Source: a virus. From it: 27,733 bases of DNA. The stretch lies in IMG/VR virus record IMGVR_UViG_3300012931_000064, positions 1 through 27,733 of that record. The stretch is one strand, 5' to 3'. This document shows positions 1 through 27,733 of this stretch, piece after piece; the stretch's first letter is position 1; each line of letters starts with the position of its first letter. Made by a program: the position numbers and the translations under genes. Below the pieces are notes generated by a model. That model was not told the origin of the DNA and did not search any database. It saw nothing but the letters and a program-made list of their open reading frames with translations.

Positions 1-1
1 C

Positions 2-331
2 GCCGGACTCACGTTGCTGACGATCTTGATTCTCTCCGGAGGCGCGATAACAGTCTCCGGCAGTATCGCCGGACTTACGCTGCTGACATCCTTGTATCTC
101 TATGGAAGCGCGATTACAGTCTCAGGCAGTATCGCGGGCCTTACGCTGCTGACATACTTGTATCTCGACGGAAGCGCGATTACAGTCTCAGGCAGTATCG
201 CGGGCCTCACGCTGCTGACAACTTTGGCTCTCTCCGGAGGCGCGATAACAGTCTCCGGCAGTATCGCGGGCCTTACATTGCTGGCATACTTGCGTCTCGG
301 CGGAAGCGCGATAACGATAACATACAACGAG
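2..331 (+). repeat. 66-bp tandem repeat array encoding LRR units (5 copies seen)
   Basis: Units start at 2, 68, 134, 200 and 266, exactly 66 bp apart. The first lacks its upstream neighbour because the window begins there, and the last is degenerate at its 3' end. Synonymous third positions vary between units (for example GGACTT versus GGCCTT), so the array is not a single very recent duplication. Confidence 0.9.
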
Positions 332-562
332 GCAAGTGGGCGAAGCTGGCCCAGCGCGTTGTCGCGTATTTACGTAGATGTTTACAGTTTCACGTCTGCG
401 ATGGTAGATTCTATGTTGATAGATGTAGACAACTCTATTTCTGGCGTGGTGACTACGCAGCCGATATACCTAGCTGGTAATTGCGCTGCTCACACTTCCG
501 CCTCGGATGCAGCCATTGCGTCGCTGCAAGCAAAAGGCAACACGGTAACGGTAAAATCATGA
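2..562 (+). CDS. Leucine-rich-repeat protein, 3' part (5' end outside window)
   Basis: The frame is open from the first bases of the window and begins inside a repeat, so the true start lies upstream. The visible part has five tandem 22-residue repeats, followed by about 75 non-repetitive residues ending in KS. Each repeat fits the leucine-rich-repeat core LxxLxLxxxxI followed by an almost invariant stretch ITVSGSIAGLTLL. LRR proteins form curved solenoids whose short beta strands make a binding face. Differences between repeats are concentrated in that strand (ILILSG, SLYLYG, YLYLDG, TLALSG, YLRLGG), as expected of a surface that contacts variable partners. It may be a virion or secreted binding protein, but no partner can be read from the sequence. 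The next gene overlaps its stop by 4 nt. Confidence 0.7.
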   Translation, partial: AGLTLLTILILSGGAITVSGSIAGLTLLTSLYLYGSAITVSGSIAGLTLLTYLYLDGSAITVSGSIAGLTLLTTLALSGGAITVSGSIAGLTLLAYLRLGGSAITITYNEASGRSWPSALSRIYVDVYSFTSAMVDSMLIDVDNSISGVVTTQPIYLAGNCAAHTSASDAAIASLQAKGNTVTVKS

Positions 563-756
563 AAACTATAACTAGCGGGAAGGTCGATACGGTCACGGAC
601 AAATACATAGTGATTGTCGGAGACGATGGAGTAATCACGAACGACGTGACCGAGCTTTGCACAGGCGAAATCCATGTTGGGGCGTCGTCAACCGTGTATG
701 TATTTGACACTTTACCGGAACTAGAGGAGTTTGTAAACAACCAAGGAACAAAATGA
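559..756 (+). CDS. Small hypothetical protein, 65 aa
   Basis: It starts at the ATG that overlaps the stop of the LRR gene (ATGA) and ends overlapping the next start by 4 nt, a tightly coupled arrangement that supports real coding. The product is short, acidic and probably beta-rich (YIVIVGDDGV near residue 17, then VYVFDTLPELEEFVNN), with no signal peptide or membrane segment. An in-frame upstream start would overlap the LRR gene heavily and is less likely. I do not recognise a family. Confidence 0.55.
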   Translation: MKTITSGKVDTVTDKYIVIVGDDGVITNDVTELCTGEIHVGASSTVYVFDTLPELEEFVNNQGTK

Positions 757-935
757 CAATCTGGCATATTCTCGGATTCTTATCGGCTCTTTTTGCCGCC
801 GTAGTTGGCGGCATGGCAACAGCCAAGTTCGCGATCATATTTAAGATCATGGACTGGCTTCAGGTCAAACTTGCACGTGGTGTGGCCCACGTTTACAAGG
901 AAGCCGAAAAAGAGATCACATCCGTCACGAAGTAG
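753..935 (+). CDS. Small single-span membrane protein, 60 aa (possible holin)
   Basis: The first 30 or so residues are strongly hydrophobic (ILGFLSALFAAVVGGMATAK and on), followed by an amphipathic, charged tail (YKEAEKEITSVTK). AAGGA sits 5 nt before the ATG, and the start overlaps the previous stop by 4 nt. Size and topology fit phage holins and other small inner-membrane proteins. The coiled-coil lipoprotein downstream makes a lysis role conceivable, but no endolysin is visible, so this is inference only. Confidence 0.55.
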   Translation: MTIWHILGFLSALFAAVVGGMATAKFAIIFKIMDWLQVKLARGVAHVYKEAEKEITSVTK

Positions 936-943
936 GCTCATCG

Positions 944-997
944 GGCGGTCATCTCATAGTTTACTCATAGTTTTGTGATAATTATGGATCGACCGCC
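944..997. repeat. Inverted repeat enclosing two 10-bp direct repeats
   Basis: GGCGGTC at 944-950 is the reverse complement of GACCGCC at 991-997. Between them CTCATAGTTT occurs twice, at 953-962 and 964-973, with an 11-bp period. The following bases hold an extended -10-like element, so these repeats may be an operator or activator site. Confidence 0.4.
975..982 (+). promoter_or_regulatory. Possible extended -10 promoter (TG-n-GATAAT)
   Basis: TG at 974-975 to 977-982 reads as an extended -10 element ending in GATAAT, in a 205-nt AT-rich gap before the lipoprotein start at 1141. No good -35 is seen at 16-18 bp. The GATA-type -10 resembles those of the two better promoters near 25.62 and 26.19 kb. 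Confidence 0.3.
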
Positions 998-1140
998 TCA
1001 TTCAGCCCATGTTTAAAATTTTAGGCAAAAAAACTTTAAACAATGTAGTTTCGTTTAAAATAGTCCTGCATTGGTTTTTAGCTCAATGGACTACACAATT
1101 GCAAAACATTAATAATCATCAACATGCAAAAGCTGTGTTA

Positions 1141-2229
1141 ATGAAAACCAAAGATTCATTGGTTTATTTGGCGCTGATTCTTCTAACCGCCGGTTGCCAG
1201 ACGGACCAGCCCGCGCCCGTCGTGGACCTAGCGCCACTGACAACGCAGATCGGACGGCTATCAACGGCGAACTCCGATCTGAGCGCGGCGAATGCGCACC
1301 TGACGCAGACGAATGCGGAGTTAAACGCGGCGAACGAGCACCTGAAGGCAGTGCTTCGCGCCGACGCCGATGCTGGGACAGCCGCGAATACCAAAGGATG
1401 GCTTCCATTTGAGAAATACGTATGGGGTCATCAGATCGCTCTACTGCCCGGCGCACCCGACAAGGATACGACCGATAAATGGACAGAAGCATCGGGACTC
1501 TACGCCAAGGGTGGCGAAGCTGCCATGCTGGGCGTCATCAACGATCTTACGACGCAGGCCGGTCAACTAAACACGAAGATGGGCGAACTGACCAAGGCCG
1601 CACAGGTTGCGCAGGCCGAACGAGACAAGGCGCAGGATGCCGCCGACAAGGCCCTCCAGCAGGCCAAGGATGCCACAGCGACCCTTGCGGCAGCCGTTGC
1701 CAAGGCCAAGGCAGACGAAGCAGCGCGACTGGCCGCCGAGACCCGAGCATGGCAGGTTAAAGTCGTAAGCTGGACTGGCGGCATTCTGTTCATCGCGACA
1801 ATCGCACTGGCCGCTTGTTGCTTCCTGCTTCCCGTCGCAGTCACGATTTTCAAGAAAGCTGCATTCGTCGCCGGTATGGGTTGCGCCGCGTGTTTCGCGA
1901 TGGCGCGGTTCCTATCCTCGCCGTGGTTCGATATAGCGTGGAAGGTCACGGCTGGAGCACTGATTGTCGCAGGCATAGGATGGGCGGCGTGGGAGCTTCG
2001 ACAGGCGATCAAGCGCAGTCAAGTTGCGAAGGTAACTGCGGCAAATGAACTGGCCGTCAAGCCGATCATCACAACGCTCGATACGGCCTATGACGCAGCC
2101 GACGCCGAACATCAGGCGTGGATGGATGCGCAGATTTTCGAGGTGTTGGGCAAGGAGGGCGCGCAGTACTCCGCCGCGATTCACGAAATAAAAGCGTCGA
2201 TCACACTTGAAAAAACACTCAAGACGTGA
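1141..2229 (+). CDS. Coiled-coil lipoprotein with C-terminal membrane segments, 362 aa
   Basis: The frame opens at 1009, but the start at 1141 gives a classic lipoprotein signal: a charged MKTKD, a hydrophobic stretch and a lipobox LTAGC with the lipidated Cys at residue 19. Residues about 35-75 carry clean heptads (LSAANAH, LTQTNAE, LNAANEH). A second Ala/Lys-rich coiled coil covers about 150-205. Two or three hydrophobic segments follow at about 208-236, 242-259 and 265-286, then a soluble tail. A lipid anchor plus coiled coil plus inner-membrane spans could bridge both membranes, as spanins do, but the size and topology are not those of a known spanin. An infection-related envelope protein is equally possible. 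Confidence 0.65.
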   Translation: MKTKDSLVYLALILLTAGCQTDQPAPVVDLAPLTTQIGRLSTANSDLSAANAHLTQTNAELNAANEHLKAVLRADADAGTAANTKGWLPFEKYVWGHQIALLPGAPDKDTTDKWTEASGLYAKGGEAAMLGVINDLTTQAGQLNTKMGELTKAAQVAQAERDKAQDAADKALQQAKDATATLAAAVAKAKADEAARLAAETRAWQVKVVSWTGGILFIATIALAACCFLLPVAVTIFKKAAFVAGMGCAACFAMARFLSSPWFDIAWKVTAGALIVAGIGWAAWELRQAIKRSQVAKVTAANELAVKPIITTLDTAYDAADAEHQAWMDAQIFEVLGKEGAQYSAAIHEIKASITLEKTLKT

Positions 2230-2240
2230 AATATTTTGCT

Positions 2241-2393
2241 ATGGCCGACCGCAATCCAGTTTTGACACCGCGCGAGCAGTTCAAATACAATAGGGGTGTT
2301 GTAGTACGTGCTGGTAAAGGTGCGTGGATGGGGGTTACTGGATGCGGTCGAGCCATTTTGCAAATGATCTTAAACAAAAAAACTACACTTTGA
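2241..2393 (+). CDS. Very small hypothetical protein, 50 aa
   Basis: An ATG-TGA frame of 51 codons fills the gap between the lipoprotein gene and the terminator. The product starts MADRNPVLTPREQFKYNRG and is basic, with Gly-rich turns (VRAGKGAWMGVTGCGR). No clear Shine-Dalgarno site precedes it. Its position 11 nt after a stop and just before a strong terminator fits the last gene of the left operon. No family recognised. Confidence 0.4.
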   Translation: MADRNPVLTPREQFKYNRGVVVRAGKGAWMGVTGCGRAILQMILNKKTTL

Positions 2394-2432
2394 ATTTGTA
2401 CGTGGAGTAGTCAAGGGCACGGTTGATTGTTA

Positions 2433-2470
2433 GGTCGGAGTGAAATAGTGTTCACTCCGACCCTTTTTTT
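2433..2470 (+). terminator. Strong rho-independent terminator
   Basis: A perfect 12-bp stem (GGTCGGAGTGAA at 2433-2444 with TTCACTCCGACC at 2451-2462) and a 6-nt loop are followed by C and seven T. It ends the left operon and insulates the head operon. Confidence 0.93.
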
Positions 2471-2485
2471 GTTGCATCTTTAAGC

Positions 2486-2502
2486 TAGGCAGTATTTACC
2501 TA
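2486..2502. promoter_or_regulatory. Putative operator dyad TAGGCA-N5-TACCTA before the head operon
   Basis: The 17-bp sequence TAGGCAGTATTTACCTA lies between the terminator and the prohead protease. It has the same layout as the perfect palindrome at 25855-25871; both are preceded by AAGC. A weak promoter (TTGCAT at 2472 and a TATTTA-like -10 at 2493) would overlap it, so a bound protein could control the structural operon. Inferred from two sites only. Confidence 0.4.
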
Positions 2503-2520
2503 GTGATCAGGGGCGCACAT

Positions 2521-3180
2521 ATGGGGTTAGAACACAGGACTTTCGGATATGAAATAAAGGCCTTGAGCGATGACGGCACGTTCGAGGGGTATGCCGAAAT
2601 CTTTGGAAATGTCGATTCGGTTGGTGATATTGCCCGAAAGGGTTGCTTCGCAAAAACACTCGCTGAACACAAGGGCATAGTTCCAGTCCTGAATATTCAC
2701 GGACATCAAGTTGGTCTAGGCCTTGAAGCCCATGAAGATGACATTGGTCTCTATGTTAAAGGAGAAATAAACCTTCTTGTACAAGAGGGAAGAGAAGCCC
2801 ATGCTTTGGCAAAACAACAGTTTTCGCATGGTGCAAAAATGGGACTTTCAATCGGATACTATGCGATTGACTTTTCATATGATACAAATGGCGTTAGAAC
2901 TCTCAAATCAGTTGATTTGATCGAGTATTCTCTTACGCCGTTCCCTGCCAATAAGCTGGCGGGCATTACCAGCATCAAGTCGCTACTTGAAGGCAAGAAC
3001 GAGTTGGAGATTGCGCACAAGAAGCGCGAGATTGAAGATTTTCTACGGGGTGCGGGATGTTCCTCGAAACAGGCGAAGTCAGCAGTATCCGCAATCTTCG
3101 GTGATGAAGATGAAGCCAAGGATGCAGCCGACCAAGCAGAACTCAAGATGATGCTGAAGAGGCTCATCGAAACAACGTAG
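2521..3180 (+). CDS. HK97-family prohead maturation protease
   Basis: This serine protease (peptidase family U35) cleaves the N-terminal delta domain from the capsid protein during head maturation. The core is recognisable: GTFEGYAEIFGNVDSVGD at about 19-36, the His of the NIHGH segment (His60), and the catalytic-type Ser in GLSIGY (Ser110). The C-terminal helix (FLRGAGCSSKQAKSAVSA) is typical of the family's scaffold-like tail. The ATG at 2521 is chosen over a GTG at 2503 because AGGGG lies 7 nt upstream of it. At 219 aa it has the usual length. The major capsid gene follows after 21 nt. The usual upstream neighbour, a portal gene, is not in the window. Confidence 0.9.
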   Translation: MGLEHRTFGYEIKALSDDGTFEGYAEIFGNVDSVGDIARKGCFAKTLAEHKGIVPVLNIHGHQVGLGLEAHEDDIGLYVKGEINLLVQEGREAHALAKQQFSHGAKMGLSIGYYAIDFSYDTNGVRTLKSVDLIEYSLTPFPANKLAGITSIKSLLEGKNELEIAHKKREIEDFLRGAGCSSKQAKSAVSAIFGDEDEAKDAADQAELKMMLKRLIETT

Positions 3181-3201
3181 TAAACGAAAGGTACATCCAA
3201 A

Positions 3202-4476
3202 ATGGACAAGGAAGTTAAAGACCTCCTCGATCAGATTCAGCAGACGAATGCTGAACGCACGAAAATCTTCGACAAGCAGGCCGAAGAGATTAAAACGCAG
3301 GGCCGCATCGCGGTCGAGACCAAGACTGCAATCGATCAGGTTGCGAAAGATATGACCGCGCAGTCTGAAAAGCTCGAAGCGAAGATGCGGGCTTATGAAC
3401 AGGCCGTTGCCGTCGGCAACGTTCAGGCGCTTGCCGCTACCGAAACAAAGGAAGGCAAGATGCTTCGTCGTATCGGCGAGGCCTTCCAGAAGGGCCTGTT
3501 CCGTCAGGATGGTTCCGCGCTCGAACGCAAGGATTACGCGCTCGAAGCCGACAACACATATGGCGGCTTTCTCGTGCCACAGGAATATGGGCCGCTGTTC
3601 CAGAAGGTTTTGCTGGAATTCTCGCCAATGCGCAAACTTTGCTCGGTCATCTCGACCAACTCTCCTGAATGGCACGCGCCGAATTACCAGCCCGGTAATT
3701 ATCGGTCAAATGTCGCATGGAAGAACGAGCGCCACGCAAATCCGACGCCGCAGCTGCCGGTTAAGTTCGGCCAGCTTACGATTATGGTGAATCCCGTCTC
3801 GGCATTCGCTGCCGCGACCCGAGACATCATCAACGATAGCCCGGAGAACGTAGCCGGCATTATTACCGGCATGGCCGCTGACGACATCTCCAAGTCCGAA
3901 GCTGACAACTTCATTGGATCAATTCCGTCGCTTGGAGACGGTAACGGTGATGGCAAGCCGATGGGATTCCTGCTGGACCCGACCATTGTTGCCAATTACA
4001 TTCCGTCTGGTGCATCTGGCGCGTTCCTGTCCCCCGACGCAACGCATCTCAATCAGGCCATCGTACCATTTAACAAAATGGTGGCTGGAATCAAGCGGGA
4101 ATATCTCACCGGCGGCGCTCCGTGCTGGACAATGACGAGGACGACATACGGCCAGCTTCTCAGCATCGCCGATATGTTTGGCCATTCGCTCATCAAGCCC
4201 GACTTCTCGGCTGGCGTTTATACGCAGATTCTGAATGGCTTCCCGATTGAGATTGACGCACATATGCCGGAAACGGCAGCCGATTCGTATTCGATTGCCT
4301 TTGGCAACTTCAAATATGGATACCAGATCGTCGATCATCGTATGAACTCCATCGACCAGCTTCCGCTGGGTTACAATCAAGACCCTGATTCGATCTACTT
4401 CTACCTGCGCAGGCGCGTGGGCGGTGCAGTTCGTAATCCCGAAGCCATCCGCGTGATGAAGTTCGCCACCACCTAA
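3202..4476 (+). CDS. HK97-fold major capsid protein
   Basis: 424 aa. Residues 1-75 are a charged coiled coil, the scaffolding delta domain that the protease removes. The mature shell protein should begin near residues 95-115 (ALEADNTYGGFLVPQEYG), where HK97-type capsids start with the GGFLVP motif. The body has familiar signatures: FSPMRKLC, a WKNE segment near 173, PVSAFAAATRDIINDS, then ADNFIGSIPSLGDGNGDGKP and MGFLLDP. AAAGG precedes the ATG. It assembles the icosahedral head. Confidence 0.93.
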   Translation: MDKEVKDLLDQIQQTNAERTKIFDKQAEEIKTQGRIAVETKTAIDQVAKDMTAQSEKLEAKMRAYEQAVAVGNVQALAATETKEGKMLRRIGEAFQKGLFRQDGSALERKDYALEADNTYGGFLVPQEYGPLFQKVLLEFSPMRKLCSVISTNSPEWHAPNYQPGNYRSNVAWKNERHANPTPQLPVKFGQLTIMVNPVSAFAAATRDIINDSPENVAGIITGMAADDISKSEADNFIGSIPSLGDGNGDGKPMGFLLDPTIVANYIPSGASGAFLSPDATHLNQAIVPFNKMVAGIKREYLTGGAPCWTMTRTTYGQLLSIADMFGHSLIKPDFSAGVYTQILNGFPIEIDAHMPETAADSYSIAFGNFKYGYQIVDHRMNSIDQLPLGYNQDPDSIYFYLRRRVGGAVRNPEAIRVMKFATT

Positions 4477-4496
4477 CCAAGAAAGACATCAATTAA

Positions 4497-5006
4497 ATGA
4501 ACAAAGACTTGTATCACGATATTTCCGCTCTGGCCGTTGAGGCCGGAACGTGGAATTACGCAACGTGGTCGGGCACGGCGGCGGCAGTTGCTCCCGCTTA
4601 CATCGACCTTCAGGGTTACAATGCGGGTGCGCTTCTGACACTCAGCATGAACGTCGGCATCACTTCATCCGATTCGACCGGTCAGATTACGATTCCGTTT
4701 GTCATTCAGGAATCGGATGACCATTCGACGTGGACGGCGGCGGACGCAATCTCGGTTGTTCCCTATGCCGATACCGCGACTGGCATCACTGTCACGAACG
4801 TTGGCATCACTGTCGCCACTCCGACCGTTCTTGCCATTCAGTATATCGGCAAGAAACGCTACATCAGGCTCTACGCGGCTGCGTCTGGCGTCGTTGTTCC
4901 GTCTTCAAGCGGCAGCACCTCGTCCATCGCATACGTCCTGACGGCCCTGAAATACCAGCCCTACCAGAAGGGCGAGACCTACACGGGGTACCCGAATCAG
5001 CTCTAA
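4497..5006 (+). CDS. Putative head decoration/cement protein
   Basis: A 169-aa beta-rich protein directly behind the capsid gene, with AAGAAAG before its ATG. It has the pattern of proteins often found at this position: IPFVIQESDDHSTWT followed about 45 residues later by IQYIGKKRYIRLYAA. Such proteins commonly bind the capsid surface or stabilise the head. Its Ser/Thr-rich C-terminal part (VVPSSSGSTSS) looks exposed. The family assignment rests on position and general pattern rather than a diagnostic motif. Confidence 0.5.
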   Translation: MNKDLYHDISALAVEAGTWNYATWSGTAAAVAPAYIDLQGYNAGALLTLSMNVGITSSDSTGQITIPFVIQESDDHSTWTAADAISVVPYADTATGITVTNVGITVATPTVLAIQYIGKKRYIRLYAAASGVVVPSSSGSTSSIAYVLTALKYQPYQKGETYTGYPNQL

Positions 5007-5024
5007 CCGCATTACCTCGCTAAA

Positions 5025-5261
5025 ATGACACTTGATGCAATAAACGTTATCATTGGAGTAACTACAATAGTCGGCTCAATTCTTGGGTCGTATTATGGCG
5101 TCAAGATTTCCAACGCGAGGTTGGAAGAGCGCCACAACGCTCTTTCGGAAAGAACGGCTAGACTTGAAATCGATAACGGAAAGCATTTTGAGGTTGAAGG
5201 CGACCTCAAGCTCTCCGTGGCAAGACTAGAGGCCGCAAGGCACTCCAATCAAAGAGGATAA
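5025..5261 (+). CDS. Small membrane/coiled-coil protein, 78 aa
   Basis: An N-terminal hydrophobic segment (about residues 5-25, INVIIGVTTIVGSILGSYYG) leads into a predicted coiled coil (ARLEERHNALSERTARLEID, then LKLSVARLEA). The layout resembles small phage envelope proteins such as holin accessories, but it sits inside the head cassette between the decoration and connector genes. No strong Shine-Dalgarno site is seen. Function unknown; co-expression with the head genes is clear from the spacing. Confidence 0.5.
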   Translation: MTLDAINVIIGVTTIVGSILGSYYGVKISNARLEERHNALSERTARLEIDNGKHFEVEGDLKLSVARLEAARHSNQRG

Positions 5262-5266
5262 TACCG

Positions 5267-5956
5267 ATGGGGGACCTCGATCTTACAATCAAGCAAACCG
5301 GATTCTCAAATGAGCTTCCGGCTCCGCTCGCTGCGCTGAAGCTATTCATTCGACAGGATTCGTCCATTGGGACGCTTGAAGATGAATTGCTGACAGACTT
5401 TGAGCTTGCTGCGATTCGTTTGATCGAGTCCTCCATCGGGTATCCGCTTGTGGCGTCAGAAATGACAGCAACATTTGATCTTCCCTATGATCCGGGCGTC
5501 AGCCACGCAACATGGATGACGCAATGGACATGGCGGCAGCAATTCATCCCATACTACCCGTTCATGTCGAACGGAGAGACAGAACGGCATCTGCGCTTGC
5601 GCGGGCCGGTCTATTACGCACCTGATGCGCCGGGAGTCATTACTTCAGTCACGCTTTACGACACAGACAATACTCCTACTGTCATTCCTGCTGGAACAGG
5701 ATATGAGATGCTTGGTGAGGCTAAGAATGTTCTTGTATTCATCGACCCCAGCATCGTGAATGTTGCGCTCCGGCACATCTCCGCAATGATCATCAAATAC
5801 AACGCAGGATGGGCAATCGACCAGATACCACGCGACATTGTAATGGCGGTTAAGCAGACCGTGGCAGACTGGTATGATAACCGCGCCCGCGTCGGATCGC
5901 TCCCTGCTTCGGTAATGGAAATCATTCATCGGTATTCGCAGAACCTACTTTCCTGA
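5267..5956 (+). CDS. Head-tail connector protein (HK97 gp6-like)
   Basis: Residues about 22-62 (LAALKLFIRQDSSIGTLEDE, then AAIRLIESSIGYPL) match the gp6-like connector pattern of small helices with an acidic DE/D centre. The C-terminal helix (IPRDIVMAVKQTVADWYDNR) is the other conserved block. The protein forms the ring docked under the portal. At 229 aa it is longer than the roughly 100-aa minimal family, with a beta-rich insertion at about 75-165. AGAGGA lies before the ATG, and the next gene starts in a TGATG overlap. Confidence 0.75.
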   Translation: MGDLDLTIKQTGFSNELPAPLAALKLFIRQDSSIGTLEDELLTDFELAAIRLIESSIGYPLVASEMTATFDLPYDPGVSHATWMTQWTWRQQFIPYYPFMSNGETERHLRLRGPVYYAPDAPGVITSVTLYDTDNTPTVIPAGTGYEMLGEAKNVLVFIDPSIVNVALRHISAMIIKYNAGWAIDQIPRDIVMAVKQTVADWYDNRARVGSLPASVMEIIHRYSQNLLS

Positions 5957-6300
5957 TGGGCTATTCAAAGACAATCGATATTGGAATGATGCGCAAACGC
6001 TGCCAGATTGAGCGGCGCAAGGAAATCCCCGACTCTGATGTAGGGACTACCAAGATCGTTACAAAATTGGGAACGATATGGGCCGAGCTTGAAGAAGTCC
6101 CCGGAAGCAGATTCTACAAGGGCATTCCGATCAAGGACGGAACAACCCACATAATGACCTGCCGGTTCAACAATACCATTACGCCGGATGAAACCTATGT
6201 GCTTTACAACACTCGCACATTCCGAGTCCGATCACGGGTGGACTTCGATGCGATGATGCACCGTTACTTGATGCTCGAACTGGAAGAAATCAAGAAATGA
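5956..6300 (+). CDS. Head closure / head-tail adaptor protein
   Basis: 114 aa in the size range of the SPP1 gp16 / phage head-tail joining family. The N-terminal RKRCQIERRK segment, the IWAELEEVPGSRFY stretch and the C-terminal YVLYNTRTFRVRSRVDFD pattern are typical. It plugs and extends the connector before the tail joins. Start and stop overlap its neighbours by 1 and 4 nt. Confidence 0.75.
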   Translation: MGYSKTIDIGMMRKRCQIERRKEIPDSDVGTTKIVTKLGTIWAELEEVPGSRFYKGIPIKDGTTHIMTCRFNNTITPDETYVLYNTRTFRVRSRVDFDAMMHRYLMLELEEIKK

Positions 6301-6698
6301 GCGACAGCCTAACAGTCACAATACAGCCGAATCTGCCTAACACGGTTGATCGTTCGATAAACAGGCTCATCAAGCGTCAGGAAGCCTTCGTAAACGAACT
6401 TACAAGCTTCGGTCGAAGGAATCTACGCGGAACGCTAAATCGTGCACCAAAAAACATTGTATCCGCGCCGGGTGAACCACCGATTCGGAAAAGCGGGAAC
6501 TTCAATCGTTCTATCGAAATCCACTCGGCGCACGGCTTTGGGAATATCACCGTTGGATCGGTTGGGCCAACTATATTTTACGCTCCATTTCTTGAATATG
6601 GGACAAGACGAATGGCGGCGCGCCCATGGGCAAACGTTACGGCGGATAATATTACTCGACATGTTCAAGAGGCAGCACAGACTGCATTTGCATCATGA
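6297..6698 (+). CDS. Tail completion / neck protein (HK97 gp10-like)
   Basis: 133 aa. Motifs of the gp10-like neck family are visible: SAPGEPPIRKSGNFNRSIEI in the middle and YAPFLEYGTRRMAARPWANV towards the end, followed by an amphipathic C-terminal helix. These proteins sit at the head-tail joint. The start overlaps the previous stop (ATGA), and the end overlaps the tail terminator start by 4 nt. Confidence 0.75.
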   Translation: MSDSLTVTIQPNLPNTVDRSINRLIKRQEAFVNELTSFGRRNLRGTLNRAPKNIVSAPGEPPIRKSGNFNRSIEIHSAHGFGNITVGSVGPTIFYAPFLEYGTRRMAARPWANVTADNITRHVQEAAQTAFAS

Positions 6699-7276
6699 GC
6701 CTGCAAGACTTGGGACTTTTAACCCCTACGCAAATCATCTCCCGCTTGCGCACGCTTGCGGCGACACTTTATCCAACGCTTGGAAGCCGAATCTACGGCG
6801 CGGCGAATTACGACAAGGCGGATGATTGGTCAAGGGTGGAAGTCCCTTCGCTGGTTGTCATGCAGGCCGATAATTCTGGCGAACGCTATCCGTCAGACCA
6901 ATCGGAACAGACCGGAACACAGCAACGCCTGACGCGGAGATTCGACATTTTGCTTACGCTTGAGAACTCCGACAAGCGAGGACAGGAAGCCGACTCAACT
7001 GCAGTCGCCTATGCGCAATTCCTGATTCAGGCACTCGTAGGCTGGTCAAATGATGAAAACGGATTCTGCATCGCCTATGAAGGCGACGACCTCTATAAGG
7101 CGGATAAATCGCGGTACATGCGCGTTTTTCACTTTTCGCAACGTGTCACATTTGATAGTAATGAAGTCTCTTGGGGAGATATTGGTGATGTTTCTTCACT
7201 GCCATGGTTAGAAACTATCGGATATACGCTTGACAATCTATCCGAACAGGACATCACTATTGAAACAGGGGAATAA
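6695..7276 (+). CDS. Tail terminator-like protein
   Basis: 193 aa, placed between the neck protein and the sheath, where contractile phages encode the protein that caps the finished tube. An N-terminal helix (IISRLRTLAATLYPTLGSRI) is followed by alternating strands including RRFDILLTLEN and MRVFHFSQRVTFDS, in the general pattern of terminator/gp37-like proteins. The assignment relies partly on gene order. Confidence 0.6.
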   Translation: MSLQDLGLLTPTQIISRLRTLAATLYPTLGSRIYGAANYDKADDWSRVEVPSLVVMQADNSGERYPSDQSEQTGTQQRLTRRFDILLTLENSDKRGQEADSTAVAYAQFLIQALVGWSNDENGFCIAYEGDDLYKADKSRYMRVFHFSQRVTFDSNEVSWGDIGDVSSLPWLETIGYTLDNLSEQDITIETGE

Positions 7277-7300
7277 AACAGAAACAGGGAGAAAACAAAT

Positions 7301-8761
7301 ATGAGCGGATTGAGTTCAAACTTTCTCGTGCATGGCGTTTACATCACGATTGACAACAGCAAGGCCAATGCTGGCGGTGTGGAGAATTTCCGAACGCTTC
7401 TGTTTGGTCAGAAGCTTTCCGCTGGAACGGCAACTGACAATGTTCCGATTCAAGTATTCAGCGGAGAGCAGGCCGGCTATTTTGGCGTAGGATCAAACCT
7501 TGCCGAAATGCTCGATCAGATATTTCTTCAGAATGCTTACGGCGAAGTCTGGGTATGCCCCGTTGAGGATGCTTCTGCGGGAACTCAGGCCGCTTGGACG
7601 CTTACGGTTACTGGGCCTGCAACGGCTTCTGGTACGATCTATTTCTATTGCAACGGCGACGTTTACCCGATTGGCGTATCTACTGGAGACACGGTTTCTA
7701 CGATCCTGACTGCCATTCAGACGATGATTGCGGCGCATCCCGAGCTTCCGATTACTGCTGGCACGCCGGAATCTACGACGATTACCATTACCGCGAAGCA
7801 CAAAGGCACGATTGGCAACCAGATTCAGATTGGTTTCAATCAGGTTACTGGCAACAAGTTTCCGAAGGGCGTTGCGGTCACTAAGGCCTCAACGAACTCC
7901 GGTGCAACCGATCCTACCACGATTCAGACGGCTATCGCAGCTATCCCTGACACAAGTTTCGATCTCTGGCTTTTCCCGTGGAGCGATTCTACTACCATCG
8001 GATATTTCACGACAGAACTTTCTGGACGTTGGAGCAATCTTTCGCAGCTTTACGGCGTCAGCCTTACGCAGGCATACGGTTCTGCTTCTACGGTAGAAGC
8101 TACTGGCTCCGGCCTGAACTCTCAGTATGTGGCGGTTCTGGACACTGGAACGAATCCGGTTTCCGCTCCATATCAGGAAATCGCGAATGCGGCTGGAATT
8201 ATAGCTCCTTCGCTAGAAGATGATCCCGCTCTTACGCTGCAAACGCTTCCCTTGACCGGAATCATAGGTGATGGCGAATCTACGCGGCGCACCATTGCAC
8301 AGAATCAGTCGATCCTTTCCGCTGGCGTTTCCACATTGTCAATTGATCGCGCTGGCGACGTATCCATCGGGCGCATGGTGACAACCTATAAGACCAATTC
8401 GAGCGGCGTCATCGACCACTCGTATCAGGATTTGACCACGATGTTCCTGTTGGCTTACCTAAGCAAGAGCCTTCGCTCATTCTGCGCCACAACTTACGCG
8501 CGGTGCAAACTGGCCAATGATGGCTGGGCGGGCGCTCCCGGGCAGAAAGTTGCAACGCCGAGTTCCATTAAAGCTGACCTTGTTACATGGATGCGACAGG
8601 AGGAATACCTTGGACATCTCGAAGCGATCACGGATGATGTTATCACAAATACAACCGTCACTCGTGATTCGACGAATCGCAACATGGTTCATGCGATACT
8701 TGCACCGAATCTTATCAACAATCTTATCACGCTGGATGCTACCATCCAGTTTGTCCTCTAA
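7301..8761 (+). CDS. Contractile tail sheath protein (Mu gpL-like)
   Basis: 486 aa, immediately before the tube gene as in all contractile tails. The N-terminal part contains the conserved opening (HGVYITIDNSKANAGG, then TLLFGQKLSAG). A central TITAKHKGTIGNQIQIG segment and a C-terminal domain (NLINNLITLDATIQFVL) are typical of Mu-type sheaths. The sheath contracts to drive the tube through the envelope. A clear GGGAG site precedes the ATG. Confidence 0.88.
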   Translation: MSGLSSNFLVHGVYITIDNSKANAGGVENFRTLLFGQKLSAGTATDNVPIQVFSGEQAGYFGVGSNLAEMLDQIFLQNAYGEVWVCPVEDASAGTQAAWTLTVTGPATASGTIYFYCNGDVYPIGVSTGDTVSTILTAIQTMIAAHPELPITAGTPESTTITITAKHKGTIGNQIQIGFNQVTGNKFPKGVAVTKASTNSGATDPTTIQTAIAAIPDTSFDLWLFPWSDSTTIGYFTTELSGRWSNLSQLYGVSLTQAYGSASTVEATGSGLNSQYVAVLDTGTNPVSAPYQEIANAAGIIAPSLEDDPALTLQTLPLTGIIGDGESTRRTIAQNQSILSAGVSTLSIDRAGDVSIGRMVTTYKTNSSGVIDHSYQDLTTMFLLAYLSKSLRSFCATTYARCKLANDGWAGAPGQKVATPSSIKADLVTWMRQEEYLGHLEAITDDVITNTTVTRDSTNRNMVHAILAPNLINNLITLDATIQFVL

Positions 8762-8782
8762 CGATAAAGAAAGGGAAAGACA

Positions 8783-9148
8783 ATGGCACAAGTTTACGGC
8801 GTATTCACTTTTACAATCTCGGGAAGCAATTACAGTGTTGTAGGAACTGTCGAAGTAACTCCTGCTGCATTTGTTCGCGAAGCGATTGTAGCAATCAATA
8901 CCACAGAGCCTTCTTTTTCTGAAAAGGTTGTTCAGGCCAGTATTACAGGAACAATTTTGAAACCTAAAGAAGTTAAGGCGATAGACATTCTTCAGCTGGC
9001 CGATGTCACCGTTAAGTTCAAGAACGGAAGCACGGGAAAAATGTTTACGCTTGCAAACGCAAGCCAAGTCGGAGACGGAAAATACAATCCATACAACGGC
9101 GAGCTTCCGATTAATTTCGTCGGCTTAACAATGGACGAAGTCGGATAG
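8783..9148 (+). CDS. Tail tube protein (Mu gpM-like)
   Basis: 121 aa, beta-rich, directly downstream of the sheath with AAGGG before its ATG. The blocks VQASITGTILKPKEVKAIDI and DVTVKFKNGSTGKMFTLANA, ending in a small LPINFVGLTMDEV strand, fit the Mu-like tube family. Stacked hexamers form the DNA conduit inside the sheath. Confidence 0.85.
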   Translation: MAQVYGVFTFTISGSNYSVVGTVEVTPAAFVREAIVAINTTEPSFSEKVVQASITGTILKPKEVKAIDILQLADVTVKFKNGSTGKMFTLANASQVGDGKYNPYNGELPINFVGLTMDEVG

Positions 9149-9165
9149 ACCTAACCCAATAAAAC

Positions 9166-9558
9166 ATGAGAATCACAGAAGTTGAAATCTCGGAAGACTC
9201 GAAAGAAGCAACCGGTATCGCGGTTGTAACGCTTCGCTGTCCTCCAGTTAAGGCGCTTAAACGCCTTCCCATCTCAATCTTGCAGCCAACCACTGACTCG
9301 ATTGATCGCATAAAGGTATCCGACATGCTTGACGTGATCGCGCCATGCCTTGATTCGACCGTTTCAATTGAGGTTATCGCATTGATGTTTCTGCCGGACA
9401 TTCAGAATCTGTACAGTGAAGCGATCCTTTTTTCCTTTGCCAGTGGGGGAATGCCCAAGACAAAACGAAATTGGACACCTGCTGGCATGGAGACGACGAC
9501 GGAGAAAACCGAGAAATCGGAAGCCTCTTTGACCGACTCCAAGAATGCCGACAAGTAA
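9166..9558 (+). CDS. Tail assembly chaperone, short form (Mu gp41-like)
   Basis: 130 aa, between tube and tape measure, the invariant position of the G/GT-type chaperones. The N-terminal half (VTLRCPPVKALKRLPISIL and IALMFLPDIQNLYSEAIL) is the folded part. The C-terminal 35 residues are low-complexity (METTTEKTEKSEASLTDS), as expected for the short product. A second frame opens at 9420, so ribosomes are expected to make a longer fusion as well. Confidence 0.75.
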   Translation: MRITEVEISEDSKEATGIAVVTLRCPPVKALKRLPISILQPTTDSIDRIKVSDMLDVIAPCLDSTVSIEVIALMFLPDIQNLYSEAILFSFASGGMPKTKRNWTPAGMETTTEKTEKSEASLTDSKNADK

Positions 9559-9680
9559 TCATTCTATCGCTGGGGTCTCACTTGTATTGGCAACCAAGTG
9601 AAATTGACGAACTTCCAATAGATGAAGCTCTTTGGTATCTTGACAGGCTGAAAGAAAGAGAAGATAAAGGACGGAGTTAA
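9420..9680 (+). CDS. -1 frame extension of the tail chaperone (GT-type C-terminus)
   Basis: The -1 frame relative to the upstream chaperone is open from just after a stop at 9417 to 9680. It encodes WQPSEIDELPIDEALWYLDRL near its end, the typical C-terminal domain of frameshift-made tail chaperones that recruits the tape measure. Its only internal start is a poorly placed TTG at 9471, so it is probably expressed by frameshifting between 9420 and 9558. Candidate slip sites are the six-T run at 9428-9433 and the GGGGGA at 9445-9450. Neither is a perfect X XXY YYZ heptamer in the zero frame. Confidence 0.7.
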   Translation, partial: SDPFFLCQWGNAQDKTKLDTCWHGDDDGENREIGSLFDRLQECRQVIILSLGSHLYWQPSEIDELPIDEALWYLDRLKEREDKGRS

Positions 9681-9696
9681 AACCGTCCTTTTCTTT
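9666..9696 (+). terminator. Terminator-like hairpin between chaperone and tape measure
   Basis: AAAGGACGG (9666-9674) pairs perfectly with CCGTCCTTT (9683-9691) across an 8-nt loop that holds the TAA of the extension frame. TTTTCTTT follows. It would act as a full or leaky terminator or attenuator, lowering transcription into the tape measure gene nine bases downstream. Confidence 0.6.
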
Positions 9697-9704
9697 GTAC
9701 CGCC

Positions 9705-11789
9705 ATGGGAAACGCGAAAGTCCAGATCAACATTCAGGCAAAGAGCAACCTTGCGGAAGTGCTCAGCGCATCGACGAAAGCGGCTAACGGGACTTACGCG
9801 GCTTTGAAGCGTCTGAATGGCGTGAAGCTCCCAAACTTCGGGAAAAGCATTGCGGACTCGCTAAAATCGGCTGCCGCACCGGCGAAGCAACTTTCATCGA
9901 ACTATCAGAAGGCAGAACGTCACGCCAAGGGCCTATACGATGCCACGAAGGCAATGGGACGTTTGAAGCGCCCCGTGTGGCAGACTCAAGTTCCAGCGTC
10001 TCCTATGGTCGTCCAGACAAGCGGCAGGGGCATGTCCAAGGAAAGCCTGAAGCTTGCTGAAGATTATGAAGTTCGGAAGGCGCTTTGGCGGCAGGCGCAG
10101 AAAAAAGAGGCCGACGAAGCCAAACATAAGAAGGCAATGGAGAGGGCCGAAAAGGAACGGGAAAAAGCTCGCGCGAAGGCTGCAAAAGAACAAGGCGGTC
10201 GCTGGAAGCAGTTTTCCAGCAGCATCTATCGCGTTCAAAGCCTTATGGATCGCATTGCATTCTTTGGCTCCGTTGCGCTTAATCAGATGGCCTTTCCGCT
10301 CTTTGGGGGAATAAAGGGCTTTGCGCAGCAATCGTTCAACACGATTGGCGATATGCGGCGCATGTCAATGCAACTCGGGATGACGGCTGGACAGATCAGC
10401 AACTTCCAGCGCATTATTCAGGAACAGGGAGGAACTCAGGAAGATGCCAACGAGGCATTGATGACTTTCAATGAAAGAATGCGTAAAGCGGGAACTGGCG
10501 AAGGTGTTCCATTTCTTACTCTGTTGGGAAGATTGAACTTCCAGAAACAAACAGGCGGACTTAAAGACACAGCTTCTTTTTTGCAAGAATGGTTAACGGA
10601 ATTTGGCAAGAAGATGGCCGAGCCGGGAGATGAGACACAAAAAAGGCACTGGGCTGCACAATATACCCAGTTTCTTTTCGGTCGCGGCGGAGAATACCTT
10701 TACACCGGCATTCGCAAGCCCGGAGATTACGCGGCTGACATGGCGAGGGAATCATATGCGCCGACAGAAGGGCAAGCCGATGCATGGAAATCTATTACAA
10801 GCCAGATGACCGATGTGAAACTCCAACTCATGCAGAAAGGATATGAGTTCGTCGAGAGAAACAAGGAATTCATTTCCGACACAATTAATCAGTCGATGGC
10901 GCTTGCCAATACGATCCTCGGTATTCTTCAACTGCCGGGAGTTCTTCCACTTCTGAAATGGTCAATAGTTGGAATAGGCTCTGCGATAGGGATTGGATCA
11001 ATAGTTGCGCTGGTTACTAATTTTGGACTGGCGATCAAGGTTCTTGCACTTGCGCTAAAAGGTGGAGGATTCATGAATTTCGTAAAGGCAATGATTGGAT
11101 TATCTCCAAGCGTTGTACAGTCAACTGCTACGAAAGCATTTGTCACCGGAGCCGCAAAAACTGCCGCGGGAAGCGCCGCAGGTGGAGTTGCCGCAAGCGC
11201 GGCAGGCGGAGCTGGTGGCGCTGCGACAGTAGCCGGAAGAAGCTGGCTTGCGCGTAGTGGTGCATGGATCATTAACAGCACAAGGGAATTCGTTGGAGGA
11301 GTTTACAAGAAATCTCTGGAAAACATTCCCAAAATATTTCAAAAGGAACTCACTTCTCCAAGCCTTGCAAGAATGATCGGAGGGCCAGTTTCTTTGGCCG
11401 TTCAGTCACTTTTAATGCCAACAAACAAAGGGCCGACAGAAGGTTCCGACATATGGAATGTTGAAATTGGTAATGCGCTTGGAGAACAAATAAACGCAAC
11501 AAACAAACGCTTTGGAAACAAACCGCTCAGTGAGGAAGAAAAATGGCGGCATGATCCAGCAAACATTGGAAGCACGATGAAGGATATGCGATATTGGCTT
11601 GAGTCGCATTCTTCCTCTTCAAAATCATCGCAAAACAATTCCCTGAAACTAGATATTACCGTCCATAACGACACCGGAAACAAAGTGGACGCCAAGGTTA
11701 ACGGGGGCAAGGCAGACGGCGTTACCCTTCGGACGAATCTCTATAATCACATCCCCGTCGGACTCGGAGAAGCACCTCTTTACGCTTAG
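9705..11789 (+). CDS. Tape measure protein
   Basis: 694 aa, following the chaperones as expected. Residues about 110-165 form a highly charged coiled coil (KEADEAKHKK, EKEREKARAKAAKEQ). Hydrophobic helices occur near 425-455 (IGSAIGIGSIVALVTNFGLA) and in an Ala/Gly-rich stretch near 485-510 (AAGGVAASAAGGAGGAATVA). Such segments are ejected into the host membrane in other phages. At about 0.15 nm per helical residue the length suggests a tail near 100 nm. No Shine-Dalgarno site is obvious and a terminator-like hairpin lies just upstream, so expression is probably low. Confidence 0.85.
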   Translation: MGNAKVQINIQAKSNLAEVLSASTKAANGTYAALKRLNGVKLPNFGKSIADSLKSAAAPAKQLSSNYQKAERHAKGLYDATKAMGRLKRPVWQTQVPASPMVVQTSGRGMSKESLKLAEDYEVRKALWRQAQKKEADEAKHKKAMERAEKEREKARAKAAKEQGGRWKQFSSSIYRVQSLMDRIAFFGSVALNQMAFPLFGGIKGFAQQSFNTIGDMRRMSMQLGMTAGQISNFQRIIQEQGGTQEDANEALMTFNERMRKAGTGEGVPFLTLLGRLNFQKQTGGLKDTASFLQEWLTEFGKKMAEPGDETQKRHWAAQYTQFLFGRGGEYLYTGIRKPGDYAADMARESYAPTEGQADAWKSITSQMTDVKLQLMQKGYEFVERNKEFISDTINQSMALANTILGILQLPGVLPLLKWSIVGIGSAIGIGSIVALVTNFGLAIKVLALALKGGGFMNFVKAMIGLSPSVVQSTATKAFVTGAAKTAAGSAAGGVAASAAGGAGGAATVAGRSWLARSGAWIINSTREFVGGVYKKSLENIPKIFQKELTSPSLARMIGGPVSLAVQSLLMPTNKGPTEGSDIWNVEIGNALGEQINATNKRFGNKPLSEEEKWRHDPANIGSTMKDMRYWLESHSSSSKSSQNNSLKLDITVHNDTGNKVDAKVNGGKADGVTLRTNLYNHIPVGLGEAPLYA

Positions 11790-11797
11790 AACGCATC

Positions 11798-13243
11798 ATG
11801 GCACTCGATTACAGTAAAACAGCTTACATTAGAGGAGAAACTGGCTATCACACTGTCACGGGGTTAAGTCATAATGGGATTTCAGCGAACGGAAGTAATA
11901 ACGGAAGCATTATTGCAGCATCACGTGAGGCTACCGCCTATTTTAATTTTGAGCGCCATTCAATAGTATTCGGTCGATCCGTGGCGACATGGGAAATTGC
12001 CCCTACCGATCCCGTGAACAACGCGAAAAGTGAGGCAAGGGCAGTGGCAGAACTCAAGATGACGCAATATGCCAACCGCGTCTATGACATCGCGCCCAAG
12101 TTGGAGACCATTACCCTGACTGCTTTTTTTGCTCGTGACGACTTGCCATACAATCGTGATACGTTCATGGAATTGATCCGCGGACCTTTTCAGTTTGGCT
12201 GGCAAGGAAAACTCAAGCTGAAACTGCCCGACTTTGACGAAATTACTGTCATGGCTGGAGCATTTGAGCTTACGGCTGACCGCGAACATCGAAACTTGGA
12301 GTATTGCAGTGGCACATTCTACGTAGTGCCAGAAGATGGAGCGGTAGGAGTAACAGGAGGATTAAACGCACTCATCGACACAATTGGAAACCTGATAACT
12401 ACACTTCCCGATTCAGTCATAAATAAATCGCTGTTATCAGTAACTGAAGCATTGAACCCATTTAGAGTTTCTACCGGGAATGGATATTATACAGTAACTC
12501 CAACACCTGTTAAGGAATCTACTCAGACTGTATTACAGAAAATACAATCTCAATTTTCGAGTATAATTTCACAGATTCAGGCTGTCGAAGACGATATAAC
12601 AACACCTGTCGCGGAACTTGCGGCAATAGTAAAAGCATTTACTGATGGCGTTGATGCTCTAATAAATACGCCCAGCCAACTATTCAACAGTCTTTACAGT
12701 TCATGCTCGTTGATGATTTCTTCGGTAGAGGGAATTGGAAGCCAGATAGAGTCTCAATATGCAATACTCGATGGCATCCTTACTGGGTTTGAGACAATGG
12801 CGACAGGAACGGACACGGAAAACGCCAAAAAGGCCTATGCGGGCATTATTGAGACATCAACGGACGCTTTTGCTCTGACAAACATCGGAAGCCTCTACAC
12901 GACTTACAGCTTTCCAACGCAGTCCGATGCGCTGGCAGCAATTACAAGATACAGAACCTATTCAGATGATTTGCTTGCGAAATTGGAATACGACGGCATG
13001 CCGGATATTTCAGATGAAATCAGGGAACTGACAGGACTTGTCATAAAATACCTGATGGAAGAAGCGGCAAATCTTCCAAGCATAAAACAAATCACAGTTC
13101 CTGATCAGATTCCAGTAATTGCCACATGCTACGAACAATACGGCGATATTTCTGACGATCATATTGACGACATTATTTCCCGTAACAACGTACAGAATGC
13201 CAATTTCCCGCCGCGTGAACTGAACATTCTGAAATCGCTATGA
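11798..13243 (+). CDS. Mu gpN-like tail/baseplate protein (DNA circularisation N-terminal type)
   Basis: 481 aa, between tape measure and hub as gene N is in Mu. The N-terminal third holds the recognisable domain: FNFERHSIVFGRSVATWE, then LETITLTAFFARDDLPYNRD and RGPFQFGWQGKLKLKLP with strands that close in an FYVVPEDG segment near 180. The rest is mostly helical. The family name comes from an old annotation; in Mu this is a baseplate component. The 3' end overlaps the next start by 4 nt. Confidence 0.65.
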   Translation: MALDYSKTAYIRGETGYHTVTGLSHNGISANGSNNGSIIAASREATAYFNFERHSIVFGRSVATWEIAPTDPVNNAKSEARAVAELKMTQYANRVYDIAPKLETITLTAFFARDDLPYNRDTFMELIRGPFQFGWQGKLKLKLPDFDEITVMAGAFELTADREHRNLEYCSGTFYVVPEDGAVGVTGGLNALIDTIGNLITTLPDSVINKSLLSVTEALNPFRVSTGNGYYTVTPTPVKESTQTVLQKIQSQFSSIISQIQAVEDDITTPVAELAAIVKAFTDGVDALINTPSQLFNSLYSSCSLMISSVEGIGSQIESQYAILDGILTGFETMATGTDTENAKKAYAGIIETSTDAFALTNIGSLYTTYSFPTQSDALAAITRYRTYSDDLLAKLEYDGMPDISDEIRELTGLVIKYLMEEAANLPSIKQITVPDQIPVIATCYEQYGDISDDHIDDIISRNNVQNANFPPRELNILKSL

Positions 13244-14151
13244 AGATCATCGTCAACGGCAAGGACACGTCCTACTTCGGGCAGATTCTGATTCAGGCGT
13301 GTGTGAAATCGCTCGTCGATATGGCCGTGCTGACGTTTCAGAACAGCGCGCAGGCACGAAACACATTCACACCCGGCGCGAAATGTTCCATTTCTTCCGA
13401 TGATGGAGCCGTTAACTACATCACCGGAATTGTTGAATGCGCAAACCCAAAAGCCGATGGAACGATGGTCGTTACCGTGATGGATTCCCTCTGGCCCGCC
13501 TTGAAATATACAGCACAGGGGAAACTTGAGTTCGCAAATACGACAACTCGCAACCTGATTTCTCAGCTTCTTTCCCCATTTTCAATCACTGCCACGGGAT
13601 CGGCTGGCGTTCTCCACAAGAAGGCCATTCTCAACGCGGATGAGCTTCTCATGGACGCAATCTATCGCTATGCGGATCGGGCAGGCGTGTTTGTAATGGC
13701 AAACGAATCTGGACAGGCGGAACTTCGCACAATCGGAGACGATTCAGGCATTACACTTGATCAGAAGACGAATATTTTTGAATGGGATCGTGAATGGCAT
13801 TACATGCCGCCGAATACTCGCATCCTGACGACAGAATCCAACGATTTTGATGCTTACGCGCAGGCAAGCGGGACATCATCCTATTTTGAGGCCCAAATAG
13901 TTGCTGGCGCACTCTCGATGGAAGAGGCCGCGAACCGTGCAAAGATCATAAACTGGCGCGTGCGTGGCAACAATGATTGTCTGACGGCGAAGGTTGATCC
14001 GAGAATCAGTCTCCTTCCGGGTAAGGCCGTGAATGTTCAATGCGTCAGCGCGGGAATCACAGAAACGCGCATAGTACGACAATTGACTATTTTGATGGAC
14101 GCAAGAACAAAAACAATTGAGAAAACCTTGGAGCTGGTTCCGACATTATGA
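13240..14151 (+). CDS. Baseplate hub protein (Mu gp44 / gpP-like)
   Basis: 303 aa. Order and features fit the hub of Mu-like baseplates: an N-terminal beta domain (MKIIVNGKDTSYFGQILIQA), a central part (TTRNLISQLLSPFSITATGS and MDAIYRYADRAGVFVMANES) like the gpD/gp27 fold, and a C-terminal strand-rich piece with LLPGKAVNVQCV. The trimeric hub connects tube and spike. Coupled by 4-nt overlaps on both sides. Confidence 0.78.
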   Translation: MKIIVNGKDTSYFGQILIQACVKSLVDMAVLTFQNSAQARNTFTPGAKCSISSDDGAVNYITGIVECANPKADGTMVVTVMDSLWPALKYTAQGKLEFANTTTRNLISQLLSPFSITATGSAGVLHKKAILNADELLMDAIYRYADRAGVFVMANESGQAELRTIGDDSGITLDQKTNIFEWDREWHYMPPNTRILTTESNDFDAYAQASGTSSYFEAQIVAGALSMEEAANRAKIINWRVRGNNDCLTAKVDPRISLLPGKAVNVQCVSAGITETRIVRQLTILMDARTKTIEKTLELVPTL

Positions 14152-14633
14152 GCGACTTCATCACGAGATTTCTTGCATCGAAGATCAACAACTTGCTGGC
14201 GCGTGGCGTTGCGAAGTTGCTGGAAAGTTCTGGAAATTGGCAATTGACGCTTCTGAATGGCGAAACCATCTCTGGAATTGAGCACCCGCAGGAGTTTGGA
14301 ATGGCATCAAAAGCGCCCAATGGTGGAGGAGTGATCGCTATTTCAATTGGTGGGCAACGCGAAAACACCATCGCTGTTACCGTTTCCAACACTACTGGAA
14401 TGCCGACTGTTTCTCAGGGGCAGACAGCCATACATGACGCGCACGGCAGTTACCTTCTGTTGGACAATGCAGGCACTATTCATATTTATTCTGATAATGG
14501 CATAATTGTGCATGGAAATGTATCTGATCTGCAAGGGACAGCGCAGACAATGGAAGCTATGAGGTTGATTTTTAACGCACACGTCCATACAACCGTTACA
14601 GGCACCACTTCAGCTCCTACAACCACGATGTAA
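14148..14633 (+). CDS. Baseplate central spike (Mu gp45 / P2 gpV-like)
   Basis: 161 aa. An OB-fold region is followed by short strands (SYLLLDNAGTIHIYSDNGII) of a triple beta-helix. The C-terminus has an HxH pair, His145 and His147 in FNAHVHTTV. In P2 gpV and similar spikes such a pair binds iron at the needle tip. The spike is the first part to touch and pierce the outer envelope. The gene starts in the stop of the hub gene. Confidence 0.82.
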   Translation: MSDFITRFLASKINNLLARGVAKLLESSGNWQLTLLNGETISGIEHPQEFGMASKAPNGGGVIAISIGGQRENTIAVTVSNTTGMPTVSQGQTAIHDAHGSYLLLDNAGTIHIYSDNGIIVHGNVSDLQGTAQTMEAMRLIFNAHVHTTVTGTTSAPTTTM

Positions 14634-14634
14634 C

Positions 14635-15057
14635 ATGGACATATCCTTTCTACCGAATGCCAACAGCACAAGCATTTCTGTTCTCGACGTAGCAGTTGAA
14701 AATGGAGACATAAAAGTCGGTGATTCGCTCAAGACTGCCGTATTGATGTCTCTTTTCTCTGACTCACGTTCTCAGGGAGGAACAGGCGGCTGGTGGGGCG
14801 ATGCATTGGACGGATACTCCTACGGTTCGCAGCTCTGGACGCTACGCGGATGCAAATTGACAAAAGACAATCTAAACCTGATTCAGAAATACGCCAAAAA
14901 CGCATTGGAGTGGCTAATTTCTGACGGTATTGCATCCGCAGTGAACGTGACGGCCTCGCGCGAAGGTATTGACAGGGTATCACTCTCCGTTACGATCCAA
15001 AGACCAAGCGGAATGGCGCAAACTTACAAGTATTACACGATTTGGAGTGAACTATGA
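14635..15057 (+). CDS. Baseplate wedge protein (Mu gp46-like)
   Basis: 140 aa, between spike and baseplate J as in Mu. The block TAVLMSLFSDSRS, then a GGWWGDALDGYSYGSQLWTL segment, is characteristic of the GP46 family, followed by a helix (LNLIQKYAKNALEWLISDGI). It is a small wedge/inner baseplate component comparable to T4 gp25. The next gene overlaps its stop by 4 nt. Confidence 0.8.
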   Translation: MDISFLPNANSTSISVLDVAVENGDIKVGDSLKTAVLMSLFSDSRSQGGTGGWWGDALDGYSYGSQLWTLRGCKLTKDNLNLIQKYAKNALEWLISDGIASAVNVTASREGIDRVSLSVTIQRPSGMAQTYKYYTIWSEL

Positions 15058-16139
15058 GTTATACGATTCCTACACTTTCGACACTAAAATCACGCGCTCT
15101 TTCGGACATTACCGGGAGAGTGACAAGCCTGTCAGCGATACTTAAAAATTCCCTTGTAAATGCCCTTGCTACGGCAATGGCAGGATTGAACTATGGACTT
15201 TACAAATACATTGGATGGGCAAGCCGTCAGGCATTTCCCGATACGGCAGAAATGCAATACCTAGAACGCTGGGGGAGCATAAGGGGAATTGCACGCGTTA
15301 CAGCGACATACGCAAGTGGTCTTGTGACGATTACGGGCACGTCCGGCGCGTCATTGCCATCTGGATCGGTTCTTGTTTCTACGGCGGGTCTAAGATACGA
15401 CACAAAAAGCGCGATGACGCTTTCTGGCACATCAGGAACGGTTACAGTAACTGCTGAAATAGCAGGTAGTGACTATACCCTTGCGAATGGATCATCCCTG
15501 ACTCTGGAAAGCTCATATACTGGTATTGATTCAACCGCTACCGTAACATCAGGGTCTGAATTGGCAACTACCGGTACCGACGCAGAAACAGACACATCTC
15601 TTCGTAAGCGTGTCGTTTCCGCATTCGCATACATTCCGCGTGGTGGAACTATTAACGATTACAAAAACTGGGCTGCTACTGCTTGCACCGCACTGACGCG
15701 CTCATGGGTGTTTTGCGTTCAAAACGATGACTTGATGACTGTAGGAGATGTAAAGCTTTACTTTATGTGCGATACATCTTCGGCGCAAACAGCACCGACT
15801 GATGCACAAGTTAATGCTGTTACAAGTTACACTCAAGGAGTAATGCCTGCGGGAACTGCATTCACCGCCTATGCTCCACCTACAACCGCATTGGATATTA
15901 CCGTCGCCATTTATCCTAACACATCTGACATTCAGGCTTCATGTACTACGGAAGTGGCAAACATGCTTCTTGAAAAGGCAGTCCCGAACGGTACGATCTA
16001 TCTTTCCGACATCACGGCGGCTTTCAATCGTGTTTCCTCTCTTACTCGGTTCAGCGTTACCAGTCCGACGACAGATCAGACCTTTGCGTCATACACATTA
16101 CCAGTTCCCGGGACAATCACGTTCAGCACGATGAGCTAA
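15054..16139 (+). CDS. Baseplate J-like wedge protein (Mu gp47)
   Basis: 361 aa. It opens with the family's helix, has FPDTAEMQYLERWGSIRGI near 60-80 and a repeated beta region (VSTAGLRYDTKSAMTLSGT). TGTDAETDTSLRKRVVSAFA, around 180-200, is a typical baseplate J core motif, followed by GGTINDYKNWAATACTALTR. The wedge forms the outer ring that triggers sheath contraction. Confidence 0.88.
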   Translation: MSYTIPTLSTLKSRALSDITGRVTSLSAILKNSLVNALATAMAGLNYGLYKYIGWASRQAFPDTAEMQYLERWGSIRGIARVTATYASGLVTITGTSGASLPSGSVLVSTAGLRYDTKSAMTLSGTSGTVTVTAEIAGSDYTLANGSSLTLESSYTGIDSTATVTSGSELATTGTDAETDTSLRKRVVSAFAYIPRGGTINDYKNWAATACTALTRSWVFCVQNDDLMTVGDVKLYFMCDTSSAQTAPTDAQVNAVTSYTQGVMPAGTAFTAYAPPTTALDITVAIYPNTSDIQASCTTEVANMLLEKAVPNGTIYLSDITAAFNRVSSLTRFSVTSPTTDQTFASYTLPVPGTITFSTMS

Positions 16140-16143
16140 AGTC

Positions 16144-16767
16144 ATGTCAGACACGATTACAAGCAACATCCCAACTGGAGTAAGCGACTATTCAGCCGCT
16201 CTTCTGCGACTGTTGCCCAAGGGTTCCATCTGGCCGACGATCACGGACTACAACAGCAATATTTTTGTGCGACTTCTGGCCGGTCTTGCGGATGAACCGG
16301 AACGTGTCGACACAGTTATCCAGCAAATATTTCTTGAAGCGATTTTCCCTGACTCAACCGATACAACATTTTTGACGGACTGGGAAACGCTTTTGGGCCT
16401 TCCGCTTGTCGCAAATACAAAATCGGACGACGATCGCCGAAAAATGGTGCTTGCGATGCTTAACCTATCGCCACTTTCAAACGAAGATTTCTTTACTGGC
16501 CTTGCGAATCTTTGCGGATATACCATTAACATAACATATGGAACCGATTATTACGCGCGATTTGAGGTGAGTGACGCAAGCGCTCATGAAGAAGGAAAAC
16601 TTGACTCCATGGGCCAACAGATCATGGTAGGCGAAGCCGGTAATGTTTTGACATGGGAAGTCCATGTAACCGCCATGCCTGACGGTGGTTCTTTTGAGGA
16701 AATAACTGCAATAATTCAAAAATATCAACCATGTTATTGCGCAGTCAGCTTTACGGACGAAACCTAA
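16144..16767 (+). CDS. Tail protein I-like wedge component (Mu gp48, DUF2313 type)
   Basis: 207 aa. The signature YSAALLRLLPKGSIWP opens the protein, followed by LAGLADEPERVDTVIQQIF, TTFLTDWETLLGLP and DRRKMVLAMLNLS, in the family order. It links the J-type wedge to the fibres. It starts 4 nt after gp47 and is the last core baseplate gene before the fibre cluster. Confidence 0.82.
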   Translation: MSDTITSNIPTGVSDYSAALLRLLPKGSIWPTITDYNSNIFVRLLAGLADEPERVDTVIQQIFLEAIFPDSTDTTFLTDWETLLGLPLVANTKSDDDRRKMVLAMLNLSPLSNEDFFTGLANLCGYTINITYGTDYYARFEVSDASAHEEGKLDSMGQQIMVGEAGNVLTWEVHVTAMPDGGSFEEITAIIQKYQPCYCAVSFTDET

Positions 16768-16782
16768 AAGGAGAAAAACATC

Positions 16783-17427
16783 ATGTTCCCGATTGATACA
16801 ACTGCCGGACAAACATCTTCATCGCTTCCGGCTTATGGCAGCGCCGGAACTGCTGCATATTTTCAGGATACTGGCTCTGCCGGTGGAACCGTTTTGCCCG
16901 CATGGTGGGCAAATATGATGCAACAGGAATTGAAAAATCTTGTTACCTTGGCTGGATTGACGCTCTCAAAAAGTGACGACACGCAGGTTTATCAGTCTAT
17001 TGCATCAATGGTTGCGGCAGCAATCACAGAAGCAACGGCATCACTTAAGCCGCAGCAATATGCCGTCGGGGACATCTTCGTTACCACACGCACCGGGAAT
17101 CCGGCCACAATGTCAGATATTGGATACGGAACGTGGGTACGCTGCGCTGAAGGCATGGTCATGGTAGGGTATAAAGCGTCCGATTCAGATTTTTCCACAG
17201 TCGGGAATACTGGCGGAGAAAAGACGCACACGCTTACTACTTCTGAGATGCCTTCACACTCGCACAACGTGCAAATTTTGGGCAATGCAACTGGTGATTC
17301 ATACGTTACTATGAACGATGGTTCAGGAACTGGAAGAACATTCACGAGTACTAGCACAGGCGGCGGCGGAGCGCACAATAACATGCCGCCGTACTACGTA
17401 GTGAATTACTGGCTCAGAATATCCTAA
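16783..17427 (+). CDS. Tail fibre with collar-type receptor-binding tip
   Basis: 214 aa, preceded by AAAGGAG. The N-terminus (LPAWWANMMQQELKNLVTLA with SKSDDTQVYQSIA) is the attachment domain seen in many Mu-like fibres. The C-terminal half is a short-tail-fibre/collar domain: FVTTRTGNPATMSDIGYGTW, VGNTGGEKTHTLT, then EMPSHSHN with an SHSH metal-type pair, and AHNNMPPYYVVNYWLRI at the end. The His-rich motifs match the metal-threaded knitted tip of T4 gp12-like fibres. Confidence 0.82.
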   Translation: MFPIDTTAGQTSSSLPAYGSAGTAAYFQDTGSAGGTVLPAWWANMMQQELKNLVTLAGLTLSKSDDTQVYQSIASMVAAAITEATASLKPQQYAVGDIFVTTRTGNPATMSDIGYGTWVRCAEGMVMVGYKASDSDFSTVGNTGGEKTHTLTTSEMPSHSHNVQILGNATGDSYVTMNDGSGTGRTFTSTSTGGGGAHNNMPPYYVVNYWLRIS

Positions 17428-17430
17428 CCC

Positions 17431-18711
17431 ATGATTTACGAATCACCACTTGTTTGGCGACCCGGACAAAGCATGAGTGCGGCTGGCGACGGAAGCAGCG
17501 TGTCAATCGACACGGCTTTCACTGACTACGCCATCAGTCTTATTGACGGCTCGGTGATCTACGCACGCCCTACATTGCAGGTCTATGTTCCAACGGTGAA
17601 TTTGACGGCCCATACGATCACCATGACGGCCCCAGAAGAGGCTTTCCCGCAAGAACCGGAAGATGACGTATTCGGAGTGATGATCTACTCCCACAGTGCG
17701 TTTTATAGCTCTGGAACGGCAGTTGCGTGGGATTACACGTCATGGGACGGAACAGGATATGCCTTTACCATCGGAACAACGCTCTACATTTTCAGCGGAC
17801 TATTCTGCAAGGACTACATGTTTTCTTGCGCGGGATTTGGACGCTACCTTCTTAACACAACCATGCAGACGATCACATACCCAGCCGTTGCATGGACATG
17901 GAACAATCTTTACACGCTGAATGCGAGCGTCAGTCTCGACGACATTACAAATAAAGCGGGCGGACTAGCACAGCGTGATATTTCTTCCGGCGCAGACCCA
18001 GAAACTGTGGAAAACATCGCCAACAAATCCGTTAAATGCGGTTGGTATGCATCCACAGAAAGCTCGGCATCGCTCATCTCGGCAAGGTTCCAGAGCGAAG
18101 GCGGATCACTGTCACAAATTGACAGCATAACGCCGTCGGCAACGCTCCTTTCCGTAAACATTTCGACGATCGGCAAGGCGCTTCTGATTGGCTACACATC
18201 CTATCTTGAGACGGCTGCGCTGACCGTTGGAACTACTGAAGATACATTGAGCATTACGATGGATGCGGACATCCCGAAAACATGTCAGGTTTTCACGTTT
18301 GGAGACTACGCACCGGACGAGAACGGTTCCATCTCCCTTATTCAGGCCAACATCGTAGAGAACGCGGACGGAAATGGGACATGGAATCGGATTTTCCCAT
18401 GCGCGAGAATCTATGACCGAGGCCCGAACAGTTTCGGATACTTCACGGTACTGACCGACTCAATGGCCGACTCTTTCGCCGCCGTAACGCTGGCGCAGGA
18501 CACGACCTTGGGGCTTTCCCACTGGCGCAATTCTGTGACCGGATTCAACATTTCCACCGATTCAGGAACGGGGTATTACGAGTTTGTCCCTGCCTCGACA
18601 GCGGACAGCAGCGTTGACGCCCTCGGAAATGCTTTGACGCCTACCGCAACATTGCGTAGGGACATCTGCGCAGTGATCGTTGAGGCCTTGGAAAACGCAG
18701 GAGTTTACTAA
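17431..18711 (+). CDS. Unknown tail-associated protein, 426 aa
   Basis: It lies 3 nt after the fibre gene and is co-directional with fibre genes on both sides, so a virion role is likely. The sequence is rich in aromatic residues, Ser and Thr and looks all-beta (VIYARPTLQVYVPTVNLTAH, then DTGTGYYEFVP-like strands near the end). It has several Cys (CKDYMFSCAGFGRY), no signal peptide and no membrane span. I recognise no domain; a fibre or glycan-binding protein is a guess from position. Confidence 0.6.
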   Translation: MIYESPLVWRPGQSMSAAGDGSSVSIDTAFTDYAISLIDGSVIYARPTLQVYVPTVNLTAHTITMTAPEEAFPQEPEDDVFGVMIYSHSAFYSSGTAVAWDYTSWDGTGYAFTIGTTLYIFSGLFCKDYMFSCAGFGRYLLNTTMQTITYPAVAWTWNNLYTLNASVSLDDITNKAGGLAQRDISSGADPETVENIANKSVKCGWYASTESSASLISARFQSEGGSLSQIDSITPSATLLSVNISTIGKALLIGYTSYLETAALTVGTTEDTLSITMDADIPKTCQVFTFGDYAPDENGSISLIQANIVENADGNGTWNRIFPCARIYDRGPNSFGYFTVLTDSMADSFAAVTLAQDTTLGLSHWRNSVTGFNISTDSGTGYYEFVPASTADSSVDALGNALTPTATLRRDICAVIVEALENAGVY

Positions 18712-18712
18712 T

Positions 18713-19222
18713 ATGAAAAAGACATTTGATGATGGCAAAAGCCTTATTCCGGCTTTGTTTGTAAAAGAGGAACTGGAAAAGAAAATCCGCGAAACGCTTC
18801 AATCTGACCGATATTTTTATCTTTCAGATAGCAGCATTCAGTTCGCTAAATATATAAAAATCCCTGATGCAGACACAACCGGCGAAGAAATGTATGCCAT
18901 TACAGCAATGGACCATTGCATTGTTGGTTATGTTCGCGCTAATTTGGATTGGTACCGTCGTCAGGCATATTGTTCTGGATTCTGCGCGTTCGGAAGTTCC
19001 CATATAGGCCCACAAATTGAGGAATATATTGATTCGCTTGTTCATCGTTTCCACGTTGTAGTATGGGACATGATTGTTGGGAATCCGATTGAACCCTTTT
19101 TCGACCGAATCCTCAAAAAATATGATGGATACTCGTTCATCCGAAAGGATCATGCCGTTCTTGAAGATGGCAAGTTCTACGACGAGAAAACCTACTACAT
19201 AGTTTCACCATGGGCAAAATAA
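18713..19222 (+). CDS. GNAT-like N-acetyltransferase in the fibre cluster
   Basis: 169 aa from the ATG at 18713, which has AGGAG 9 nt upstream; a longer frame from 18680 would overlap the preceding gene. The C-terminal half looks like a GNAT enzyme: a strand (MYAITAMDHCIVGYVRANLD), a helix-rich centre, then a GNPIEPFFDRILKKYDGYSF segment and LEDGKFYDEKTYYIV. The last is the usual GNAT ending of a DGKxYDExxY type. GNAT enzymes move an acetyl group from acetyl-CoA to an amine. The target is unknown; a fibre protein or host surface sugar is plausible given the neighbours. Confidence 0.5.
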   Translation: MKKTFDDGKSLIPALFVKEELEKKIRETLQSDRYFYLSDSSIQFAKYIKIPDADTTGEEMYAITAMDHCIVGYVRANLDWYRRQAYCSGFCAFGSSHIGPQIEEYIDSLVHRFHVVVWDMIVGNPIEPFFDRILKKYDGYSFIRKDHAVLEDGKFYDEKTYYIVSPWAK

Positions 19223-20061
19223 GCACAATCGGACTTGCATGCGACTGCCAGAGTGCAGAACAACCACTGGACAAGGTTCTGGGGCGGTATCCAAACACGC
19301 CTTGGTTCTGGCGCGGCTCAGACCTGAAGTTCCGTTTGTGCTTCTTTGACGGCGGGATTCTCTACGACGAGACGCTTTTGCAGTCCGTTACGCTCGAAAT
19401 CAAGGAGATGGTCGACTCAGACGGCATCCTTTACTCCCCAGATCCAGATACCGCGCCGCTCATTCAAGGAACGGTTACGAGCTTCGCTGACATAGATCAG
19501 CCAGAATACGATCAGGACGACGGCGTGCAGGCGGTCATCACATTTACCGCAGCGCAAACCAATACTGTCCTGCATCACGGCTGGTTTTCGATCATCGGCA
19601 CAACCAAGGCTGGCGAGGTAATCACCTTCTCGGCTGGCCGCGTGGAATGTGAAGAAGATGGGTATAAGTCGGGGCTTACTCCAAGCCCGGCCCCGGTTGG
19701 CAACCCAATTCTGTTTACGGCATCCGAAGACATTGGCGCGGGCTACGCGGTAAACATCTACCAGACCGAGGCGGGCACGTTTTCGGCGCGAAATGCAAGC
19801 ACAGCAGACGGTCGCGAGCCTTCCGGATTCGTCCTTGTCGCTGTCGAGTCAGGCGACACAGCCAGCGTCTATTTCTACGGCGTAAACACGGCCTGCACCG
19901 GCCTCACGGCTGGGCCTGTGTTTCTTTCCACGACTACGGCTGGCCTGCTTACATCAACGGTCCCCACGGGGGCTGGCCTGAACTTCCAGCAGGTAGGGAC
20001 GGCACTGTCTGCCACGTCATGCAACTGGTGCGTAGAGCAGGCTTTCCCAATGGCAGAGTAA
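19210..20061 (+). CDS. Fibre/upper-baseplate protein with beta-rich C-terminal domain
   Basis: 283 aa; its start overlaps the previous gene by 13 nt. The N-terminal half (WFWRGSDLKFRLCFFDGGIL, then LQSVTLEIKEM) resembles the attachment domain of siphophage BppU-like fibres. The C-terminal part, from about 165 (DIGAGYAVNIYQTEAGTFSA to NTACTGLTAGPVFLSTTTAG), matches a beta-rich domain common in phage fibres and capsid decoration proteins. It probably links or carries the Ig-domain protein encoded next. Family assignment is tentative. Confidence 0.55.
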   Translation: MGKISTIGLACDCQSAEQPLDKVLGRYPNTPWFWRGSDLKFRLCFFDGGILYDETLLQSVTLEIKEMVDSDGILYSPDPDTAPLIQGTVTSFADIDQPEYDQDDGVQAVITFTAAQTNTVLHHGWFSIIGTTKAGEVITFSAGRVECEEDGYKSGLTPSPAPVGNPILFTASEDIGAGYAVNIYQTEAGTFSARNASTADGREPSGFVLVAVESGDTASVYFYGVNTACTGLTAGPVFLSTTTAGLLTSTVPTGAGLNFQQVGTALSATSCNWCVEQAFPMAE

Positions 20062-20082
20062 CCCACGGGACAAACTGATATC

Positions 20083-21879
20083 ATGGCACGCTACTGGATA
20101 GACACGACACGGGCGGCACTGGCCGCTTACAGCGAGGTTGACAGCCTTTTCAGAGGCGCAGACATCGCATTTCCGTACGTAGCAAGCACGGAACCTACGC
20201 AGCGCATCCTTGTGCAGGCTCGGTTCTGCGACTTTGGAGCCTGCTGCACATCCAGTGACAACGCTGAAGCAGACAAGGCCACGCTTGAGTCGGCAGGCTT
20301 CACGGTCATTGACGAGGCGTCGGCAAGAGCCTTGGCTTTGGCATGGTATCCTGTTCACTCTCCGGCCATTGTTACGCAGCCCACGGGCGGCAGCTACAGT
20401 TCCGGTGCAAGCGTCACCCTGACGGTTGTTGACGACGGCACGGCGACCGAATGGCGGTGGTATCTTGGCGGCACGGCAATCGAGGGCGCAACGTCGTCAA
20501 CCTATGCGTTTACAATGTCAGCTTTAATGGCGGGAAGCTACTACGTCGTGGTCAGCAACGATGTTGGAAGTGTGCAGAGCAATACAGCGTCTGTCACTAC
20601 TCAGCCAGCGATTACCGAACAACCTGAAACGGTGTCTGGATACTGGGAAGATGTAAAGTCGATGACGGTATCAGCTACTGGTGGGCAGCTAGAGTATCAG
20701 TGGCAACGTAGTTCTGACAACGTGACCTTTGCAGATATTAGTGGAGCTACGGCAAGCACTCTCGCATTTGCCTCTTTGAGTCCCTCGGACGACGGTTATT
20801 ACCGTTGTATTGTTTCCAACTCCGCTGGAAGCGTTACGTCAGAGGCCGTTACGGCGACGTGTGTTGTTCATCCATTTGAGACCTACATGGGTTCGTATGA
20901 CAGGTACGACCAAAGGACAGATTTAGTAGCCGAACTAGACGGTTTTTATATCGGAGATGTGATCGGAGAAGGCACACACCACAAGGATGATGTTTTTGCT
21001 TGGGCCAAGGGAGTTACGATCAGAGGCTCAGCAGGGTTCAGTAACTACGCATACTACTATGTCGGGTGTTACGGGGCTAGTAACTGCTCTTTGCTTTTGG
21101 AGAACAGCACAATCTATCTAGGTTGTTTTTACATAAATGCGTACAACGATGACACAGTAAACTCAAACAACAACGCCGTAGTTGTAAAAAACTCGATAGT
21201 CTACCACCGTGTCGGAGAAACGATGATCGGATGTTTCAACAATACCGGAACACCGGAAGCTCTTACAGCAACGCTAACGCTCTCTGGTGGAACCGTATGG
21301 TATAACGGTTACAACCATGTAAGGGTCGGTGGATATGCCGGTGCTGATTCATGTTACCCGAAGGATTGTCACTTCATCGTTATAGGAAGTGGAACCGCGT
21401 TCTTAGGAGACTACGGTTGGACTGGAACTAGATACAGCACGCCTTTGTCTCTTTTTACGTTAGCAGATTCGACAGGGAACTCAGTTGATCTGCTAAACAG
21501 TGGTTTGATAAGAGTCGGTCACGTAGAAAGTGGACAGGCGAGCCATGCGATTACGACGGATTCTATCAACGACTCTTCTGACGCCGTTCAGATGGCGTTT
21601 CGCTTCGGTGGTGGATACCTAGCCTATTACGGAGACTGCACTGACCCTGACAGTGAAAGCACGATGCACTGGTCGTTAAAGACAGAAACAGACAACTACC
21701 AGATTCTCCCAACTGGCATCGTTCAAGTTCGTGACTCGGACGGAACTTGGCGTGCAGGAACGAGTAGCGATTTCACAGTTACTTATTGCACAACGGATGC
21801 CGAGGGCCTCGCTGCCACCGGTGGGCTTTATGACGGACTCGCCGGTTACACAGTAATAACAGCAGGAGCATCAATTTAA
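20083..21879 (+). CDS. Ig-domain tail adhesin
   Basis: 598 aa. After an N-terminal domain of about 90 residues come two consecutive immunoglobulin-like domains. The first has ATEWRWYLGGTAI and AGSYYVVVSNDVGSVQSN; the second has LEYQWQRSSDNVTF and DDGYYRCIVSNSAGSVTSE. Both show the buried Trp and the DxGxYxCxVSN-type strand (only the second keeps the Cys). From about 265 the chain is Tyr/Gly/Asn-rich, probably a beta-helix or receptor-binding region, with paired Cys (YYVGCYGASNCSLLLENS). Ig-like domains on phage virions typically mediate weak binding to carbohydrate or mucin. The position at the end of the fibre cluster supports an adhesin role. Confidence 0.7.
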   Translation: MARYWIDTTRAALAAYSEVDSLFRGADIAFPYVASTEPTQRILVQARFCDFGACCTSSDNAEADKATLESAGFTVIDEASARALALAWYPVHSPAIVTQPTGGSYSSGASVTLTVVDDGTATEWRWYLGGTAIEGATSSTYAFTMSALMAGSYYVVVSNDVGSVQSNTASVTTQPAITEQPETVSGYWEDVKSMTVSATGGQLEYQWQRSSDNVTFADISGATASTLAFASLSPSDDGYYRCIVSNSAGSVTSEAVTATCVVHPFETYMGSYDRYDQRTDLVAELDGFYIGDVIGEGTHHKDDVFAWAKGVTIRGSAGFSNYAYYYVGCYGASNCSLLLENSTIYLGCFYINAYNDDTVNSNNNAVVVKNSIVYHRVGETMIGCFNNTGTPEALTATLTLSGGTVWYNGYNHVRVGGYAGADSCYPKDCHFIVIGSGTAFLGDYGWTGTRYSTPLSLFTLADSTGNSVDLLNSGLIRVGHVESGQASHAITTDSINDSSDAVQMAFRFGGGYLAYYGDCTDPDSESTMHWSLKTETDNYQILPTGIVQVRDSDGTWRAGTSSDFTVTYCTTDAEGLAATGGLYDGLAGYTVITAGASI

Positions 21880-21883
21880 CGCC

Positions 21884-22231
21884 ATGGCAACCTACACCGA
21901 AGCAACCGCCGGGCAGATTTTAACCACTTTCTCAACTTTGACCGGCAGAATAGAACGCAAGGCCAAACACCAGCGCATGGGGTTTTGGGTGATTTTCCCC
22001 TTCATTGAACCTGCCGGTCATCACTTTACACGCCGTCCAATGCCGCAAGAATACCAGCACTCCACGAATCCACGACGCTACGCTCGGCCACTTGAGACGG
22101 CTGTCCTTGCGCCTTGGGAGCACGAGACGTGGGAGTTACCAGAAGCCACACATCGCCAGCGCGTCAAAATCCATCATCAAGCTGCCGAAGAATGTCCTGC
22201 GACCACTTGTCAAGCGGGTTCATCGGGTTAG
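21884..22231 (+). CDS. Doubtful 115-aa ORF after the adhesin
   Basis: The ATG lies 4 nt after the adhesin stop in the context CGCCATGG, as at the tape measure start. The first 22 residues (MATYTEATAGQILTTFSTLT) look protein-like, but the rest (His- and Arg-rich, ending CQAGSSG) does not, and the last 68 nt run antisense to the terminase gene. It may be a truncated remnant of a former fibre-cluster gene or a chance frame. Confidence 0.2.
   Translation: MATYTEATAGQILTTFSTLTGRIERKAKHQRMGFWVIFPFIEPAGHHFTRRPMPQEYQHSTNPRRYARPLETAVLAPWEHETWELPEATHRQRVKIHHQAAEECPATTCQAGSSG
21939..22020. repeat. Inverted repeat TGACCGGCAG / CTGCCGGTCA
   Basis: A perfect 10-bp inverted repeat (21939-21948 and 22011-22020) with a 62-nt loop lies in the convergent junction between the structural run and the terminase operon. 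The loop has no T-run beside the stem, so it is not a standard terminator. Confidence 0.35.
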
Positions 22232-23726
22232 GAGACGACTGCGCAACCGGCAGCGTTCCCGTCTCAATCCGCTTCTGCAATGCCTCCTGCCCCTTGATTA
22301 TAGTATCCATCGGGTGAGCTTCAAGCGCACTATCGCCAAGGTTGACCAGCCGAAGCCAGCCGCCGCCTGAAAGCTCCGTCAGAGTCCACACAAGCGCGTC
22401 CATGCGGTCAGGCGAGTCCGCATCATCCGGCTTCCACGTAGTTTGCTCCGCCTCAAGGTCCGGGAACTCCCCAACGTGATGCACCATACCACGCTCATAC
22501 ATGCCCGCGATAGGCTCCGCGCGTATCCACTTGCCGCGCGTCGCATGCACCAGCTTGACGCGCACGGTCGGATCAACGCGGTGCAGGTTGCTCTCCACGA
22601 GGTCGCCGCCCTGATTGTTCTCCCCCACGATGCAGTCGGCCTGATATTCGTAATACAGCGAGACAGCCTTGCGTCCCCACTCAAGCGGGGGGTATTTGCC
22701 GCTCACGTCCGCCAGCACGTAGTAATGCGCAGGATCGCCGTCCAGCGTTCCAGCCACCACGATGCCGGTATGGTCAGACTTCTTGTTGCTCGTAACGGCA
22801 GGGTCAACGCCCACCACGATGCGCCCCAAGCGGTGCCAGTCGAACATCACGACGCGGTGCTCGTCGATCCACGCGGCTTTCCACAGCGCGCCTTCGGTGT
22901 CGGACGAGAACACGCCGAGCAGATAGCGCATCCGCTTGGCACGTGGCAGGCCTTCCAGCGAGCGCAGAAATTGCGGGGACTGATTCGCCTGATTGTCCGC
23001 CGGTGTAATTGAGCCGACGCCGAAGCGCGAGAACACATCCTTCGGCAGCTTGGCCTTGCTCTCGGGGTCAAGCCCTTGCACGTAGCGCAGGTAAGTCCAG
23101 TGCCGCACGCTCGACGGGTTTTCGTCAAGGTAGATTATGTTCCTCAATAGCGTCCCGTCTTTCAATTCGCAGCGTTGTGCAAGACGTGTCTTGAGCGTCG
23201 TAAAGGACTCGTAATCAACCTCCGAAGCCTCGTTAAAATAGATCGTGCAATACTCGTTGCCGAGGATTTTCTCGACGCGCTCACCGTCATCAAGTCCGCC
23301 GATCCACACTTCTGATCCGTTAGGCAGCGTCCAGAACCAGTCAGTCTTATTACACACTATGCCGAGGCCGGGGAAGTGATTGGCAATCACCGTCGGGATC
23401 GTCGCCTTGCCAATGCCCAGCGACCGTTTGGCGTCGATGAAGTGCTTGCGCAGGATAACATGCCGCGAACCGGCAGCTTTGAGCGCACGGATGAAAATGG
23501 TGTAGATCAGATCATACGTCTTTCCGCCGCGTGCTCCGCCGTAGATCAGATACTCGTCATATCGCTCGTCAGCAAGCAAGGGCTGGATGCGCTCCTGACC
23601 GGGGTTCCGCTCGAACTGCCACAGCTTGGGGTTTGGGCGCGTCTTGAACGTCCCGCACGGCATGAGCGGGCAATACGCAGGCTTGCCGTCCGCCGCCGCT
23701 ATCCGCTCTTTAGCCCGCCGTCCCAT
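22164..23726 (-). CDS. Terminase large subunit
   Basis: 520 aa from the ATG at 23726; the frame is open further upstream, but that stretch overlaps the nuclease gene and its translation is Arg/Ser-rich and unlike any terminase. The ATPase domain has Walker A GGARGGKT at 63-70, a Walker B strand TIYFNE with the catalytic Glu at 166, and the intervening VILRKHFIDAKRS helix. The C-terminal RNase H-like nuclease has GRIVVGVDPAV with its Asp, then ADCIVGENNQGGD and PDRMDALVWTL with another acid. It packages DNA through the portal, which is not in the window. The gene is - strand, opposite to the head genes. Confidence 0.92.
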   Translation of the reverse strand: MGRRAKERIAAADGKPAYCPLMPCGTFKTRPNPKLWQFERNPGQERIQPLLADERYDEYLIYGGARGGKTYDLIYTIFIRALKAAGSRHVILRKHFIDAKRSLGIGKATIPTVIANHFPGLGIVCNKTDWFWTLPNGSEVWIGGLDDGERVEKILGNEYCTIYFNEASEVDYESFTTLKTRLAQRCELKDGTLLRNIIYLDENPSSVRHWTYLRYVQGLDPESKAKLPKDVFSRFGVGSITPADNQANQSPQFLRSLEGLPRAKRMRYLLGVFSSDTEGALWKAAWIDEHRVVMFDWHRLGRIVVGVDPAVTSNKKSDHTGIVVAGTLDGDPAHYYVLADVSGKYPPLEWGRKAVSLYYEYQADCIVGENNQGGDLVESNLHRVDPTVRVKLVHATRGKWIRAEPIAGMYERGMVHHVGEFPDLEAEQTTWKPDDADSPDRMDALVWTLTELSGGGWLRLVNLGDSALEAHPMDTIIKGQEALQKRIETGTLPVAQSSPNPMNPLDKWSQDILRQLDDGF

Positions 23727-24144
23727 GCAGATACTCTGTGATCGTTTGCACCGCCTCGTCAAGCGTCCGGCACACGCCAGCGTCGTATCCCTTGCCTTGC
23801 AGCGACGTAATCCACGACGCTTGCGCCTCTGATATGCGCCCCGCGTCGCCCGCCTTAAGCTCGATGAAAAGGCCGTGGAAGCGGCCACACGGCACCGCGA
23901 GGAAAATGTCGGGCACGCCGGCCTTGACGCCCTCAGCCTTGAGCATCGCCCCGGTGCGGCTGTCACGCGCCCCGCCGTTGGGGATCGCAAACATCATGGC
24001 CAGCTCGGGGTGCATGCACTGGGCAATTTTTGCCCACGTGAACAGCGCGACCTGCATGTCATGCTCGGGATGTTTAGGCTTGGAGCGAGTCCGCACGCCA
24101 ATGCCGCGCAGGATGGAGGACCGTATGGAGCGTCGCGCGGTCAC
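23710..24144 (-). CDS. VRR-NUC domain nuclease
   Basis: 144 aa, starting at a GTG that overlaps the previous stop (GTGA). It is a compact VRR-NUC (PD-D/ExK) enzyme. Residues 28-37 (HDMQVALFTW) lead to IPNGGARDSRTGAMLKAEGV, then VPDIFLA with the acidic Asp79 and LFIELKA with Glu95 and Lys97; a helix RISEAQASWITSL follows. Phage members are often encoded near replication or packaging genes and are thought to process DNA junctions. Its end overlaps the terminase start by 17 nt, which ties it to packaging here. Confidence 0.85.
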   Translation of the reverse strand: MTARRSIRSSILRGIGVRTRSKPKHPEHDMQVALFTWAKIAQCMHPELAMMFAIPNGGARDSRTGAMLKAEGVKAGVPDIFLAVPCGRFHGLFIELKAGDAGRISEAQASWITSLQGKGYDAGVCRTLDEAVQTITEYLHGTAG

Positions 24145-24812
24145 AGCTCCACCGCCTTGCCACGCCCCTTGATCATCAGCGCCAGTTGGACGACCGGCTG
24201 CATTGTCTCGTTACCGGCGAGCGTGTCAAGCCGCTCGGAGTCGCACGCGAGCACGCTCAGGCGCTCACCATCAGAGGCTGGCATGGGCCGGTCAAGCCCC
24301 ATCTTGAGACCGTCCCAGCGGCCCCCGACAATCTCGATGGTGCTAGGCGTCATTTTCTTGCGGGATGCCGAGGGTTTGGCAAAGCACGCTGGCCTTGCGC
24401 GGATCGTGGCTTGCGGCCCGCCGCGCTCCGGCTCCGGCGTGTAGATGTACGCGGTCATGATGATGCGCTGGGCTTGCTCCGCATCGCAGCCCTTGGCCTC
24501 CACGACCGCGTAATCATGTAGCAGCTCGACGCGCACGACGTGATCGACAGTGCGGACCCGCTCGATGCGGTATCCGCCCGCGAAGCGCCTGTCCTCGACT
24601 CGCTCGACAATCTGCGTCAGTGTCCGCCCCTTGCGGCGGTGATCCGGCCTGATGGCTGCATACATCGCCCGCGCTATGGACTCCAGTGGAGAGTCCGGCT
24701 CGACCTCCACGCCGGACGTGTTGCGGTCCACTACCCTGCCCGATGCGTAGATAGTGCGGACTATCCATTCGTTGATGCCATACTTGCTCGTTGCTTGTGT
24801 TATTGTTTGCAT
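24141..24812 (-). CDS. Unknown protein in the terminase operon, 223 aa
   Basis: The N-terminus (MQTITQATSKYGINEWIVRT, then YASGRVVDRNTSG) resembles the small winged helix-turn-helix of excisionase/MerR-like proteins. The middle (YAVVEAKGCDAEQAQRIIMT) is mixed alpha/beta and the C-terminal 60 residues form no pattern I recognise. It sits between the putative small terminase and the nuclease with a 4-nt overlap to the latter. A DNA-binding role in packaging or regulation is inference. No clear Shine-Dalgarno site precedes the ATG. Confidence 0.55.
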   Translation of the reverse strand: MQTITQATSKYGINEWIVRTIYASGRVVDRNTSGVEVEPDSPLESIARAMYAAIRPDHRRKGRTLTQIVERVEDRRFAGGYRIERVRTVDHVVRVELLHDYAVVEAKGCDAEQAQRIIMTAYIYTPEPERGGPQATIRARPACFAKPSASRKKMTPSTIEIVGGRWDGLKMGLDRPMPASDGERLSVLACDSERLDTLAGNETMQPVVQLALMIKGRGKAVEL

Positions 24813-24847
24813 GGATTAAATGTGCATCAAATCCGCCGTCGCGTCAA

Positions 24848-25609
24848 CTACACAGTGCGCATATCTGCACCGATCTGGATGATGATCTGCCGCGGCCCGC
24901 CGGAGCCGAGCGACTCAAGCCCCGCGTCCTTGTGCAGGCTCCCCGCGTGCCGCTCGGGGTCTAGGTCGACCACAGCCATGCGGATCGCGCCGAGCTGCAC
25001 GTACGGGTCTTCATCGCCGAGCAGCTCCCTCAGCCGATCGACGCCCGCGTCGGCTAGCCCAATGCGTTGCAGCCGACGCACCAAGTCCGCGGTCTCGCGC
25101 GGCGCGCAGAGTATCCACGCGGACCACTGGCGCGACGAAATTCCAAGCTCGCGACACATCGCCGGGGTGGACGCGGTCTCACAGTCAGCCGCGAGCTGCA
25201 ACACATCCGCGATACAGTGCCCGCCGAGTAGCGGGTCCGGCTCGTACCACTCCGGCCTGTCCGTCCGCGACGGGAGATACGGGGATATATCGATCGGCTC
25301 TGCCGCCGGGGCCGGCGTAGCGGACAGCGAGGAGGCCAGCGGCCCGACGATCGGGGCGGCGAGGTCGAGATTGCGCTCCCCCTTCGGTTTCTTGCGGGCC
25401 TTTTGCATTTCGTTTGCAACTGCCGCGAGCGTACACGCCCCGCCTCGTGACGCGATCACATCCGCCCGCGCCCGCGCCATCCGCACCGCGTCCACGTCCG
25501 CGAGTGCCTGCCGGGCCGTGTCGTCGATTACCCCGTCCACCAAGCCGCGTGCGGCTGATACGTCGATTGCGTCTAGGTCAGCGTCGGGAGCATCATCATC
25601 GTCTCTCAT
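24848..25609 (-). CDS. Putative terminase small subunit / DNA-binding protein, 253 aa
   Basis: First gene of the - strand operon. The N-terminus is very acidic (MRDDDDAPDADLDAIDV), followed by helices. The region ADCETASTPAMCRELGISSR to QWSAWILCAPRETADLVRRL looks like a helix-turn-helix pairing. The C-terminal region reads YVQLGAIRMAVVDLDPERHA and then QIIIQIGADM. Small terminases are commonly encoded first in such operons and end in a short strand segment, so this is the best candidate for the DNA-recognition partner of the large subunit. No diagnostic motif supports it. Confidence 0.45.
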   Translation of the reverse strand: MRDDDDAPDADLDAIDVSAARGLVDGVIDDTARQALADVDAVRMARARADVIASRGGACTLAAVANEMQKARKKPKGERNLDLAAPIVGPLASSLSATPAPAAEPIDISPYLPSRTDRPEWYEPDPLLGGHCIADVLQLAADCETASTPAMCRELGISSRQWSAWILCAPRETADLVRRLQRIGLADAGVDRLRELLGDEDPYVQLGAIRMAVVDLDPERHAGSLHKDAGLESLGSGGPRQIIIQIGADMRTV

Positions 25610-25617
25610 GCGTGCAG

Positions 25618-25646
25618 TCTATCGTCCGAGCCGGGAAGCGTGTCAA
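25618..25646 (-). promoter_or_regulatory. Promoter of the terminase operon (TTGACA-N17-GATAGA)
   Basis: Reading the - strand, TTGACA (25646-25641) is separated by exactly 17 bp from GATAGA (25623-25618). The transcript would start about 2 nt before the ATG at 25609, giving a nearly leaderless mRNA, in keeping with the lack of a Shine-Dalgarno site there. The facing + strand promoter has the same architecture. Confidence 0.5.
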
Positions 25647-25720
25647 GCCTAGATTGCAAGGAGTGAACAGTCGTATACCATTCCGGTGGTGTCAACGGTA
25701 TGGTCGGACGGGGTGCCGCG

Positions 25721-25750
25721 CTTTACAAATCTTTGACAAATCTTTGACAC
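25721..25750. repeat. 11-bp tandem repeats (CTTTGACAAAT)
   Basis: ACAAATCTTTG occurs twice in direct succession (25725-25735 and 25736-25746), followed by a third partial unit ACAC, and preceded by CTTT. The 11-bp period is close to one helical turn. Each unit contains TTGACA, but neither has a -10 at proper spacing, so a protein-binding or iteron role is more likely than a promoter. Confidence 0.6.
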
Positions 25751-25854
25751 GCAGGACGCCGTATAAAGCCCGATCGCGCGCCGGCTGAGGGTATGGCTAC
25801 CCCAGCACGCGATGCCCACCGCCACGGGCCGCTAGCACTGCCGGACTGCCAAGC

Positions 25855-25871
25855 TAGGCAACCGTTGCCTA
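25855..25871. promoter_or_regulatory. Perfect 17-bp palindrome, putative operator
   Basis: TAGGCAAC and GTTGCCTA flank a single C. The layout matches the imperfect dyad at 2486-2502 before the head operon, including the preceding AAGC. It lies in the divergent control region and is a typical size for a dimeric repressor site. Confidence 0.55.
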
Positions 25872-25886
25872 CTGCAAATCTTGCAG
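25872..25886. promoter_or_regulatory. Second palindrome CTGCAA-ATC-TTGCAG
   Basis: Six-base arms with a 3-nt centre directly abut the 17-bp palindrome, giving two symmetric sites side by side. It could be a second operator for a different regulator. Confidence 0.45.
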
Positions 25887-25917
25887 CGCACTTCCTGCCC
25901 GCCGTGCCGCCCGATGC

Positions 25918-25951
25918 CAGTATTTATTTACATTTATTTTACCATCAAATC
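25918..25951. other. AT-rich tract in the control region
   Basis: A sharply AT-rich stretch (TATTTATTTACATTTATTTT and flanks) lies between the palindromes and the triple repeat, inside otherwise GC-rich sequence. AT-rich DNA beside repeated binding sites is what a duplex-unwinding element of a replication origin looks like; only position and composition support this. Confidence 0.35.
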
Positions 25952-25955
25952 CGCT

Positions 25956-26037
25956 AACTTGGCACGATATAAGTCCCAACTATTTGTCGACTTGGCACGG
26001 TATAAGCATAGCCACGACTTGGCACGATTTATGTCCC
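25956..26037 (+). repeat. Three CTTGGCACG direct repeats
   Basis: CTTGGCACG recurs exactly at 25958, 25991 and 26018, each followed by [A/G]T[A/T]TA-type bases (GATATAAG, GGTATAAG, GATTTATG). The first and third continue with TCCC after a T or GT. TTGGCACG equals the -24 element of sigma-54 promoters, but only the second copy has GC ten bases after GG, and the -12 TTGC is not conserved. They may be degenerate sigma-54 promoters, iterons, or sites for a phage regulator. Confidence 0.7.
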
Positions 26038-26164
26038 TGTTACGGTGTATCACACTAAATCACAAACTGTCATTAAGCACCGTTATCCCAACAAAAAAAA
26101 CATCGCGTAACTCGCTGATATACAGCGCTTTGCGAACGTGTCCGATTAAATGCGCATAAATGTT

Positions 26165-26193
26165 TTGACTCTATGCGGGAAATCGTCGATAGT
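26165..26193 (+). promoter_or_regulatory. Promoter of the rightward early genes (TTGACT-N17-GATAGT)
   Basis: TTGACT at 26165-26170 and GATAGT at 26188-26193 are 17 bp apart. Transcription would start near 26200, leaving a leader of about 40 nt with AGGA before the ATG at 26239. The same spacing and GATAG -10 appear in the divergent terminase-operon promoter. Confidence 0.6.
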
Positions 26194-26238
26194 AATCGCA
26201 TTGGCAGGGATGGTCCCGCTGATGAAAGGAAAGAAAGT

Positions 26239-26520
26239 ATGGTAGTAGTTACGAGACACAAGGCACTGGTCGCGCTCCTCGTGGAGCGTGGACTAGTCCC
26301 GGAGGGGACTCCGGTTCTGGAGCACGCGACGGCTCTCGACGTTCGCGGGCAGGACGTGATCGGTGTCCTGCCGCTCTCGCTCGCTGCGGAGTGCCGCAGC
26401 GTAACCGAGGTTCCGCTGAACCTCACCCCGGCTGACCGGGGGAAGGAATTAGACCTTCCCCGCCTCCGGGAAATAGCAGGTGACGCGGTCACGTACCGCG
26501 TCACCAAGGAGGTCGCATGA
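26239..26520 (+). CDS. Csx16-like protein, candidate anti-CRISPR ring nuclease
   Basis: 93 aa from the ATG at 26239, which has AAAGGA upstream; a longer frame from 26173 would start inside the promoter. It resembles the CRISPR-associated Csx16 family (VVA1548-type): an opening strand VVVTRH (2-7), then GQDVIGVLPLSLAAE (37-51) and PLNLTPADRGKEL (59-71), in the same order and at the family's usual length of about 90-100 aa. Csx16 is associated with type III CRISPR loci and proposed to degrade cyclic oligoadenylate messengers. In a phage it would be expected to switch off host type III signalling, like the viral ring nuclease AcrIII-1. This assignment is from recalled motifs, not a search. The coding DNA is packed with stem-loops. 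Confidence 0.65.
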   Translation: MVVVTRHKALVALLVERGLVPEGTPVLEHATALDVRGQDVIGVLPLSLAAECRSVTEVPLNLTPADRGKELDLPRLREIAGDAVTYRVTKEVA

Positions 26521-26531
26521 TAGCGACCTCC
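26508..26531 (+). promoter_or_regulatory. Start-codon hairpin of the second early gene
   Basis: GGAGGTCGC (26508-26516) pairs perfectly with GCGACCTCC (26523-26531). The loop ATGATA begins with the start codon, and the Shine-Dalgarno GGAGG is buried in the stem. The stop of the Csx16-like gene (TGA) is also in the loop, so upstream ribosomes would open it: a translational-coupling switch. Confidence 0.8.
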
Positions 26532-26750
26532 CGGAACAAACAGTTCATCGCAGCCCTGCGCATCGTGCGCAAGGCTGCGATCTTCCGCGTCGCCTTCGCG
26601 ACGCTGCGCGACGACAGCCTTGAAGTCGTCGCGCAGTTCCCGGTCGTGATGACCGGGGAAAAGGTGCGTCATCCGATGACGCGCCAGCAGGCACTGAAGA
26701 GCCTGCTCTTTGGGCGTGTATATCACGCCCGCGAAATGGGGGTCGTATGA
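26517..26750 (+). CDS. Unknown small basic protein, 77 aa
   Basis: It overlaps the Csx16-like stop by 4 nt and the next start by 4 nt. The product is basic with a helix-rich N-terminal half (NKQFIAALRIVRKAAIFRVA), followed by strands (LEVVAQFPVVM) and MTRQQALKSLLFGRVYHARE. The coding DNA consists largely of the stem-loops described for this region, which may constrain the protein sequence. No family recognised; its coupling suggests it works with the Csx16-like protein. Confidence 0.6.
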   Translation: MIATSRNKQFIAALRIVRKAAIFRVAFATLRDDSLEVVAQFPVVMTGEKVRHPMTRQQALKSLLFGRVYHAREMGVV

Positions 26751-26760
26751 TTACGACCTC
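26739..26760 (+). promoter_or_regulatory. Start-codon hairpin of the third early gene
   Basis: GGTCGT (26741-26746) pairs with ACGACC (26753-26758), extended by a G-T and a G-C pair. The loop ATGATT starts with the ATG at 26747. This repeats the architecture of the hairpin at 26508-26531, with the G-rich ribosome-binding stretch again in the 5' arm. Confidence 0.75.
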
Positions 26761-27058
26761 AAAAAACAGCGCAGGTGACATCACCTGCGCTGAAGGCCGG
26801 GTCTCGATCACGATACCCGGAAAAGTGACGAGCGCGAGGCTCGTCGAAAAGCTCCGCGCGGCCCGCGCGGACTTCTCGGGCCGCGAGTGCGACCCGCATG
26901 ACGGCTGGATCGCGGCCCGATCCAGCGAAAGCCGCCGTGTCGAGCGGCTCCTCCGAGCCGTACTCGCCGCTCGGGGGATCAACGATCCCTTGGGCGAAGA
27001 CGCCGACGAGATCGCGCGGCTCGACAGAATCGCGCGGATTGCAGAATGGAACCGATGA
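26747..27058 (+). CDS. Unknown small protein, 103 aa
   Basis: It starts in the stop of the preceding gene (ATGA). The N-terminus (MITTSKNSAGDITCAEGRVS) is strand-like; from about 30 the chain is helical and charged (SARLVEKLRAARADFSGREC, RVERLLRAVLAARGI), ending DEIARLDRIARIAEWNR. A DNA- or RNA-binding role is possible from charge alone. The first three genes begin alike (VVVTRH, MIATSRN, MITTSKN), partly because they share the start-codon hairpin design. No family recognised. Confidence 0.6.
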   Translation: MITTSKNSAGDITCAEGRVSITIPGKVTSARLVEKLRAARADFSGRECDPHDGWIAARSSESRRVERLLRAVLAARGINDPLGEDADEIARLDRIARIAEWNR

Positions 27059-27158
27059 ACAGGTTGACTATTTCGAGAAAGACCGCGCGAGATTTTACGA
27101 AGGTGCGAAGGAATACGACGCCTTGATCGCGTTCATGGCCAACGAACTGGGAAAATAA
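27039..27158 (+). CDS. Possible very small protein, 39 aa
   Basis: A frame that could start at TTG 27039 encodes GTDEQVDYFEKDRARFYEGA and ends ALIAFMANELGK. The composition is protein-like and acidic-helical. It lies +1 to the preceding gene and overlaps its end by 20 nt, so it could be an independent gene with a poor start or a frameshifted extension. No Shine-Dalgarno site is evident. Confidence 0.35.
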   Translation: MQNGTDEQVDYFEKDRARFYEGAKEYDALIAFMANELGK

Positions 27159-27230
27159 CACAGCCGAAACGCCGAGAGGCGTCTGCGGGAGATAACCACC
27201 CCGCACCGATGAGGCAGGTTGCCGAAACAT

Positions 27231-27335
27231 ATGAACACACTGAAAACCATTTGGCGCGTAGTAATCGCGCTGGTGATGATACCGATTGTCATCTACACGG
27301 AGGCGCGCCTGTGGCGCGAAGATAACCATGACTGA
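27231..27335 (+). CDS. Very small membrane protein, 34 aa
   Basis: ATG-TGA frame of 35 codons: a basic start MNTLKTIWR, a hydrophobic span VVIALVMIPIVIY, then TEARLWREDNHD. It overlaps the next gene by 8 nt, which supports coding. Single-span micro-proteins of this type are common in phage early regions; function unknown. Confidence 0.45.
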   Translation: MNTLKTIWRVVIALVMIPIVIYTEARLWREDNHD

Positions 27336-27733
27336 AATCAAACTAACATTAGGAAGTATCCGTGCTGCGAACCCATGCAGCAACGCATGGGAAGCCAAGG
27401 CACTCGCGTATCTGCATGAGTCATGGAACGACACCCGCGAGGTGACGTTCGCGGACATCGTGGCATCGTGCGGGCTGGACGCGGCGCTGTTCTGCCTGCG
27501 CTGCCTGCCGGAGTCAGAGCAATGGCGGTCGCGGCTGTTTGCGCGTTGGTGCGCACTGTCGGTCATCCATCTTTGGGATGCACCCGAAGTAGTAAAAGAT
27601 TATCTATCCGGCGGCGGGGAAAGTCTTCGGGCGGCGGCAGGGGCGGCGGCAGGGGCGGCGGCAGCGGCGGCGGCAAGGGCGGCAGGAGAGGCGGGCGCGG
27701 CCGGGGCGTCAGGGGCGGGCTCGGCGGCATGGC
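27328..27733 (+). CDS. Alanine-rich phage protein, 5' part (runs off window)
   Basis: The frame from ATG 27328 stays open to the last base, 135 codons. Residues about 40-85 (VTFADIVASCGLDAALFCLR, then RLFARWCALSVIHLWDAP) match a recurrent, functionally uncharacterised phage protein with the pattern GLDxALWxLRx and LFAxxCARxVxHL. That protein carries an Ala-rich tail like the one here. From residue 102 the chain is Ala/Gly-rich, encoded by a 12-bp tandem repeat. The 3' end is outside the window. Confidence 0.65.
   Translation, partial: MTEIKLTLGSIRAANPCSNAWEAKALAYLHESWNDTREVTFADIVASCGLDAALFCLRCLPESEQWRSRLFARWCALSVIHLWDAPEVVKDYLSGGGESLRAAAGAAAGAAAAAAARAAGEAGAAGASGAGSAAW
27340..27400 (+). repeat. 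Isolated stem-loop CCCATGC / GCATGGG
   Basis: A 7-bp perfect stem with a 6-nt loop lies in the early codons of the Ala-rich gene (CCCATGC near 27373, GCATGGG near 27386). It stands alone, in contrast to the dense series upstream. Confidence 0.4.
27631..27678 (+). repeat. 12-bp tandem repeat GCGGCGGCAGGG, four copies
   Basis: Copies begin at 27631, 27643, 27655 and 27667. The first two are identical and the last two have one or two changes. The repeat is in frame and encodes AAAG units, so copy-number change would alter the length of the Ala-rich tail without breaking the frame. Confidence 0.9.

Follow-up and report, generated by a model that had tools for sequence, protein, structure and literature searches.

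The gene trio and its hairpin array

The DNA analysed here, called the window, is IMG/VR record IMGVR_UViG_3300012931_000064 at its full 27,733 nt. It belongs to a tailed phage, with genes for an HK97-type capsid and protease and a terminase on the opposite strand, contractile-tail genes that resemble those of Mu-like phages, and a baseplate J-like protein that matches phage baseplate J proteins. Leucine-rich-type repeats occupy its left end (14-562) and a GGCGGCAGGGGC repeat at the right end (27640-27733) runs off the record, which is probably a fragment.

Three overlapping genes, all rightward, lie at the right end of the window and are joined by ATGA overlaps: a csx16-like gene (26239..26520, + strand; 93 aa), orf2 (26517..26750, +; 77 aa) and orf3 (26747..27058, +; 103 aa). 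Searches for relatives of orf2 and of orf3 found none. The protein of the first gene scores 52.9 bits against Pfam PF09652 (Cas_VVA1548, Csx16; cut-off 25) and 16 bits against NCBIfam TIGR02620 (cut-off 46), and judged from these profiles it appears to be a divergent branch of Csx16. Its AF2 model is confident (pLDDT 94.8), and a PDB structure search with this model, in which a CARF-like fold was sought, gave no significant match. Two further elements flank the trio. The divergent intergenic region at 25957-26036 holds a motif of about 16 nt in three nearly identical direct copies (TTGGCACGATATAAG and variants), spaced by about 33 and 27 nt, that look operator- or iteron-like. Directly 3' of the operon, at 27162-27223 (+), the Rfam model of the type II hammerhead ribozyme matches below its threshold (29.7 bits vs a gathering score of 37, E 2e-4); the core CUGAUGA reads CCGAUGA there.

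A tandem hairpin array lies inside the three reading frames (26272..26980, +). With a perfect hairpin defined as an arm of at least 6 bp and a loop of 3-9 nt, we counted 25 in 26239-27058, nine of them with arms of at least 8 bp and three with arms of at least 10 bp, in agreement with the roughly 25 inverted repeats, about nine of them with 8 bp or more, described in an earlier note on this DNA. The three stems named there were all recovered by the stem search, namely 11 bp with a 5-nt loop in csx16 (26479..26505, +), 12 bp with a 9-nt loop in orf2 (26604..26636, +) and, in orf3, 12 bp with a loop of 2 nt or 11 bp with a 4-nt loop (26767..26792, +). The chance expectation given in the note, one to a few stems, was of the right order but somewhat low: 2000 synonymous-codon shuffles of the trio, which preserve protein sequence and codon usage, had a mean of 5.6 stems and a maximum of 14, and never more than four with arms of at least 8 bp. 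Hairpins cover 0.58 of the trio (0.70 of csx16 from 26272 on and 0.71 of orf2), compared with 0.31 in the highest of the 2000 shuffles. The array was also said to start and stop with the trio, and it is indeed confined to the operon, but it sets in 33 nt into csx16 and fades out at about 26980, which leaves the last 78 nt of orf3 outside it. Its reported absence from neighbouring genes held: coverage is 0.00 over the 340 nt upstream and 0.06 over the 270 nt downstream, and elsewhere in the window, clear of the array, there are 0-7 stems per 720 nt.

The hairpins of the array have no common sequence, and we therefore rejected an inserted palindromic repeat element as their source. In csx16 and orf2 a codon-order null gives fewer stems than the synonymous null, indicating that the amino-acid sequences of these two genes have probably been shaped by structure as well, besides codon choice.

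Folding energies lead to the same picture. The check proposed earlier, a comparison with codon-preserving shuffles, placed csx16, orf2 and orf3 at 4.6, 7.1 and 5.5 SD below their shuffles (synonymous z of -4.6, -7.1 and -5.5); the energies of the trio are -145, -142 and -159 kcal/mol, and 0 of 300 synonymous shuffles reached the observed value in any gene. Four control genes elsewhere in the window have z between -0.8 and 1.5. GC content alone was rejected as an explanation, because composition is kept in the synonymous shuffles and GC-rich neighbours have z of about 0. Opening a 30-nt site in the trio costs 17.6 kcal/mol vs 14.0 in shuffles (z 9.7), and opening an 8-nt site 4.5 vs 4.1 kcal/mol (z 3.9); the longest unpaired run in the predicted fold is at most 9 nt.

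The fold also distinguishes the three start sites. The ribosome-binding site of csx16 (AAGGAAAGAAAGTATG; 26226..26241, +) is predicted to be open, with a mean unpaired probability of 0.77 vs 0.27 at the junction hairpin GGAGGTCGC-ATGATA-GCGACCTCC (26508..26531, +), which carries the Shine-Dalgarno of orf2 in its stem and the orf2 ATG in its loop. The hairpin GGGGTCGTA-TGAT-TACGACCTC at the start of orf3 (26738..26760, +) has the same arrangement. With both start codons in hairpin loops and the Shine-Dalgarno in the stem, the model makes local translational coupling at the orf2 and orf3 starts likely, and it is in this local form that the translational control suggested in the note gains support. 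Only csx16 would then have an open ribosome-binding site, while translation of orf2 and orf3 would be coupled to that of the gene before, the arriving ribosome melting the hairpin at each junction. An open csx16 start followed by two buried downstream starts, as modelled, would make most sense for a translated RNA.

Folding of csx16 genes in other viruses

Work from 2025 showed that a cellular member of the Csx16 family degrades cA4, the alarm molecule most often used by type III CRISPR, and reported Csx16 in two of 28,114 phage genomes (PMC12409355). Our profile scan of IMG/VR yielded 41 viral csx16 loci (L004, L020-L058), which suggests that viral Csx16 is commoner than the two reported phages and makes it a plausible anti-CRISPR. 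Cellular members of the family act in type III CRISPR as ring nucleases for cA4, and family membership therefore makes the phage copy studied here a likely anti-CRISPR. The possibility that viral csx16 genes are parts of type III loci was rejected, since 40 viral and plasmid records with csx16 gave no RAMP hit (PF03787) above the cut-off; in these records the viral genes sit outside such loci. The gene occurs on plasmids too, and in uncultivated viruses it is sometimes fused or duplicated (L004 4584-5273 and L047 5331-6293).

We compared 37 distinct viral csx16 genes, whose proteins are mostly 40-70% identical. Every one of them (37/37) folds better than the mean of its own synonymous shuffles, with a mean z of -3.55 on the coding strand and -2.74 on the complement. 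On the same contigs, genes more than 1 kb from csx16 have a mean z of -0.78 (p 9e-12 vs csx16) and those within 1 kb -1.85; these control ORFs come from mechanical gene calling, and some of them are spurious antisense frames. The coding segments of MS2, used as a positive control, gave mean z of -4.48 and -3.58. Viral csx16 is thus folded to near the level of MS2, and the window trio lies at or beyond that level. The effect is weak in some csx16 viruses, for instance L035, L058 and L048.

Small genes of phage D3 (mean z -0.22) and lambda (-0.81), and the viral Lar anti-restriction family (0.05), led us to reject a general feature of small phage genes. The most structured of the 14 lambda genes tested was the restriction-alleviation gene ral (L072 1088-1288; z -3.8). 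Copies of AcrIII-1, likewise a viral cA4 ring nuclease, lack structure in crenarchaeal viruses (one at -1.7), and bacterial phages give a mixed picture (z -4.4, -2.2, -0.3 and -1.1); the unstructured crenarchaeal copies limit any rule for viral ring nucleases.

Structure might belong to csx16 wherever the gene lives, our comparison set being viral, plasmid and archaeal copies. It would then be a property of the family in cells as in viruses, serving for example autoregulation or dosage control. The plasmid and archaeal copies are structured to varying degrees (z -7.9, -3.3, -3.0 and -1.3), in keeping with such a property, but neighbours that belong to other families are structured as well in the viral islands described below, and we regard this explanation as rather improbable. 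Genome scans for cellular csx16 in type III loci found none. The copy on the Deinococcus plasmid pDEIPR02 (L019 5992-6276) folds better on its coding strand (z -7.9) than on the complement (-2.8) and lies among unremarkable neighbours.

Hairpin islands, strand signature and helix turnover

In ten viral contigs the position of csx16 is among the most hairpin-dense windows (combined rank p 1.6e-9); for most of these contigs the peak 600-nt window is no more than about 1.3 kb away from the gene. A 261-kb phage (G027) has a single hairpin island of about 9 kb around csx16, containing csx16, a Csx16-repeat fusion and DUF4326, macro and NADAR genes. Its genes on one strand at about 74.7-82.9 kb have z from about -2 to -11 and those beyond 83.3 kb are near 0; some structure is also present at 69-73 kb. 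The DUF4326 gene of the island has z of -7.8, vs a mean of -0.80 for DUF4326 genes in other viruses and plasmids. Hence structure follows the island, not the gene family, and a property of the accessory families was rejected. In the same phage (L047 3405-9984) at least seven copies of a gene leader of about 92 nt, with a CCCCAAAG...CTTTGGGG hairpin beside the Shine-Dalgarno, head the island genes.

These islands bear on the main rival to an immune reading, in which the structure serves general stabilisation and regulation independently of type III immunity. It could guard the message against housekeeping RNases (RNase E, 3' exonucleases), keep Rho away, or enforce strictly coupled translation. 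A leader hairpin next to a Shine-Dalgarno is a known stabilising arrangement, and the repeated leaders of the G027 genes agree with this rival, as do the junction hairpins that sequester the downstream start sites of the trio and the structured csx16 neighbours that have no known CRISPR role. On the other hand, ordinary small genes do without such structure, whether they lie in these phages or in others, as does the anti-restriction family, and the association tracks csx16 islands across unrelated viruses. As the explanation, general stabilisation and regulation of this kind seems somewhat unlikely.

Whether the structure acts in RNA or in DNA was judged from strand signatures. In the window trio neither strand folds better than the other, and few pairs are G-U, as would be expected if the segments passed through a single-stranded DNA stage or served recombination, with the hairpins forming in DNA. 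Two other observations lean the same way, the presence of csx16 on plasmids and the cassette-like look of intergenic repeats in L004 and L047. However, the structure of MS2 is necessarily that of RNA and yet shows almost as much strand symmetry as the trio, so symmetry there does not discriminate RNA from DNA. The csx16 family does show a preference for the coding strand, which folds better than its complement in 27 of the 37 viral copies (p 4e-4; distant genes p 0.75). Moreover, single-mismatch hairpins within 1 kb of csx16 have G-U rather than A-C on the coding strand in a ratio of 47:18 (p 9e-5), a count that includes a contribution from intergenic terminators; the ratio in distant regions is 41:28. 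The non-coding DNA beside the trio lacks such hairpins, and the csx16 start is predicted to stay open, both of which also speak against selection on DNA. We thus consider selection on structure at the RNA level quite likely and selection at the DNA level improbable.

What is conserved among csx16 homologues is hairpin density; the individual helices mostly are not. The gene is constrained to fold, but not into any one structure. Helix positions are common to homologues more often than in shuffles, but weakly at low identity, and the excess of compensatory changes is only about 5%. An Rfam search returned no family over threshold. On these three grounds a specific conserved RNA element of the riboswitch kind was rejected. 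The alignment of homologues, put forward earlier as a way to refute the observation if proteins were kept and pairing was not, had a divided outcome: most individual helices are lost and the compensatory excess is small, but the homologues build dense structure elsewhere in the gene, which speaks against a single defined RNA element and favours ordered structure of a generic kind. Turnover of helices with kept density fits a generic armour better than a riboswitch or a protein-binding element.

Perfect stems whose positions turn over between homologues could also be produced by a mutational process in which template switching within quasi-palindromes keeps making perfect inverted repeats of no function. 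The hairpins are restricted to particular genes in many unrelated viruses and absent from adjacent non-coding DNA, while the Csx16 protein stays conserved and a strand signature is present. We consider such a process very improbable.

Possible role in counter-defence and comparison with known systems

We infer an immune purpose for the structure of the trio. For the type III pathway it is established that the complexes read transcripts by means of long guides and that cA4 activates RNases (PMC12409355, PMC10702470). The mRNA of the trio would have been selected, via codon choice and in part the choice of amino acids, for a fold of closely spaced local hairpins. Its first gene would make a Csx16 ring nuclease that destroys cA4. 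In type III systems guides of 30-40 nt recognise viral transcripts, and cA4 then activates ribonucleases attacking single-stranded RNA, so the message for the off-switch would be the one that has to stay intact during the alarm. Near-complete pairing would offer few binding sites to guides and few cutting sites to RNases, and a ribosome could still open the hairpins one at a time. The Csx16 message would profit on both counts, from the costlier opening of 30-nt sites and from the short unpaired runs of the predicted fold.

Shielding from RNA-targeting immunity or RNases, which the note had proposed next to translational control and a structured RNA that is also coding sequence, is supported by the Csx16 family match and by structure in distant viral csx16 genes, though not proven. 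A counter-defence operon whose ordered mRNA structure keeps the message translatable under type III immunity, by hiding targets, by resisting cA4-activated RNases or both, is the reading we tentatively adopt, at slightly below an even chance. The broader proposition, that DNA viruses armour their counter-defence mRNAs as continuous hairpins, escaping RNA-guided recognition and alarm-activated RNases so that the antidote can be made after the alarm, is possible but more tentative still. If the armour reading is true, viruses have a second layer of counter-defence in the mRNA and not the protein, which would explain how the antidote is produced in a cell that type III CRISPR has already filled with cA4 and RNases, and hairpin density in coding DNA would mark unknown counter-defence genes, such as orf2, orf3 and the genes of the G027 island. 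Apart from any immune purpose, dsDNA phages have predicted RNA structure that is ordered, gene-local and at the level of ssRNA phages, and it recurs with one gene family across distant viruses. A search of the open literature found no comparable gene-local structure, and nothing to the point on RNA structure evading type III.

Several known systems share some of these features. The viral ring nucleases AcrIII-1/Crn2 and Csx16 offer the likeness of a small viral protein that, by sequence, appears to belong to a cA4 ring-nuclease family; PMC12409355 concerns the protein, and we found no mRNA structure described there. Like the trio, Rickettsia palindromic elements place hairpins within reading frames. 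Those elements are inserted into genes as copies of one repeat, whereas the trio hairpins have no common sequence and are not such copies.

Genome-scale ordered RNA structure (GORS) of RNA viruses retains its density while helices turn over. Viral csx16 and the trio resemble it in a folding energy beyond codon-preserving shuffles and in a density that is conserved when individual helices are not. Its coding RNA is folded well beyond shuffles, a property linked to persistence (PMC3695492). GORS spans whole RNA genomes, while here a coding segment of 0.7-9 kb in a dsDNA virus is involved and the structure consists of short perfect hairpins tied to one gene; being local to an operon or island and not genome-wide, it falls outside GORS in the whole-genome sense.

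In MS2, start sites are opened by translation of the preceding gene. The phage is also alike in folding energy relative to synonymous shuffles (mean z -4.5). The claim that a hairpin density of this kind is known only from ssRNA phage genomes is accordingly right in so far as the folding energy of MS2 is equally extreme, but MS2 has only about 3 perfect short hairpins per 820 nt vs 25 in the trio, some 8-fold fewer per length, and its structure serves a packaged RNA genome.
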